The notes beneath the pieces were generated by a model. That model was not told the DNA's origin. It ran no database searches and saw nothing but the letters and a program-made list of their open reading frames with translations. Positions 1 to 64,000 of a stretch of DNA of 64,000 nt are shown one piece after another. Position 1 is the first letter of the stretch. Each line of letters opens with the position of its first letter. The translations under genes and the position numbers were made by a program. The DNA lies in assembly GCF_003019675.1 (NCBI RefSeq), contig NZ_CP028105.1, forward strand, positions 1,008,282-1,072,281, given 5' to 3'. Source of the stretch: Fusobacterium ulcerans. Its GTDB lineage: Bacteria; Fusobacteriota; Fusobacteriia; Fusobacteriales; Fusobacteriaceae.

Positions 1-1
1 T

Positions 2-250
2 AGAGGAAGTCATATAAATCTACTCGTAAATGTAAAAGGAGCTTTTATGTGGGTGCCTATGCTTCCTGAACATATACTAAAAATAAATCATCTGGTACAA
101 AAGACATGTACAATTCCTTCAATGATTACTAGAGATATTCTTATTCATTCTTCTGAAAGAATTAAAAGTAGTTATGCACAAGAGTTTATTTTATCTTTGC
201 ATGATATTATACAAAACATTTCTGCTTCAAATAATGAATTTCTTCTGTAA
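2..250 (+). CDS. C-terminal part of a probable LysR-type regulator (5' end outside the window)
   Basis: The frame is open from the first bases of the window to the TAA at 248-250, so the ATG at 47 is probably internal and this is the last ~82 codons of a longer gene. The residues resemble the end of a LysR substrate-binding domain: a hydrophobic strand followed by MLPEH, then a beta strand, then a closing amphipathic helix (YAQEFILSLHDIIQN). That assignment is a weak family-level impression with no diagnostic motif. It is followed after 8 nt by a hairpin terminator and converges with the tpsA1 gene. Confidence 0.5.
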   Translation, partial: RGSHINLLVNVKGAFMWVPMLPEHILKINHLVQKTCTIPSMITRDILIHSSERIKSSYAQEFILSLHDIIQNISASNNEFLL

Positions 251-258
251 AATAGTAA

Positions 259-296
259 AAGGCTGTAGTCAAAAACCTACAGCCTTAGTTTTTTAT
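259..296. terminator. Bidirectional intrinsic terminator
   Basis: A 10-bp stem AAGGCTGTAG / CTACAGCCTT (259-268 and 277-286) is followed by T-rich sequence on the plus strand. On the minus strand it is followed by TTTACTATTTT. It sits between the convergent regulator tail and tpsA1, so it can serve both. Confidence 0.8.
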
Positions 297-376
297 ATTT
301 TTTCAACTTTTATTATTCATGAACTTTACATTAAAACTTGATATCCACTTCTCCAGAGTTTATACTTTCGTATTAT

Positions 377-3300
377 TTACTTTATTTCATTTTCCACTAC
401 TACATCTATTTTACTGTCCATAAGTGAAGCAAGAGTTTCTTTAGAAAGATATATCTTTGGAACTAAAACTTTTACTCCATTTACCTCTTCTTCTACATAC
501 CAGATAATATCATTTTTAAGATTGTTTATCTGCTCTTTTGTAAGGGCTATTCCAATAGATAAGCTAAAATCTTCCATAGCTTTTACAGAATTATCTAATA
601 GTATCTGCATCTGTTCTTTTTCATTTGCAGCTCCATTTAAATACCTTTTCCCAGTATTTTCAAAAATAGCTCTGTTTACTATTCTCGACTCATAAAAAGC
701 ATCTCCCAAAAGTCTGACTTCTCTTTCTGGGTTATATCCTATTTTCCTAAAGAAATAATCTGAACCAAGATAATAGCTCATATCTATAAATTTCACATTT
801 GTTTCTATCAAATATGTAAATTCAGGAATTTTATCATTTAAAACATAGTTGTCTCTACTTAATATTTCTTCTTTTCCTACATCTTTTTTCTCTTCAGCAC
901 TTACTAAAATATTTTTTGAATTAATTGAATCTTTTGCTACAACGAACAGTCCTTTATCTCCCTCGGGAATTGTAATATAGCTTTCAATATCGATTGTTCC
1001 AGTTTTTTCTATATTACTGCTATTTAAAATTACCTGCTCTATACTCATATACCTGTCGTTTACTACATTTGTTTCAGTTAATAAAATCCCATCTCCTATT
1101 TCTATAGCAGATATATTTATATTATTTCCTGCTGATATTTTAGTTATTCTATCAGTTTCATTTCCAGAAAAAGAATATCTATAGTTAGTCAAATTATTGC
1201 TCTCACCATCTCGAATATTTCCATTTATCAATTTATATGCTGTTATCTTTATATCTCTTCCTGCTAAAATATTCCCCTCTCTATTTACTACATCTCCTGT
1301 AGTCTTTAGAGTAATATCTTTTCCTGATGAAATATATGCCATATTTTTTATATAATTTGCAGAAGTTCCCCCAGCAGCAGAATAATTTACTGTAATTTCT
1401 CCTAAATTTTCAATTTGTGCCGCCTCTATATAGATATCTCCTATAGCTTCTATAATTCCTGCATTATTCTGTACTTTCCCTAAAGCTTTTATCTCTATAT
1501 TATTTCCAGAGTGTACCTCTCCCTTGTTATTGATAAAATCTTCTTTGAGTGTCATCATCATATCATTATTTGAATATATTAACGAATAATTTCCATTCAA
1601 TATATTTTCTGAATTTAAAGTTAATATATTTCCTGAAGCTATCTGTCCATTATTTATCAAATCTTTTGAGTTTATAGTAAGATTATTCTGTGAAGTTAAA
1701 TATCCACTGTTATTTATATTTTCAGCAGCTGTTATCATATTATCTCTATTTCCTAGAATAATGCTGCCAAAATTATCCATCTTTCCTGAAAGATCAGCAG
1801 TAAAACCTCCTGCACTTCCCAAGGTTTTGTTATTTATTAAATTCATTGCATTTACAGTTATATTATTTCCACTGATAAACTTATTATTATTTAAAAAATC
1901 TCCTGACAGGTTAAGGACTATATCTCCTCCGTTTTCTATATCTGTATTTGTACTAAGAGATATTGCTGTTATTTTTAAAAGATTATTTCCTGTATAGTTT
2001 CCTTCCAGTGTAAAAGAATTAAAAATATTAAGTTCAAGCTGCCCTTGTGATTGTATTTTGCCATCAACATTTTGAATATTTTCTGCCTGAATGTATAGTA
2101 CAGAATCATTATCAAATACTTTTATATTTCCCAATTGATTATTGAGAGTTCCAGTATTTTCTATATTTATATTTTTTCCTTCTATTGTTCCAGCGTTGTT
2201 ATTTAATTCTTTTAATACTATATTCCCTTCAGAAATTATGCTTCCTGTATTAGAGACATTCTCTGCTGCTATATCTCCTTTTATTGAAATAATTCCTTCA
2301 TTGAGCAATTCTTTTTCAAGGCTCAAATGCTCCCCAAGAATAAGTTTTCCAAAAAGGAAATTCAGCAGTCCTTCTCCTTCAAAACTTTTCATAGCAGAAA
2401 TAGTTCCACTGTTTCTTGCTTTAGATAACTTTATTTTTTCTTTTGCAAGAAGTTTTCCACTGTTATCTATTTCTTTAAGGGTTATATTATTTCCTTGAAT
2501 TAAATTAGAATTTTCAATAGAATTATCAGTATCAAATATTAAATCCCCATCTCCTATTATTCTACCGCTATTATTAAAAAATTGAGATGTGATACTCATA
2601 TTATTTCCCGAGAATATATCTCCTTTATTAATTATATTTTTTGAAATTAAATAGAGATTATTTGAACTTTGAATAAGTTTAGCATTTAAAATCTTATTTC
2701 CAGAAATAGTAATACTGCTCTTTCCATAGATAGTTCCATAATTTTCCAGTTCATAAACATTTAAGACTCCATTATCTGAAGTTATCAACCCATTATTCAC
2801 AAGCTTATTTCCATTAATTAAAAGTTCCAAAGCAGATATCTTGTCATTATTTAAAATATTATCACTTAATAGAACAAGCTTATTCCCACTATTTATATTT
2901 TTATTATTAGTTACATTCCCTGTTATCTTCATATTTAGAAGAGACAATATATCTCCGCTATTATCAACATTTCCAATTATATCCAGATTTTCACCGTAGA
3001 TATACCCAGTGTTTATTATATTTCCAGATATATTCAATTCTTTTTCACTCTTTATATCTTTACTATTATTTACATCTCCAACTATTGCTGCCAAATTTTT
3101 TCCTTGAACAGTTCCGCTATTTTCCAAATCAGCATTGATATTCAGTGTATCTTCTCCTGTTATCTCTCCGCTATTTTTAATACTTTTTCCTGTAAGGTTT
3201 ACCTTGTCTCCCTGTATATTTCCAGCATTATCTCCAATTCCATTTAGAAAAATCTGCCCTCCTGCTATCAGTCCAATATTCTCATTTATATATTTAGAAG

Positions 3301-4888
3301 CTGTGAGAGTGAGGTGATCTTCTCCATAGAGAGTTCCTTTATTTAATATTTGTTCTGCATTTAATTTAGTTGTTTTCCCTGTTATATTTCCACTATTTTC
3401 CAAGTAATCTGTAATTTTTAAAGTTAAAACATCACCTTGAATAACTCCATTATTGTATAGAGATTTTGAAGTTATATCTATTGATAAAGAGACAATATTC
3501 TTTTCATTTAAAATATTACCTTCATTTTTTATCTCTATACTTTCCCCTGTAATATTTCCCTTATTTGTAAGATTGGCACTTTCTATTTTTACTTTTTTAT
3601 TAGCAGCTATTGTCCCTGTATTTTCTATATTTTTTGCTTTAATATTTAAATTCTCTACTGTTTTTAATGATTCATTTTTTAAATTTCCACTTAATGCAAT
3701 ATCTGCATTTTCTGCAATAAGTTCTTTATTATCCATATCTTTTGAAGTTATTACTACATTATCTCCTGATATTTTTCCAGCATTGACAATTTTTTCTTCA
3801 TTGGATATATTTATATTTTTAGAAGATATATTTCCTTTATTTTCAACATTAGAACTTTTTATTGTTATGTTTTTATTTGAAGATATATTTCCAGTATTTA
3901 CTATATCCTTTGAATTTATATCAATACTATTTTCTGCAACAGCTCTCTCCTGTATTTTTACATTCTCTGCTTTAATATTTATATCGTTCTTTGCCTGAGC
4001 ATCTTTCAATATCAGATCTCCATTGACATCTATTTCCAGATCTCCCGACCCTGCCAGCATCTCTCCCTGACTGTTTACTCCAACACCTTTTTCTGTACTT
4101 TGAAGATATATTCTTCCAGCATAAAGAGACCCCAATGCTTTTGCATCCAGAGCCACCTTAGGTTTATCTCCCTCTTTTTCTGCCTTAACCTTTACTTCTC
4201 TTGTTTTATGGTTATACTCATTTCTTCCCAGAACAACATTTACCTCTTCTCCACCATGTACTGCACCATTGAGCTCTGCTGTTCTTGAAACAATATCTAC
4301 CATTCTTACATTTTTTCCATCTATTCCCTGCCCACCTACTACTACTGTTCCATCATCTATATCAAAACCTTGGAGATCTCCAAGTTCATCTGTTATAGAT
4401 TTTCCAGTTGTAAGTATTACTCTAGGGGTATTTATAAACCCTGCTCCATTTAGATATATTCCATTTGGGTTTGCCAGAATATACTCAGCAGATTTCCCAA
4501 CAATTTCAGTATATCCTTCTATTTTACTTCTATTTACACCAGTAACCTCTGTTAAAATAACATCAGCTTCTCTTCCTTTCAAATTGGAATTTCCTTGAAT
4601 AATACCTCCCAATTGAGTTTTATTATTTTCTTTACTGCTGTTATTTAATAGTATTCCTTCTTTTCCAACATTATATTCTTCAAAATAGTTATGAGAAACT
4701 CCATTTTTATTAGGAGCATTTATATTTACTATAGGAACACCATTTGGTGCTCTTTCTACATTTGTTTGCTGACTTCTATTTTGATCAACTACTGTTGCTG
4801 CACCCATTACAGAATGTGTAAAGATACTAAAAAAGACGTAAATATAGATTATTAATCTTTTCAGCAGCTTATTTTTTAATATCTCCAT
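377..4888 (-). CDS. Two-partner-secretion exoprotein TpsA1 (filamentous-haemagglutinin-like, no toxin tail)
   Basis: A 1503-residue secreted beta-helix protein exported by its neighbour TpsB1. Residues 1-31 form a signal peptide. The TPS secretion domain follows, with NINAPNKNGVSHN (55-67) and the hallmark NPNG (140-143). From about residue 290 to 1250 it consists of degenerate ~20-residue haemagglutinin repeats (patterns such as NxGxIxGxxxxI). The start is supported by AAGGGGG, 10 nt upstream of the ATG. It is a close paralogue of TpsA2 up to YLSKETLASL, where TpsA2 continues for more than 1,400 residues. TpsA1 instead ends after a unique 14-residue tail. It therefore lacks the later repeats, the HELGH pretoxin domain and a toxin tip. 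Its role is probably adhesin or structural; that is inferred. Confidence 0.92.
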   Translation of the reverse strand: MEILKNKLLKRLIIYIYVFFSIFTHSVMGAATVVDQNRSQQTNVERAPNGVPIVNINAPNKNGVSHNYFEEYNVGKEGILLNNSSKENNKTQLGGIIQGNSNLKGREADVILTEVTGVNRSKIEGYTEIVGKSAEYILANPNGIYLNGAGFINTPRVILTTGKSITDELGDLQGFDIDDGTVVVGGQGIDGKNVRMVDIVSRTAELNGAVHGGEEVNVVLGRNEYNHKTREVKVKAEKEGDKPKVALDAKALGSLYAGRIYLQSTEKGVGVNSQGEMLAGSGDLEIDVNGDLILKDAQAKNDINIKAENVKIQERAVAENSIDINSKDIVNTGNISSNKNITIKSSNVENKGNISSKNINISNEEKIVNAGKISGDNVVITSKDMDNKELIAENADIALSGNLKNESLKTVENLNIKAKNIENTGTIAANKKVKIESANLTNKGNITGESIEIKNEGNILNEKNIVSLSIDITSKSLYNNGVIQGDVLTLKITDYLENSGNITGKTTKLNAEQILNKGTLYGEDHLTLTASKYINENIGLIAGGQIFLNGIGDNAGNIQGDKVNLTGKSIKNSGEITGEDTLNINADLENSGTVQGKNLAAIVGDVNNSKDIKSEKELNISGNIINTGYIYGENLDIIGNVDNSGDILSLLNMKITGNVTNNKNINSGNKLVLLSDNILNNDKISALELLINGNKLVNNGLITSDNGVLNVYELENYGTIYGKSSITISGNKILNAKLIQSSNNLYLISKNIINKGDIFSGNNMSITSQFFNNSGRIIGDGDLIFDTDNSIENSNLIQGNNITLKEIDNSGKLLAKEKIKLSKARNSGTISAMKSFEGEGLLNFLFGKLILGEHLSLEKELLNEGIISIKGDIAAENVSNTGSIISEGNIVLKELNNNAGTIEGKNINIENTGTLNNQLGNIKVFDNDSVLYIQAENIQNVDGKIQSQGQLELNIFNSFTLEGNYTGNNLLKITAISLSTNTDIENGGDIVLNLSGDFLNNNKFISGNNITVNAMNLINNKTLGSAGGFTADLSGKMDNFGSIILGNRDNMITAAENINNSGYLTSQNNLTINSKDLINNGQIASGNILTLNSENILNGNYSLIYSNNDMMMTLKEDFINNKGEVHSGNNIEIKALGKVQNNAGIIEAIGDIYIEAAQIENLGEITVNYSAAGGTSANYIKNMAYISSGKDITLKTTGDVVNREGNILAGRDIKITAYKLINGNIRDGESNNLTNYRYSFSGNETDRITKISAGNNINISAIEIGDGILLTETNVVNDRYMSIEQVILNSSNIEKTGTIDIESYITIPEGDKGLFVVAKDSINSKNILVSAEEKKDVGKEEILSRDNYVLNDKIPEFTYLIETNVKFIDMSYYLGSDYFFRKIGYNPEREVRLLGDAFYESRIVNRAIFENTGKRYLNGAANEKEQMQILLDNSVKAMEDFSLSIGIALTKEQINNLKNDIIWYVEEEVNGVKVLVPKIYLSKETLASLMDSKIDVVVENEIK

Positions 4889-4911
4889 TTTAATTTTCCC
4901 CCTTAAAATGT

Positions 4912-6564
4912 TTAAAATCTTGCACTCATACTAAAATATATCTCATGTGTATTTTTCTTTATATATGCAGGAGCTGTCAAAGGCTTTGAATATGAAAAAC
5001 TCATATCAAAGTTGTTTAAATACATTCTTACACCAATAGTTGCTCCACTCATTTCACTTCCATTTTTCTCATAATAATCATCTTTATATACATCTTTTAC
5101 TCTTCCATAATCATATGCTATAAATGGTTCTAAAAATTTATAACTGTATCCAATCTCATTTCTTAAATAAAAACCCTTATCTCCCATTATTGAGTTTTCT
5201 TTAAAACCTCTCACAGTAGTATCATCACCTATTCCCAGTTTTTCCGAAGAATAAAGTATATCATCTGAATACTGCCCGCTGAAAGAAACTCTGTATGAGA
5301 ACCTTTGCTCCTTTATCATAAAAGGTTTATACCAGCTTAAATCCGCTGTATATTTTTGAAATTGAGCTCTTGGAGAATAATCACCTTTATTTTCATCTCT
5401 TTCTGCTCCAAATTTTTTTATTCCTTCATGGTAAGTTAAACTTCCATAAAAAACTCCATTGTAAAGCCTTCTATTATGGCTGATATCTGCTTTTAATATT
5501 GAAAGTTTTCTTGAACTTGTTATTAATTTTATTCCATCAAAATAGTTCTTAGTTTCTTTATTTGTCAAAGTTACTCCCACAGAAGTTTTTCCATCACTGT
5601 TTCTATTTATTATTCTTCTTGCTGAGTAATTTATATTTTTTGAGACTCCTGTTATTTCATAAGTATGAGCAAAAGACTCTATTGTAGAAAGATATTCTGA
5701 TTGATCCTTTGATATTGAAAATTCCCAGTATTTAATTGGAACTCTATAATAAAAAGAAAAATTCTCATTATCCTTGTATTTTCTATTATTTCCAAGCTTA
5801 CGCTGATAAGTACTGGCAAAAGAATCGTTTATTCCTAAAACATCATCAAAAATAAGAGAAAATTTTATTCTGTCCTTCCCAGTAGATTTCTGCCCCAAGT
5901 CATTATAGTTTATGGCTCCAGATATCTTTTTTGTCTTATGATTATCAATTTCTACAATACTCCCACCTAATTCGTCTCCAGCTGTTATGTCTAGCCTTGC
6001 ATTGTTGGAAGATACAGAATTAAGGTTGTCTATCCCTTGGTCGAGGTCATTTATATTTAATATTTGCCCTCTGCTTATTGGAAAAGAAGTAAAAATTTTT
6101 AATTTGTCCTGATTTTTTTCATCTTTAAATCGGATATCTTCTACATGCCCTTCTATCACCTTTAAAAATATTCTTCCATCTGGTATATTTGATTTCTCCA
6201 TGTCTATTTTTACTCTGACAGAAATATATCCTTCTTCAAGATATAGATTTTCAAGCTCTTTCATCAAATTCAAAATACTTTTTCCACCTTTTTTTCCTAT
6301 ATATCTTTTTTTTAAAGGTTCAATTTGATTTTTTTTCAAAATAGTATTTTCTTCAATAAAAATATCCCTTATTTCACTTCCCATAGCTTGAATATCTTCT
6401 TCTATATCATTTAATTTGACTTCATCTTTTATTTCACTCTTTTCTAATTTCCTTATCTCTTCTGCCTGCTTTCTTCTTTCTTCCCTATTTAACTCTTGTT
6501 GGTTGGCATGAACACAGTAACTAAATATTAGAAAAATTCCAAAATAGATCCCCTTGATTTTCAT
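4912..6564 (-). CDS. TpsB1 outer-membrane transporter (FhaC/ShlB family)
   Basis: A 550-residue Omp85-superfamily pore that exports the TPS domain of TpsA1. It has a signal peptide (1-20, ending CVHA), a charged coiled N-terminal helix (about 25-60), POTRA-like repeats (about 70-200) and a C-terminal 16-strand barrel. Supporting motifs are TTVRGF in the barrel (the VRGY/F motif of this family) and a C-terminal Phe in SARF, typical of outer-membrane barrels. The gene lies 23 nt upstream of tpsA1 in the same direction, the usual tpsB-tpsA operon. It is very similar to TpsB2 at 28099-29744 along the barrel. Confidence 0.94.
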   Translation of the reverse strand: MKIKGIYFGIFLIFSYCVHANQQELNREERRKQAEEIRKLEKSEIKDEVKLNDIEEDIQAMGSEIRDIFIEENTILKKNQIEPLKKRYIGKKGGKSILNLMKELENLYLEEGYISVRVKIDMEKSNIPDGRIFLKVIEGHVEDIRFKDEKNQDKLKIFTSFPISRGQILNINDLDQGIDNLNSVSSNNARLDITAGDELGGSIVEIDNHKTKKISGAINYNDLGQKSTGKDRIKFSLIFDDVLGINDSFASTYQRKLGNNRKYKDNENFSFYYRVPIKYWEFSISKDQSEYLSTIESFAHTYEITGVSKNINYSARRIINRNSDGKTSVGVTLTNKETKNYFDGIKLITSSRKLSILKADISHNRRLYNGVFYGSLTYHEGIKKFGAERDENKGDYSPRAQFQKYTADLSWYKPFMIKEQRFSYRVSFSGQYSDDILYSSEKLGIGDDTTVRGFKENSIMGDKGFYLRNEIGYSYKFLEPFIAYDYGRVKDVYKDDYYEKNGSEMSGATIGVRMYLNNFDMSFSYSKPLTAPAYIKKNTHEIYFSMSARF

Positions 6565-6949
6565 AAAATCTCTCCCAACAAAATCTTTACTATATATTTT
6601 TTAATTTTTTTAAAATATATATTTAACTGCTTTTAATTTAAAAAAATCTTTTTTATAGCTTTCATCTTTATTTATATATTTTCTCTCTCATTTTTATATT
6701 TTTTTAAATTAATTCTATTTTTATTCTAAATATATACTTTTTAATATATCAAAGAGTACAAACTATATTTTAATCGTATATTTTAAATATTATCATCTTT
6801 TGGTTATTTTATATACATAAATATTGAAACGTATACTTTTAAAAGTTATTAATATTCTTGTAACCCAATTTTTTCATATTATACAAATTCTAAATCACTT
6901 TAATTATATAAATATATAATTTAAATTGTAGGTTATAAATAAAAAATAT
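6565..6949. other. AT-rich non-coding region upstream of tpsB1
   Basis: About 385 bp of extremely AT-rich DNA between tpsB1 and the terminator of the cyclase gene. I see no credible ORF or RNA gene. The tpsB1 promoter must lie here, but so many A/T runs fit a -10 box that I do not choose one. Confidence 0.5.
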
Positions 6950-6980
6950 AATAAAAACCCCAGAAATACTATCCGAGGCT
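6950..6980 (-). terminator. Intrinsic terminator of the cyclase gene
   Basis: On the minus strand CCUCGG pairs with CUGGGG (6973-6978 with 6958-6963, two G-U pairs) and is followed by UUUUUAUU. It lies 75 bp after the stop codon of the gene at 7053. Confidence 0.6.
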
Positions 6981-7052
6981 TCAAAATTTAAAAATATTTA
7001 TTTTTATAAGACTTTACTACCTAAAAAGATGAAATCAAAGTCATTATATCTT

Positions 7053-7661
7053 TTACATTTCTATAGCAACAGCTCTAATAGGACATCCATCTATTGCTGT
7101 TTTTAAAGGAATACATGAAAAATAAAATTCTTTATTTAAAATATTTTCTAATTCACACAAATTCTCTACTATTATCTTATCAGCTGCTAGAAGGAGTTTA
7201 TGATTTCCCATTTCTTTAGAATCATAGCTGTCTGGGGAAATACAATCTATTCCAATTCCTTTTAAATGAGAATTTGCTATTTTTTCAACTATTTCTTTTG
7301 AAATAATTGGATAGTCTTTAAAATAATCTTCCTTATCCCAATATTTATCCCATCCAGTATAAATCAGTAGATAGTCAATATTTTTAATGAAATCAAAATC
7401 AAAGTTTTCTAAATTTTCAAAAGAAATGCATAGCCCTTTTCCCAAAAATGTATCAACTGGAAAATCACAGATATTCCTTCCATTTTCTATTAAATGAAGA
7501 GGAACATCTAAATGAGTCCCAAGATGTGAAGTTAGACCTAAACATGTTACATTGAAATTATCTTTTTCATATGAAAAAAGAGGCTTAATGTTTGGTTTTT
7601 CTGCATCACAATATGCAGTCATATTATTTTTTATTTCATGTGTTAAGTCATATATTTTCAT
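7053..7661 (-). CDS. Cyclase-family metal-dependent hydrolase (kynurenine-formamidase-like)
   Basis: About 202 residues. The family motif HxGTHxDxPxH is present as HLGTHLDVPLH, with YDLTHEI at the N-terminus and GIDCISPDS further on; together these mark the PF04199 'cyclase' fold, which binds Zn or Mn and hydrolyses amides or lactones. The open frame extends to 7730, but the ATG at 7661 is preferred. It has GAGGG at the right spacing and begins MKIYDLTHE, where homologues begin. The substrate cannot be read from sequence. It is separated from the permease gene by a terminator, so it is probably transcribed alone. Confidence 0.85.
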   Translation of the reverse strand: MKIYDLTHEIKNNMTAYCDAEKPNIKPLFSYEKDNFNVTCLGLTSHLGTHLDVPLHLIENGRNICDFPVDTFLGKGLCISFENLENFDFDFIKNIDYLLIYTGWDKYWDKEDYFKDYPIISKEIVEKIANSHLKGIGIDCISPDSYDSKEMGNHKLLLAADKIIVENLCELENILNKEFYFSCIPLKTAIDGCPIRAVAIEM

Positions 7662-7862
7662 AAATCCCTCACTATTCTCTCTGAATACAATTATTTTATT
7701 ACTCAATATTATTATACTAGATTTCATCACTATTTAAAAAATTATTATTGATGTTTTGTAATATATTTCAAACTATTTTCTAAGGTTATAATTCACATTA
7801 TTCATCTTAATTATTTTTATTTTTTTCTTAGATAAAAATATATAAAGTAAGAAAATATAAAA

Positions 7863-7906
7863 AGCCCATAAAATTTAGAATATTCATTTCTAAAGATACA
7901 TGGGCT
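7863..7906 (-). terminator. Terminator of the kinase/isochorismatase/permease operon
   Basis: Stem AGCCCAT / ATGGGCT (7863-7869, 7900-7906) encloses a second small stem (TTAGAA/TTCTAA). On the minus strand it is followed by TTTTTATATTTT. It lies about 50 bp after the permease stop codon. Confidence 0.75.
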
Positions 7907-7952
7907 GAATTTTTTAACTTAATAATAAATTAATATTATTTACAATTTGTCT

Positions 7953-9329
7953 CTAATTATTTAGAATTTCTTCTTCTGAAATATCTGTATCAGGAGAAAT
8001 AATTATCTTTTTCCATTCAACAGGCTTTTTCTTTTGCATTATTTTAGCATAAATCCACATAAATATCCCTCCTGAAAAATATATTCCCAGTACTAGAAGA
8101 CTTCCTGAACTTATTTCTCCAAAGCATGTATAAATAACCCATAGTGTAAAACAACAACTTATCAGTGCAACTAAAGGCCATACTTTTACTTTATATGGTC
8201 TGTTCCATTGAGGTTTCTTTATTCTTAATGAAACAAAAGATATTGTAACTATAAAATATACAATTCCAGCCGTAATCCCATAGATTGTATAAATATAATT
8301 TACCCATTTATCTGGTGCAAATACAGTAAAAAACATAGCAAGTACTCCAACTGTAATATTTGCATTTATAGGCTGCCCTTCTTTATTAAGAACTCCAAAA
8401 AGTCTTGTCATTTGATGCTGTTTAGAAGCTCCATATAAAGTTCTTGAAGCAGACAGCCAAAAGCCTGGAATTGTTGTTATGCACACTAAGCATCCCATAA
8501 TTACAATAATTATAGCAAGCCAATGTTTTCCTATATAATCTGCTACTCTTGGGTCTACTACATCTGTATTTATTATTTGATTTGTTGTAAATATTCCCCC
8601 AACCCCAATTACTGCCATTCCATAGATTAATACAGTAAGTCCGATAGCACCTATAAAAGCTATCCAAAGCTTATTCTTAGGAAAATTTGTTTCTTCAGAT
8701 AATTGAGGTATCAAGTCAAACCCTATGAATTTCATCATTAACAAGGCTATTGCAGCTGTGAATCCCTTGCTCCCCATAGGGAAGAAAGGCTTCATTACTT
8801 CTATACTCCAATTACCATTAAATACAAATATCAAAGAAGCCCCTACTGAAACAACAAGAGTACTCCAATAAAGAATCCCTTGAATTTTTGCCAGAATCTT
8901 CAGCTCTCTGTTAGCTAAAAAATATGCTCCTGTTGTCAAAACCACTGCAAGTATTTTAGTCTGCATAAATGATACAGGAAAAAAATATGTCAGCATACTG
9001 GCTATCCCATAGGTAACAGTAGGCATAGCCATAATATACAGCAGCAGCAACGCCCAGCAAGTGAAGAAGCCTGCATCCCAATTAAATGCATTAGTTGCCC
9101 ATATATTAGCTCCCCCAGCATATGGAAGCATTGCAGTCATTTCAGTATAAATAAAGCATAAAGGCAGTATGAGCAATGCACATACTAATAATGCCAAGGC
9201 AGATGTGACCCCTGTCAACTCAAACCAATATCTTATTTCCACCATCCATGCAGCAACCATACCACCAGAAGCCATTGCAATCAAACTTGTTAATGATAAT
9301 TCTTTTTTTAAGCCATTTGTTTCCCCCAT
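7953..9329 (-). CDS. APC-family amino acid permease
   Basis: A 458-residue inner-membrane transporter with about 12 hydrophobic segments. It starts with the typical APC signature (LTSLIAMASGG in helix 1) and has YAGGANIW and TMAMPTV-like segments in the first half. A charged cytoplasmic tail follows the last helix. AGGAGG lies 6 nt before the ATG. It follows the isochorismatase-family gene after 22 nt, so import of the hydrolase's substrate or export of a product is likely. The substrate is unknown; the family moves amino acids and amines. Confidence 0.88.
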   Translation of the reverse strand: MGETNGLKKELSLTSLIAMASGGMVAAWMVEIRYWFELTGVTSALALLVCALLILPLCFIYTEMTAMLPYAGGANIWATNAFNWDAGFFTCWALLLLYIMAMPTVTYGIASMLTYFFPVSFMQTKILAVVLTTGAYFLANRELKILAKIQGILYWSTLVVSVGASLIFVFNGNWSIEVMKPFFPMGSKGFTAAIALLMMKFIGFDLIPQLSEETNFPKNKLWIAFIGAIGLTVLIYGMAVIGVGGIFTTNQIINTDVVDPRVADYIGKHWLAIIIVIMGCLVCITTIPGFWLSASRTLYGASKQHQMTRLFGVLNKEGQPINANITVGVLAMFFTVFAPDKWVNYIYTIYGITAGIVYFIVTISFVSLRIKKPQWNRPYKVKVWPLVALISCCFTLWVIYTCFGEISSGSLLVLGIYFSGGIFMWIYAKIMQKKKPVEWKKIIISPDTDISEEEILNN

Positions 9330-9351
9330 GTCTTTCCTCCTTTTAAATTGA

Positions 9352-10050
9352 TTACATATTTTTTTGTAATACTTCTAGCGTTTCATCAGTGGAAAGTACA
9401 TTACAATAAATTATATTCATTATTCTAAGTTCATCATCATGAAGCTTTATATCTGGAGCTGCACAGCAGTCCTCTACACATATTACCTTAAAACCGGCAT
9501 CAGCAAGGCTTCTTACAGTTCCAGCTACACATTGATCTGTTACTATTCCAGTAACTACTACTGTTTCTACTCCCATATTGCAGAGCATTCTTTCATAGCT
9601 GGTACTATTTAGAACGCTGTCAGTAGTCTTATTTACAACTATTTCTCCTTTTAATGGCTTTAGTTCATCTATCATTTCAGCTTCAACTGAGTCTACATGA
9701 AGAAATATACCATTCCACCCCTCAGTTTTTTGAACAGGAGCTCTGTCATCTCCCTTCGGATGAAGACATGCAATACGCCCAAAAGTTACATACATATCGT
9801 TTTTTCTAAAAAAATCTAATAATTTTACTGTATTGGGAATTACTATATCATCTAGCCTATCATGAAAAGGAAGCCATCTTTCCCAATCTCCTCTTTCTTT
9901 ATACACTATTGCTTCCCCTATCTCTCTTGATACAAACTCTTTCTGCATATCTACAATTAACAGAGCTGTTTTCTTAGGGGTTAAAACAATGTCAGGAATT
10001 TCTTCCATATCTTGATAATAGAATGACAGATACTTTTTGTTAACTTTCAT
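9352..10050 (-). CDS. Isochorismatase-family cysteine hydrolase
   Basis: 232 residues of the isochorismatase/nicotinamidase fold. The catalytic triad is visible: Asp in LLIVDMQKEF, Lys in VVNKTTDSV, and the nucleophilic Cys in VTDQCVAGT, preceded by the family's cis-peptide region. Such enzymes hydrolyse amides, carbamoyl groups or enol ethers. The start has AGGAGG. It is the middle gene of a kinase-hydrolase-permease operon, which suggests uptake and hydrolysis of a small amide. The exact substrate is not determinable here. Confidence 0.88.
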   Translation of the reverse strand: MKVNKKYLSFYYQDMEEIPDIVLTPKKTALLIVDMQKEFVSREIGEAIVYKERGDWERWLPFHDRLDDIVIPNTVKLLDFFRKNDMYVTFGRIACLHPKGDDRAPVQKTEGWNGIFLHVDSVEAEMIDELKPLKGEIVVNKTTDSVLNSTSYERMLCNMGVETVVVTGIVTDQCVAGTVRSLADAGFKVICVEDCCAAPDIKLHDDELRIMNIIYCNVLSTDETLEVLQKNM

Positions 10051-10104
10051 AAATCTCCTCCTAAATATATTTATTTTTTCCTGATGTTAAAAGCTATATA
10101 GATA

Positions 10105-12438
10105 TTAGTTCACTGGCAGAAAAATATGGACAGCTGTTCCTGAACCTTTTATACTTGAGATTTCAATATCTCCATTCATATTTTCTAAGATTTTCTTAGT
10201 AATCCACAATCCCAAACCTGTATTTAAAGAATCTGAAGACGTTGTAACAAAAGGGTCAAATATAGTGGCTTTAATCTTATCATCAATTCCAGGTCCATCA
10301 TCAATAATTGATACAACAATATATTTTTTCCGGTTTCTCATTATATTTTTTCCTTCTATTAATAAATTCCCTCCATTCTTTAGTGCTGTTAATGCATTAG
10401 TGAAGATATTTAAAAATACCTGTTTAATTGGCTCAACTTTTCCCTTATAGATAAATGGAGAGTGAGAAAAGTTTCTTTCTATTTTTACATTTATACGAGA
10501 ACTTTCTTTTCTTGAAATAAATATTATCTGTTCTATTAATTTTTCTATATCAATTTCCCTCTCTTCCAGCTTGGAAATTCTTGAATAGTCAAGAAGATTC
10601 ATTATTATTTCTTCAGCTTCAGACAATGTTTCATTTATTATATTGAGCTGGTTTTCTATTTTTTTATTTTCTATATTTTTCATATAATTTCTCAGTAAAT
10701 ATACAGAACCCTTTATAACAGCAATTGGAGTTTTTAATTCATGGGCAATAGCTGAAGACAGCTGCCCTATTCCTGCCATTTTTTCTTTTTGAGAAAGTTC
10801 TTTTTCTATAATAATTCTTTCAGTTATATCATAGCTGTATACTACAACTTCTCTTGAATTTTTTTCTTTTCCATTAATTGGATAATAGGATATTTCAAAT
10901 ATTTTATCTTTTATTGGAATGATGGAGATATCTTCTCTTCCTTCTTCCATAACTTTTTTTAATTTGCACTCTGGACAGATACAGCTTTGGGCAGCAATCA
11001 CATCATAGCATTTTTTCCCTACAACCTCTGTCAGGCTTTTTCCTATTAACTGAAGTCCTTTTTCATTGAGCAAAATTATTCTACATTCACTATCAACAAT
11101 CATTAGAAGTCCGCCTATACTATTAAATATCGTTTTTATTTCTGTGTTTTTCTGTATAAGTTCATCAATATATGCCTTTATACTCAAGCTCATTGAATCA
11201 AATGCCATAGACAATTCATTGATCTCATCATAATAGAAATCACTTGCATTTATTTCATAATTACCTTCTGATATTTTTCTCGCTCTTCCTACTAGAGAAA
11301 GAACTGGTTTTGAATAATTTTTCAATAAAAAATATGTAAAAAAGAAAAGAAGTATGATAGATAACCCTACTAGATAGAGCAATGACTTCCATGTAAAAAT
11401 TTTAATTGAAGCAAATTCATTCTGATCAACTTCTACTGCTATTTTCCAAGGGAGCCCCTCTATTGAAGAATATACTATTACATTTTCTGTACTTCCATCT
11501 TTGTATCTAACTACTCCGCTCTTGTCTCTTACTACTTTTTCCAGAGCTTTCTTGTATTCAGGACTTAGATTTGTATCCTTTATTATATTGATTCGAGCCA
11601 GATCCCCTTTAGTTTTAGAAGAAAGAGGAACCCCAGGATGATATATGATTTCCCCTGAATTATATAAAAGAAAAGAAATTCCTGACTTTCCAAGTCTGAA
11701 GTCTTCCATAAAATCTTTTTGAATAGTTTCAAAATTTACATCTATACTTGTAAAACCAATTACCTCATCATTTACATATATCGGATGAGTGCAGGTAATA
11801 CACCAGCCAGTTCCCATAAAATCAAGATATGGTTCTGACCATATTGATTTTTTGCTGGAACTCTGCTTCAATGCCTCTATATAAAATGGGTCATTCAACT
11901 GCATATGTTCTGAAGAATACATATTCATTTCAGAATAAGGATAAACCCTTAAAAATCCATTAAGCATTGGAATAGCTTGCCATGATATGTATGGAATATT
12001 TTTAGCAGCCTGCCTAAATTGAACATCTAATTTTTCTGACTGCATAATCATTGAAATCATTTTTTCATCAATTTTCTGATTTTTAGGCAGAAAAACAGAT
12101 GAACCTTTTTCAAGTCTATTTTTATCTTTCCTGACTAAAACTCCTCTTTCAGATGTATAATACTCATCAGATAATTTTGTAATCTCTTCATCTTCTAAAT
12201 AATTTTCTGTCCATCTAGCAAGATTTTCTGCTTCATTTTCAATTCTTTCTATAACTAGAGATATTAATTGAGATTTCTCTCTCGCAATTTCATTTAGCGT
12301 GTCTTCCAGATTTTCATTTGATTGCTTTCTATCCTGCTGAAATAAAAAATAACTAAATAATATGACAGATATTAAATGAAACAAAATAAATAAAAATAAC
12401 ATTTGCGAAACAAAAGAACGCCTCTTAAGCTTTTTCAT
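10105..12438 (-). CDS. Membrane sensor histidine kinase (Cache-HAMP-PAS-HisKA-HATPase)
   Basis: About 777 residues. A membrane segment near residues 10-33 is followed by a large extracytoplasmic Cache-type sensor (to about 340), a second membrane segment, HAMP, a PAS domain carrying a Cys cluster (CICPEC), HisKA with the phospho-acceptor in AHELKTP, and HATPase with DDGPGID and TGLGLWI. The longest frame starts at a TTG at 12453, but GAGGAAGG ahead of the ATG at 12438 fixes that start. Upstream is a sigma-54 promoter, and the remnant of a Fis-type activator lies beyond it, so this kinase probably lost its neighbouring partner. It heads the operon with the hydrolase and permease genes. Confidence 0.92.
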   Translation of the reverse strand: MKKLKRRSFVSQMLFLFILFHLISVILFSYFLFQQDRKQSNENLEDTLNEIAREKSQLISLVIERIENEAENLARWTENYLEDEEITKLSDEYYTSERGVLVRKDKNRLEKGSSVFLPKNQKIDEKMISMIMQSEKLDVQFRQAAKNIPYISWQAIPMLNGFLRVYPYSEMNMYSSEHMQLNDPFYIEALKQSSSKKSIWSEPYLDFMGTGWCITCTHPIYVNDEVIGFTSIDVNFETIQKDFMEDFRLGKSGISFLLYNSGEIIYHPGVPLSSKTKGDLARINIIKDTNLSPEYKKALEKVVRDKSGVVRYKDGSTENVIVYSSIEGLPWKIAVEVDQNEFASIKIFTWKSLLYLVGLSIILLFFFTYFLLKNYSKPVLSLVGRARKISEGNYEINASDFYYDEINELSMAFDSMSLSIKAYIDELIQKNTEIKTIFNSIGGLLMIVDSECRIILLNEKGLQLIGKSLTEVVGKKCYDVIAAQSCICPECKLKKVMEEGREDISIIPIKDKIFEISYYPINGKEKNSREVVVYSYDITERIIIEKELSQKEKMAGIGQLSSAIAHELKTPIAVIKGSVYLLRNYMKNIENKKIENQLNIINETLSEAEEIIMNLLDYSRISKLEEREIDIEKLIEQIIFISRKESSRINVKIERNFSHSPFIYKGKVEPIKQVFLNIFTNALTALKNGGNLLIEGKNIMRNRKKYIVVSIIDDGPGIDDKIKATIFDPFVTTSSDSLNTGLGLWITKKILENMNGDIEISSIKGSGTAVHIFLPVN

Positions 12439-12473
12439 AATTTCCTTCCTCAATCTTTATATAGTAGTATATA

Positions 12474-12490
12474 AGCAAAAAATATGCCAA
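12474..12490 (-). promoter_or_regulatory. Sigma-54 promoter of the kinase operon
   Basis: Minus strand reads TTGGCATATTTTTTGCT: a GG element (-24) and a GC element (-12) at exactly the spacing of TGGCAC-N5-TTGCT. It lies 36 bp before the ATG at 12438. It is consistent with control by an NtrC-type activator, whose remnant lies just upstream. Confidence 0.75.
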
Positions 12491-12515
12491 GATAACAATC
12501 TATCCAATTTTCAAT

Positions 12516-12556
12516 ATAAAAACTAAAAAAGTATGCAAAATATATTGCATACTTCT
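12516..12556 (-). terminator. Inverted repeat: terminator of the lost regulator, or its upstream activator site
   Basis: GTATGCAA-N6-TTGCATAC (12531-12538, 12545-12552) is a perfect 8-bp inverted repeat. On the minus strand it is followed by TTTTTAGTTTTT, which suits a terminator for the response-regulator remnant. It also sits about 78 bp upstream of the expected sigma-54 transcription start, where an activator-binding site would be. Both readings are open. Confidence 0.55.
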
Positions 12557-12605
12557 TTTAAATTATTTTCTTCCCACAGCTGTATAATTTTTTTCCTATC
12601 CCAGG

Positions 12606-12735
12606 TCAAGATATGTTACACTCTCTTATTTTTAATTCTTTAATCTTTAACTGCAAAGTTTTTCTTGAAATTTTCAGTATCTCAGCAGTTTTAGAAATAT
12701 TCCAATTATTTTCCTCTAATTTTTTTAAAAGAAAA
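12606..12735 (-). pseudogene. Remnant of a sigma-54-dependent response regulator (Fis-type HTH only)
   Basis: Reading the minus strand from about 12735 to the TGA at 12606-12608 gives a typical C-terminal Fis helix-turn-helix: LEENNWNISKTAEIL followed by SRKTLQLKIKEL. This is the end of NtrC-family activators. Everything upstream (receiver, AAA+ domain) is missing and is replaced by the immunity gene ending at 12725. The kinase gene beside it has a sigma-54 promoter, so this was very probably its partner. Insertion of the toxin/immunity region is the simplest explanation for the loss. Confidence 0.8.
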
Positions 12736-13603
12736 TTGTTTTAATATTTCCATTTTTATAGTAATATTTCCATTCTCCTGTTTGTTCTCCTATTTCCAAT
12801 ATCTCGGCATCTTTTCCACCAAAATTTCCTTCCATCTCAAGACTTCCATCCTCATGAAAATATCTCCATTTATTTATCCTATATCCTTTCCAAATAGTTC
12901 CTTCATATTTTAAATTCCCATTTGGATAAAGTTCTCTTGTAGGCTCTTCTTTGAAAATATATTCTTCCTTCTCTTCTTGCATTGGAATACCATCATTTAT
13001 ATCTCTGATTTCTATAAACTTATATCCTTTTAAATCACTCTTTTCTATATATTTTTTAAAATTTTCATTACAATAGATTCCTAAAATAGCACGTTTGAAG
13101 TTTCCAACCTCTCTAGCTCTAAAAATATCATTATCTTTTATTTTTGAAAAATCAAGCATATATTGGTCATCTATTTCAGGAGATCCTTTTACATAACATT
13201 CTTCACTTTCCATTACATTCATAATATACAATGGAATATTTTTATAATAAACTTCTATATATTCAATATTTTTATCCTTATATTTTTTTTGAATATACTC
13301 TTTTGCTTTTTCTGATAATAGTATTGTTTCTCCAAATCCTGCAATATACATCATATCTGGTAATTCAGAAATTTTATCTTCTGTCATTAAATTAATATAT
13401 ATTTTCAAATCACCTATTGACATGTTTCTTCTTTCTCTCATTTTTATTTCCTCCATTAGAGAAAAGTCATTAATATCAATCCAATTTAAAAAATCTACTA
13501 TTTCTTCTTTTGTAAATTTAGAATTTTCTATTTTAAAATTTTCTTTTGCTCCAAATACAGGTTCATTATTATCAAAACTAAAATCAATTTTATATACTTT
13601 CAT
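12725..13603 (-). CDS. Candidate immunity protein with C-terminal MORN/YwqK-like repeats
   Basis: 292 residues, soluble, no signal peptide. The first ~200 residues are alpha/beta and acidic without a motif I can name; the general look is that of Imm11/Imm43-like immunity proteins. The last ~70 residues carry MORN-type repeats (LYPNGNLKYEG, HEDGSLEMEGNF, YYKNGNIKT) as in YwqK-family antitoxins. AAGGAGG precedes the ATG. It follows the orphan toxin gene by 15 nt in the same direction, which is the usual toxin-immunity order. The immunity function is inferred from this position. Confidence 0.65.
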   Translation of the reverse strand: MKVYKIDFSFDNNEPVFGAKENFKIENSKFTKEEIVDFLNWIDINDFSLMEEIKMRERRNMSIGDLKIYINLMTEDKISELPDMMYIAGFGETILLSEKAKEYIQKKYKDKNIEYIEVYYKNIPLYIMNVMESEECYVKGSPEIDDQYMLDFSKIKDNDIFRAREVGNFKRAILGIYCNENFKKYIEKSDLKGYKFIEIRDINDGIPMQEEKEEYIFKEEPTRELYPNGNLKYEGTIWKGYRINKWRYFHEDGSLEMEGNFGGKDAEILEIGEQTGEWKYYYKNGNIKTIFF

Positions 13604-13618
13604 TTAATTTCCTCCTTA

Positions 13619-14593
13619 TTATTTTGCATTATTTATTTTTAACTTCCCTGTTTGCAAATCATTTTTTATATCATCTATGGCCTTTACTACTTTTTCAGTT
13701 ATAACCATTATATTCTTATCTTCTACTTTAGGAGGTTCATTTACAAGAGTTCCTGTATCTGGTAAATCTTTAGTTCCTCCATCATGAGCTGTATTTGTCA
13801 CTGGTGGAATTGGTGGCGTTCCTGGGGACTCATGAATATCTTTATCATGTAACTCTTCTGGCTTTTTTCCAACAAGGATAGGAGGCAATTTAAATTCATC
13901 AGGTATCTCCCCTGGAAATGTTAATGTTCCTATCCCCTCTTCAGCCCCTATTATAATATTTTGTTTTGCTAAAAAGGCTTCCATATAAATTTGATGAAAT
14001 TCAGCATAGGCTATTCCTTTATCTTTAACAGATTCCCATTCCTTCTTTAGCTCTTCTTGAAATTTATTCCAAGTTTCTTTATTTTCTTCAGAGTTTTGTA
14101 TATAATAATATCCTCCAATAAGTACTACTCCACCTACTAATACTGGAAGCGGAACTGGAACAGCAAATTTTTCCTTATATTCGTCAGGAATTTTATTTTG
14201 AAGTTCTATTGCCTTCTCTCCATTTGGTAAGTCTTTATATTTATCTTTCAATTTTTCAAGTTGGCTGTTGTATTCTCCATTTGTTTCACTTGTATTTATA
14301 ACTACATTTATTTTTTTCTCTATATTTCCTGCTGTTTTTTCATCTTTATCATAAGTATTAAAGTGCCCTAGTTCATGTCCTAATTTGCTTAAAACATCAG
14401 AACTATTTAAATCTTCTTTTGTTATAAATATACGTTCATTACCATCATATCTACTATCTACTACCTCTGTTTTTGAACCTATTATCACCTCAGGCATTTT
14501 CCCTTCATACTTTCTATCTTTTAAGAAACCAGCGATTAATTCATTAACTACATTTCTTTTATCTATATCAGATAAATTAGGATCTCCTAACAT
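13619..14593 (-). CDS. Orphan toxin cassette C (pretoxin with HELGH motif plus C-terminal tip)
   Basis: A 324-codon frame beginning MLGDPN, homologous to LLGDPN of the TpsA2 pretoxin region. It contains the same metallopeptidase-like motif GHELGH. A hydrophobic glycine-rich stretch (PLPVLVGGVVLIGGYYY) is followed by a Lys/Glu-rich helix, then a Pro-rich tail. The frame is open upstream to about 14640 with no good start codon or ribosome-binding site. A 171-bp copy of the TpsA2 sequence precedes it in another frame. This is the form of a displaced CdiA-CT cassette, normally silent until recombined behind a full exoprotein gene. The toxic activity is unknown. Confidence 0.65.
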   Translation of the reverse strand: MLGDPNLSDIDKRNVVNELIAGFLKDRKYEGKMPEVIIGSKTEVVDSRYDGNERIFITKEDLNSSDVLSKLGHELGHFNTYDKDEKTAGNIEKKINVVINTSETNGEYNSQLEKLKDKYKDLPNGEKAIELQNKIPDEYKEKFAVPVPLPVLVGGVVLIGGYYYIQNSEENKETWNKFQEELKKEWESVKDKGIAYAEFHQIYMEAFLAKQNIIIGAEEGIGTLTFPGEIPDEFKLPPILVGKKPEELHDKDIHESPGTPPIPPVTNTAHDGGTKDLPDTGTLVNEPPKVEDKNIMVITEKVVKAIDDIKNDLQTGKLKINNAK

Positions 14594-14641
14594 TGCTAGA
14601 TATTCTTTTTGATTAACTGCATATTTATTAAATAGATTTCC

Positions 14642-14812
14642 ACTGCTGTTGCATTTATATCTTGTCTCTTATCCTGTCCTCCTGTTACTATTGATAAGTT
14701 TGGAACTCCTGTTCCTTTTATGGTGATTCCTCCACCACTTACCTTATTTGTCTCTTTATCTTTTAAATGCTCTACTGTTATATTTTCAGCCTTTACTATC
14801 AGTTTAAAAGCT
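14642..14812 (-). repeat. Third partial copy of the TpsA2 pretoxin-proximal sequence
   Basis: These 171 bp match 20678-20844 of the TpsA2 gene closely, encoding the stretch from KLIVKAENI to NATAV. The copy starts inside the end of the preceding ORF (stop at 14804) and runs to a junction at 14642, where it joins cassette C in a different frame. It looks like recombination homology left by a cassette insertion. Confidence 0.8.
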
Positions 14813-15694
14813 ATATTTTATTAACATTTGCCTTAAATCTTCAGGAAAATCTTCTGCCCATCCTCTATATAAAGTTTCTTGATCAGTTCCCTTTATATTA
14901 TTATATTTAATAGTTAAATAAGTTTTCTTGAACAAAATTGGAGGTATTTTCGTTTTAGGTTTTATTATATTGCCCTCTTTATCTAATATCTCTATTTCTC
15001 CTATATCTATTATTAAGTCATTATCTTTTGTATTTCGTATATCTATTGGTGGTTCAAAAGGATAAACTAGTCCATCTTTAGAATTAAGTGGATCAATTTT
15101 TATTTGCTCTTTAGAAATAATATATTCCTTTCCGTTTATTATAAATTTAATATCATTGTAAAATTTGATATAATGATTTTTAAATCTATTTTCTTTTGTA
15201 GGTGCTTCAAGTTGATAATAATGATTAAACATAATTCCATATAATTGATAAATTTTATCTTTAGGAATTCCTATTCTATTTACTTTCCCATCTTCTATTA
15301 TTCCATAAGCTCTATTTGCATAAATATATGTTGTTATTTTAGGTTTTGCTTCTAATTTTATGTAACTACAAAATATTAAAAGAAGTAATATTAAGTTTAA
15401 ATTCCTATTTTTCATTTTTTGCATTATTTTATCTAATACATTCTTTCCTTTTTGAACTTTTGTTTGTTCAGTAGGTTCTAGTGCTTGACCTTTTGTGTAT
15501 CCACTATGATAATCCATAAAATTTTTATTCTCTAATTTTAAAATAGCCTCATCTGTTTCCACATTCCCAGGATTTCCTCCAACTAATGTTCCTACTAAAT
15601 CATTTATATCAACTCTTTGATCTATATTAGCCATATTTCCATTTTCTTTCATATAGTTTTTAAAATCTTCAACTGGTAATGCTGATCCACTCAA
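14804..15694 (-). CDS. Composite ORF: exoprotein/toxin fragment joined to a secreted or immunity protein
   Basis: The 296-codon frame starts at a TTG without a ribosome-binding site, and the frame is open further upstream to about 15730. Residues 1-90 look like the end of an exoprotein (VDINDLVGTLVGGNPGN, SGYTKGQALEPTEQTK). At residue 94 (15415) a typical signal peptide appears: MKNRNLNLILLLLIFCSYIK. A ~180-residue beta-rich domain follows. Either the real product is the 203-residue exported protein from 15415, or this is a fossil fusion of a toxin tail with its immunity gene. I do not recognise the domain. Confidence 0.45.
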   Translation of the reverse strand: MSGSALPVEDFKNYMKENGNMANIDQRVDINDLVGTLVGGNPGNVETDEAILKLENKNFMDYHSGYTKGQALEPTEQTKVQKGKNVLDKIMQKMKNRNLNLILLLLIFCSYIKLEAKPKITTYIYANRAYGIIEDGKVNRIGIPKDKIYQLYGIMFNHYYQLEAPTKENRFKNHYIKFYNDIKFIINGKEYIISKEQIKIDPLNSKDGLVYPFEPPIDIRNTKDNDLIIDIGEIEILDKEGNIIKPKTKIPPILFKKTYLTIKYNNIKGTDQETLYRGWAEDFPEDLRQMLIKYSF

Positions 15695-15757
15695 TATAAT
15701 AGTATTAGTTTTTATTTTCCAGTTAATTTTGTTAAATATTTTTTAATATCTTAATAA

Positions 15758-15782
15758 GTAGCCTAAAATTTTCTTAGGCTAC
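15758..15782 (-). repeat. Cassette-end hairpin repeat, copy 2
   Basis: A perfect 9-bp stem, GTAGCCTAA / TTAGGCTAC. With its flanks (CTACCTATAAAATATTAA on one side) it repeats the element at 18098-18122. Both copies abut the 3' end of a candidate immunity gene. It may act as a weak terminator, but the U tract is poor. Confidence 0.6.
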
Positions 15783-15796
15783 CTATAAAATATTAA

Positions 15797-16399
15797 TTAT
15801 CTATTTTTCCAAGGAAGTGTTTTTTCTTCTATTGTTAAATCATCTGCATTTTCTGTTACATAGTTGAATATCTTTTCAACTACTGTTAAATTGAAATTAG
15901 GAGCATCAAAATAATATTTAAATTTTTCTATATCTTCCTTCCAATTTGGATAGTTTTTTTTATATTCATGCATAAATTCTTTAGTACTTGCTAATATCCC
16001 ATAATTTTCCATAGTTAATATTATCGCCCAATTTTTTTTTGAAGAATAAATTACGTTTTCAAGGAGTATTTCTAAGTCATTATATTCTTCATAAGAAATA
16101 TTTTTATTTAAGGAGATTAAGCTATCTTCTTCAGTTAAAATAAATTCATTATTTTTATATCCTTCACTTAAATAAATATAAAAACATTTTTCTCCAAATT
16201 GTTTCATTGTTTTTATAAGAGCTTCATATTGTTTCTGTGTTAGATAAAAAGAATATTCATCATCCCCTGATTGAGATAAAATAATTCTTTCTGGAATTAA
16301 ATTATCATTGAAATTATTTATTTCATCAAAATTTGAAATTCTTATTAATGACTGGTATATTTTTTGTGCCTCCAATGTATTTATTATTTCTTTTTCCAT
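15797..16399 (-). CDS. Candidate immunity protein of cassette B
   Basis: 200 residues, acidic, soluble, no motif I can name. GGAGGAG lies 6 nt before the ATG. The start overlaps the end of the cassette B toxin by 16 nt, the tight coupling expected of a toxin-immunity pair. The stop abuts the cassette-end hairpin. Function is inferred from context only. Confidence 0.65.
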   Translation of the reverse strand: MEKEIINTLEAQKIYQSLIRISNFDEINNFNDNLIPERIILSQSGDDEYSFYLTQKQYEALIKTMKQFGEKCFYIYLSEGYKNNEFILTEEDSLISLNKNISYEEYNDLEILLENVIYSSKKNWAIILTMENYGILASTKEFMHEYKKNYPNWKEDIEKFKYYFDAPNFNLTVVEKIFNYVTENADDLTIEEKTLPWKNR

Positions 16400-17841
16400 G
16401 TAAACTCCTCCGTCTTTTCGATAAATTTTAGTTTTTCTAGTCCTTTTATTCCTTTTATTGTTATGGTAGGAACATAATCTGATTTATATGAAGACATATT
16501 TCTGTATGAAAAAATAATTCCATCTTTATTTTTTCCAACAATAGTACCATTTGAAGTTATTTTCACTGTTTCAGGTAATACTTGTGAATCAAAAAACTTT
16601 TTAGCATCAGTAGCATTACCTAAAAGTTCCCTATTAACAGTTTGTTTTCCATAAGGAAGATTTTTTATTTCTTCTGCACTCCATTTTCTGTTATAAAGTT
16701 CTTTTATTTTTCCATTTTCAATACTTTCTTTAAGTAAATTTTTATCTGAAACTATTTCTTTAAATCCTTTTTCACTTTGTTCTTTAACAATATACTCTAC
16801 AATATTTCCTGTTTCTTTTTTTACTACTTTTTCTGTTGTCTCTTCTACAACTTCTTTAGATGTTGATTTTACCAAATCTGATAGTTTACCTATTACTTTT
16901 CCTGACTTTGAAACAACATATTTTCCACCAGAAGTAGTAATAATCCATTTTCCTCCTATTTTAAGTATAGCTCCTGCTGTCTCTCCTAGAACTGCTCCTT
17001 CTATTTGTTCTAATATGAAATCTTTTTGGATAGGAGTTACAACTACTCTCCCATCTTTCATTTCATCTAGTATAATCACTTTATTACCATTATAATAAAG
17101 CTGCCCATCTTTTGTCTCTATTTTATTAGTTTCTACTATATCAGGAGCTCCTGCTGTTTGTGATGAAAAACCAAGATCAATAATTAAAGGTAAAAGTCTT
17201 TCTTTTTCATTATCAGGAATAGTTGCAAGCCATTCTCTTGTTTCTTCTTCTGTTTTTAAATTCTTATACTCTTCTTTCAAAATTTCTAAGTAGTCATTGT
17301 ATTTTCCTTGAGTATCTGTTTCTTCTAAAGTCCCCATTTTACCTTCTACTATCTTAGCTGTATCTTCTTTTCCATCATCATATGATACCAGATGTCCTAA
17401 TTCATGTCCAAGATCTTCTAAGAAAGATAATCCATTAAGTTTTTCTTTACTTATAACTACTTTTCCTCTTGTTGAAAGGCTTTCTTCTCCTATTAGAACA
17501 TCTACTTTCGGTCCTTTATAACCTCTACTAGTAAGAAATGTATTCACTGCTGCATTTAATACTCTTTGTTTATCTTCTATTGATATATTAGGGTCTCCTA
17601 GTAGTCCTTTATACCTTGGATCTTTATTTATATGTGCTTCAAGTAAACGTCCATACTTATGTGCTTTATATGTGTTAAGAACTCCTCCTGAATCAGAACT
17701 TACTATTGATTGAATTATTTCTGATAAGTTTACTCCTAAGTCTGCTATCTTTTCTCTTTCTGACTGATTTAATAAATCTGTATGAAGTTCTGCATCTAAT
17801 ACTTTATCTTCATCTTTTGTTATGACTTGGGCTTTATCCAA
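16384..17841 (-). CDS. Orphan toxin cassette B (pretoxin identical to TpsA2, different toxin tip)
   Basis: The first ~210 residues duplicate TpsA2 almost exactly, including GHELGH. Past DNEKE the sequence diverges into a ~270-residue tip: glycine-rich hydrophobic segments (GAVLGETAGAILKIGGKW), a Lys/Glu-rich helix, and a basic C-terminal domain ending near TIKGIKGLEKLKF. The start at 17841 is a TTG inside the repeat. The frame is actually open to 18060, where it meets a TGA. No proper start or ribosome-binding site is visible, so it is probably expressed only after recombination into tpsA2. The toxin activity is unassigned. Confidence 0.7.
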   Translation of the reverse strand: MDKAQVITKDEDKVLDAELHTDLLNQSEREKIADLGVNLSEIIQSIVSSDSGGVLNTYKAHKYGRLLEAHINKDPRYKGLLGDPNISIEDKQRVLNAAVNTFLTSRGYKGPKVDVLIGEESLSTRGKVVISKEKLNGLSFLEDLGHELGHLVSYDDGKEDTAKIVEGKMGTLEETDTQGKYNDYLEILKEEYKNLKTEEETREWLATIPDNEKERLLPLIIDLGFSSQTAGAPDIVETNKIETKDGQLYYNGNKVIILDEMKDGRVVVTPIQKDFILEQIEGAVLGETAGAILKIGGKWIITTSGGKYVVSKSGKVIGKLSDLVKSTSKEVVEETTEKVVKKETGNIVEYIVKEQSEKGFKEIVSDKNLLKESIENGKIKELYNRKWSAEEIKNLPYGKQTVNRELLGNATDAKKFFDSQVLPETVKITSNGTIVGKNKDGIIFSYRNMSSYKSDYVPTITIKGIKGLEKLKFIEKTEEFTWKKK

Positions 17842-18061
17842 GTCTGTATTAAATCCTAGCTCTTCAGCAGTTTTATTATCTCCCTTTACTATAAAATCTG
17901 TATTTACTGCTGTTGCATTTGTATCTTGCCTCTTATCCTGCCCTCCTGTTACTACTGATAAGTTGGGAGCTCCTGTTCCTTTTATGTTGATTCCTCCACC
18001 ACTTACTTTATTTGTATCTTTATCTTTTAAATGCTCTACTGTTATATTTTCAGCTTTTACT
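17208..18061 (-). repeat. ~854 bp direct repeat of the TpsA2 pretoxin region, copy B
   Basis: Offset by exactly 2,772 bp from 19980-20833 and, by eye, different at only about four positions. It covers the exoprotein segment from KAENITVEH through the HELGH domain to DNEKE. The left boundary is where the toxin tips diverge; the right boundary is a TGA next to the cassette-end hairpin. Confidence 0.9.
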
Positions 18062-18097
18062 CACTACTATTGAAAAATACTTTTAATCTCTTAATGA

Positions 18098-18122
18098 GTA
18101 GCCTGAAAATAATTCGGGCTAC
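18098..18122 (-). repeat. Cassette-end hairpin repeat, copy 1
   Basis: Stem GTAGCC / GGCTAC plus a GAA/TTC inner pairing. The 18 bp CTACCTATAAAATATTAA beside it are identical to those at copy 2 (15758-15782), and the other flank is similar. It ends at the stop codon of the 183-residue gene and lies 37 bp from the start of repeat B, so it appears to mark a cassette border. Confidence 0.6.
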
Positions 18123-18132
18123 CTATAAAATA

Positions 18133-18684
18133 TTAAAGTTTTTTACTTTTTTCTCTTTGTTCTAATATTAAAGTTTTTATTGTATCATAATCATTTTTTG
18201 ATAAATCATATCCAAAACTATAAATATTATTATTAAAAATAAATTTCATCCGTCTATAATTACTACAAGAAAAATTTGATAAATTAGTAATAAAAATTCT
18301 TTTTAAATCTATTTTGTCAGTATTATCATATTTTAATTCTAAAATTTTATTATTTAATATTTGTGTCTCTTGAAAAATTTTTCTTATCCCATAATAATTT
18401 ATATAAATTTTATCTTCTTTTAAAATTATTTCTTCATCTGCAAAAAAAGAAACTATTAACTTCTTAATTTCAACAAAATAAAATAAACCTAAAAAAAGAA
18501 AAGTAAGTAAACCTACATTTGTTCCTAAAATTGATAAAAAAATTGGAAAAAAAATACAAGGTAAAAAATCAATTAAATAATATTTAAAATAAATTTTATT
18601 CATTTTTTTTATTACAATAAAGTTATCTTTTTTTTCAATTCGCATTTTTTCTTGTATGATAAATATATAAAAATATTTATCCAT
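18133..18684 (-). CDS. Small membrane protein, possible second immunity gene
   Basis: 183 residues. Two adjacent hydrophobic segments (about 35-75) are followed by a Lys-rich beta-type cytoplasmic domain, like the bacterial PH-type membrane proteins. AGGAGG directly touches the ATG at 18684, which is too close. A start at the ATG of MRIEKKDNF (18645) is also possible but has a poor ribosome site. It lies after the TpsA2 immunity candidate and ends at the cassette-end hairpin, so it may be another immunity gene or a cassette hitch-hiker. Confidence 0.55.
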   Translation of the reverse strand: MDKYFYIFIIQEKMRIEKKDNFIVIKKMNKIYFKYYLIDFLPCIFFPIFLSILGTNVGLLTFLFLGLFYFVEIKKLIVSFFADEEIILKEDKIYINYYGIRKIFQETQILNNKILELKYDNTDKIDLKRIFITNLSNFSCSNYRRMKFIFNNNIYSFGYDLSKNDYDTIKTLILEQREKSKKL

Positions 18685-18805
18685 CCTCCTTTTTTTATTT
18701 TTAATTAGAAATATAAAGTTTTTAGATAATTAATTATTCTGTATTATTTATCCAGTTTTTGATTAAATATTATACAAGTTTTTAACTGTTTTAAATTTTT
18801 TTATA

Positions 18806-19366
18806 TCAAGTATAGCATAATACATATATTAAAATATGAGCAAAATATAGATAAAAAACTTTGTTAATATTATACAAATAAATTTTCTTCTTTAATATTG
18901 ATTTAGAAAAAGAATATATTAAAATTAAAAAAAAGCTGAAAAAAATTATTTTTAATATTGTATTTTCTATTGTTCCTATAATTATTACAAAACTCTGAAA
19001 AATCAAGTAACTATAACCTAAACAACTTATTAAAACTTGAAAATTTAAAAGTTTATTTTGAAAAATATGTAAAATTATAAAAACCATTATGTAATATTTA
19101 TATATCATTCGATTTGAAGAGAGTCCAATAAAAACCAAACTTGGCAGAAATAATAACTGAAAAATCATAAAAATAAATGTTGATTTTCTATCAATTATCT
19201 TTAATATTTTCAAATAAATTATAGGATATATAATTGCTATAAAAATTATTAATAAATTATGTAATGTCTGATGGAGATTACTATGTAACTTTTTAAATAA
19301 AAATAAGTCTCCTATCATAACAGATAATAAAAATATGTCTAATATAAAATAGTTTTTAGTTGTCAT
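18806..19366 (-). CDS. Polytopic membrane protein, candidate immunity to the TpsA2 toxin
   Basis: 186 residues, almost entirely hydrophobic with about six membrane helices and no known motif. Its ATG overlaps the stop codon of tpsA2 (ATGA), so translation is coupled to the toxin end. In contact-dependent-inhibition loci this is the position of the immunity gene. A membrane immunity protein would suit a toxin acting at, or entering through, the inner membrane. The function is inferred from position. Confidence 0.65.
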   Translation of the reverse strand: MTTKNYFILDIFLLSVMIGDLFLFKKLHSNLHQTLHNLLIIFIAIIYPIIYLKILKIIDRKSTFIFMIFQLLFLPSLVFIGLSSNRMIYKYYIMVFIILHIFQNKLLNFQVLISCLGYSYLIFQSFVIIIGTIENTILKIIFFSFFLILIYSFSKSILKKKIYLYNINKVFYLYFAHILIYVLCYT

Positions 19367-22300
19367 TTCGTTTCACCATTCTTCCATACATTTCGATCAA
19401 GTTCCTTTTTAGCTCCTGGATCAGTAAATCCTCCACCAAAATTAGAAATATTATTTTGAATATTAGTACTTTCTGATAAATTAAAAAACCATGTATTGCA
19501 ATTAGGACCAAGGATTTTATAGTTTACAGGAGTATTCTTAGTATTTTTTTGGTAATTTAAAGCAGAATTAAAAACTTGTTTAATCATTTCTGTGTCTGTT
19601 TTCCCTAGAATAATTAAATCTTTTGGATTTAGTTTTTCTTTATAAGCATTATTTGCTTCATTTAATATTAAATCTTTAGCTGAATTAATGTCTTCTGTTT
19701 CATTAAACTTTACTACTAGATAATTTTTATTTTTTTCTTTACCATTTTCTTGTACTTTTGTTTTATAACTATGACCAGCTAGAGTCCAACCATAATTATC
19801 TCCTATTTTTTCTGGTTCAGGATATCCCATGTCTTTATATTTTTGTTTTAATGTTCCATTTTCAAAAAACTCATTTTGATCATCTGGAACTATTATTCCA
19901 AATTGGTGTCCAAGATTATTTTTTGCCCAATTTTCTAAAGCTAATCCTCTAATGGCTTGATTAAACTTATATTCTTTCTCATTATCAGGAATAGTTGCAA
20001 GCCATTCTCTTGTTTCTTCTTCTGTTTTTAAATTCTTATACTCTTCTTTCAAAATTTCTAAGTAGTCATTGTATTTTCCTTGAGTATCTGTTTCTTCTAA
20101 AGTCCCCATTTTACCTTCTACTATCTTAGCTGTATCTTCTTTTCCATCATCATATGATACCAGATGTCCTAATTCATGTCCAAGATCTTCTAAGAAAGAT
20201 AATCCATTAAGTTTTTCTTTACTTATAACTACTTTTCCTCTTGTTGAAAGGCTTTCTTCTCCTATTAGAACATCTACTTTCGGTCCTTTATAACCTCTAC
20301 TAGTAAGAAATGTATTCACTGCTGCATTTAATACTCTTTGTTTATCTTCTATTGATATATTAGGGTCTCCTAGTAGTCCTTTATACCTTGGATCTTTATT
20401 TATATGTGCTTCAAGTAAACGTCCATACTTATGTGCTTTATATGTGTTAAGAACTCCTCCTGAATCAGAACTTACTATTGATTGAATTATTTCTGATAAG
20501 TTTACTCCTAAGTCTGCTATCTTTTCTCTTTCTGACTGATTTAATAAATCTGTATGAAGTTCTGCATCTAATACTTTATCTTCATCTTTTGTTATGACTT
20601 GGGCTTTATCCAAGTCTGTATTAAATCCTAGCTCTTCAGCAGTTTTATTATCTCCCTTTACTATAAAATCTGTATTTACTGCTGTTGCATTTGTATCTTG
20701 CCTCTTATCCTGCCCTCCTGTTACTACTGATAAGTTTGGAACTCCTGTTCCTTTTATGTTGATTCCTCCACCACTTACTTTATTTGTATCTTTATCTTTT
20801 AAATGTTCTACTGTTATATTTTCAGCTTTTACTATCAGTTTATTTTCTTCACTTTCAGAACCTATTATTGCTCCACTGTTAGTAAAATCTTTACTTTCAA
20901 TTATCCCTCCTTCTTTTGCAATTATAGAAGTCTGGTCACTTACCCACTCTTTTTCTCCATTGCCTTCTCTATGTCCAACATTAATTTCACCAGAAAAACC
21001 TGGGGCTCCTGGAGTTACTTTTATACTGCTATTGCTATTTTTGCTGCTTGACTTCTCAGTATCTTTTGAAGAGGCAATTATTACTTCCTCTCCTTTTATC
21101 TCCACTCTTCCAGCTTCTACATTGGCTCCTTCATATATTACTTTTTCTCCAGCTTCTACCTTATGTGTTCCTCTTACTTCAAATTTAGAATTTATATTTA
21201 CAGTTCCTTCACTATTTCCTTTTCCTTTATTTTGAGAAGCTGTTACACTTCCTAATAGAGAAGTTTCAGGGTTAGTTGAAACTGTTAAATCTGCATTCAG
21301 ACCCTTAGAAGAAGAACTGCTAGATGATGAATATTCATCTTTACTAGATTTTACCACAACATCTTTAGATGCTGATAGATTTAAATCTTTTTCTGTCTTT
21401 ATATCTGTTCCTTCTATTATTACACTTCCAGCATCAGAGCTGATATTTATATCTCCTTTAGATTCAAGTTTATTTTTTACTGTTGATTCACTTGAAGAAT
21501 GATATTCAGATTTACTCTTGTTTACTCCAGCACTTACAGTTATATAATTATTTATATCTGTTGAAATTACTTTCATTCCTGTATGGGCTTTATTGTCTTC
21601 TTGCTGTCCATCGTTTTTTATTTTTGAAAATGCTTCTGCACCTTCTTTAATAGCTCCTACTAAATCTGATGCTGTATTTGCTATATCATAACTATTTCCA
21701 CCGAAGTCTGTAAGTTTATCTATATCTCTTACATTATCTATTGTAGTTTTTATTGAGCCTGCTACTCCTACAGATACTCCTATACTGCTTGATTTATGTT
21801 TTTCATCTACTGTTGTCTTATCTTTTGCAACAATTAATTCTACACCTTCATGACCTTTGATATCTATTCCTGTTTCTCCATAGATATCTACTGATTTTAA
21901 TACAGCTTTTCCTTCTGTAGCTTCTATATCTACCTCTCCTTGAGATACTATTGTAGAGGCTGTATTAGTAGTCTGTGTAGTTTTTATCTCATCTTTTGAT
22001 TTTCCATATGAAAAGCTAGCAGTTCCTCCACTAAATGAGCTGCTGAATCCTTTTTTCTTTTTAATTTCTTCTTGATATGCCTGTGTTTCCACAGGGTTGA
22101 TAGATACTTCTTTTCCTTTTAAAGTTATATTTCCAGTTGATACAACTGTTACTCCTTCTAAAAGAATTCCATTTCCTGCATCATAACTTGTCCCACCTAT
22201 TCCTGATATTGTATTTGATTTTACAGCTTCTTCCTTATATTGTTCAGTAGATTTTGAACTTCCTGTAAGCCCTAGAAACCCTGTTTTAGTAGTTTTCTTA

Positions 22301-25300
22301 TAGCTGTAATTTATATCTTTCACAGCTGCCTGTACAATATCTCCACCTGCATTTATTACAGCACTTCCTTCAGGTCCAGCTTGAATATTACTTCCTATTA
22401 TGACTGTATCTTTACCACTTTCTATACTTACATTTTCTCCAATGAGATTAGCTCCATTATGAGAAGTACTATATTTTACCTCTGTTTTTGATTTTCCTCT
22501 TCCAAAACTTTTCTTTTTACTTTCTTGATGCTCATAATAGTCACTGTCTATTGAAGCTGTAAGATTTACATCTTCTCCAGCTTTTAACCTAAGTTCACTG
22601 TCAGCAATTATATCTGAACCTTTTATATTAATATTTTTATCTGCTGAAATAGAAATATTTTCTCCTGTTACTGCACTTCCTATATTATTTACTTTTTCTT
22701 TTATAGTATAATTTTTTCCACTTCCATTTTTTTCATAAGAATAGTTTTCTACACTTTCTATGTTTATTTCGTTTCCAAGCATAGTAATACTCTTAGTTGA
22801 TTCTAGATCAGATCCCTTTATTTCTATATTATTATCTGCTACAAGAAGAATATTATTTCCAGAAACAGAACCCCCAATGTTTTCTTTTGTTTCTTTTTGA
22901 TATTTTTCTTTATTCACACTATTATTTATTTGAATTGTATCTAAAACTATATTATTTGATACAACACCAATATCTTCATTTGCTTCAATTACAGCACCAG
23001 TATTTCTTACTGTATCAGCAGCAGCTATAGAAATATTATTCCCCGCCTTTATTTCACCTACATTTTCAAAGCTTCCAATTACTATATCATTTAGATTTGT
23101 ATTCTCTCTTGATGTACTTGTATTCCATATACTTCCCTTTATAGATTCTAAAGATATATTATTATCTGCTGATATTTCAGCTCCTATATTCTTGATATCA
23201 TTTACAGAAACTATTTCTATATCATTTCCTGCAATCAATGCTTTGAAATCACCCAATACAGATTTATTCAAAATTTTCTCTGCATTTATAGTAATGCTTC
23301 CACTAGATTTTATGTTTCCTGTATTATTAACCTCAACAGCTGATATATTTATTCCATTCCCTGCCATCATTCCAGTTTGATTATTGCCAAGTGATGCAAG
23401 AGTTTCTTTAGATAGATATACTTTAGGTACAAGAACATTTACTCCATTAACTTCTTCTTCTACATACCATATGATATCACTTTTAAGGTTATTTATCTGT
23501 TCTTTTGTAAGCGCTGTTCCAATAGACAGATTAAAATCTTCCATAGCTTTTATGGAATTATCTAATAATATCTGCATCTGTTCTTTTTCATTTACTGCTC
23601 CATTTAGATATCTCTTTCCTGTACTTTCAAGAATAGCTCTGTTTACCACTCTTGATTCATAAAAAGCATCTCCAAGAAGCCTTATATTTTTCTCAGGGTT
23701 AAAACCTATTTTTCCAAAGAAATAATCAGAGCCCATGTAATATCCCATATCTGTAAATTTAACATTTGATTCTATTAAATATGAAAAACCTGGAGTTTTA
23801 TTATTTGAAACTGAATTGTTATTAAATACTACCTCTCCATTTCCTACAGTTATCTTATCTTTTTCAGATACTGAAATTCCACTTGAATTTACTAAATCTT
23901 TATTTACAACAAACAGTCCTTTGTCTCCTTCTGGTATTGTAATAAAGTTTTCTGTATTAATAGTTCCAGTTTTTCCAATATTACTGCTGTTTAGTATAAC
24001 TTGTCCTACATTTATATTTTTAGAATTTACCACATTTGAATCACTTGATTGTACTCCATTTCCTACTTGAACAGCAGATATATTTATATTATTTCCTGCT
24101 GATATTTTTGTAGCTTTGTCAGTTCCTACTTTCTGAATAAATGGTTCTATTAGTTTCAAATCTTCATGGTAAACTTTTCTCAAGGCACCACCGCCACCAC
24201 TTCCTCCATGTTCACTATTGTCTCCTCCATAGTCTCCACCTTCAGAAATAGAATATGTATAATATTTGGATTTCCATTGAGAATTAGTAGTAACATCTAC
24301 CACAAAATTTTCATTTTTTAAAATATTTGCTGCTATATTTATATCTTTATCTGCTAAAATATTCCCTTCTCTGTTTATTACATCTCCAGTAGTTTTAAGA
24401 GTAATATTTTTCCCTGATGAAATATATGCCATTTTACTTGTATAATTACTTTCTATTTCATCTATCCATTCTAATTCCGTTGAATCGAAATAAGCTTTTT
24501 CATATTTATCATCTTTTCCTTCATTCATTTCGTCAATTAAATTTAAGAACTTATCTTTTATCTTATCTTTTTCCTGTTGACTTACATTTGTAGTTACAGC
24601 TGAAGCAGGAATTTTTCCAGTGATAAAATGACTTCCTGTTACTTCTCCAAGATTTTCTATCTGGGCTGCTTCTATATAGATATCTCCTATAGCCTCTATT
24701 GTTGCTGCATTATTCTGTACTTTTCCTAAAACTTTTATTTCTGCATTATTTCCAGAATATATATCTCCTTTATTATTTACAAGATCTTTTTTTGCTGTTA
24801 TAAACATATTTTCTTTAGAATACAAAAGAGCAAAATTATTATTTGTTATATTATTTGAATTTAAAATAAGGACATTCCCAGAAGCTATCTGTCCATTATT
24901 TACTAAATCTTTTGAGTTTACTGTTAAACTATTCTGCGAAGTTAAAAATCCGCTGTTATTTACATTTTCAGCAGTTGTTATTATATTATTTCCATTTCCA
25001 AGAATTATACTGTCTAGATTATCTAATTTTCCTGTAAGTACAATATTAAAATTTCCTATACTACCTAAAGTTTTATTATTTATTAAATCTTTTGCAGTTA
25101 TAGTAATATTATTTCCACTGACAAATTTATTATTATTCAGCAAATCACCAGATAAATTAACTACTATATCTCCAACATTTTCTAGATTAATATTTGAAGT
25201 CAAAGAATTTGCAGTTATTTTTAAAAGATTATTTCCTATATAGCTTCCTGTAAGAATTAAGTTTCCAGCTATATTTAAATCAACAGTTCCCTGAGCGTGA

Positions 25301-26982
25301 ACTTCACCAGAATTATTATTAATATCAAGTGCTTTTACATGCAATACTGAATCATTGTCAAAAACTTTTATCTTTCCTGATTGATTATTAAGGATTCCAA
25401 TATTTATTATGTTAATATTTTTTCCCTCAATAGTCCCACTGTTGTTATTCAATTCTTTTAATACTATATTTTTATCTGAAATTATACTTCCAGTATTAGA
25501 AACATTTTTAGCTGTCATATCTCCTTTTACTGAAATGATTCCTTTATTTAAAAGCTCCTCTTCTAAAGTAAGATTTTCTCCTAGAATAGTTTTTCCAAGA
25601 AGTAAGTTTGATAATTTATTACTTTTAAGGTTTTTTAAAGCTGAGATTGTTCCATTGTTTTTTATTTCTACAGCTTCAATTTCCTCTTTAGCAACGATTT
25701 TCCCACTATTATCTATTCCAGTTACTTTTATATTATTTCCTTGGATAAGATTAGAGTTAGTAAATAAATTGCTAGTATTAAATGTTAAATTTCCATCTCC
25801 AATTATTCTTCCGATATTATCTAAAGATATAGCTATCAAAGAAATGTTATTTCTTGCAAATAAATCATCTTTATTTTCTATATTTTGTGAATTTATATAT
25901 AGATCCTTAGATCCTTGAATAAGTTTATTATTGATAAGATTATTCCCTGTAATAGAAAGAGTATTCTTTCCATAAAGAGTTCCATAATTTTCTATGTCAT
26001 CAATATTAAATATTCCTTTTTCTCCAGTTATCATTCCTTTATTTACAAGTCTAACTCCTGTAACAGAAAGATCTAAAGCTGATATTCTATCATTATTAAG
26101 AATATTACTGCTTAATAGAATAAGTTTATCTCCACTATTTAGATTCTTGTTATTAATTATATTTCCTGATATCTTCATATTTGAGAGTGATAAAATATCT
26201 CCACTATTAGTTATATTTCCTACTACATCAGCATTTTCACCATATATATATCCAGTATTTATTACATTTCCAGATATATTTAATACTTTTTCACTCTTTA
26301 TATTTTTACTGTTATCAATATTTCCAGTAATACTTACTAGATTTTTTCCCTGAATAGTTCCACTATTATTCAAATTAGAAGTAATATGAAGAGTATCCTC
26401 TCCTGTGATACTTCCTATATTCTTTATTTCTGTTCCAGTAAATATTACCTTTTCTCCTAATATATTTCCATCATTTTCAATATTACTATTTAAAGTAAGA
26501 ATTTCACCTGCTGTCACTCCTGAATTTTTATTTGTATATTTATCTGCTGTTATTGTTAAATATTTTTCTCCATATATGGTAGATGTATTTATTACTTTAC
26601 CAGCATTTAATGTAATATTTTTTCCTAATAAAATTCCATTATTATTAAAAGAATCTAATATTTTTAAATTTAATATCTCTCCCTGAATTTCTTCTTTATT
26701 AACTAATGATTTTGAAGTTATATCTACTATAGAAGCTGTTATATTTTTTTCATTTACAACATTATTTTTATTATTTATCTTTATTTCATCAGCACTTATA
26801 TCTCCTTTATTTGAAATATCAGCACTTTCTATTTGCACTTTTTTATTGGCAGCTATAGTACCAGTATTTTCTATATTTTTTCCTTTTATATTTAAATTTT
26901 CAACAGCTTTAATAGATTCTGTTTTTAAGTTGCCCGTTAAATTTATATCAGCATTAACAGCTGTTAATTCCTTATTCTCCAT
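19363..26982 (-). CDS. TpsA2 exoprotein, C-terminal fragment with pretoxin and toxin (CdiA-like; frameshifted from its N-terminus)
   Basis: 2539 residues in the frame that follows an apparent frameshift near 27000; the N-terminal 362 residues lie at 26987-28075. The joined protein would be about 2,900 residues. In order: haemagglutinin repeats; a ~100-residue insert absent from TpsA1; late beta-helical repeats rich in Ser/Lys; a pretoxin domain with GHELGHL (HExxH); and a unique ~200-residue toxin tip ending in LGPNCNTWF and KNGETK. The tip's Cys-Asn-Thr context recalls papain/NlpC-like folds, which is speculative. The last codons overlap the immunity candidate. The start at 26982 is internal, not a real initiation site. 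Confidence 0.88.
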   Translation of the reverse strand: MENKELTAVNADINLTGNLKTESIKAVENLNIKGKNIENTGTIAANKKVQIESADISNKGDISADEIKINNKNNVVNEKNITASIVDITSKSLVNKEEIQGEILNLKILDSFNNNGILLGKNITLNAGKVINTSTIYGEKYLTITADKYTNKNSGVTAGEILTLNSNIENDGNILGEKVIFTGTEIKNIGSITGEDTLHITSNLNNSGTIQGKNLVSITGNIDNSKNIKSEKVLNISGNVINTGYIYGENADVVGNITNSGDILSLSNMKISGNIINNKNLNSGDKLILLSSNILNNDRISALDLSVTGVRLVNKGMITGEKGIFNIDDIENYGTLYGKNTLSITGNNLINNKLIQGSKDLYINSQNIENKDDLFARNNISLIAISLDNIGRIIGDGNLTFNTSNLFTNSNLIQGNNIKVTGIDNSGKIVAKEEIEAVEIKNNGTISALKNLKSNKLSNLLLGKTILGENLTLEEELLNKGIISVKGDMTAKNVSNTGSIISDKNIVLKELNNNSGTIEGKNINIINIGILNNQSGKIKVFDNDSVLHVKALDINNNSGEVHAQGTVDLNIAGNLILTGSYIGNNLLKITANSLTSNINLENVGDIVVNLSGDLLNNNKFVSGNNITITAKDLINNKTLGSIGNFNIVLTGKLDNLDSIILGNGNNIITTAENVNNSGFLTSQNSLTVNSKDLVNNGQIASGNVLILNSNNITNNNFALLYSKENMFITAKKDLVNNKGDIYSGNNAEIKVLGKVQNNAATIEAIGDIYIEAAQIENLGEVTGSHFITGKIPASAVTTNVSQQEKDKIKDKFLNLIDEMNEGKDDKYEKAYFDSTELEWIDEIESNYTSKMAYISSGKNITLKTTGDVINREGNILADKDINIAANILKNENFVVDVTTNSQWKSKYYTYSISEGGDYGGDNSEHGGSGGGGALRKVYHEDLKLIEPFIQKVGTDKATKISAGNNINISAVQVGNGVQSSDSNVVNSKNINVGQVILNSSNIGKTGTINTENFITIPEGDKGLFVVNKDLVNSSGISVSEKDKITVGNGEVVFNNNSVSNNKTPGFSYLIESNVKFTDMGYYMGSDYFFGKIGFNPEKNIRLLGDAFYESRVVNRAILESTGKRYLNGAVNEKEQMQILLDNSIKAMEDFNLSIGTALTKEQINNLKSDIIWYVEEEVNGVNVLVPKVYLSKETLASLGNNQTGMMAGNGINISAVEVNNTGNIKSSGSITINAEKILNKSVLGDFKALIAGNDIEIVSVNDIKNIGAEISADNNISLESIKGSIWNTSTSRENTNLNDIVIGSFENVGEIKAGNNISIAAADTVRNTGAVIEANEDIGVVSNNIVLDTIQINNSVNKEKYQKETKENIGGSVSGNNILLVADNNIEIKGSDLESTKSITMLGNEINIESVENYSYEKNGSGKNYTIKEKVNNIGSAVTGENISISADKNINIKGSDIIADSELRLKAGEDVNLTASIDSDYYEHQESKKKSFGRGKSKTEVKYSTSHNGANLIGENVSIESGKDTVIIGSNIQAGPEGSAVINAGGDIVQAAVKDINYSYKKTTKTGFLGLTGSSKSTEQYKEEAVKSNTISGIGGTSYDAGNGILLEGVTVVSTGNITLKGKEVSINPVETQAYQEEIKKKKGFSSSFSGGTASFSYGKSKDEIKTTQTTNTASTIVSQGEVDIEATEGKAVLKSVDIYGETGIDIKGHEGVELIVAKDKTTVDEKHKSSSIGVSVGVAGSIKTTIDNVRDIDKLTDFGGNSYDIANTASDLVGAIKEGAEAFSKIKNDGQQEDNKAHTGMKVISTDINNYITVSAGVNKSKSEYHSSSESTVKNKLESKGDINISSDAGSVIIEGTDIKTEKDLNLSASKDVVVKSSKDEYSSSSSSSSKGLNADLTVSTNPETSLLGSVTASQNKGKGNSEGTVNINSKFEVRGTHKVEAGEKVIYEGANVEAGRVEIKGEEVIIASSKDTEKSSSKNSNSSIKVTPGAPGFSGEINVGHREGNGEKEWVSDQTSIIAKEGGIIESKDFTNSGAIIGSESEENKLIVKAENITVEHLKDKDTNKVSGGGINIKGTGVPNLSVVTGGQDKRQDTNATAVNTDFIVKGDNKTAEELGFNTDLDKAQVITKDEDKVLDAELHTDLLNQSEREKIADLGVNLSEIIQSIVSSDSGGVLNTYKAHKYGRLLEAHINKDPRYKGLLGDPNISIEDKQRVLNAAVNTFLTSRGYKGPKVDVLIGEESLSTRGKVVISKEKLNGLSFLEDLGHELGHLVSYDDGKEDTAKIVEGKMGTLEETDTQGKYNDYLEILKEEYKNLKTEEETREWLATIPDNEKEYKFNQAIRGLALENWAKNNLGHQFGIIVPDDQNEFFENGTLKQKYKDMGYPEPEKIGDNYGWTLAGHSYKTKVQENGKEKNKNYLVVKFNETEDINSAKDLILNEANNAYKEKLNPKDLIILGKTDTEMIKQVFNSALNYQKNTKNTPVNYKILGPNCNTWFFNLSESTNIQNNISNFGGGFTDPGAKKELDRNVWKNGETK
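19980..20833 (-). repeat. ~854 bp direct repeat of the pretoxin region, copy A (inside tpsA2)
   Basis: The resident copy, in frame within tpsA2. Copy B is at 17208-18061, and a 171-bp part is at 14642-14812. Sequence past the 19980 edge is unrelated between A and B, as expected for toxin tips exchanged by homologous recombination. Confidence 0.9.
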
Positions 26983-26986
26983 GTCC

Positions 26987-28075
26987 TTAGAAGAAATCTT
27001 TACACTGTCTGCTGATATTTCCCTTATTTTCTATATTAGAACTTTTTACATTTATATTTTTATTTGCTGCTACAGTTCCAGTATTTACTATATCCTTTGT
27101 ATCAATATTAATATTATTTTCTGTAATTGCTCTCTTTTGAATTTCAACATTCTCTGCTTTTATTTTTATATCATTTTTAGCCTGTGCGTCATTAAGAACT
27201 AGTCTTCCATTAACATCTACTTCAAAATCTCCAGCTCCAGCAAGCATCTCCCCCTGGCTGTTTACTCCAACACCTTTTTCTGTACTTTGCAGATATATTC
27301 TTCCAGCATAAAGAGACCCTAGTGCTTTTGCATCCAGAGCCACTTTAGGTTTATCTCCTGCTTTATCCGCTTTTGGTGTTACTTTTTTCGTTTGGTGATC
27401 ATAATCATTTCTCCCCAAGACAACATTTACTTCTTCTCCACCATATACTGCACCATTCAGTTCTGCTGTTCTTGAAATAATATCTACCATTCTTACATTC
27501 TTTCCATCTATTCCCTGACTTCCTATTACTACTGTTCCATCATCTATAGAAAAACCTTTTAAATTTCCTAGCTCATCTGTTATAGATTTTCCAGTTGTAA
27601 GTATGACTCTTGGAGTATTTATGAATCCTGCCCTATTTAAATATATCCCATTTGGGTTTGCTAAGATATATTCAGCTGATTTTCCAACTATTTCAGTGTA
27701 TCCTTCTATTCTACTTCTATTTACTCCTGTTACTTCTGTAAGAATTACATTAGCTTCTCTTCCATTAAGGTTGGAATTTCCCTGAATTATTCCACCTATT
27801 TGAGTTTTATTAAACTCTTTACTGCTGTTATTAAGAAGAATTCCTTCTTTTCCAACATTATATTCTTTAAAATGGTTATGAGATACTCCATTTTTATTAG
27901 GAGCATTGATATTTACTACTGGGACTCCATTAGGTGCTTTCTCTACATTCACCTGTTGATTTCTACTTTGATCTTTAACTACACCTGCTGCAAGAAGCGG
28001 CTGTGTAAAAATACTTAAAAAAATGTAGCTGTAAATTATTAATTTTTTGAAAAAATTATTTCGTAACTTTTCCAT
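26987..28075 (-). CDS. TpsA2 exoprotein, N-terminal fragment (TPS secretion domain)
   Basis: 362 residues: signal peptide (1-30, ending LLAAG), TPS domain with NINAPNKNGVSHN and NPNG, and the first haemagglutinin repeats. It ends with an out-of-frame RQCKDFF and a stop. In the neighbouring frame the DNA encodes DSVKISSKDMENKEL, which matches DNVVITSKDMDNKEL in TpsA1. So the two fragments belong to one gene, shifted by +1 or -2 nt around 27003-27020. AAGGGGG precedes the ATG. The break is a true mutation or a sequence error. If true, only a short secreted fragment would be made. Confidence 0.88.
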   Translation of the reverse strand: MEKLRNNFFKKLIIYSYIFLSIFTQPLLAAGVVKDQSRNQQVNVEKAPNGVPVVNINAPNKNGVSHNHFKEYNVGKEGILLNNSSKEFNKTQIGGIIQGNSNLNGREANVILTEVTGVNRSRIEGYTEIVGKSAEYILANPNGIYLNRAGFINTPRVILTTGKSITDELGNLKGFSIDDGTVVIGSQGIDGKNVRMVDIISRTAELNGAVYGGEEVNVVLGRNDYDHQTKKVTPKADKAGDKPKVALDAKALGSLYAGRIYLQSTEKGVGVNSQGEMLAGAGDFEVDVNGRLVLNDAQAKNDIKIKAENVEIQKRAITENNINIDTKDIVNTGTVAANKNINVKSSNIENKGNISRQCKDFF

Positions 28076-28098
28076 TTTAATCTTCCCCCTTAAAATGT

Positions 28099-29744
28099 CT
28101 AAAATCTAGCACTCATAGTAAAATATATTTCATGCGTATTCTTCTTTATATATGATGGAGCTGTTAAAGGTTTTGAATATGTAAAACTCATATCAAAATG
28201 GTTAAAATACATTCTAAGACCTATTGAAGCCCCACTCATTTCACTGCCATTTTTCTTGTAATACTCATCTTTATATACATCTTTAACTCTTCCATAGTCA
28301 TAAGCAATAAATGGTTCTAAAAGCTTATAGTTATATCCGATCTCATTTCTCATATAGAAGCCTTTATCACCCATTATTGAATTTTCTTTAAAACCTCTGA
28401 CTGTAGTATCATCACCTATTCCTAATTTCTCTGAAGAATAAAGTATATCATCTGAATATTGACCACTTAAGGAAACTCTATATGAGAATCTTTGCTCTCC
28501 TATATTAAATGGTCTATACCAGCTTATGTCTGCTGTATATTTTTGAAATTGAGCTTTTGGAGAATATTCTCCCTTTTCTCCATCACTTTCTGCACCAAAT
28601 CTATCTAGTCCTTCATGATAAGTTAGATTTCCATAAAAAACTCCATTAAAGAGTCTCCTATTATGATTTACATCAACTTTTAATACTGACAATTTTCTTG
28701 AACTTGTTATTAATTTGATTCCATCAAAATAGTTTTTAGTTTCTTTATTTGTCAAAGTTACTCCAACTGATGTTTTTCCATTACTATTTCTATTAATTAT
28801 TCTTCTTACTGAATAATTAATATTCTTTGAAATTCCTGTAGATTCATAAGTATGAGCAAATGATCTTATTGTTGAAAGATACTCAGATTGATCCTTAGAT
28901 ACAGAAAACTCCCAATACTTTATTGGAATTCTGTAATAGAAAGAAAAATTTTCATTATCTTTGTATTTTGTACTTGTTCCAAGCTTCTTCTGATACGTTC
29001 CTGTAAAAGAATCATTTAACCCTATAATATCTTCAAAGATAAGTGAAGTTTTCAGCCTGTCCCTTCCTGTTGATTTCTGTCCTAAATCATTGTAGTTTAT
29101 TGCACCAGATATTTTTTTACTTCTCTGATTATCAATCTCGATTATACTGCCACCAAGAGTTTCTCCAGCCAAAATATCAAGTTTGGCATTATTGGAAGAT
29201 ACTGAATTCAAATTATCAATTCCTTGATCTAGGTCATTAATATTTAATACATCTCCTTTTGAAGTAGGAAAAGAGGAAAAAACATTAAGTTTTCCCTTAC
29301 TTTCATCTTTGAATCTTATCTCTTCAATATGCCCTTCTAAAACTTTTAAAGCTATTTTTCCTTCAGGTATATCTGCTTTATCCATATCCATCTTTACTCT
29401 TACTGCAATATACCCTTTAACTAAATATAGGTTCTCAAGTTCTCTCATGAGATTAAGAATATTTTTTCCCCCTATTTTACCAATATACTTCTTTTTCAAG
29501 ACTTCTATTTCTGAAGCTTTTAAAATGGTATTACCACTTATTTCAAGACTTTTTATTTCATCTCCAATAGCTTCAATATTTTCTTCTAATTCATTTAATT
29601 GAATCTCATCCTTTGCTTCTGCTTTTTCTAGTTTTCTTATCTCTTCCTCATGTCTTCTTCTTTCTTCTCTATTAATTTCTTCAGAATTTGAAAAAGATAT
29701 TGATGATAATACAAAAAAACAATAAACACTATCTTCCATTTCAT
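28099..29744 (-). CDS. TpsB2 outer-membrane transporter with a frameshifted signal peptide
   Basis: A paralogue of TpsB1 with the same POTRA region, TTVRGF motif and SARF end. The longest frame starts at 29757, but that start overlaps the ribosome site and yields a poor leader (MRKIYEMEDS). The ATG at 29744 has GAGG 7 nt upstream and encodes MKWKIVFIVF, an ideal signal-peptide start, one frame off. Adding one T to the T7 tract at 29713-29719 joins it to FVLSSISFS-NSEE and restores a normal signal peptide. So the gene is either off through slippage in that tract or mis-sequenced. It precedes tpsA2 by 23 nt. Confidence 0.88.
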
Positions 29745-30354
29745 ATATTTTCCTCATTTTATATTATTTTAATGTATTTAATTTTATTATACATTTTTTC
29801 ACACTAAAATAGTAGCATTTTTTGTTTGTTTAATTATAAAATTATAGAGATTATACTCGATATCAACGAAACAAAGATATTATTTTTATATAATTCATTT
29901 TTTATATTTTTCAAATAAACTAACAATATTTGTAAGATCAATATATGAGTTAAAAAGCATAAATGATTAATACTAAAGTATAGAAAGGATAAATTAAGAA
30001 TTTTTTCTAAGAAGCTAAGTAAAATTAACAAAATATTATAAAAATTTCTAAAAAGGCCAAACAAATTATTAAACTTTCATTTAAACTAAAGAATTTTAGA
30101 TTATGAATTCAAAATAAAGTGAGCAAAATAGATATAAAAGTATTAAAAATGAAAAAATAAAATATGATGTTACGCCTAACTTTTTAAATAAGCAAAAAAT
30201 AAAAAATCATCTTTAAATTTAAGTAAATACCTTAAATCTAAAGATGATAATATTGTTAAAAATATATTGAAAACTTTTGTAGAAAAAATTGTTGTATATA
30301 GAGATAAAATTCTCTCAACATCCGAATTTTTCCACAATTGTATATGGCTAATGA
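29745..30354. other. Non-coding AT-rich spacer between tpsB2 and tmRNA
   Basis: About 610 bp, very AT-rich. The minus strand has a TATAAT (29791-29786) that could serve tpsB2, without a convincing -35 box. A 76-codon hydrophobic frame at 29834-30064 lacks a ribosome site and looks like chance. I see no RNA gene here. Confidence 0.5.
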
Positions 30355-30702
30355 TGGTGGAGATGACGGGAATCGAACCCGTGTCCGAAATTGCCAGCGC
30401 CATAGGCTTCTACAAGCTTAGTCTGCTATTAGATTTCGCAGTAGTTAATCCCACAGACAGGGCTAACTAAAGCTATCCTCTGGAATGTCCCCTATAACTT
30501 AGAGAAATCATCTAGGGTAATCTGTATTTTAGTGACACCTTGGCTGAACACATTTACAGAAGAATATGTTCAAAGGTGAGCTGACATTAAGCAGCTAAAG
30601 CGTAATTTTTATTTCCATCTAAACGATGAGTTGACCTCTCACAGCGGTCACCCTGGCCTGCTACCTATAACCTGAGAACCCCGTCGAAACCTTTGCATCC
30701 CC
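30355..30702 (-). ncRNA. ssrA: Transfer-messenger RNA (tmRNA)
   Basis: 348 nt. The 5' end GGGGAUG pairs with CAUCUCC near the 3' end to form the tRNA-like acceptor stem, followed by an encoded CCA. The T-arm GGGTTCGATTCCC is intact, and the 5' GCAAAGGTTTCGACGGGG stretch is typical of tmRNA. The mRNA-like part (30616-30587) encodes GNKNYALAA and a stop, the degradation tag added to proteins on stalled ribosomes, ending in the usual ALAA. Pseudoknot-like stems fill the rest. The partner gene smpB lies just upstream in the same direction. Confidence 0.97.
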
Positions 30703-30728
30703 ATTATTCAATTTTTATGTTACATTAA

Positions 30729-30757
30729 AGTATAGCACATTTCTGCTTTTTTTTCAA
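30729..30757 (-). promoter_or_regulatory. Promoter of the tmRNA gene
   Basis: Minus strand has TTGAAA (30757-30752), a 17-bp spacer, then an extended -10 TGCTATACT with hexamer TATACT (30734-30729). It lies about 27 nt before the mature 5' end and just after the smpB stop, so tmRNA has its own promoter. Confidence 0.75.
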
Positions 30758-30759
30758 TC

Positions 30760-31200
30760 CTATCTTTCTTTTGCCATTCTTTGAAGATCTCTTTCAACAT
30801 CTTTTTTAGCTAAACTTTCTCTCTTATCATAGTTTTTCTTACCTCTTGCCAAAGCTATTTCCAGCTTTACATATCCCTTAGACATGTGAACATTCAAAGG
30901 AACAATAGTATATCCTTTTTGAGATACTTTCTCATGAAGTTTTTTTATTTCTTTCTTGTGCAGAAGAAGTTTTCTTACTCTTCTTTCATCTGGGTTATAT
31001 ACACTTCCGAATCCCCATGGAACTATTGACATTCCCATGATAAAAATTTCTCCATTTATTATTCTTATAAAAGATTCTTTTATGCTTATTTTCCCAGCTT
31101 TTGCAGACTTTACTTCACTTCCTACTAACTCAATACCGGCTTCAAATTTATCTTCTATGAAATAATCGAAAAATGCTTTCTTATTTCCTGCTAGTATCAT
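30760..31200 (-). CDS. smpB: SsrA-binding protein SmpB
   Basis: 146 residues, slightly shorter than usual. It binds tmRNA and brings it to stalled ribosomes for trans-translation. Family motifs present: GIELVGSEVKSAK near the N-terminus, VYNPDERRVRKLLLHK in the middle, and the basic C-terminal tail KKNYDKRE. AGGAGG precedes the ATG. Its position next to ssrA is common. Confidence 0.97.
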   Translation of the reverse strand: MILAGNKKAFFDYFIEDKFEAGIELVGSEVKSAKAGKISIKESFIRIINGEIFIMGMSIVPWGFGSVYNPDERRVRKLLLHKKEIKKLHEKVSQKGYTIVPLNVHMSKGYVKLEIALARGKKNYDKRESLAKKDVERDLQRMAKER

Positions 31201-31443
31201 TTTTTCCTCCTAAATCTATATTATCTAACATATTATATCAAATTATATAGTTTTCTCCTATATTTAATCTTTATTATACTCCTTTTCTCTTCAAATTCAA
31301 AACCTATTTCTTATAGTGGTTTAGAGAATTAATTTTCCTAAATTTTTTTATTTATTCCCTACAAACTTTTCAAAAGAAATGGTAAAATATATGTATAGAA
31401 AGATAAAATCATTTTAAAATATATGGGAATGGGAGGAAATACT

Positions 31444-32310
31444 ATGTTTTTTGGTGCAATAGAAGCTGGTGGAACAAAATTCGTATGTGGAATAGGAACT
31501 AAATCTGGGGAATTAATAGAGAGAGTTTCTTTTCCTACAGAGCTGCCGCATGAAACAATGAAAAATGTCATCTCTTTTTTCAAAGGAAAAGAGATAGAAG
31601 CAATTGGAATAGGGTGTTTTGGCCCTATTGATTTAAACAAAGACTCTAAAACTTATGGTTACATAACTTCCACTCCTAAAACTGCATGGAAAAATTTCAA
31701 TCTTGTTGGGGAAATTAAAAAGAACTTTGACATCCCTGTATATTTTGATACAGATGTAAATGCTGCTGCTTTTGGTGAATATGTATGGGGAGCTGGAAAA
31801 AATTTAAAAAGTTCTATCTACCTTACTGTAGGAACTGGAATAGGTGGTGGAGCTGTAGTTGAAGGAAAACTTGTACATGGAATGCTTCATCCAGAGATGG
31901 GACATATCTTTGTCAATAGACATCCTAGAGATAAATTTGTTGGGAACTGTCCATTCCATGGTGGAAACTGCTTAGAAGGTATGGCTTCAGGACCAGCACT
32001 TGAGAGAAGATGGGGAATGAAAGGTGTAGATATTCCTGATGATCATCCTGCATGGGAAATGGAAGGGTACTATATTGCTCATGCTCTTGTAAATTATATT
32101 CTTGTTCTTTCACCTGAAAAGATAATGCTGGGTGGAGGAGTAATGAGAGAGAAACATCTTTTCCCTATAATCAGAAAAAAAGTGGTTCAGCTTTTAAATG
32201 GGTATATTCAAACTGAAAGTATTTTGAAAAATATTGATGAATATATTGTACCTCCAGCTCTTGGAGAGGATGCTGGAATTTTAGGAGCTTTGGCTCTTTG
32301 CTTTAAATAG
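31444..32310 (+). CDS. ROK-family sugar kinase (fructokinase-like)
   Basis: About 288 residues. ATP-site motif EAGGTKFVCGIG at the N-terminus, DTDVNAAAFGE (catalytic Asp region) and TVGTGIGGG. The Zn site is HxGGNC-like (PFHGGNCLEG, with the His of HPEMGH). This set is typical of ROK fructokinases such as Bacillus GmuE/YdhR. The frame starts at 31423, but GGGAGG places initiation at the ATG at 31444. It stands alone on the plus strand, so the sugar substrate is not shown by context. Confidence 0.88.
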   Translation: MFFGAIEAGGTKFVCGIGTKSGELIERVSFPTELPHETMKNVISFFKGKEIEAIGIGCFGPIDLNKDSKTYGYITSTPKTAWKNFNLVGEIKKNFDIPVYFDTDVNAAAFGEYVWGAGKNLKSSIYLTVGTGIGGGAVVEGKLVHGMLHPEMGHIFVNRHPRDKFVGNCPFHGGNCLEGMASGPALERRWGMKGVDIPDDHPAWEMEGYYIAHALVNYILVLSPEKIMLGGGVMREKHLFPIIRKKVVQLLNGYIQTESILKNIDEYIVPPALGEDAGILGALALCFK

Positions 32311-32316
32311 AAAATT

Positions 32317-32524
32317 AATAAGGATGACTTATAAATGGAAATACAATTTTAGAAATTTTCCAGTAGAAATCTTTGTTATTAATCTTGCTTATAAAACTAA
32401 AAATAATAAACTCACTTTGTTCAAACAATATTATTTTTTACGTTTTACTTGCTTCATTAATTACACAAATTTTTCTAATTTCCAAATTTCTAAAATTTAA
32501 TTTAGCTTTTTAGTCATCCTTATT
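32317..32524. repeat. 208-bp inverted-repeat element between convergent genes
   Basis: Outer arms AATAAGGATGACT (32317-32329) and its complement (32512-32524) are perfect. A second matched pair, ATTTTAGAAATTT (32346-32358 with 32484-32496), lies inside at nearly equal depth. The interior is non-coding. It may be a miniature inverted-repeat element or an oversized terminator for the ROK kinase and tyrA genes. The right arm ends 2 bp from the tyrA stop codon. Confidence 0.55.
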
Positions 32525-32526
32525 TT

Positions 32527-33408
32527 TTACTTCCTATTTTTCACATCTTTCCTGTCAAAAAGTTTTCTTCTCTCTGTAGACTGAATAAAGAGTTTTTTCA
32601 TTCCTTCCACATCTTCATTTACAAGTTTTTCTCTAAAATTATTCAGCTCTGCTGCAAAATCATCTATCTCCTTTACTAATATTTCCTTATTTAAAAGAAA
32701 AAGTTCACTCCACAAAACTTCATTAATTTTAGCTATCCTTGTAAGGTCTCTGAATGAATCTCCAGTATATTCTACAAGATGGGTATTATCGTTGGTATTC
32801 ATAAGAGATACTGCTATCACATGGGTAAGCTGAGACACAAACCCTATCATTTTATCATGCTCTTCAAGTGACAGCTGGGTAATATTTCTAAACCCAAGTA
32901 TTTCTCCCAGCTCCCTTGCAAATTTTATTCCTTCAGGTGTATTTTTTTCTGTAGGAGTAATGATGAAGTTGGCTATCTTAAAAATATTCTCATCACTGTT
33001 TCTCACACCGCTCACTTCTTTTCCAGCCATGGGATGAGAGCTTATAAATTCAACATCTTCAGATAGAAATCCCTGTACTTTGTCAGCTATTCCTCTTTTT
33101 ACTCCACTGACATCTGTGATTATACAGCCCTTTTTAAAATATTTTTGATTTTCCCTTAGCCATCCTACCATTGCAGTGGGATAAAGCCCTGATATTATCA
33201 CATCTGCTTTTTCTATCAACGAATTATAGTCAGAAACTGCTCCTTCATCTATTATATTATTTTCAAGAGCATATTCTATACTGTCTTCATTTATATCAGC
33301 AGCATATACAGTATATCCGTTTTTCTTGAGAGCTTTTGCATAAGCTCCTCCCAGAAGCCCTAATCCCACAATGAAAAATTTCATATCTTTATTTATCATA
33401 GCACTCAA
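32527..33408 (-). CDS. tyrA: Prephenate dehydrogenase
   Basis: About 290 residues. NAD(P)-dependent oxidative decarboxylation of prephenate to 4-hydroxyphenylpyruvate, for tyrosine. The Rossmann motif is VGLGLLGGAYAKAL, and SSHPMAGKEVSGV carries the active-site His. There is no fused chorismate mutase or ACT domain. The start is uncertain: TTG at 33408 has GGGG at good spacing within the end of aroA, while ATGs lie at 33399 and 33384, and family alignments favour MKFFIVGLG (33384). It is the last gene of the aro operon, overlapping aroA. Confidence 0.93.
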   Translation of the reverse strand: MSAMINKDMKFFIVGLGLLGGAYAKALKKNGYTVYAADINEDSIEYALENNIIDEGAVSDYNSLIEKADVIISGLYPTAMVGWLRENQKYFKKGCIITDVSGVKRGIADKVQGFLSEDVEFISSHPMAGKEVSGVRNSDENIFKIANFIITPTEKNTPEGIKFARELGEILGFRNITQLSLEEHDKMIGFVSQLTHVIAVSLMNTNDNTHLVEYTGDSFRDLTRIAKINEVLWSELFLLNKEILVKEIDDFAAELNNFREKLVNEDVEGMKKLFIQSTERRKLFDRKDVKNRK

Positions 33409-34660
33409 CCTTTACCCCTATTTTTTCTATATCTTCAAAAAAATCAGGATAAGACTTTTCCACTGCCTCTGCTCCATCTATAATGACAGGTTTATTCATA
33501 AGGGTAGCTGCTACAGCCATGCTCATAACTATTCTATGATCTTTATGCCCTGATACCTCTATTCCTCCATCATATATCTCTTTTCCAGATATAAAAATCT
33601 CATCCTCTGTAGTTTTAATAGATACTCCCAGCTTCAAAAGCTCCTCTTCCATAGCTGCTATTCTGTCGCTTTCCTTGTATCTCAATCTTCCAGCATTATA
33701 GATTCTGAAGTCTCCATCTCCATACATTCCCAATACATTGAGTATCGGCCCTAAGTCTGGACAATCTGCAAGGTCTATTTCACAGCCTTTAGGAGTACTT
33801 TTATGAATAAAGTATCCTCCCTCTATATTCTCTATATTCACACCACTGCTTCTCAATATCTCTATTACAGCCTTGTCTCCCTGCTTAGAGTCATGATTCA
33901 GCCCCAGACATTTAAGATCATTATTCACTGCTCCCAGCACTGCAAAGAACCCTAGCTGTGAAAAATCTCCTTCAATGGTATAGTCACAAGGACTGTATTT
34001 CTGATTTCCTCTGATTTTAAAAGTAAGCTCATCTTTTTGAAATATCTCTATTCCAAATCTTTTCAGCATCTCTAAAGTAAGGTCTATATATGAAGCTGAT
34101 TCAAAAGGAGGTCTTATTTTTATTTCAGAATCTCCCTCCAGCAAAGGAAGGGTAAAAAGAAGTCCGCTGATAAACTGCGAGCTTATATTTCCATCTATCT
34201 CATATGTTCCAGCTTTCAGTTTTCCTTCTATCTCCATCTTAGATTCATCATGATAGTAATGTAATTTCTGCTCTTTAAATATATCCTCATATATTTTTTG
34301 AGGTCTTTTCAGAAGTCTGTTTTTCCCAAGAAAAGTTATTTTCTTTCCAGTCAGGGAAAATATTGGTATAAAGAATCTCAAAGTTGACCCAGACTCATTA
34401 CAGTTTATAGTTTCATCTGAAATTTTTGTGATATCTTTTATCCCATCTATAATGAGGGTGCTTCCATTTTCCTCTATGACAGCTCCCAGTTTTCTCATTC
34501 CCTCTATTGTAGTTTTTATATCATCAGAATAAGCTGTATTTTTTATTATGCTTCTTCCAGGTGCCATTGATGCACATATTATTGCTCTATGTCCCATGCT
34601 TTTAGAAGGGGGGATAACTATCTGCCCACTGCATTTTGATGGATATATTTTTGCTTTCAT
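33389..34660 (-). CDS. aroA: 3-phosphoshikimate 1-carboxyvinyltransferase (EPSP synthase)
   Basis: 423 residues. Joins phosphoenolpyruvate to shikimate-3-phosphate. N-terminal PPSKSMGHRA matches the phosphate-binding motif, RYKESDRI and GHKDHRIVM are the C-terminal catalytic motifs, and GSTLRFF is present. Length is normal. GGAGG is at the correct distance. It lies between the DAHP synthase and tyrA genes in the operon. Confidence 0.96.
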   Translation of the reverse strand: MKAKIYPSKCSGQIVIPPSKSMGHRAIICASMAPGRSIIKNTAYSDDIKTTIEGMRKLGAVIEENGSTLIIDGIKDITKISDETINCNESGSTLRFFIPIFSLTGKKITFLGKNRLLKRPQKIYEDIFKEQKLHYYHDESKMEIEGKLKAGTYEIDGNISSQFISGLLFTLPLLEGDSEIKIRPPFESASYIDLTLEMLKRFGIEIFQKDELTFKIRGNQKYSPCDYTIEGDFSQLGFFAVLGAVNNDLKCLGLNHDSKQGDKAVIEILRSSGVNIENIEGGYFIHKSTPKGCEIDLADCPDLGPILNVLGMYGDGDFRIYNAGRLRYKESDRIAAMEEELLKLGVSIKTTEDEIFISGKEIYDGGIEVSGHKDHRIVMSMAVAATLMNKPVIIDGAEAVEKSYPDFFEDIEKIGVKVECYDK

Positions 34661-34687
34661 TTATTTGCTTCCTCCTTCTAATGAGTC

Positions 34688-35707
34688 TTACATATCTCTT
34701 CCAATAACTTTTGCTATTTTTCTTCCCTGCTCTATTAAATGCTTGAATTTTTTAGGTTTCAATGATTGAGCTCCATCACTCCAAGCATGCTCAGGGTCAT
34801 TATGCACCTCTATAATAAGTCCGTCTGCCCCAGCTGCAATAGCTGCCAATGCCATTGATTCTACATATTCCCAGTTTCCAGTAGCATGAGAAGGATCAAT
34901 TATTATAGGAAGATGTGTTTTTTGTTTAATGATAGGGATAACGCTAAGATCAAGAGTATTTCTAGTATATTTTTCAAAAGTTCTGATTCCTCTTTCACAA
35001 AGTATTACATTTTCATTTCCTCCAGCCATAATATATTCAGCTGACATTATCCATTCTTCTATTGTATTTGATAACCCTCTTTTTAAAAGAATAGGTTTAT
35101 TTATTTTTCCTACTGCTTTTAACAGATCAAAGTTCTGCATATTTCTTGCCCCTATTTGAATAAGGTCTACATTTTCAACAAATTCATCTATTTTATCTGC
35201 ACTCATAAGTTCGCTGACTATTGGAAGCCCATAAGTTTCTCTTGCTTTTACTAGACATTGAATTCCTTCACTGGCCATTCCCTGAAAAGCATATGGCGAT
35301 GTACGAGGTTTGTAAGCTCCTCCTCTCAGCATAGAAGCTCCTGCTTCTTTTACTTCCTTTGCTATCTCCATAACAGAGCACTCTCCCTCTACAGAACAAG
35401 GTCCTCCTATTACAGCAATTTTTTGTCCTGCTCCTATTTTGATTCCAGCTACATCAATAATGCTGTCTTCTGGATGGAAAAGTCTGTTGGCTTTTTTATA
35501 TGGTGCTGCTATTCTAGTTACATCTTCAACATATGGACTTGCCTTCAATGCTTTCTCATCTATTTTTGTAGTATCTCCCACTATACCAAATACATTGTAA
35601 TTTTCTCCAGATATAAGAGTTACTGCTACATCGTTCTTACTTTCTAAAGCCTCAATCATCTTTTGAATTTCTTCTTGTGGTGTGTTTTTCTTTAAAGTTA
35701 TTATCAT
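34688..35707 (-). CDS. aroF: 3-deoxy-7-phosphoheptulonate (DAHP) synthase
   Basis: 339 residues. First step of the shikimate pathway (PEP plus erythrose-4-phosphate). The N-terminal ~80 residues form the ferredoxin-like regulatory domain of the Thermotoga/Bacillus type. The catalytic barrel has GGPCSVE, RGGAYKPRTSPYAFQG, KRG and the metal-site DPSHATG. AGGGGG precedes the ATG. The regulatory domain suggests feedback by Tyr or Phe, in addition to attenuation at the leader. Confidence 0.94.
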   Translation of the reverse strand: MIITLKKNTPQEEIQKMIEALESKNDVAVTLISGENYNVFGIVGDTTKIDEKALKASPYVEDVTRIAAPYKKANRLFHPEDSIIDVAGIKIGAGQKIAVIGGPCSVEGECSVMEIAKEVKEAGASMLRGGAYKPRTSPYAFQGMASEGIQCLVKARETYGLPIVSELMSADKIDEFVENVDLIQIGARNMQNFDLLKAVGKINKPILLKRGLSNTIEEWIMSAEYIMAGGNENVILCERGIRTFEKYTRNTLDLSVIPIIKQKTHLPIIIDPSHATGNWEYVESMALAAIAAGADGLIIEVHNDPEHAWSDGAQSLKPKKFKHLIEQGRKIAKVIGRDM

Positions 35708-35793
35708 TTTTATTCCCCCTAAGTTTTTATATTTTTGTTTATTTCATATTTTAACTATTCTATATCTTACTTTATTCTATCTTCTCTTTCATT

Positions 35794-36903
35794 CTATTTT
35801 TTATCTGTCATCCACATATAGCCATATCTCATGCAGATGAGATCAAGAAGCCCAAAAGCTGTCATAGAATCTACAACCACTCTTGCTCTGTGTATTATAG
35901 CTGGGTCATGTCTTCCTTCTATATTAAATTTTACATTTTCCTTCTTAGCTATATCTACACTTTCCTGCTCCTTATATATTGATGGTGTAGGTTTTACAGC
36001 AATCTTCATTATAAGGGGCATAGAGTTAGATATTCCTCCATTAATCCCTCCATTATTATTTGTTTTAGTTTTTACTTCTCCATTTTCATAATAGAAGCTG
36101 TCATTTGCTTCACTTCCATACATCTCTGTCACTGCAAATCCAGCTCCAAATTCTATCCCTTTCACTGCTGGTATAGAATATATTAGGTGAGAAAGTACAC
36201 TTTCTACAGAATTAAAATAAGGTTCTCCTATTCCTGCTGGAAGTCCTGTCACAGCAGTTTCTAGTATTCCTCCTACTGAGTCCAGCTCCTCTCCAGCTTT
36301 TTCTATAAGTTTTTTCATTTTCTCTTCAGCAGCTTCCTCTATCACAGGAAAATATTTTGCATTTACTTCCCTTATCTCCTTCAATAACACGCTTTCTTCA
36401 GAAGAAAAACTCTTATCTTTCTCATTTCTGCATTTTAATATGTGAGTTCCTATTTCTATTCCTTTAGATCTGAGTACCTGAATAAATATTGCCCCTGCTG
36501 CTACCAGAGGTGCTGTTATTCTTCCAGAGAAATGTCCTCCTCCTCTATAGTCCTGATATCCCATATATTTTGCATCTGCTGTATAATCAGCATGAGAAGG
36601 CCTCATTATACTCTTAGTTTTCTCATAATCTCTGCTCATTTGTGATTTATTTTCAATTATGAGGCATAATGGTGTTCCTGTTGTATATCCATTGAAATAT
36701 CCGCTGACTATTTTAAAATCATCTGCTTCGTGTCTTTGAGTAGATATTTTTCCCTTTGGCTTCCTTTTCTCCAGCTGTTCTTGTATAAAGTCAGTATCTA
36801 ATTTTATTCCCGGAGCTAGCCCATCTATCACGATTCCAATAGCTGTCCCATGTGATTCTCCAAAAAGACTGAGTTTTATACTATTCCCTATTGTACTCTG
36901 CAT
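35794..36903 (-). CDS. aroC: Chorismate synthase
   Basis: 369 residues. FMN-dependent conversion of EPSP to chorismate. Motifs: GESHGTAIGIVIDG at the N-terminus, RPSHADYT, YRGGGHFSGRITA, and GGINGGISNSMP. AGGAGG precedes the ATG. An 86-nt gap to the next gene is the largest inside the operon. Confidence 0.97.
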   Translation of the reverse strand: MQSTIGNSIKLSLFGESHGTAIGIVIDGLAPGIKLDTDFIQEQLEKRKPKGKISTQRHEADDFKIVSGYFNGYTTGTPLCLIIENKSQMSRDYEKTKSIMRPSHADYTADAKYMGYQDYRGGGHFSGRITAPLVAAGAIFIQVLRSKGIEIGTHILKCRNEKDKSFSSEESVLLKEIREVNAKYFPVIEEAAEEKMKKLIEKAGEELDSVGGILETAVTGLPAGIGEPYFNSVESVLSHLIYSIPAVKGIEFGAGFAVTEMYGSEANDSFYYENGEVKTKTNNNGGINGGISNSMPLIMKIAVKPTPSIYKEQESVDIAKKENVKFNIEGRHDPAIIHRARVVVDSMTAFGLLDLICMRYGYMWMTDKK

Positions 36904-36913
36904 TTTTCCTCCT

Positions 36914-37915
36914 CTATTTCAGATAATTTTTACATTCCTCCATTGGAACTTTTACCAGTTCAGCTTTTCCCAGCTCTCTTACTTTTACCAGAGTTATCTT
37001 ATCCTGATCAGCTTTTTTATCTTTGAGCATAAGTTCAAATACTTTATCACAATCATATTTTATCTCTGTATCTATATTCATCTTTTTCAATATATTTTTA
37101 GTTCTCTCTCTAAGTTCTTCATTCTCTATCATAGGAAGCATTCCCATAGCCACTCCCTCTCCATGAAGTACATCTTTCAAATGGAAGAACCCTTCTATTC
37201 CATGGCCGATAGTATGACCAAAGTTCAATATTTTTCTAAGATTTTCCTCTCTCTCATCTTTTTCAACTACATCTTTTTTTACTAAAAGTGCTCTATAGAT
37301 TATCTCTTGAAGACTGCTGTCTATATCTTTCTCTTCAAATATTTCAAAGAGTTTTTCATCGTATATAAGCCCAGCTTTCAAAGCTTCAACCAGTCCATTG
37401 TAATAGTGCCTTTTAGGAAGAGTCTCTAAAACTTCCGGGTCTATGAATACTCCTTTCGGCTGATAAAAAGCTCCTATTATATTTTTAGTATCTCCCAGAT
37501 TTATTGCTGTTTTCCCTCCAATAGAGCTGTCTATCTGAGAAAGTGTAGTTGTCGGTATATTTATGAAATCTATTCCTCTCATGTATGAAGCAGCTGAGAA
37601 TCCTGCAAGATCCCCTACCACTCCCCCTCCCAGAGCTATTACAAGATCTTTTCTATGAAAGCCATATTCAAGGAGTTTTTGACATACTTCTTCAAATACT
37701 CTAAAACTCTTTGCTCCCTCTCCCTGTTCTACAATAATTGAATAACCATCAGAACATTGAGCTTTTAATATATCTGTATATTTTTTAGGAACTCCTGTAT
37801 CTGTCACTATCATAACTTTTCTATTTAAGTCTATATATTCTTTTATTCTATAAAGTATCCCTTTTTCAATATGAATATCATAACTTTTTTCTTTAAGATC
37901 TATTCTCAGTTTCAT
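36914..37915 (-). CDS. aroB: 3-dehydroquinate synthase
   Basis: About 333 residues. NAD- and metal-dependent cyclisation of DAHP to 3-dehydroquinate. GGGVVGDLAGF, TTLSQIDSSIGGKTAIN and the metal-ligand His of FGHTIGHGIE are present. A longer frame begins at 37957, but AGGAGG lies before the ATG at 37915, and the extra sequence belongs to the attenuator. First structural gene after the leader. Confidence 0.96.
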   Translation of the reverse strand: MKLRIDLKEKSYDIHIEKGILYRIKEYIDLNRKVMIVTDTGVPKKYTDILKAQCSDGYSIIVEQGEGAKSFRVFEEVCQKLLEYGFHRKDLVIALGGGVVGDLAGFSAASYMRGIDFINIPTTTLSQIDSSIGGKTAINLGDTKNIIGAFYQPKGVFIDPEVLETLPKRHYYNGLVEALKAGLIYDEKLFEIFEEKDIDSSLQEIIYRALLVKKDVVEKDEREENLRKILNFGHTIGHGIEGFFHLKDVLHGEGVAMGMLPMIENEELRERTKNILKKMNIDTEIKYDCDKVFELMLKDKKADQDKITLVKVRELGKAELVKVPMEECKNYLK

Positions 37916-37942
37916 AAAATCCTCCTTTTTATTTTTCTCAGA

Positions 37943-37975
37943 TATAAAAAAAAGCATTCAATTCCTTGAATGCTT
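37943..37975 (-). terminator. Attenuator terminator in front of aroB
   Basis: Ten-bp stem AAGCATTCAA / TTGAATGCTT with a 4-nt loop, followed on the minus strand by eight T. It ends about 28 nt before the aroB start codon and comes after the leader peptide, so it would end transcription before the operon unless prevented. Confidence 0.88.
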
Positions 37976-37977
37976 CG

Positions 37978-38023
37978 CCTTGATACAACAAAAGACCATA
38001 AGGGCTTTATGGTTGTATCAAGG
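37978..38023 (-). promoter_or_regulatory. Leader hairpin between leader peptide and terminator
   Basis: A 12-bp arm pair CCTTGATACAAC / GTTGTATCAAGG with an inner CCATAA/TTATGG stem. It begins directly after the leader-peptide stop codon. TCAAGG occurs again in the terminator region, so the CCTTGA arm has an alternative partner. That would suit a switch between antiterminator and terminator forms; the details are inferred. Confidence 0.65.
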
Positions 38024-38074
38024 CTATCTAAAGTAAAATCTGAATACTATGTTATTTGCTTTTTTATTTCTCAT
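38024..38074 (-). CDS. aro operon leader peptide (Phe/Tyr-rich)
   Basis: A 16-residue peptide MRNKKANNIVFRFYFR ending in TAG; four of its last six residues are aromatic (F, F, Y, F). GGAG lies 9 nt before the ATG. It is followed at once by a large hairpin and then an intrinsic terminator before aroB, the layout of amino-acid leader-peptide attenuation as in pheA or trp leaders. Ribosome stalling when charged Phe or Tyr tRNA is scarce would favour read-through into aroB-aroC-aroF-aroA-tyrA. No experiment supports it here; the reading rests on layout. Confidence 0.75.
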   Translation of the reverse strand: MRNKKANNIVFRFYFR

Positions 38075-38106
38075 AAGTTACCACTCCGAAAAAACGAATT
38101 TTACTT

Positions 38107-38135
38107 ATAATAAACCTATATTGAAAATTTTGCAA
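38107..38135 (-). promoter_or_regulatory. Promoter of the aro operon leader
   Basis: TTGCAA (38135-38130), 17-bp spacer, TATTAT (38112-38107) on the minus strand. This places the start about 25 nt before the leader-peptide ribosome site. Confidence 0.7.
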
Positions 38136-38256
38136 CATTTTTTTTAATTTTTTTGAAATCTCAATATATATATTCCCTAAGACTTCCTATTTCTACAGAC
38201 TTTAAAGTTCTTATGCAAAAACAAATTTTTTTTATGTAGAATGTATTCAAAAATAG

Positions 38257-38265
38257 TGCTATAAT
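38257..38265 (+). promoter_or_regulatory. Extended -10 promoter of pheA
   Basis: TGCTATAAT, an extended -10 element, lies 30 bp before the pheA ATG. No good -35 box is visible. GGGGGAG serves as the ribosome site. Confidence 0.6.
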
Positions 38266-38294
38266 AATTTCAAAATTCAAAGGGGGAGTAAAAT

Positions 38295-39365
38295 ATGAAT
38301 AAATTGGAAGAAGCCAGAAAGATCATAAATGAAGTAGACAAAGAAGTTGCAGCTCTTTTCCAAAAAAGAATGCAGGCTGTAGAAGATGTCATTTTATACA
38401 AACTGGAAAATGATATGCCTATTTTTGACAGTGGAAGAGAAAAACAGGTAATAGAAAAAAACTGTGCTTATATCACAGAGGAAAAATATATTGAATCATA
38501 CAAGGAATTTATTCAAAATCTTATGGATACTTCTAAGAGATATCAGGCATCTATCATCAACAAAGGTGTTGTTGCATATCAAGGAACTATGGGAGCATTC
38601 TCTCATATTGCCTCAAAAAAAGTTTTCCCAGATTCAAAATTAAAGTCATACGCAACTTTTGAAGATGTATTCAAAGCTGTTGCTGATGGGGGAGCAGCAT
38701 ATGGAGTTATTCCTTTTGAAAATTCATATACAGGAGAAGTGGGAGAAGTTCTTGATCTGCTTTCAAAATATGACTGCCATATCTCTGGAATCTATGATTT
38801 AAAAATAGATCAAAATTTATTGGGATTAAAAAATGCAGAAATAAAAGATATAGAAAAAGTTTATTCACATCATCAGGCACTGTCACAATGTCAGACGTTC
38901 TTAAAAGGAACTAACTTTGAGGCTATTCCTTATCCTAATACTGCCCTTGCAGCTAAATTTGTAAGCGAAGCAGGAGACATCCATAAAGCTGCTATTGCCA
39001 GCAGAGAAACTGCTGAACTTTATGGTTTAAAAATTCTTGTTGAAAATATAAATACAAGTACAGAAAACACTACAAGATTTATTATACTGACTAAAAAACT
39101 TGAAGAAAAAGGAGATAGATTTAATCTTCTCTTTACTGTTGACCACAACGCTGGACAGCTGGCACACATTATTCAGATAGTAGCTGAGCATGGATTCAAT
39201 ATGGAAAGCATCAGATCTCGTTCTCTTCACAATCTTCCTTGGCAGTATTTCTTCTATGTAGAAATAGTAGGAGATTTGAGAGAACAAAGAACAAAAGATT
39301 TAATAGAAGCTATGAGAAAAAATTGTAAAGACCTTAAAATATTAGGAAGTTATTCTGTTAAATAA
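38295..39365 (+). CDS. pheA: Bifunctional chorismate mutase / prephenate dehydratase
   Basis: 356 residues. Residues 1-85: AroQ-type chorismate mutase helices. About 92-270: prephenate dehydratase (AYQGTMGAFSH at its start, and the catalytic TTRF as NTTRFI). About 280-356: ACT domain for phenylalanine feedback, with ESIRSRSLH. It makes phenylpyruvate for phenylalanine. Divergent from the aro operon, sharing a ~220-bp regulatory region, so the two branches can be balanced. Confidence 0.96.
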   Translation: MNKLEEARKIINEVDKEVAALFQKRMQAVEDVILYKLENDMPIFDSGREKQVIEKNCAYITEEKYIESYKEFIQNLMDTSKRYQASIINKGVVAYQGTMGAFSHIASKKVFPDSKLKSYATFEDVFKAVADGGAAYGVIPFENSYTGEVGEVLDLLSKYDCHISGIYDLKIDQNLLGLKNAEIKDIEKVYSHHQALSQCQTFLKGTNFEAIPYPNTALAAKFVSEAGDIHKAAIASRETAELYGLKILVENINTSTENTTRFIILTKKLEEKGDRFNLLFTVDHNAGQLAHIIQIVAEHGFNMESIRSRSLHNLPWQYFFYVEIVGDLREQRTKDLIEAMRKNCKDLKILGSYSVK

Positions 39366-39537
39366 ATAGAATTATATTTCTATTCTATAAACCATTAACT
39401 TCCCCCAAAACATTTGATTTTTCTGTGTTTTATTCCAAATACAAGTAGATAAAAAGCATAAATTACTATATAATATTGTGAACCACTTAAAAAGTTTCAA
39501 AAAAAATATAAAAGTAATGATGAAATGGGGGAAGGAA

Positions 39538-40038
39538 ATGGAAATATTATTTGAAAATAGATATTACTCTGATAAAAAAGTTCTGCTTGAATATGTAAAA
39601 GATGTTCATTGTAAATTTCCCAGAAGACTTGGATTTTTATTTGTGCTTATTGCAGCATTCTATACTTACCTTACATTATTCAAGATGAGCAGTTTACGTT
39701 TGGTTATGGCTGTGCTGACTATATTAATATTTATTGTTTCATTGCGATTAATTTTTTATCATTTAGTTTATCTGAAAAATATGAAAAAATCTTCTCTTAA
39801 TCTACATAATGGACAGATGCCTGAATCTGTTTTGCAATTTACAGATAATGGCATTGCTTTAAAAGAAGGCAAAATTTCAATGGAGTTTGAATATAATCAA
39901 ATCAAGGAAATAAAAGAATATAAGGTGGCTTATGTCTTAATGATTGGAAAAAAACAAGGAATAATATTAAAAAAAGACAGCTTTTCAATTGGAACTTTTG
40001 AAGAGTTTAAAAAATTCATAAATGAAAAAATAAAATAA
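39538..40038 (+). CDS. YcxB-like membrane protein
   Basis: About 166 residues. Two adjacent membrane helices (about 30-75 of the protein) are followed by a beta-rich domain with the YcxB pattern (DNGIALKEGKISMEFEYNQI and a final FKKFINEKIK helix). The frame extends to a GTG at 39478, but GGGGGAAGG just ahead of the ATG at 39538 marks the likely start. Function is unknown; it stands alone before a bidirectional terminator. Confidence 0.7.
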   Translation: MEILFENRYYSDKKVLLEYVKDVHCKFPRRLGFLFVLIAAFYTYLTLFKMSSLRLVMAVLTILIFIVSLRLIFYHLVYLKNMKKSSLNLHNGQMPESVLQFTDNGIALKEGKISMEFEYNQIKEIKEYKVAYVLMIGKKQGIILKKDSFSIGTFEEFKKFINEKIK

Positions 40039-40051
40039 TTTTTACTGTAAT

Positions 40052-40095
40052 AAAAGAGGTTGACTAAGATGAAAAATTTTAGCCAACCTCTTTTT
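40052..40095. terminator. Bidirectional terminator between the YcxB-like gene and mtnK
   Basis: AAAAGAGGTTG (40052-40062) pairs with CAACCTCTTTT (from 40085), with CTAA/TTAG extending the stem inside. T-rich runs follow on both strands. Confidence 0.85.
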
Positions 40096-40124
40096 ATTTT
40101 AATAGCTCCTAAATATTTTTAAAT

Positions 40125-41312
40125 TTAAATCAAGTCTTTTCCTGATTTTATTTTATATCTGTCTTTTACAAATCTTATTCCTATTTGTATAAGCTCCCTC
40201 TCAACTTTTACTCTTTTTTCTGTATCCTCAATACTTGTAACTTCCATCACCTTAGAATCGCCCACTACTCTTCTGATGATTTCCATCCCTGCCGACCCTA
40301 CTGAATCAGCCAATATTTCTCCAAGATACCAGTTTTCAAAGCCTTCATTTACATAAAGAGGATCTTTTACTATCTCCTTATATTTTTTATGGAATTTTAC
40401 AACAAACATATCAAAAATATTTTCAATAGTCTCAGTAAGCCATTGGATAAATTTCTCTTTCTTTTCTCCATCTTCCATAAGATACTTTCTATTTACCAAA
40501 GAGAAGAAAAGATTTCCTATTACGTTTCCAATATCATATCCCATAGGCCCATAGAAAGAAAATTCCGGATCAATTACCTTCATTCCTCTTTCGTTGATAA
40601 ATATAGACCCTGAATGAAGATCTCCATGTATTAAAGCCTGAGCATTATTCATAAAATTATTTTTAAGTTTTGCTGCTTCAACATGAAGCTCTTTATCTTC
40701 ATATAAATATTTTTTTACAAACTCCATATTTTCTGGAATAACTATATTTCTATCTCTGTCATTCACATAAGGTTCTGTAAATACAAGACATTCTGATATA
40801 TCACACAATTCTTTATTTATAAAAGCTTTTACTCTGTCTTTTTTCTCTGCTCTGTCCAGTACCAGATCTGTTGTTGGAAGAAGGGTATCTGCTAGGAAAC
40901 TGCTTATCTCCTCTGCAAATTTTTCAAATATTTTCCCATCTATAAGCTCTTTTCTTAGATTCTTATATTCAGAAATATCCTCCATTACTATTACACACAT
41001 GATATCGTCATAACGATATATTTCAGGTACAAATTCAGGAGCATATTCCCCTTCCAGCTTCAATATTTCTGCTTCAATTCTACTTCTGTCCAAATCCAAA
41101 GGACGTCCAGATGAACGTAAAAATTTATCTGCCTGTTTCAATACAACAGACTTTCCAGTTTTATCTTCTATGACTCTGAAAATATAGTTTATATTTCCAT
41201 CTCCAATTTCTTCGCCCCTAAGCTCAGCATCATCTGGAAAAATTCCAAAATATTTTGTATATTCAACAGCATCTGCTGCTGACATACGAAAATGCTCTAA
41301 ATATTTATTCAT
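40125..41312 (-). CDS. mtnK: S-methyl-5-thioribose kinase
   Basis: 395 residues. Phosphorylates 5-methylthioribose at C1 with ATP. Kinase-fold motifs: GDGNINYIFRV near the N-terminus, ALIHGDLHSGSIF (catalytic loop) and VIDPEFSFYGPMGYDIGN (metal site and family signature). GAGGG precedes the ATG. It is the last gene of a six-gene unit with mtnA, an aldolase and an alcohol dehydrogenase gene. Confidence 0.95.
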   Translation of the reverse strand: MNKYLEHFRMSAADAVEYTKYFGIFPDDAELRGEEIGDGNINYIFRVIEDKTGKSVVLKQADKFLRSSGRPLDLDRSRIEAEILKLEGEYAPEFVPEIYRYDDIMCVIVMEDISEYKNLRKELIDGKIFEKFAEEISSFLADTLLPTTDLVLDRAEKKDRVKAFINKELCDISECLVFTEPYVNDRDRNIVIPENMEFVKKYLYEDKELHVEAAKLKNNFMNNAQALIHGDLHSGSIFINERGMKVIDPEFSFYGPMGYDIGNVIGNLFFSLVNRKYLMEDGEKKEKFIQWLTETIENIFDMFVVKFHKKYKEIVKDPLYVNEGFENWYLGEILADSVGSAGMEIIRRVVGDSKVMEVTSIEDTEKRVKVERELIQIGIRFVKDRYKIKSGKDLI

Positions 41313-41327
41313 AGTCTTCCCTCTCTC

Positions 41328-42377
41328 TTAATAATATTGTTCTACTTCCTTTTCATAATATTCTGCCAGATTATATGGAGAATATATTCCCTGATCTGTA
41401 ACAACACCACTGACTAAATAAGGAGGTGTAATATCAAAAGATGGATAATAAGCTTCTACTCCCTCTAAAGTATTTTTTATTCCATTACATGTTAAAACTT
41501 CTTCTGGATTTCTTTCCTCTATCACTATATTTTCAAGTTTTTTATCTTCATCAGGAATGCCAGTAACAAAATATGGAATTCCAAAGTATTTTGCAACTAT
41601 AGCAATCTGCAAAGTCCCCACTTTATTTACTATATGACCATCCATACAGATAGAATCTGCTGCTGAGGTAAATACATCTATTCCTTTAGATTTTATTGTC
41701 CATGCAGGCATATTGTCTGTAATCACAGTCACTTTAAATCCCTGATCTTTCAGTACACTTGCTGTAAGACGTGCCCCTTGAAGATATGGTCTTGTTTCTG
41801 GGCAGTAGAATTCTATATCTTTATTCTGATTTCTTATCTCTCTTCCCATACAACCTACAATTGTTTCACCAAAACATTGCGTCATTACTTTCCCTTTTTG
41901 TGGAAAAAGCTTCACAAGATTTTTAGCTACTTCTGACATTCTTCCATATCTTCTCTCAAGTGAATCAACTGTTCTTTGAAATATTGCCTCTACAGCTGAT
42001 TTCCCCTGTTCAATAGCTTCTTTTCCAACTTCATAACATGACTCAGTTATAAGCTTCATACGATTTACAGTAGTAGGTCTTGCATGAGATATTACATCAG
42101 AAGCTTCTTTTAGGAAAGCTATCTGCTCCTCTTTAGACAACCCCTCTGCCTGATAAGCAGCCAGAGCCATTCCCATTCCTGCTGCTGTATAAGGTCCTGC
42201 ACTTTGTGTTACCATATCTGTGATAGCTTGTCTCACCTCATGGTAATCACTGCACTCCACAAATTTTACTTCTCTTGGATAAATTCTTCTATCTAAAATT
42301 CTCACTTTTCCATTTTCATACCATGCAATATTTTCATACTGAAGCATGAAAGCCAACCCTTGATCCATTCTACTCAT
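41328..42377 (-). CDS. mtnA: S-methyl-5-thioribose-1-phosphate isomerase
   Basis: About 349 residues of the eIF2B-like aldose-ketose isomerase family. The catalytic Cys is in MTQCFGETIVG and the Asp in TSAADSICMDG; ETRPYLQGARLTA is the family's binding motif. Converts MTR-1-P to methylthioribulose-1-phosphate. The frame begins at 42395, but GAGGG places the start at the ATG at 42377. Between mtnK and the transporter gene. Confidence 0.92.
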   Translation of the reverse strand: MSRMDQGLAFMLQYENIAWYENGKVRILDRRIYPREVKFVECSDYHEVRQAITDMVTQSAGPYTAAGMGMALAAYQAEGLSKEEQIAFLKEASDVISHARPTTVNRMKLITESCYEVGKEAIEQGKSAVEAIFQRTVDSLERRYGRMSEVAKNLVKLFPQKGKVMTQCFGETIVGCMGREIRNQNKDIEFYCPETRPYLQGARLTASVLKDQGFKVTVITDNMPAWTIKSKGIDVFTSAADSICMDGHIVNKVGTLQIAIVAKYFGIPYFVTGIPDEDKKLENIVIEERNPEEVLTCNGIKNTLEGVEAYYPSFDITPPYLVSGVVTDQGIYSPYNLAEYYEKEVEQYY

Positions 42378-42403
42378 ATTTATCCCTCTTTTCATTAAAA
42401 ATA

Positions 42404-43699
42404 CTATGCTTTGCTGTTTTTAAAATTAGGCAGTCCAGTAGCTATAGACAATGCTCCCATTACGATCATCAGCATAGAATACCAAGAATAAGGTACTATT
42501 GATGCTGGTGATATCTGAGCCATTCCTGCTGCCATAAGCATTTGTCCTGCATAAGGCATCAACCCTTGAAATGCTGATGAGAACAAGTCAAGAAGTCCAG
42601 CTACTCTCTTACGGTCTACACCAAATTTATCTGCTATATCTTTTGCCATAGGCCCTGCTGTAATAATTGATACTGTATTATTTGTAGTTGCCAGATCAAG
42701 AAGACTTACAAGAACTGCAATTCCAGTTTCTGCTCCCCTTTTACTCTTTATTCTAGCTGTAAGATTTTCCAGAAGATAAGTAATTCCTCCAAAGTGATTC
42801 ATGAGGGCAACTACTCCTCCTACTACAATAGCTATTATAGACATATCTTCCATCCAGCCAAGTCCTCTTTGCAGTATTCCAAATATCTCCACAAAAGTAA
42901 AACTTCCATGGAAAAGTCCGATTCCAAGTCCTAAAGCTATTCCTATTCCCAATACATTTATTACATTGAGCCCTGTAAGTGCCAGAACAATGATAGAAAT
43001 ATATGGAATTATATTTACAAGATTGTATTCATAAATTTTACCTTCAACTCCGCTTCCTCCCATAAAAGATATCAGTATCATATTGATGATAACTGCTGGA
43101 AGCACAATAGCAAAGTTGACTTTGAATTTATCCTTCATTGCTACTTCTTGAGTTCTTGTTGCTGCAATAGTTGTATCAGAAATAAATGACATATTATCTC
43201 CAAACATTGCTCCACCTATAACTACCCCGCATACTAAAGGCAGTGCTATACCAGTTTCTCTTGCTATTCCTACAGCTACTGGTGTCAAAGCACTTACAGT
43301 TCCCATAGATGTCCCCATTGAGAAGCTAAGTGCACACCCTACAAGGAACAGACCTGGAAGCAGCATTTTAGCTGGAAGTACAGACAACCCCAGATTTACT
43401 GTTGAACTAACAGCACCCATTGCATCTGCTACAGAATAAAAAGCTCCTGCCATAAGGAAAATTATGACCATCAGAATCAATGTAGGTTCTCCTGCACCCT
43501 TACAGAAAATATTTACCTTTTCATCTAATGTTTCTTTCTTCCCCTCTTTGTTTAAACAAAACGACACTCCCATAGTAATCATAAATGCTGTAAGCAATGG
43601 CATATTTCCAAAGCTTCCTGTAAAGATTCCAGCTCCTGCATATAACCCTAAAAATACAATCAATGGAATCAAACCTTTGATATTTCCTTTCTTCTCCAT
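42404..43699 (-). CDS. NhaC-family Na+/H+ antiporter-type transporter
   Basis: 431 residues with about 11-12 membrane segments. GTSMGTVSALTPVAVG and GGAMFGDNMSFISDTTIAA are typical NhaC-family loops. AGGAGGGG precedes the ATG. Its place between mtnA and the aldolase suggests transport of a pathway compound (methylthioribose, methylthioadenosine or a product) coupled to Na+ rather than plain ion homeostasis; that is an inference. Confidence 0.85.
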   Translation of the reverse strand: MEKKGNIKGLIPLIVFLGLYAGAGIFTGSFGNMPLLTAFMITMGVSFCLNKEGKKETLDEKVNIFCKGAGEPTLILMVIIFLMAGAFYSVADAMGAVSSTVNLGLSVLPAKMLLPGLFLVGCALSFSMGTSMGTVSALTPVAVGIARETGIALPLVCGVVIGGAMFGDNMSFISDTTIAATRTQEVAMKDKFKVNFAIVLPAVIINMILISFMGGSGVEGKIYEYNLVNIIPYISIIVLALTGLNVINVLGIGIALGLGIGLFHGSFTFVEIFGILQRGLGWMEDMSIIAIVVGGVVALMNHFGGITYLLENLTARIKSKRGAETGIAVLVSLLDLATTNNTVSIITAGPMAKDIADKFGVDRKRVAGLLDLFSSAFQGLMPYAGQMLMAAGMAQISPASIVPYSWYSMLMIVMGALSIATGLPNFKNSKA

Positions 43700-43742
43700 A
43701 TGTCCCCTCCTAAATATTTTTTATTTAAAATTTTAATCCACC

Positions 43743-44408
43743 CTAAATTTCTTCATGTTCCTCTGTTCTTTTTCCATAATCTTTAAATCTCTCTATCATA
43801 TTCTGCATCTCTTTTTCTGATAGAATTTCTGGTTGTCCTACAGTTTTAGCTATAAAGTACAGCTCACAGCAGAATTCTACATTTTCAGCTATATTATAGG
43901 CTTCTGACAGGTTGGCCCCTCCTGCCAGCATCCCATGATTGCTTAAAAGTACTGCTTTTGTCCCTTCCATTGCTTTGAAAGCATTTTTAGCTAATTTTAC
44001 CGTTCCATAAGTTGCATATTCTGCACAAGGTACATCAGTTCCCGCCACTGCCAGAAGATAATGTATTGCTGGTAGTTTTTTATTGATGCATGAATATCCT
44101 GCTGCATATTTTGAATGAGTATGTACCATTGCATTTATATCATCTCTATATTTATAAAATATTCTGTGCATGTCTGCTTCACTTGAAGGAACTCTCTTTC
44201 CATCTACTATTTTTCCACTTTGTACATCTATAATTACTATATCTTCTGGAACTATTTCAAGATAATCTATCCCGCTTGGAGTAATTGCCATAAGATTCTG
44301 TTCTCTGTTAACCAGACTTATATTTCCTCCCGTCCCTTTGGTAAGACCTTCTTTTATCATACGTCTGCCGTATTCCATTACTTCTTTTCTCTCTTTTTCT
44401 AATAGCAT
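43743..44408 (-). CDS. Class II aldolase (candidate methylthioribulose-1-phosphate aldolase)
   Basis: 221 residues, L-fuculose-phosphate aldolase fold. Phosphate-site TGGNISLV, the SSEADMH acid, Zn ligands in MVHTHS and a third His in LLSNHGML. In some bacteria such an aldolase (Ald2) next to mtnK and mtnA splits methylthioribulose-1-phosphate to DHAP and 2-methylthioacetaldehyde. MtnB, the dehydratase of the same fold, is the alternative. The absence of other MtnB-pathway genes (mtnC, mtnD, mtnX) here and the presence of an alcohol dehydrogenase favour the aldolase. Confidence 0.8.
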   Translation of the reverse strand: MLLEKERKEVMEYGRRMIKEGLTKGTGGNISLVNREQNLMAITPSGIDYLEIVPEDIVIIDVQSGKIVDGKRVPSSEADMHRIFYKYRDDINAMVHTHSKYAAGYSCINKKLPAIHYLLAVAGTDVPCAEYATYGTVKLAKNAFKAMEGTKAVLLSNHGMLAGGANLSEAYNIAENVEFCCELYFIAKTVGQPEILSEKEMQNMIERFKDYGKRTEEHEEI

Positions 44409-44422
44409 TTACTTTTACCTTC

Positions 44423-45592
44423 CTATTTTGACATTTTTAAAATATTTACTATATCTTCTTTTCTTAATTTTTTAAATCTTCCAAGAGTTTCACTTCCAGC
44501 AAGAGCTTTTTCAGCCATCACTTCAAAGTTCTCCTCTCCTATTCCTGCCTCTTCCAAAGATGTTTTCATTTTAAGATTTTTGAAAAACTTTTTAAGTTCT
44601 ATTATTCCTCTTAAAGCTGTTTTTTCTTTGTCTTCATCTTCTTTTATCCCAAAGACTTTTACTGCAAAATCTGAAAATCTTTCTATATCTTCATCTTTCA
44701 CATATTCCATCCATGCTGGAAATACTATTGCCATTCCTGCTCCATGAGTTATGTCATATATGGCACTTATTTCATGTTCTATTCTATGAGATGCCCAGTC
44801 AGCAGCTCTTCCTGCTGCTATCATTCCATTATGTGCCGCAGTGGCTGCCCACATAATTTGAGCACAATTATTATAGCTTTTAGGTTCTTTCATTATTTTA
44901 GGTCCAAATTCTACAACTGTTCTCATAGCTGCTTCCAAAAGAGCATCACTCAGCTGTGTGTCTGCTGTACGGCTGAAATATCTCTCCATAAGATGGGACA
45001 TTATATCTGTTACTCCACACCCCATTAAATAAGACGGTATTGTAAAGCAAACCTGTGGATCTAGTATTGAAAACACTGGAAAATTCTTTTCTGTATCGCA
45101 TACACATTTCATTGATGTTTTCTCATCACTTATTATGGAACTTTCTGACATCTCTGACCCTGATCCCGGTATTGTAAGAACTACCCCAACATTTAGAGAA
45201 TTTACAGGTTCATTTTTTCCTGTAAAAAAATCCCATACATCTCCTTCATATACTGCACCAAGGGATATAGCTTTTGCAGAGTCTATTACACTTCCTCCAC
45301 CTACTGCCAGAATAAAATCTATATTATTTTTTCTGCATATTTCTATTCCTTCATATACCAGAGATAGTCTTGGGTTTGGAACAACTCCTCCAAAATTTAC
45401 ATATTCTATACCATTCTCTTCAAGGGATTTTACTACTTTGTCATATATCCCTAATTTCTTAATCAGGCTTCCATCTCCTTCATAATGCAGCAGAACTTTT
45501 TTGCTGTAAGCTTTCACATATTTTCCTGCTTCCTCATGAGTATCTTTTCCAAATATAAGTCTTGTGCTGCTTTTAAAATTAAAATTTTCCAA
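44423..45592 (-). CDS. Iron-type alcohol dehydrogenase (YqhD/BdhA-like)
   Basis: 389 residues. NAD(P) motif GGGSVIDSAKAIS. Metal ligands in DIMSHLMERYF, ASHRIEHEI and ITHGAGMA. It starts at a TTG with AAGGAGG 10 nt upstream; no ATG fits. Placed before the aldolase gene, it would reduce the aldehyde product (2-methylthioacetaldehyde, or lactaldehyde/acetaldehyde if the aldolase takes other sugars) to an alcohol. Confidence 0.9.
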   Translation of the reverse strand: MENFNFKSSTRLIFGKDTHEEAGKYVKAYSKKVLLHYEGDGSLIKKLGIYDKVVKSLEENGIEYVNFGGVVPNPRLSLVYEGIEICRKNNIDFILAVGGGSVIDSAKAISLGAVYEGDVWDFFTGKNEPVNSLNVGVVLTIPGSGSEMSESSIISDEKTSMKCVCDTEKNFPVFSILDPQVCFTIPSYLMGCGVTDIMSHLMERYFSRTADTQLSDALLEAAMRTVVEFGPKIMKEPKSYNNCAQIMWAATAAHNGMIAAGRAADWASHRIEHEISAIYDITHGAGMAIVFPAWMEYVKDEDIERFSDFAVKVFGIKEDEDKEKTALRGIIELKKFFKNLKMKTSLEEAGIGEENFEVMAEKALAGSETLGRFKKLRKEDIVNILKMSK

Positions 45593-45613
45593 TTTCTATA
45601 CGCCTCCTTAGAA

Positions 45614-46378
45614 TCATATATATACAATATCTACCTTCAGCTTTTTAAGAGATTCCTCCCATTCATTTGATAGTTTCTGATCTGTTATAATATAATCTAT
45701 TTTATCTAATCCGCAAATCAGATGAGATTCCAGATTCTCAAATTTTGTTCTGTCCACTATCAAAAATGTTTCTTCTGAATTAGCTATCATTTTTCTTCTG
45801 ATTTCAGCTTCTCTTTCGCTGTCATCTGTTACTCCAAATTTTCTGTTAACTGCTGTACAGCTTACAAATGCTTTATTTGCATAAAGGGTCTCCAGCTGAT
45901 TTACTGCCTGACTCCCTATAAACGATTTTGTTCTCTTTCTAAAACTTCCACCAACACATACTATTTTTACCCATTTAGAATCCTGAAATACTTCTACTAC
46001 TCTTATTGAGTTAGTTATAACAGTAACTTTTTTCTCATACTTATCTACAATTTGGGCTACACATACTGCTGTAGTACTGCTGTCTATCATCAGTGTATCT
46101 CCATCTTGAATAAACTCAATAGCTTTATTAGCTATCTCATGTTTTTCTTCCAGATATATCTTTTCTCTTATTTCTAAAGGAACCTGTTTGTCAGTTTCTG
46201 ATTGAAGATATGCTCCCCCTCTCACTCTTTTTAACACTTTTGTTTTCTCTAATTTATCCAGATCACGTCTTATAGTTTCTTCTGATACATTAAACTGCTT
46301 GCTCAGTGTGCTTATTATCACACTTCCTTTTTCATTTAATATCTTTTCAATTTCTTTCAATCTTTGAATCGCCAGCAT
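45614..46378 (-). CDS. DeoR-family transcriptional regulator
   Basis: 254 residues. N-terminal HTH with the DeoR signature (VSEETIRRDLDKLE, then RGGA) and a C-terminal sugar-phosphate sensor domain (SRTTAVCVA-like DSSTTAVC, FVSCTAVN). First gene of the methylthioribose cluster and 22 nt before the alcohol dehydrogenase, so probably an autoregulator answering to a sugar phosphate of the pathway. AAGGAGG precedes the ATG. Confidence 0.92.
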   Translation of the reverse strand: MLAIQRLKEIEKILNEKGSVIISTLSKQFNVSEETIRRDLDKLEKTKVLKRVRGGAYLQSETDKQVPLEIREKIYLEEKHEIANKAIEFIQDGDTLMIDSSTTAVCVAQIVDKYEKKVTVITNSIRVVEVFQDSKWVKIVCVGGSFRKRTKSFIGSQAVNQLETLYANKAFVSCTAVNRKFGVTDDSEREAEIRRKMIANSEETFLIVDRTKFENLESHLICGLDKIDYIITDQKLSNEWEESLKKLKVDIVYI

Positions 46379-46744
46379 TTTTTAAATACCTCCTTTGATA
46401 CAGTTCACATAATATTACATTTTCTCAAAATATGTGTCATTATCTTCAATTATATACTATATCAAAATTTGTATCTATGCATTTTTTTATTTTTCTCAAC
46501 TTTTTCTCACATTTTACAACATATTTTTTCTTTATAACAACAAGATATCACATCTTCAAAAATTAATCAACAGTTTTTTTAAAAAAATTTGAACTAATTT
46601 TGAAACTAAAGATACGGTTCAATACATAAAGATATTTTTCTTACCATTGAATATCCTATAATTACCTGTCTTCACTCTTATCCTTCATTAATTTATTTCA
46701 TTTTCTTCTCAATTTATCTCCTCATATTTTCCAACATTTTTCCA
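46379..46744. other. Non-coding region upstream of the DeoR gene
   Basis: About 365 bp, AT-rich, no credible ORF. On the minus strand TTGATA (46465-46460), a 17-bp spacer and TAATGA (46442-46437) may form the cluster promoter. GATACA-like words recur nearby and could be operator parts; I cannot define them. Confidence 0.45.
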
Positions 46745-46746
46745 CA

Positions 46747-46780
46747 AAAAAAGAACGTGATTTCTCACGCTCTTTTTTAA
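46747..46780 (-). terminator. Terminator of the deacylase cluster
   Basis: Minus strand: GAGCGTGA-GAAA-TCACGTTC (one G-U pair) followed by seven T. It lies about 50 bp after the stop at 46827. Confidence 0.85.
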
Positions 46781-46826
46781 GGATTATTTAGAGTACAAAA
46801 TTTATGAACAATTTTGTAAGTGGTAG

Positions 46827-48416
46827 CTATTTTTTAATTCTAATAACTCTTCCTGGCAATATTTCATTTTTCTTGTAGTCTTTAATTGCAAATTCTCCAT
46901 TTACCATTACATGACTGATTCCTTCTGGGAATTGAATAGGATCTACGAAAGTTCCTTTATCAATAGTTGTATTTTCATCAAATATAACTACGTCTGCAAA
47001 GTATCCTTCTTTTAATAGTCCTCTATTGTCTATTTTAAATGTTTTAGCAGGCTTATTTGTCATTTTATAAATTGCTGTTTCCAATGTCATAGCTTTCATT
47101 TCTCTTACAAATTTTCCTATAACTCTAGGGAAAGCTCCATATACTCTAGGATGTGGTTTTCCTCCTAAAAGTCCATCTGTACATATATTACTTTCTTCTC
47201 TTGTCATGAAAGTAACTACATGCTCATCTTTTCCATAGTAGTCATACATTCCAACAGCATTTTCTTCTTCTTTCAATAGATCGAATACTGCATCAAATTT
47301 ATCTTTTCCTCTTAATTCAGCTATTTCTATTAGATTTTTTCCTATACAGTCTTCATTAGCTTTTGTTTTTACTGAAGTTACAAATATACCTTCAAACCCA
47401 GCAAAATCTATAAAGTTATCCCAACCTGGAATTCCATTGATTATATCATGTTTCATTTTTTCTCTGTCAGCTTTGTTTCCTAATCTTTCTACAAGTTTAT
47501 CAGTTCCTCCTGCATGTGCCCAAGGTGGAATGATAACTCCAAGCATTGTACTTCCAGCAACATATGGATACTGGTCATAAGATATTTTAATTCCTTCCTC
47601 TTTACATTTATCAAGAAGAGCAACTATATCTTTTATTAAATGCCAGTTCTTTTTACCACAGATTTTGAAGTGAGAGAAATGAATTTTTACTCCGCTTTCT
47701 CTAGCTATAGTTATAACTTCATTCATAGATTCAATCATTGTATCTGCTTCACTTCTTTGGTGTATAACTAATGGTCTGTCATATTCTGCTGCTACTTTAC
47801 AGATTTCTACTAATTCTCTAGTATCTGAATAAGCACAAGGTATGTAGATAAGTCCAGTTGAAAGTCCAGCTGCACCTGCTTCCATCTCTCTTCTAGTTAT
47901 ATCTCTCATTTTAGCTAATTCTTCATCTGTTGCTACTCTTGCTTCAAGCCCCATAGCTTCCATTCTGATGTTTCCATGAGGAACTAAGTACATTTCATTA
48001 GGTCCTGATCCAGTTTTTGCTATAAGATCAAGATATTTATCAGTTGTTTCCCAGTCCCAAGCTAGAAGATCACTGTCACCATCTAGCCCAGCTAGATTTT
48101 TTCTCCAAGAGCTTACAAATTCTTTTGGAAGAGGAGCCATTGAGATTCCGTCTTGACCTAGTATCTCTGTAGTTATTCCTTGACGAAGTTTAGGTTCGAT
48201 AAATGGTTCTATTAATACTTTTAAGTCTGAGTGGCTGTGAGTATCTATAAATCCTGGAGCAACTATTTTCCCAGTTGCATCTATAACCTCTGCTCCTTCA
48301 ACATTATCTATTGTTCCTATTTTTTCAATTTTATCTCCATTTATAAGGACATCTGCTTTATATCTTTTTTCACCGCTACCATCAACAACAAAACCATTTT
48401 TTATTAATTTCTTCAT
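46827..48416 (-). CDS. N-acyl-D-amino-acid deacylase-family amidohydrolase
   Basis: 529 residues. Amidohydrolase fold with GFIDTHSHSD (metal-site HxH), GQDGISMAP and SHFKICGKKNW, and the typical DVVIFDENT end. Members hydrolyse N-acyl-D-amino acids or D-hydantoin-like compounds. AGGAGG precedes the ATG. Last gene of a four-gene unit with a Na+ symporter, YgeY and diaminopropionate ammonia-lyase, so it probably frees amino acids from acylated or D-configured substrates. Confidence 0.88.
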   Translation of the reverse strand: MKKLIKNGFVVDGSGEKRYKADVLINGDKIEKIGTIDNVEGAEVIDATGKIVAPGFIDTHSHSDLKVLIEPFIEPKLRQGITTEILGQDGISMAPLPKEFVSSWRKNLAGLDGDSDLLAWDWETTDKYLDLIAKTGSGPNEMYLVPHGNIRMEAMGLEARVATDEELAKMRDITRREMEAGAAGLSTGLIYIPCAYSDTRELVEICKVAAEYDRPLVIHQRSEADTMIESMNEVITIARESGVKIHFSHFKICGKKNWHLIKDIVALLDKCKEEGIKISYDQYPYVAGSTMLGVIIPPWAHAGGTDKLVERLGNKADREKMKHDIINGIPGWDNFIDFAGFEGIFVTSVKTKANEDCIGKNLIEIAELRGKDKFDAVFDLLKEEENAVGMYDYYGKDEHVVTFMTREESNICTDGLLGGKPHPRVYGAFPRVIGKFVREMKAMTLETAIYKMTNKPAKTFKIDNRGLLKEGYFADVVIFDENTTIDKGTFVDPIQFPEGISHVMVNGEFAIKDYKKNEILPGRVIRIKK

Positions 48417-48452
48417 AATATAATCTCCTCCTTAATAATTGTACTTATATCA

Positions 48453-49925
48453 TTAAATATTTTCAAATTCAATTTCAGGAGCTGGTTTAACACCCATACT
48501 TCTTTCAATTGCTGAAACCGCAAAGATTACTATAAACGCTACTATTCCACCAGGAACCATTGCATTTAATCCCCAAGGAGTATTTAGAACATATATCCAT
48601 ATAGCTGCTACAACAGTACCTGCAACGATTGAAACAAATCCTGCATTTCTTGTTACATTTTTGTAGAAGATACCACAGATAAATGCTGCGAAAGGTCCTG
48701 CACTTCTAAGGGCAAAGGCTCCCATCATAACACTGATTACATTACTTGCTTCAAGAGCTATGAAAAGCCCTACTCCTCCAACTACCAACATAGCAATTTT
48801 TGAAATCCAAATTTCTTTTTTATCTTCTTTAACACCTTTATTGATGTAAGGAACGAATATATCATTTGTAAACATTGTAGCAGTACCAATCATATTTCCA
48901 GCAGCACTACTCATAGTAGCTGCAACGATTGCTGCCAGAACTATTCCTGCAATTATAGCAGGGGCAAATGTGATTGTAGCTTGTGCAAGAGCATTCTTTT
49001 GAGATCCTCCTAATGCATAACCATCAATACAAACATAAGCTAAAAGTCCGATTATAGCAGGAACTATTGCATAAGCTGCTGATACAACTCCAGCAAGTAT
49101 AGATCCTAATTTTGCTGATTTACCATCTTTTGCAGAACAGTAAGTTTGAACTATTTCCTGTCCTGTTGGGAAAGTCATGAAATACATAGCTATATACCCT
49201 ATAATAGTCGTAGCTCCAATTTTTGTCATGCTAAGCATGTCCATATTTGCTCCACTTACACTTTTCATAGCTTCTGCTTTCTCGAATAATGCACCAAATC
49301 CTCCAACTTCTTTACTATTTACCATTACAAGCATTGCAATAGTCATTCCTACTGTAATAAACAGAACATGCATAAGATTTGCTGCTGTAACAGATTTAAA
49401 TCCTCCAACCATTGTGTAAATAATAACAACTATTGTACTCACTATTGCTGCTGTTTTAAAGTCAAACCCTGTAACAACATTGATGATAGAAGCTGTTGCT
49501 ATGATTTGAGCTCCTGTTGCCATAAATAATGCTAATATTGATGTGATAGCAGTAAATATGTGAGAAGCTTTACCATATCTTTTACTGATTATTTCAGGTA
49601 CTGTATTTGCCTGTGCTCTTCTAAAATATGGAGCAATAAATGATACAAGGACAAACCCTATACCTCCTGCAATAACATACCATGCTGCTGATAATCCGTA
49701 TTGAAAAACGTTAGTTGCTATACCAGTTGTACTTGCTCCCCCTGTATTAGCTGCAAATAATGTACCTGCAAGAACTACTGGACCTAAAGATTTACTTGCC
49801 ATTAAGAAGTCATCATTACTTTGTTTTTCTTCAGCTTTTTTTCTTGAAGCAAAAAGTCCAATAGCAACTGTTGCCGCCATGTAAAGTAAAATGATTACCA
49901 AAGCTGTGATTTGTGCTTTATTCAT
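48453..49925 (-). CDS. Sodium:solute symporter (SSS family)
   Basis: About 490 residues, 13 membrane segments. Typical SSS features: GFASRKKxxx-like loop after helix 1, NTGGASTTG in helix 2 and TMVGGFKSVTAANL in the Na+ site region. The frame starts at a TTG at 49931, but the ATG at 49925 has AGGGGG at correct spacing. The substrate is probably an amino acid or acyl-amino acid, judging by neighbours. Confidence 0.9.
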   Translation of the reverse strand: MNKAQITALVIILLYMAATVAIGLFASRKKAEEKQSNDDFLMASKSLGPVVLAGTLFAANTGGASTTGIATNVFQYGLSAAWYVIAGGIGFVLVSFIAPYFRRAQANTVPEIISKRYGKASHIFTAITSILALFMATGAQIIATASIINVVTGFDFKTAAIVSTIVVIIYTMVGGFKSVTAANLMHVLFITVGMTIAMLVMVNSKEVGGFGALFEKAEAMKSVSGANMDMLSMTKIGATTIIGYIAMYFMTFPTGQEIVQTYCSAKDGKSAKLGSILAGVVSAAYAIVPAIIGLLAYVCIDGYALGGSQKNALAQATITFAPAIIAGIVLAAIVAATMSSAAGNMIGTATMFTNDIFVPYINKGVKEDKKEIWISKIAMLVVGGVGLFIALEASNVISVMMGAFALRSAGPFAAFICGIFYKNVTRNAGFVSIVAGTVVAAIWIYVLNTPWGLNAMVPGGIVAFIVIFAVSAIERSMGVKPAPEIEFENI

Positions 49926-49955
49926 ATTCAATTCCCCCTAAATTAATTTAATTTA

Positions 49956-51140
49956 TTACTTTGCCAAATAAGCTTTTAAAATTGCATAATATCCTTCAGT
50001 TACATTATATAGACTATCTAATTCTATGTATTCATCTATTGTATGTGCTAAGTTTTCTCTTGATGGTCCATATCCTATTGTTTTTATTCCTGCTTCTCCT
50101 GCATAGTGAGATCCATTTGTACAGAAATTATAGTGAGTGATTGTAGGAGTCTGTCCTATTCCCTCTAAAGCTTTTAATGCTTTTTGTACATACTCATCTT
50201 TCTCTTCAAATAACCATCCTGGGAAGAATCTCTCTCCTTCTATTGTTGCACCAGTCCAGCATTTTTCTACTCCTCTTGCATATGATACTTTTGCTTTAAG
50301 AGTTTCATCTTCTTTTGCCATTTCATCTAGTAATTTTTGAATAGGTGCCAATACACTTTCAGGAGTTTCTCCTACTAGAAGTCTTCTGTCATAAGTTGCT
50401 CTGCAATAGTCAGGGACTACTGATGCTCCTGGGTATGGAGATGATTTTACATCTGTTAATTCAAGTATTCCATATCCCAATGTGTCATGGTGAGTCATTG
50501 GTAGTTTTTGAATATTTTCAATTATTTTCATCATTTTATATACTGCATTTATTCCTTTTTCTGGGTTAGCTGAGTGAGCAGGTTTTCCAAAAGTTTCTAC
50601 TACTATTTCCCCTCTTCCTCTTTGTCCTATTTTAAGATTAAGCTGAGAAGCTTCTCCTATTATTACATAATCAGGTTTTACATATTTACTGATCTCTCTT
50701 GCTGCTACTCCTTCGAAACACTCTTCATGAACTACACCAGCTATGAATATTTCTCCAGCAAATTCTTTTTTAAGGTCTTGAGCTAAATATGCCCCAGCTA
50801 AAAGCATTGCGCACACAGCACCTTTCATGTCAGTAGTTCCTCTACCATATAGTTTACCATCTTCTATATTTCCAGCAAAAGGTTTCTTAGTCCATTTTTC
50901 TTCATCTACTGGAACAGTGTCTATATGACCGTCCATAAGTACTTTTGGCCCTTCATATTTTCCTTTTACAGAACCAATAACATTTCCGTACTTGTCTACA
51001 TGTACAGTATCATACCCTACTTCAAGGCATAATTTTTTAATATATTCTGCTACTTCTTTTTCTTCTCCTGAATAACTTCTTCTTTGAATAAGGTTTTGAA
51101 GTACTTCTACTATCTGTTCTTTTCTTTCATTAGTCAACAT
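49956..51140 (-). CDS. ygeY: M20-family metallohydrolase YgeY
   Basis: 394 residues, ArgE/DapE-type amidohydrolase. Zn ligands in MDGHIDTVPVD and GRGTTDMKG, the catalytic Glu pair in VVHEECFEG, and a final Zn His in GIKTIGYGPS-region sequence. The overall pattern matches YgeY, which accompanies YgeX in enterobacteria and clostridia. AGGAGG precedes the ATG. Immediately downstream of the ammonia-lyase gene. Confidence 0.88.
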   Translation of the reverse strand: MLTNERKEQIVEVLQNLIQRRSYSGEEKEVAEYIKKLCLEVGYDTVHVDKYGNVIGSVKGKYEGPKVLMDGHIDTVPVDEEKWTKKPFAGNIEDGKLYGRGTTDMKGAVCAMLLAGAYLAQDLKKEFAGEIFIAGVVHEECFEGVAAREISKYVKPDYVIIGEASQLNLKIGQRGRGEIVVETFGKPAHSANPEKGINAVYKMMKIIENIQKLPMTHHDTLGYGILELTDVKSSPYPGASVVPDYCRATYDRRLLVGETPESVLAPIQKLLDEMAKEDETLKAKVSYARGVEKCWTGATIEGERFFPGWLFEEKDEYVQKALKALEGIGQTPTITHYNFCTNGSHYAGEAGIKTIGYGPSRENLAHTIDEYIELDSLYNVTEGYYAILKAYLAK

Positions 51141-51176
51141 TTAAATTCCTCCTGAATTTTTTATTTAAAATATGAT

Positions 51177-52397
51177 TTATTTATTTGGATAAGCTCCGTT
51201 CCATACTACATTTTTGAACCCTTCTACATCTGTATCTCCTTCAGTGCTGATACATAGTATTCTTGAGTTTTCATCTAATTTAAGTTCTTTCATAAGTTCT
51301 TTGTATTCTTCTTTCTTTTCTGAAAGAATAGTGAATAGTCCCAGCCCTACAGCTCCTGATTCCCCAGAAATAACTCTTGTATCTGTTCCAAGAGGACTAG
51401 AAAGTACTCTCATTCCTCTAGCTGCAACCTGATCATCACATGATACAGAGAAGTCTGCATTGTCTCTTAATATTTTCCAGCTGATAGTATTTGGTTCTCC
51501 ACAAGCAAGTCCAGCCATTATAGTAGTAAGATCTCCAGTTACATTATGTGGATTTCCATCATTAGCTTCCATAGATTTATATATACAGTTAGCTCCATGA
51601 GGTTCACAGATAACTGTTATTGGTCTGTCATCTCCATAAAGGTGAGCTAAATATCCTTGTACTGCCCCTGCGAATGATCCTACCCCAGCTTGAAGAAATA
51701 CATGAGTAGGTTTTTCTTCTTTAGCTGCTTCCAGCTGCTCTACTACTTCATTTATTATTGTTGAATATCCCTGCATGATCCATAGAGGAATTTCTTCATA
51801 TCCGTCCCATGCAGTATCCTGTACCATTATCCATCCATGATCTTGTGCACCTTTATTAGCAAGTCTTACAGCATCATCATAGTTAAGATCAGTTATACTT
51901 ACATCTGCTCCTTCTTTAGCTATTGCATCAAATCTCATTTGAGCAGAACCTTTAGGCATATATACAACAGATTTTTGTCTAAGTCTTGCAGCCATCCATG
52001 CTACACCTCTACCGTGGTTACCATCAGTAGCAGTAACAAAAGTAACATCTCCAAGCTGTTTTTTTACTTCATCAGAGATAAGCACATTGAAAGGAAGATC
52101 TTTCATGTCTCTATTAAGTTTTTGACTAAGATATTTCCCTATTGCATATGATCCCCCAAGTACTTTGAAAGCATTCAGTCCGAATCTTTTAGATTCATCC
52201 TTCATCCATACTTTTTTAACACCATAGTATGAAGCAAGAGTTTTCAGATCAACTAAAGGAGTTGCCTGATAATCAGGGAGACTTTTATGAAAGTCATAAA
52301 CCTCTTTCATTTCCTCAGAGCTAAATCCTGAAAGTTCAGATTTTTTATATCCAGCATCTCTGCTTTTTTTATTGTGTACCCATTTTAATAGTTCCAA
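51177..52397 (-). CDS. ygeX: Diaminopropionate ammonia-lyase
   Basis: 406 residues, PLP fold-type II. The PLP Lys is in GLNAFKVLGGSYA; the phosphate-site and active-site loop TDGNHGRGVAW is present, as is SPLGTDTRVISGESGAV. Converts 2,3-diaminopropionate (either enantiomer in known members) to pyruvate and ammonia. It starts with TTG, 7 nt after AGGAGG; no ATG is available. First gene of the cluster, directly behind a sigma-54 promoter. Confidence 0.93.
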   Translation of the reverse strand: MELLKWVHNKKSRDAGYKKSELSGFSSEEMKEVYDFHKSLPDYQATPLVDLKTLASYYGVKKVWMKDESKRFGLNAFKVLGGSYAIGKYLSQKLNRDMKDLPFNVLISDEVKKQLGDVTFVTATDGNHGRGVAWMAARLRQKSVVYMPKGSAQMRFDAIAKEGADVSITDLNYDDAVRLANKGAQDHGWIMVQDTAWDGYEEIPLWIMQGYSTIINEVVEQLEAAKEEKPTHVFLQAGVGSFAGAVQGYLAHLYGDDRPITVICEPHGANCIYKSMEANDGNPHNVTGDLTTIMAGLACGEPNTISWKILRDNADFSVSCDDQVAARGMRVLSSPLGTDTRVISGESGAVGLGLFTILSEKKEEYKELMKELKLDENSRILCISTEGDTDVEGFKNVVWNGAYPNK

Positions 52398-52437
52398 TTT
52401 TTTATCCTCCTATCGTTTTATTTTCACAGTATATATA

Positions 52438-52454
52438 AGCAAAAACCATACCAA
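52438..52454 (-). promoter_or_regulatory. Sigma-54 promoter of the ygeX cluster
   Basis: Minus strand TTGGTATGGTTTTTGCT: GG and GC elements at the spacing of the TGGCAC-N5-TTGCT consensus, 41 bp before the TTG start of ygeX. A divergent sigma-54 activator gene lies 230 bp away. Confidence 0.8.
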
Positions 52455-52537
52455 TTTTTAAAAATATTTTTATGTTTTATTTTAGAACTTTTACGAGAGT
52501 TTTCATTCACTTTTAGAAGGAATCCCCCTTTCACCAT

Positions 52538-52552
52538 TTCTCACTTTGAGAA
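52538..52552. promoter_or_regulatory. Activator-binding palindrome, site 1
   Basis: TTCTCACTTTGAGAA. It lies about 118 bp upstream of the expected sigma-54 start, a normal distance for an upstream activator site. The same 15-bp sequence with one change recurs at 52625-52639. Confidence 0.65.
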
Positions 52553-52557
52553 TTTTC

Positions 52558-52570
52558 TATCATTTTGATA
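52558..52570. promoter_or_regulatory. Activator-binding palindrome, site 2 (weaker)
   Basis: TATCATTTTGATA shares the core TCAnTTTGA with the other two sites; it is centred about 19 bp from site 1, near two helical turns. Confidence 0.45.
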
Positions 52571-52624
52571 ATTTTTATCAAAGTCCTATATTTTCTAATT
52601 TTCTCTTTTTATTATTTTTTTTCT

Positions 52625-52639
52625 TTCTCATTTTGAGAA
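52625..52639. promoter_or_regulatory. Activator-binding palindrome, site 3 (autoregulatory)
   Basis: TTCTCATTTTGAGAA, ending 8 bp before TATAAT (52647-52652) of the regulator's own promoter, so binding here would block that promoter: probable negative autoregulation. Confidence 0.6.
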
Positions 52640-52681
52640 AAAATTGTATAATACATATATAAAATAAAAGGAAGTGGAGAT

Positions 52682-54391
52682 ATGGATTTATTAAATAAAA
52701 TAAAAGATGATATATTAAAATATGCTGAAACTATTTCCCAAGTGATAAATATAGATGTAGAAATCATGAACAAAGAACTTATAAGGATAGCTGGTACTGG
52801 AAGACTGAAAGAAAAAGTAGGTCTTGATATGACTGGTGAATCTCATGTTTATGAGCATGTTTTAAAAACTGGTAATACAGAAATTATACTTTCTCCAAGG
52901 GAAGAGAAAATATGTCAAACCTGCCCTTCGAGAAATACCTGCACAGAAGTATTGGAAATTTCTACTCCTATTATGTTTAATTCTGAGCCTATTGGAGTTA
53001 TCGGACTGATTTGTTTTGATGAAAAAAAGAAAGATGAGTTCATATCAAAGCAAGATTCATATATAAAATTTTTGCAGCAGATAGCTTTATTCATTGGTTC
53101 GAGAGTATATGAAGCCAATGAAAAAATAATGATAGAAAACAATAATAAGGTTCTTATGAATATAGTTGACAGAATCCCAGACTCTATAATCATAACTAAT
53201 GATCATGATAAAATAGAGCTTATCAATGAAAAAGGAATATCTCTTTTTAAACTGACTGACTATGAGCATAAATTACTAGTCTCTCCTATTAAAAGCTTTC
53301 TTGATAAAAAAGAATTTTCATTATCCTATGCTGATATTTCTCATGATGTTGTAGGAGATATAATATATTTCCCTAAAAATATGGGAAGATTCAGAACTTT
53401 GTATATATTTCAGGAATCTCAAAAATTCAGAACATATCTCCATCAATTAAACTATAATTTTTCCAAGGAATTTATTTTTAATTCTCAGGAAATGGAAGCT
53501 GTATATTCAAAAATAAGAAAAGTTGCCAAAACTACATCAACTGTTCTCATTACAGGGGAAAGTGGAACTGGAAAGGAAGTTGCTGCAAAAGCTATTCATA
53601 CAAGCAGCAATAGAGCTGACATGCCTTTTATTGCTGTCAACTGTGGAGCTATTCCTGACACTCTTATGGAAAGTGAATTTTTTGGCTATGTAAAAGGTGC
53701 TTTTACTGGAGCAAATCCAAAGGGAAAAATAGGGTTCTTTGAACAGGCTGATAAAGGAACTATATTTTTAGATGAAATTGGTGATATGCCTTTAACACTT
53801 CAAGTAAAACTTTTGAGAGTACTTCAGGAAAAAACTATCTCTCCTGTAGGTTCTGATAAGATAAAAGAAATAGACATAAGAATTGTTGCTGCTACCAATA
53901 AAAATTTAGAAACCCTTGTAGCTGAAGGAAAATTCAGAGAAGACCTCTATTATAGATTAAATGTCTTTCCAATAGATATCCCAGCTTTAAGAGAAAGACC
54001 AAAAGATATAGAAGATCTGACTAACTTCTTTATTGCTAAGTATTCTCAGCTTTTCAATATTCCTATAAGAAGACTTTCAAATGAAGTTATGTTTCTTTTT
54101 CTTTCTTACAGCTGGCCTGGAAATATAAGAGAGCTTAAAAATATAACAGAATATATAATAAATGTAATTGAGGAAAGAGATTTGATGATAACTGTAAAAC
54201 ACCTGCCGCCGAAACTTACAAATTCTCTCAATATAAAAGAGATAAAAACTCTGGCAGAAATAGAAAAGGAGGCTATTGAAACTTTTCTTTTAAAATATGG
54301 CCGTTCTTCTAAGGATAAAGTTAAAGTAGCCGAAACTCTTGATATAAGTCTTGCTACCCTCTATAGAAAATTAAAATTATATAATTTATAG
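52682..54391 (+). CDS. Sigma-54-dependent activator of the ygeX cluster
   Basis: 569 residues. The N-terminal ~150 residues form a GAF-like sensor with a Cys cluster (CQTCPSRNTC); a PAS-like domain spans about 160-250; the AAA+ domain has GESGTGKE (Walker A), GAFTGA (sigma-54 contact) and GTIFLDEIGDM (Walker B); a Fis HTH sits at the end (VAETLDISLATLYRKLK). There is no receiver domain, so it senses a ligand directly. Divergent from ygeX, whose promoter is of sigma-54 type, so it is almost certainly its activator. GGAAGTGGAG precedes the ATG. Confidence 0.93.
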   Translation: MDLLNKIKDDILKYAETISQVINIDVEIMNKELIRIAGTGRLKEKVGLDMTGESHVYEHVLKTGNTEIILSPREEKICQTCPSRNTCTEVLEISTPIMFNSEPIGVIGLICFDEKKKDEFISKQDSYIKFLQQIALFIGSRVYEANEKIMIENNNKVLMNIVDRIPDSIIITNDHDKIELINEKGISLFKLTDYEHKLLVSPIKSFLDKKEFSLSYADISHDVVGDIIYFPKNMGRFRTLYIFQESQKFRTYLHQLNYNFSKEFIFNSQEMEAVYSKIRKVAKTTSTVLITGESGTGKEVAAKAIHTSSNRADMPFIAVNCGAIPDTLMESEFFGYVKGAFTGANPKGKIGFFEQADKGTIFLDEIGDMPLTLQVKLLRVLQEKTISPVGSDKIKEIDIRIVAATNKNLETLVAEGKFREDLYYRLNVFPIDIPALRERPKDIEDLTNFFIAKYSQLFNIPIRRLSNEVMFLFLSYSWPGNIRELKNITEYIINVIEERDLMITVKHLPPKLTNSLNIKEIKTLAEIEKEAIETFLLKYGRSSKDKVKVAETLDISLATLYRKLKLYNL

Positions 54392-54433
54392 TCAATTTTT
54401 ATATCCTTGACATTTAAATTTTAAAGTTATATA

Positions 54434-54453
54434 ATTGTTAGCAAGCTAACAAT
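54434..54453. promoter_or_regulatory. MarR operator, copy 1
   Basis: ATTGTTAGCAAGCTAACAAT: 9-bp arms with a 2-bp centre, just before the ribosome site of the marR-type gene. The same site with one change lies before the efflux gene (54934-54953). Confidence 0.7.
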
Positions 54454-54470
54454 ATTTCAGGAGGAAAATA

Positions 54471-54899
54471 ATGAAAACAGATTTAGGTTTTTATATAAAA
54501 AAACTTGAAAATCTTCTTCAGCGACAGGCTTATAAAGCATATCATGGAAAAAATGATAATGACTATTCTCTAATGAATATGTGGATTACAGATTTTCTTA
54601 CAGATCATGAAAGCAAAGATATTTTCCCAAAAGATATTGAAGAAGAGTTCTTTATCACTCGGGCAACTACTTCTAAAATGCTGGCATTAATGGAAAAGAA
54701 AGAGCTAATTGCCAGAGAAAGTGTTCCTGAAGATGGAAGATTAAAAAAAATTGTTTTATTACCAAAAGGAAGAGAGCTTCAAAAGAAGTGCATCCAAATG
54801 CGTGATAAAATAGAAGAGAAATTAACTGTGAATCTTACAGAAGAAGAAAAAAAACAATTTCTTATCATATCTAAAAAAATAATTGACGGCATGAGTTAA
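54471..54899 (+). CDS. MarR-family regulator
   Basis: 142 residues. Winged HTH with FFITRATTSKMLALMEKKEL (recognition region) and the wing RESVPEDGRLKKI, the DxR motif of MarR proteins. AGGAGG precedes the ATG. Followed 74 nt later by a MATE pump gene. A matching operator stands in front of each gene, so the regulator probably represses itself and the pump until a drug-like ligand appears. Confidence 0.92.
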   Translation: MKTDLGFYIKKLENLLQRQAYKAYHGKNDNDYSLMNMWITDFLTDHESKDIFPKDIEEEFFITRATTSKMLALMEKKELIARESVPEDGRLKKIVLLPKGRELQKKCIQMRDKIEEKLTVNLTEEEKKQFLIISKKIIDGMS

Positions 54900-54926
54900 T
54901 TCTTTTAACTTAAGCCGTCAATTATT
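54877..54926 (+). terminator. Hairpin between marR and the MATE gene
   Basis: A 13-bp stem AATAATTGACGGC / GCCGTCAATTATT that includes the last codons of the regulator gene, followed by TATTCATATT. The U tract is weak, so it may give partial termination or protect the transcript. Confidence 0.55.
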
Positions 54927-54933
54927 TATTCAT

Positions 54934-54953
54934 ATTGTTAGCTAGCATACAAT
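54934..54953. promoter_or_regulatory. MarR operator, copy 2
   Basis: ATTGTTAGCTAGCATACAAT, one mismatch from a perfect inverted repeat and the same as copy 1 on its left arm. It lies 4 nt before the pump gene's AGGAGG. Confidence 0.65.
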
Positions 54954-54973
54954 TTTCAGGAGGAAAAATATTT

Positions 54974-56311
54974 ATGAACGACAAAAAATCTTTATTCACT
55001 GATGCTCCTATATCAGAAGCAGTCACTAAAATGGCTTTACCTTGTGTAATTTCATCTTTAATTTTAATAATATACAATATGGCAGATACATTTTTTGTAG
55101 GACAGACACAAAATGCTTTTCAAGTTGCAGCTGTATCTCTTACTAATCCTGTTTTTGTTCTCTTTATAGCGGCAGCTAATCTTTTAGGGATTGGGGGAAG
55201 TGCTATGATCTCTATTTTGCTAGGGCAGAATAAAAAGGAGAAAGTTAAATCTGTTTCATCATTTTGCTGTTATGCTTCTATTATTATTGGTATTTTAAGC
55301 TGCTTACTTATTTTAATATTCATGAATCCCTTATTGAAGCTTTTAGGAAGCAGTCCAGATACCTATCAATTTTCAAAAGATTATTTATTCTATATTGCTT
55401 TGGGAGGTCCATTTATCTTATTTTCAAATGCTTTTGGGCATATAGTTCGTGGAGAGGGGGCTTCTAATATTTCTATGATTGGCGGTTTGATTGGGACTAT
55501 AGTTAATATTATTCTAGACCCTATATTTATTCTTACTTTAAATATGGGAACTGCTGGAGCTGCTATTGCTACAGTTATTGGAAATATAGCTGGATGTCTT
55601 TATTATCTGTGGTATTTTAACAAGGGGGAATCTTCTCTTTCTCTTAACCCTTGTTATTTAGCTGGAGAGAAAAAAATAATGCTCCAAACAACTAATATTG
55701 GAATTCCTTCAGGTATAAATTCTGCATTAATGAGTGTATCTACTATATTATTCAATAATGTAGTTGTCTCTTATGGAGATACTCCCCTTGCAGCTATGGG
55801 AATTGTTACAAAGATTTACCTGCTAATTGTTTTTATTCATATGGGAATTTCAAATGGTGTTCAGCCGCTTTTAGGGTATAATTATGGCTGCGGAAATCAT
55901 AAAAGATTTTTTTCTATATTGAAATTTAGTGCCCTATGCACAGTAGTGCTTGGAACTATTTTATCTGGAGTATGTATTGTATTTCGTTATCCTATTATAA
56001 GGCTGTTTATAGATAATACTTCTGTTATTAACTATGGAGCAAAAATGCTGATGGCAACTTCACTGGCTGGTCCTGTTCTTGGAATACTTTTCCTATGTAT
56101 CACAAGCATACAGGCATTAAACAATCCTTTTTCATCTACTATGCTTAGTGTATGCAGACAGGGAATATTTTTTATTCCATTACTGTATGCTCTTAATTTC
56201 CTCTTTGGTTTGACAGGGGTTATTTATACGCAGACTGTTACTGATTATCTTACAGTTATTATATCTGTATTTTTTCTTAAATCTTCTCTAAAGAAAATGA
56301 AAAACTTATAA
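54974..56311 (+). CDS. MATE-family multidrug efflux transporter
   Basis: About 445 residues with 12 membrane helices in two homologous halves. MATE motifs: PCVISSLILIIYNMADTFFVGQ in helix 1 (split here: MADTFFVGQ), GIGGSAMISILLGQ, and NLGIGxxxxxxPLLGYNYG-like GVQPLLGYNYG in the second half. Uses a Na+ or H+ gradient. The frame starts at 54935, but AGGAGG places initiation at the ATG at 54974. Confidence 0.92.
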   Translation: MNDKKSLFTDAPISEAVTKMALPCVISSLILIIYNMADTFFVGQTQNAFQVAAVSLTNPVFVLFIAAANLLGIGGSAMISILLGQNKKEKVKSVSSFCCYASIIIGILSCLLILIFMNPLLKLLGSSPDTYQFSKDYLFYIALGGPFILFSNAFGHIVRGEGASNISMIGGLIGTIVNIILDPIFILTLNMGTAGAAIATVIGNIAGCLYYLWYFNKGESSLSLNPCYLAGEKKIMLQTTNIGIPSGINSALMSVSTILFNNVVVSYGDTPLAAMGIVTKIYLLIVFIHMGISNGVQPLLGYNYGCGNHKRFFSILKFSALCTVVLGTILSGVCIVFRYPIIRLFIDNTSVINYGAKMLMATSLAGPVLGILFLCITSIQALNNPFSSTMLSVCRQGIFFIPLLYALNFLFGLTGVIYTQTVTDYLTVIISVFFLKSSLKKMKNL

Positions 56312-56348
56312 TTTTACAAATAATCAAAAAACTAGATTAAATACCTAA

Positions 56349-56385
56349 TAATTACAGCAGTTAATTATTTTAATTGCTGTAATTA
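56349..56385. terminator. Hairpin between the convergent MATE and small EF-Tu-like genes
   Basis: Perfect 11-bp arms TAATTACAGCA / TGCTGTAATTA. No good U tract follows, so the terminator role is uncertain. Confidence 0.45.
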
Positions 56386-56496
56386 CTGAAATATAATAGT
56401 GAAAATATTATTTTATGAACAAAATAAATAATAAATATCTTTATGAGAACTTTCTAAAATTATATTTCTCTTTAACTATTTATTAATATTTTTTCT

Positions 56497-56820
56497 TTAA
56501 CAAAGCTCAGTTTCAAATTTTTCTATAACCACTCCTTCTCCTACCAGATTTTTTCCTTCTAAAATAAAAAATTCTGCCCCTTGTATTAATTTACTATAAT
56601 CTACAGCCTCTGTATAAATAGGCTGAACAATTCCCAGTATCTCTTTTCCAAAAACAAAATCCTCTCCATCTACAAATTGTACCCCTAGATATTCAGAATC
56701 ATTTTTTATTACAAAATGGGGTCTATAATTTCCAGCAGAAAATGATATTTTAGTCATTCTTTTTGCTTCAAAAAATTTTATTTTTACATATATACACATT
56801 TTATTTTCTCTATAATTCAT
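56497..56820 (-). CDS. Stand-alone EF-Tu domain III-like protein
   Basis: 107 residues with no GTPase domain. The order of elements follows the third beta-barrel of elongation factor Tu: a KIKFFEAK first strand, the turn motif NYRPHF (compare GYRPQF in EF-Tu), and the last hairpin FFILEGKNLVGEGVVIE (compare REGGRTVGAGVV). AGGAGG lies 7 nt before the ATG. No function is known to me; a folding or RNA/protein-binding role is conjecture. Confidence 0.7.
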   Translation of the reverse strand: MNYRENKMCIYVKIKFFEAKRMTKISFSAGNYRPHFVIKNDSEYLGVQFVDGEDFVFGKEILGIVQPIYTEAVDYSKLIQGAEFFILEGKNLVGEGVVIEKFETELC

Positions 56821-56835
56821 AAATTTTCCTCCTAT

Positions 56836-56893
56836 AAAAAATATGAGGATGACTCATAAGCAGAATTTTATTCTAACTTTTCAATCATCCTCA
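56836..56893 (-). terminator. Terminator of the zinc-ribbon gene
   Basis: GAGGATGA (56845-56852) pairs with TCATCCTC (56885-56892); on the minus strand ATATTTTTT follows. The word AGGATGACT-ATAA is shared with the inverted-repeat element at 32317. Confidence 0.6.
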
Positions 56894-57060
56894 ACTTAAT
56901 ATTTTTTAGCAAATTATATCAATAATTTTATTAAGATTTTAGTAGTAAATTTAAGCTACTCAACTCTTTTTTTATTATTTCTGAACTATTCACATCTGAG
57001 TAGTTACATAGTTTTAATATAATAAAAAACTTTTCTAGACAAATTATAATTTTTCTATTT

Positions 57061-58260
57061 TTATTCTTTAAAATAATTTTCATATTTTTCAAAAATACTA
57101 TCTTCATCTTCTTCTAACGCTTCAATTGAAGGAATTTTTTTCAAAATACTTAAATTTTTTCCTAATATTATTTTAATATAAAATCTTAATTTATCTCCTA
57201 TATATTCAAAATCAGAATCAAAAATTTCCCAATTGTTGTCAAGAGACCTTTTATAAAATTTCATTACATTTCCTAAGGCAGCATTAGAGGCATGCGCTTT
57301 ACTAATATTTCCTGTTACAACTCTATCCGAAAAATATTTAGCCACTCTGTAACATAATGTAATTAATTTTACATAACTTACTTCTCCTACTAATTCATAA
57401 AATTCTGAGCTTGTATTCTCTGTCAACCGTAATTCTAATTTTCTTTCTTTCAATAATCTTTCAAATTTTTCTAATGCGTCTAAATAAACTATTTCTTTTA
57501 ACATATTTATTTTTTCTTCAGGGGAAACATGTTCAAATAACATTAAAATTTTTTCAGTATCATTAGCAACTTGAATAAGTCCTTCCAAAACTTTAACATT
57601 TATATCAAATAAAGCTGAACTTACATGTATAGTACTAGGAAAATTTTCTTTTAAAAATGAATTTACATCTGTTTTAGGAGAGATTGATATTATTTTTTTA
57701 TTTTCTAACATTCTATAATCTGCTAGCATTTGTCTTTCTTCGTAATCATTCCAATTAGGACTTAGTACATTTTCAATAAAATTATAATTTTTTCTGATAA
57801 GATAAACAAGAGCTATTTGTTCTTTAAAAGTTAAGTCTCCAAAACTTATTTTTTTTTCAAATCCATACCATTTTAATATTTCTTGTTTCTTCTTTTCAAT
57901 TTCTTTATTTTTTTTGTTTTGGCAACCTAAACACTTACATTTTTTTCTAAAAATATTTGTTGAAACTATATGTCCACAATATTCGCAGTAAATATTTTTC
58001 TCAGCTAAATCTGAAGCTGATCTCGAAGAAATTTTTTGATATAAATTACTTCCACAATATTCACATTTTTCTTCTATCATAAAAGCTGGTAAAATTTTTA
58101 TTAATTCAGAATCACTTGTATTTATATTGTATTCAGATAAAATATCAATTATTCTATACTCTTTATTTTTATATTTTTCAATTACTTCTTTAACTTCTTT
58201 TTCACTTAAATGTGACAATCTTATATCTATTTTTTCCACAATTTCACCATTCCATTTCAA
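57061..58260 (-). CDS. Unknown protein with Cys-rich zinc-ribbon segments
   Basis: 399 residues, no signal peptide. Residues 65-115 hold CEYCG, a second CEYCG and CKCLGC: at least one zinc ribbon or rubredoxin-like knuckle. The remaining ~280 residues are mostly helical and acidic, with no family I recognise. AAGGAAA lies rather far from the ATG; a GTG a few codons downstream may be the real start. It stands alone between ispF and the small EF-Tu-like gene. Nothing in the context suggests a role. Confidence 0.7.
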   Translation of the reverse strand: MKWNGEIVEKIDIRLSHLSEKEVKEVIEKYKNKEYRIIDILSEYNINTSDSELIKILPAFMIEEKCEYCGSNLYQKISSRSASDLAEKNIYCEYCGHIVSTNIFRKKCKCLGCQNKKNKEIEKKKQEILKWYGFEKKISFGDLTFKEQIALVYLIRKNYNFIENVLSPNWNDYEERQMLADYRMLENKKIISISPKTDVNSFLKENFPSTIHVSSALFDINVKVLEGLIQVANDTEKILMLFEHVSPEEKINMLKEIVYLDALEKFERLLKERKLELRLTENTSSEFYELVGEVSYVKLITLCYRVAKYFSDRVVTGNISKAHASNAALGNVMKFYKRSLDNNWEIFDSDFEYIGDKLRFYIKIILGKNLSILKKIPSIEALEEDEDSIFEKYENYFKE

Positions 58261-58429
58261 ATAATATTTTCCTTAATAAACAACACTATATTTCTGTAAT
58301 ATTTTTCTGTGAATTAGTATTTTTATTATTCAAATATTTTTGAAATATATTTTTAAATTTATTTTTCTTTTATACTATTAGATATTTCTTTAGTATATTT
58401 AATAAAAAAGCATATCACTTCTTTATAAT

Positions 58430-58903
58430 CTATTTTTCTAAAAGTACAACACAGTAAGATTTTACTCCGCTTTCATCTCCCGTGAAGCCTAATTTTTCCT
58501 CAGTAGTAGCTTTTACACTTACCTGTTCTACATCTATTTCCAGCACTTCTGCAATTCTTTTTCTCATAGCTTCTATATATGGTTTTACTTTTGGCTTTTG
58601 TAAAACTATTATAGAATCAAGATTAATTATTTTATATCCTCTTTCAGCAATTAATTCTTTTACTCTTTTTAAAAGTATAGTACTATCAATATTCTCATAT
58701 TTCATATCTGTATCTGGAAAATGCTTCCCTATATCTCCAAGAGCCAATGCCCCAAGCATTGCATCCATTACTGCATGAACTAATACATCTCCATCAGAAT
58801 GTCCCAATACCCCTTTAGTATGAGGTATTTCTACTCCACCAAGCACCAGTTTTCTTCCCTCTGTAAGCACATGGACATCATATCCGTTTCCAATTCTTAT
58901 CAT
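58430..58903 (-). CDS. ispF: 2-C-methyl-D-erythritol 2,4-cyclodiphosphate synthase
   Basis: About 157 residues. Isoprenoid (MEP pathway) cyclase. Metal ligands in GNGYDVHVL; GHSDGDVLVHAVMDAMLGA and DIGKHFPDTD are the family signatures, and ATTEEKLGFTG is near the C-terminus. The frame extends to 58957, but the ATG at 58903 gives the normal length and starts MIRIGNGYDVH. Seven nt after the heptose kinase stop, thus cotranscribed. Confidence 0.95.
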   Translation of the reverse strand: MIRIGNGYDVHVLTEGRKLVLGGVEIPHTKGVLGHSDGDVLVHAVMDAMLGALALGDIGKHFPDTDMKYENIDSTILLKRVKELIAERGYKIINLDSIIVLQKPKVKPYIEAMRKRIAEVLEIDVEQVSVKATTEEKLGFTGDESGVKSYCVVLLEK

Positions 58904-58910
58904 TATATCA

Positions 58911-59909
58911 CTATTCCCATCTCTCATAAATTCTATTATAGAATTCAAGTATTTCATCTTTAGTTACAGTAGAAGTTCCCATTTTTCCAACTACTACCCC
59001 TGCTGCTGTATTTGCTATCTTTGCAGCTTCATGCCAAGATACTCCTGAAGCTCCTGCCAATGTAAATACTGATATTACTGTATCCCCTGCTCCTGTTACA
59101 TCGTATACTTCCTTTGCAAAAGTTGGTATAGTTACAACTTCATCATTATCTAAGAAAAGGCTCATTCCCTCTTCACTTCTAGTAAGAAGAAGATTATCAA
59201 GCTGAAGTTTTGCTTTAAGTTCTTTTCCTACTGCTTCCATATCATCTGATCTTTTCATTCCAAGACATTCTAATGCTTCTTTTCTGTTAGGTGTTATAGA
59301 TGTAGCCCCTGTATAGTTCACTGCATTTTTAGGTTTAGGATCTACTGTTACTATCTTTCCTTTTTCTCTGCACATTTTTACTATCTCTTTTGCTACCATT
59401 GGAGTAAGTACTCCTTTATCATAATCTGAAAGAATTACTGCATCTAATTCATCTATTTTTGATTCTATATTTTTAAGGAGAGCATATTCTAAAAATGTAG
59501 ATATTGGTGTAATATCTTCCCAGTCTATTCTTAATAGCTGTTGGTTCCCTCCAATTACTCTTCTTTTTACAATAGTAGTTCTATCTTTGCTTCTTATCAA
59601 ACCAGATACATCAATATGTTTGTCTGCAAAGGCACCCATAAGTCTGTCTCCATTAGAATCACTTCCAATAACACCAAAGCAGATAGTCTGTGCTCCTAGA
59701 GAAGCCAGATTATTAACAACGTTTGCTGCTCCTCCCAAGACAAATTTCTCCTCTAATACATTTACCACTGGTACTGGTGCTTCTGGAGATATTCTATCAA
59801 CACTTCCATAGATATAGTCATCCAGCATTAAATCGCCAACTACTCCTATTTTTATGTTTTTAAAATTATCCAGTATTGTTTTCAAATCAAAGTTATTGTT
59901 TTTCTCCAT
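58911..59909 (-). CDS. rfaE1: D-glycero-beta-D-manno-heptose-7-phosphate kinase
   Basis: 332 residues, PfkB/ribokinase fold. GDLMLDDYIYG at the N-terminus, GGAANVVNNLASLGA, and the anion-hole DVTGAGDTVISVF. It matches the kinase half of HldE (LPS heptose synthesis); the nucleotidyltransferase half is absent, so the two functions are split. GGAG precedes the ATG. It indicates heptose-containing LPS and an outer membrane. Confidence 0.9.
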   Translation of the reverse strand: MEKNNNFDLKTILDNFKNIKIGVVGDLMLDDYIYGSVDRISPEAPVPVVNVLEEKFVLGGAANVVNNLASLGAQTICFGVIGSDSNGDRLMGAFADKHIDVSGLIRSKDRTTIVKRRVIGGNQQLLRIDWEDITPISTFLEYALLKNIESKIDELDAVILSDYDKGVLTPMVAKEIVKMCREKGKIVTVDPKPKNAVNYTGATSITPNRKEALECLGMKRSDDMEAVGKELKAKLQLDNLLLTRSEEGMSLFLDNDEVVTIPTFAKEVYDVTGAGDTVISVFTLAGASGVSWHEAAKIANTAAGVVVGKMGTSTVTKDEILEFYNRIYERWE

Positions 59910-59929
59910 AAAACTCTCCTTGCTTCCTG

Positions 59930-61621
59930 CTAGAACACAGGATATATTTTTCTCTCTTCTATATCTTTTATTTTTTGATGCAGTTCTGTTTTATCAAAAC
60001 TGTCTTTTTCCCAACTGTCTTTTTCTATATCAACTTTTAATTTTATATATATGTCGGTTATTTCTCTTTTTACAGATTGATTTTTAAAAAAAATATTTAT
60101 TACAGGAAGTGTTCCCAGAAAAGGTATTCTGCTGTCTAAATTCTGTACCACTGCTCTTTTGAGCCCACCTATAAAAATGGTCTCCCCATCTTTCATTTTT
60201 ACAGTAGTCTCTATACTTCTTCCAATTTTAGAACCACCTTCTGAATTGTACGTTCCTCCATCAGAAGATATATTTTCCTGCTCACTTTTTTTCAATCTAA
60301 AATTACTTACTTCTATCATTACTTTCAAAAATATTATTCCATTTTCTTTGATCAGAGGTTTTACTTTAAGTATTATTCCTGCTTCTCTAAACAAAGGAGT
60401 ATATGTAGTTTTTTCTGTATTATCATTTTCTTTTTTCTCTTCTCCTACTATTACCTCTTCTGTTATTTTAAACTCTCCCTCTTCTCCATCTGCTACAAGT
60501 ATAGACGGCATAGCACTTATTACCAGATCTTGAGTAGCCTGTAAGAGATTTATTCCCAGACCAAGTATATCATTTCCATCATTAAACTGTCTTATGAGAT
60601 TTATTCCAGAGCCAAAACTTACTCCTGCTCCTTCAACTGCTGCTTTTCCAATCAATGAAATATCCAGCCCTTTATTTTTTTCTATACTTCCACTATTGCT
60701 GTACAGCCAATCAAATCCTAGATTTTCAAAGAGATTATCTGTTACATCTAGTATCTGCGAAGTTATTCTCACCTGCTGTATCTCTTTATCTAATTCTTTT
60801 ACAAGTCTTACAGCTGAAACAGTGCTGTCTTTTTTTCCTACTATTATAATTATATTCATTTTTGGAATAGATGATACCCTTATACTTTCTCCAAAAGAAT
60901 TTTTTAATATAGCACTTACTTCATCTGCGGATATATTTACCAGTTTTATTCTTTCAGTATAGAATTCTTCCCCATTAATAAAAGTTTTTTCCATAATATC
61001 ATTGATATCTTTTTCTTCTTTTATCTTTTCAGAATTCTTTTTGTCTCTTTCCATAGAAACTGTAACAATATTTATATTTTTATCAATATTTATTATTTGA
61101 CCTGATGTAAGAAATCCCTTCTTCTCAAATTTTACCACATATATTCCAGGATTCAAATCATTTATGACAAAGTTTCCTCCATATGTTGTATATGTTGGAT
61201 TAGAAGAACTTTTTTGAACAGTTATTTTTACTCCTTCTATTCCTTTGTCATACCCTTCTATGAGTACTTTTCCTCCCAAGGCCATTTCCCCAGAAATATT
61301 AGAATTTCTTTTTGATAAAACCAACATTTCATTTATAGTGCTTATTTTTAAATTATTAGTTAAGGTAATTCCTTCTAATATATTTTCAAAATTTTCTCCC
61401 TTTGCAAAAAAAAGATCCAGAACTATGTCCTTAGCTTTATCATCTGCTATTACAGTCATTCCACTCTCTTTAGAAATCACTGCCAGAGCATCTGAAAGAA
61501 TAATGTTTTTTAATTCAAGTTCCTGCTCAAGCTTTATTTTCTTTAAAGGAACCTTTTCCATTTTACCATAAATATTATAACAAATAAAAAAAATTAATAA
61601 AAGTACAAGATTTTTTTTCAC
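59930..61621 (-). CDS. pilQ: Type IV pilus secretin (PilQ/GspD family) with an inserted regulatory-type domain
   Basis: 563 residues; the outer-membrane ring of type IV pili or type II secretion. Signal peptide (1-19), an STN-like domain (about 25-100), a short beta-sandwich like the carboxypeptidase regulatory domain (about 112-185, ending YVVKFEKKGF), a secretin N domain (about 225-300), and the secretin barrel core with its conserved VEVSNF-like IEVSNF, GRSIETTVKMKDGET and IGGL. It starts with GTG, whose stop overlap with the previous gene is GTGA. The regulatory-type insert is unusual. Confidence 0.9.
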   Translation of the reverse strand: MKKNLVLLLIFFICYNIYGKMEKVPLKKIKLEQELELKNIILSDALAVISKESGMTVIADDKAKDIVLDLFFAKGENFENILEGITLTNNLKISTINEMLVLSKRNSNISGEMALGGKVLIEGYDKGIEGVKITVQKSSSNPTYTTYGGNFVINDLNPGIYVVKFEKKGFLTSGQIINIDKNINIVTVSMERDKKNSEKIKEEKDINDIMEKTFINGEEFYTERIKLVNISADEVSAILKNSFGESIRVSSIPKMNIIIIVGKKDSTVSAVRLVKELDKEIQQVRITSQILDVTDNLFENLGFDWLYSNSGSIEKNKGLDISLIGKAAVEGAGVSFGSGINLIRQFNDGNDILGLGINLLQATQDLVISAMPSILVADGEEGEFKITEEVIVGEEKKENDNTEKTTYTPLFREAGIILKVKPLIKENGIIFLKVMIEVSNFRLKKSEQENISSDGGTYNSEGGSKIGRSIETTVKMKDGETIFIGGLKRAVVQNLDSRIPFLGTLPVINIFFKNQSVKREITDIYIKLKVDIEKDSWEKDSFDKTELHQKIKDIEERKIYPVF

Positions 61622-62451
61622 ATTTTCTCCCCATTATTTAAAATCGTTTCTTCTAAATACATCTCATTGTCTTCTATTTTTAAAATATACCATTTCCCCT
61701 CTTTTTTTATTTTTTCTCCATCAACAAATATCTTTCTTTTGGCATTTTTAAATTTTAATATTATATATGTTTTGTTATTTATTTCAATTATATTTTTTTC
61801 TGTTAATATATCTTTTTCATTATATTCATAAAAAATACTTTTTCCTGCCATATTTTTTATATTTTTCTCTTTAGGAGTATCATTAATAATATATCCTGAT
61901 ATTTTCAAATTGAATTTTATATCACTTTCATTTTTTTGCAATTGAAATGGTGCATCTGTAAAGGAGATTAAATTTTCTGATCTTTCCATTTCTCTAATCC
62001 AACTAAGGAGATTTTTTTCTTTTCCTGATAAAGAATATGGAATATAAACTTTCCCTCTTTTCTCCTTTCCTGTAGTTCCATTTTTTTCTATTCCCCCTAT
62101 AATTTCAATAGTTATTCTATTTTCTTTTGACTTTTTATATATAAATTCTTCCATCTCTCCAGAATTTTGAAATCCTTTTTCTAAAATATTTTTCTCATAT
62201 ATTTCATATTCAATTTTTTCTTTTTCATTTTCTTCATATTTCTTTTGATATATTTTTTCTATTTCTTTTAATTCCTTCTCTGCTTTTTTTACTTTTACCT
62301 CTAAAGATATTTTCTGCTTTTTTCTGTTTTGAATTTCATTATATGGCTCTACAACTAATTTATATGTTATAATAAGCCAGATACCAATAAAAATAAAAGC
62401 TGTTCCCTTCTCTTTCCATTCTGAAAACTGAAAATTACTCATTATTTTCAT
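61618..62451 (-). CDS. PilO-like pilus assembly protein
   Basis: 277 residues. One membrane helix near the N-terminus (about 15-33), then a long coiled coil (about 40-90), then a ferredoxin-like periplasmic domain. This is PilO architecture, and the position between a PilM/N-like gene and the secretin agrees. AGGAG precedes the ATG, which overlaps the previous gene. Sequence is divergent, so the name is by architecture. Confidence 0.7.
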   Translation of the reverse strand: MKIMSNFQFSEWKEKGTAFIFIGIWLIITYKLVVEPYNEIQNRKKQKISLEVKVKKAEKELKEIEKIYQKKYEENEKEKIEYEIYEKNILEKGFQNSGEMEEFIYKKSKENRITIEIIGGIEKNGTTGKEKRGKVYIPYSLSGKEKNLLSWIREMERSENLISFTDAPFQLQKNESDIKFNLKISGYIINDTPKEKNIKNMAGKSIFYEYNEKDILTEKNIIEINNKTYIILKFKNAKRKIFVDGEKIKKEGKWYILKIEDNEMYLEETILNNGEKM

Positions 62452-63667
62452 TCTTCACTCCTATATCCATTTGAAACTCATATTCATTTTGCTGTTTTTT
62501 TATATAATCATGATTCAAGTGAATAAAATTATTATTTTTTAAAATAGCTTTTTCAAATTCATAGATATCTTTCTCTTCCAACGATTTCCCAATTATCTTC
62601 AATTTATCTTTCCCATTATATTCTATTCCCTCAAAATTTATCTGTGATGATTTACATTTTTTCAGTTCCTCTAATACTTCATATATTTTAAATTTTCCAA
62701 AATTCATTTTCTTCATTAATTTGCTTTTTTTCTCTTTAAAGTCCTCAAAATTCTTTATCTCTTGCCTTTTCTTAGCTATTTCTTCTTTAAAGTTTCCCAA
62801 GTCTCTTTCATATTTTTTTATATTTTTCATCTCTTTATCTCTTATATTGATTAAAAGAAAAAACAGCAAAAATTCTGCAACCAAAGTTCCAAGCAAAATA
62901 GATATTCCATATTTTATATATTTTCTTTGCTCCATTCCTCTTTTACATTCCACTGGAATAAAATCAAAACTTTTATTAAAAGTTATCTCATAATTTTTCC
63001 AATTCTCTATAGATATTTCTTTTTCAGAAAGCTCACTATTCTCCAGCAAGTTTTCCAATTTCCTATCTTTTTCATAAATAGTTATTTTTTCTATGTCATC
63101 AAAATTTTTCTCTTCAATAGAAAATGTAATTCTTTCTAGCAACTCATTAAATTCTTCTTGTGAATTTAGTATTTCATCTCTTTCTATATCAATAGTTACT
63201 ATATCTTTCAATATATTATTTTTAAAAATTACAAATGTAGTTCTGGCTAATCCAATATCTAAAAAAATTTCATTTTCTTTATTAAAATCTGAAAGATATT
63301 TTAAAAGAAAAATTGGAATTATTCCTTTAAGATCTATTTTTTTATCCTTTACCTTATTTGTTATCTCATATATCTTTTCTCTTTTAATGAGTATTATTAC
63401 ACTCTCTTCCATCCCATCTCTTTTCCCTAAAGAAATCTCTTTTTCAATGTAATCTAATACTTCATAATTTATTATTCTATTTTCTAGCTGCTCCTCTATT
63501 TCATATTCTTTTTCTCTCTCATCTAAATCTTCTTCTAATGATATTTTAACTATTTCAAAATATTCACTTTCAAGCACCAGAATTCCCTTTTTTATATCTT
63601 GGTTACTTTCTATCTCCTCTAAAGAGAAAAAAATATTCCCTTCTCTTTTCAAAAGTTTATTAAACAT
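62435..63667 (-). CDS. PilM/PilN-like (GspL-like) pilus assembly protein
   Basis: 410 residues. About 1-230: cytoplasmic actin-like PilM/GspL domain (LDIGLARTTFVIF is its phosphate-type strand). One membrane helix at about 250-275 follows the typical RxxxxxKYGI-like start of PilN, then a coiled coil and a small periplasmic domain. So PilM and PilN functions seem joined in one protein, as in GspL. The start has a weak ribosome site and overlaps the previous gene's stop by 8 nt, suggesting coupling. Confidence 0.75.
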   Translation of the reverse strand: MFNKLLKREGNIFFSLEEIESNQDIKKGILVLESEYFEIVKISLEEDLDEREKEYEIEEQLENRIINYEVLDYIEKEISLGKRDGMEESVIILIKREKIYEITNKVKDKKIDLKGIIPIFLLKYLSDFNKENEIFLDIGLARTTFVIFKNNILKDIVTIDIERDEILNSQEEFNELLERITFSIEEKNFDDIEKITIYEKDRKLENLLENSELSEKEISIENWKNYEITFNKSFDFIPVECKRGMEQRKYIKYGISILLGTLVAEFLLFFLLINIRDKEMKNIKKYERDLGNFKEEIAKKRQEIKNFEDFKEKKSKLMKKMNFGKFKIYEVLEELKKCKSSQINFEGIEYNGKDKLKIIGKSLEEKDIYEFEKAILKNNNFIHLNHDYIKKQQNEYEFQMDIGVKNENNE

Positions 63668-64000
63668 TTTCTGATATCACAAACTCCTTTACATATTCAG
63701 CATCTGGCTTATCTATATCATCATTTTCAAATTCATATTCTAAATTTATTACAACAGTAAATATCACTTCTAAATCAAGTTCATCAGATTTAATTATTTT
63801 CTCGATTTTTACTATAAATTTTCTTTTTTCTACAAAATTACTTTGAAGCTTTTTTGATATTTTTTCATATATATCTCCATTATTATTGGGATATATTGTT
63901 TCAGAGTTATTATACAAAATTTTTTGAAGAGTATATCCTCCATAGCTCATCTGAAGAACTTCATTTTTATTTTTCAGCCATATTCTTTTTTTACTGCTGC
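63660..64000 (-). CDS. C-terminal part of a pilus-cluster protein (runs off the window)
   Basis: The frame is open to the window edge, so the ATG at 63950 is probably internal. The visible ~113 residues contain KRIWLKNKNEVLQMSYGGY and a Glu/Asp-rich tail, without a motif I can assign. Minor pseudopilin or PilX-like proteins have such C-termini and sit in this place of pilus operons; that is conjecture. Confidence 0.55.
   Translation of the reverse strand, partial: SSKKRIWLKNKNEVLQMSYGGYTLQKILYNNSETIYPNNNGDIYEKISKKLQSNFVEKRKFIVKIEKIIKSDELDLEVIFTVVINLEYEFENDDIDKPDAEYVKEFVISENV

Follow-up and report, generated by a model that had tools for sequence, protein, structure and literature searches.

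The aroB gene of Fusobacterium ulcerans is preceded by an RNA leader that is probably a ribosome-mediated transcription attenuator, sensing the charging of tRNA-Phe and tRNA-Tyr and controlling aroB-aroC-aroF-aroA-tyrA. Sensing of phenylalanine and tyrosine is considered probable because, in dozens of Erysipelotrichales, the same device precedes genes of the aromatic pathway. The leader was found in the window, i.e., the whole 64,000-nucleotide stretch of DNA that was analysed, with all of its expected parts present:

38135..37943, minus strand: the whole leader element, promoter included, ahead of aroB
38107..38135, minus strand: sigma-70-like promoter, TTGCAA-17-TATTAT, from a consensus scan (two congeners, L004 and L005, read TACTAT)
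38075..38100, minus strand: leader 5' UTR, containing a GGAG ribosome site at 38087-38084
38024..38074, minus strand: leader peptide ORF of 16 codons, MRNKKANNIVFRFYFR and stop, from ATG 38074 to TAG 38026-38024
37977..38024, minus strand: hairpin SL1, composed of the outer stem P1 and the inner hairpin P2
38024-38012 / 37989-37977, minus strand: stem P1, GCCTTGATACAAC/GTTGTATCAAGGC, 13 bp, opening with the G of the TAG stop codon
37996..38012, minus strand: inner hairpin P2, CCATAA/TTATGG, within SL1, with CCA/UGG invariant wherever aligned
37995-37989, minus strand: U-rich stretch TCTTTTG, 3' of P2 and part of SL1
37946..37976, minus strand: intrinsic terminator T, GAAGCATTCAAGGAATTGAATGC plus eight T, an 11-bp hairpin with its stem at 37976-37951
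36914..37915, minus strand: aroB, first gene of the presumed controlled operon, above the TIGR01357 cut-off, with the SD AAAGGAGG
32527..36903, minus strand: aroC, aroF (DAHP synthase), aroA, and tyrA (prephenate dehydrogenase), by NCBIfam families

The leader peptide terminates in F-R-F-Y-F-R immediately before its stop codon, the phenylalanine and tyrosine codons (TTC TTT TAC TTT) occupying 38044-38030. A first-pass annotation of this DNA had described a 16-residue peptide of this kind with a ribosome site and promoter of its own, all of which were located on the minus strand, followed by a hairpin that was likewise recovered, albeit with a stem of 13 bp instead of the 12 bp reported. The strong terminator it had placed before the five genes was also found, together with its run of eight T. 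A conserved short ORF with a ribosome-binding site and end-product codons, and a terminator before the first gene, are the general marks of a leader-peptide attenuator, and each is present here. The consensus scan returned one intrinsic terminator where 0.1 was expected, and the leader RNA folds with a z of -4.85. In 6 Mb of Markov-random DNA with the dinucleotide composition of the window, 124 short F/Y-rich ORFs with an SD were encountered, none of which (0/124) had a 9-bp stem at its stop codon and none a terminator, whereas the full layout of F/Y ORF, stem, and terminator occurs exactly once in the window, as the aroB leader. Given the absence of any such layout from the random DNA and a conservation of the leader above that of the third codon positions of aroB, the layout is no product of chance. 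A repeat or mobile element was ruled out, the leader having no second copy in the genome. The leader 5' UTR (38075-38100), whose sequence is identical in four species, can also fold onto its own SD (UUUUCGGAGU/ACUUAUGAGAA).

The true start of aroB is taken as ATG 37915, which is preceded by the SD AAAGGAGG; the automatic ORF start, ATG 37957, sits within terminator T. The identities of aroB, aroC, DAHP synthase, aroA, tyrA, and the divergent pheA are supported by NCBIfam, and the first five are presumably co-transcribed as an operon. The pheA gene, encoding chorismate mutase-prephenate dehydratase, diverges from 38295 on the other side of the leader, with a promoter-like site of its own within 38140-38295. 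Inspection of that interval by eye disclosed neither a leader peptide nor a terminator for pheA, although its product makes phenylalanine. Elsewhere in the window, a tmRNA gene (Rfam RF00023) lies at 30355-30702 on the minus strand.

All 12 Fusobacterium genomes compared carry AroB, and the leader is present in four only, namely the window species and three congeners. Across these four species, the leader 5' UTR (25 bases) and terminator T are 100% identical and SL1 is 99% identical. Codons 9-16 of the leader ORF show 98% identity among the four (96% for the window against its congeners) and codons 1-8 show 90% (82%), to be set against 78% (68%) for the third codon positions of aroB and 80% (73%) for the intergenic DNA beside the promoter; the promoter is 94% conserved in the congeners versus the 80% of that adjoining DNA. 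Hence, the Fusobacterium leader is more conserved than the third positions of aroB. The peptide substitutions in the congeners (N3D, A6T, and N7D) all fall outside the aromatic part, inside which only a TAC/TAT exchange occurs.

The relatives of this AroB are found chiefly in Erysipelotrichaceae and Clostridia. The same anatomy precedes aroB in Longicatena and others, with the peptides MHNKGFYYYL, MSKPFSYYYFQ, MLFNRYYYS, MRNNAYFYYYE, and MHIHEIYSYYYFR, each ending at a stop codon that bears a hairpin and is followed by a GCATC...GATGC terminator. A rule-based scan of the collected loci returned only sites that precede aroB. For searching alone, a covariance model (R1) was built from three Erysipelotrichales leaders with their spacers trimmed; by the rough E-values that such home-made models furnish, R1, which contains no Fusobacterium sequence, recovers the Fusobacterium leaders at E 0.0015-0.0024 in 346 kb (window E 0.0024), and a second model, R2, of which the window leader is itself a part, scores the window at 82.6 bits (E 2.3e-10 in its own genome). 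Alongside this R2 score, the window displays the remaining hallmarks of the family: an F/Y ORF ending at P1, a covarying P1, the CCA/UGG of P2, and a terminator. With both models, the leader was detected in 33/316 genomes of the order to which Longicatena belongs and in 4/98 Fusobacteriota genomes, counts that are lower bounds because the search filters were strict; it is thus not general to fusobacteria. The remainder of the 392 genomes of the phylum gave no convincing match, and the 398 genomes of the Faecalibacterium phylum gave one weak candidate match.

Of 57 model matches, which include some duplicate records and two (L176 and L178) without a leader ORF, 55 precede aroB (32), aroE-aroK (17), or aroF/DAHP synthase (6) on reading of the table, the aroE and aroF counts resting on three loci checked by family search and, for the others, on N-terminal resemblance. 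Seven matches (L130, L132, L134, L176, L178, L194, and L195) were discarded as chance hits of the models. The unlinked leaders of Erysipelotrichales stand before aroE-aroK (L108, L129, L131, L135, L160, L161, L180-L186, and L189-L192) and aroF (L163, L167, L169, L172, L187, and L188); aroE is fused to shikimate kinase in both of the two loci checked, and several genomes carry two leaders each at unlinked loci. The designation of the target as a shikimate operon was therefore right for the window yet incomplete, the Erysipelotrichales leaders at aroE-aroK and aroF suggesting what amounts to a small RNA-controlled aromatic regulon. In all, the family comprises about 50 leaders in which the end of the peptide is F/Y-rich and P1 covaries. 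It adds a group of aromatic amino acid attenuators at three loci (the aroB operon, aroE-aroK, and aroF) that falls below every Rfam cut-off. One variant leader (L170, 1501-1618) has its tyrosine run in a longer frame that apparently continues into the 3' part of SL1.

Over 43 distinct peptides, the seven C-terminal residues consist of 36% Tyr and 27% Phe (63% F+Y, as against 7% in the remainder), and tryptophan is absent from the last seven codons (zero in 301 residues). Outside the aromatic run, the peptides have little sequence in common, which argues for a leader that reads codons, and hence tRNA, rather than for an arrest peptide. The bias also bears on the proposal that the uORF is real while T is constitutive and partly leaky, SL1 or the peptide acting on mRNA stability, translation, or pausing with no amino acid response. 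The structural independence of P1 and T would suit such an arrangement, but the codons are biased to Phe/Tyr, a bias restricted in about 50 leaders to genes of the aromatic pathway, and this proposal is regarded as the least credible of those weighed here, having scarcely any likelihood.

The first-pass annotation had recommended a comparison of the leader frame, its aromatic codons, and its stems among relatives; the frame and the aromatic codons proved to be conserved in the three congeners and in about 50 leaders of another phylum, the stem covarying strongly. In an alignment of 21 distinct leaders that was fitted to the structure, P1 and T having first been found by unaligned searches, 8/8 modelled pairs of P1 and 5/7 pairs of T vary on both sides; 99.4% of the cells are paired for P1 and 99.2% for P1 and T together, the latter proportion being attained in 0/500 shuffles. 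No variation was seen in the CCA/UGG of P2 among these 21 leaders. When 49 leaders were considered, the top covariation scores were those of P1 and T pairs. In 15/16 leaders, the start of P1 lies -2 to +2 bases from where the stop codon ends. Both CCA/UGG and AGCAU/AUGCU are conserved beyond what pairing alone needs. In six leaders (L023, L025, L034, L125, L126, and L133), the ribosome site could pair strongly with the 3' arm of P2 and with the U-rich strand (-14 to -20 kcal/mol), which would silence translation of the leader; as a general feature it was rejected, being strong in a subset of leaders and absent from the window.

The attenuator proposed here would operate through the position of the ribosome. 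A ribosome at the stop codon would mask about ten bases in the 5' arm of P1, whereas one starved on the Phe/Tyr codons would leave P1 largely able to fold. Whether the polymerase stops at T would then depend on the state of P1 and of the inner P2 and U-rich element, with starvation leading to read-through. P2 and the U-rich stretch may constitute a pause site. That P1 is coupled to the terminator is our inference.

The first-pass annotation had called this the classical attenuation layout, a description that did not hold, given that the P1 hairpin and terminator T have zero bases in common and no antiterminator emerged from a test that recovers 4/5 E. coli leaders. In that test, the sequestration of the terminator 5' arm was followed against the position of the ribosome 3' edge, with trpL, pheL, pheM, thrL, and hisL of E. 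coli MG1655 as controls. In the first four, pairing of the 5' arm with upstream RNA stands at about 0.8 as long as the ribosome edge is upstream and drops below about 0.1-0.2 once the edge has moved well beyond the stop codon. The test is incomplete, as hisL, too, scores low, probably because its antiterminator uses the inner part of the terminator. In 18 family leaders (the window and 17 relatives) with the edge upstream, sequestration was mostly 0-0.3 and no antiterminator was found. The equilibrium probability of the terminator as a function of ribosome position, which is about 1 throughout the family, was dropped as uninformative, for E. coli trpL gives about 1 as well.

With the edge at or past the stop codon (+9 to +24), sequestration of the 5' arm rises somewhat in many family leaders, in the direction opposite to the classical one. 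Such a rise is what would be anticipated if P1 were an anti-antiterminator that is blocked by a ribosome at the stop codon, releasing the U-rich segment and the 3' segment of P1 to capture the terminator 5' arm, so that read-through ensues when phenylalanine and tyrosine are plentiful. Nevertheless, the segments concerned do not co-evolve, they would be held together by weak AU pairs, and the arrangement makes little metabolic sense; such reversed polarity is accordingly deemed very improbable.

Co-evolution was assessed by a region-swap test, in which the pairing energy of each leader's own regions was compared with that of swapped ones over 43 non-redundant leaders. P1 averaged -11.6 kcal/mol for own versus -4.3 for other pairings, T averaged -9.6 versus -8.1, and a weak excess was seen within P2. 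No other region co-evolves with the terminator 5' half in this test, which is blind to invariant segments (CCA/UGG and AGCAU). The P1 arms tend to avoid pairing elsewhere (e.g., p = 0.9995 for P2 versus the P1 3' arm), a pattern that would fit an insulated SL1. On the strength of the low sequestration of the 5' arm and the lack of a co-evolving pair beyond P1, T, and weakly P2, classical base-pair competition for that arm is not supported by these models.

A trp/phe-type attenuator of the classical kind could still have been missed if its exclusive antiterminator lay in invariant segments, the AAAGCA of the terminator being bound by the U-rich stretch together with the UGG in the 3' arm of P2, or if it formed only co-transcriptionally. 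The conservation of CCA/UGG and AGCAU/AUGCU beyond the needs of pairing, to which the swap test is blind, and the similarly low score of E. coli hisL lend some weight to this account. The candidate pairing, however, contains a G-G mismatch, is weak, with an own mean of about -4 kcal/mol that does not improve on that of cross pairs, and breaks in UUGG leaders, while the P1 3' arm shows no co-evolution with the terminator 5' half (p = 0.94), and we consider the account unlikely. Given that the usual competition for the terminator 5' arm is not apparent, SL1 may instead act on the polymerase, by pausing or antitermination, or via a bound factor. An attenuator class devoid of a competing antiterminator is accordingly put forward with considerable reserve: the position of the ribosome on the Phe/Tyr codons would decide only the folding of SL1, and SL1, with its covarying stem, invariant CCA/UGG hairpin, and U-rich strand, would let the polymerase pass the terminator directly or via such a factor. 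If the absence of an antiterminator is real, ribosome position can control termination without strand competition. Three further candidates were rejected: a duplex between CUUU in the final leader codons and AAAG at the base of the terminator, present in several leaders with no own-versus-swapped excess; re-initiation at the [A/G/U]UGG of P2, spotted by eye, which has no SD and no conserved frames; and a T-box or mimicry of the tRNA end by CCA/UGG, which has no Rfam support, the Rfam T-box covariance model matching neither the window nor 14 related loci.

Like pheM/pheL and trpL of E. coli, the leader combines a short peptide rich in codons for pathway products, a pairing strand right after the stop codon, and an intrinsic terminator before the operon, and the start of P1 matches the position of the antiterminator 5' strand in pheM. 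In pheM, however, the partner of the strand following the stop codon is the 5' arm of the terminator itself, whereas in the window that strand has a separate partner and the 5' arm of the terminator stays free. The Rfam Phe_leader family (RF01859) scores the window at 24.5 bits, below its gathering cut-off of 55, and no Rfam family matches the leader at gathering threshold. Histidine leader-peptide attenuators, with alternative antiterminator structures, have been described in six Erysipelotrichales species (PMC9413887); they, too, are leader-peptide attenuators of this taxonomic order, with cognate codon runs directly upstream of the attenuator hairpin, and differ in their histidine codons and his operon.

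Phe/Tyr uORFs ahead of shikimate genes are not a new idea, such motifs having been reported in two papers. The uORFC-13-1 motif, located upstream of aroF with Phe codons and a terminator, resembles the leader by description in its uORF, further stem, intrinsic terminator, and shikimate gene; it is reported there in Acholeplasma and for aroF only, with no mention of Fusobacterium for the motif (PMC8632094). Two F/Y uORF candidates of shikimate genes, given in a legend (Fig. 6b) that likewise does not mention Fusobacterium for them, again by description, share the Phe and Tyr codons, a stem, a terminator, and the shikimate genes (PMC6429828). What appear to be new are this leader family, its reach into Fusobacterium, and its missing antiterminator. 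The literature search found no paper joining leader peptide, transcription attenuation, and Fusobacterium, in agreement with the earlier remark that no such leader was known from fusobacteria, and this is apparently the first aromatic amino acid attenuator in Fusobacterium in the literature searched.

In the AroB tree, a single clade holds the six Fusobacterium sequences of the window type, and the AroB of the six remaining Fusobacterium genomes falls elsewhere. This clade lies inside a well-supported group that also contains Erysipelotrichales and other Firmicutes, and whose internal branch order the tree does not resolve. Because this AroB nests among Erysipelotrichales proteins, the Fusobacterium operon was probably acquired horizontally from Erysipelotrichales together with its leader, a regulatory RNA seemingly having crossed phyla along with the operon it precedes. 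For the two species of the window-type clade that have no leader (L007 and L008), its later loss would be the simplest reading.
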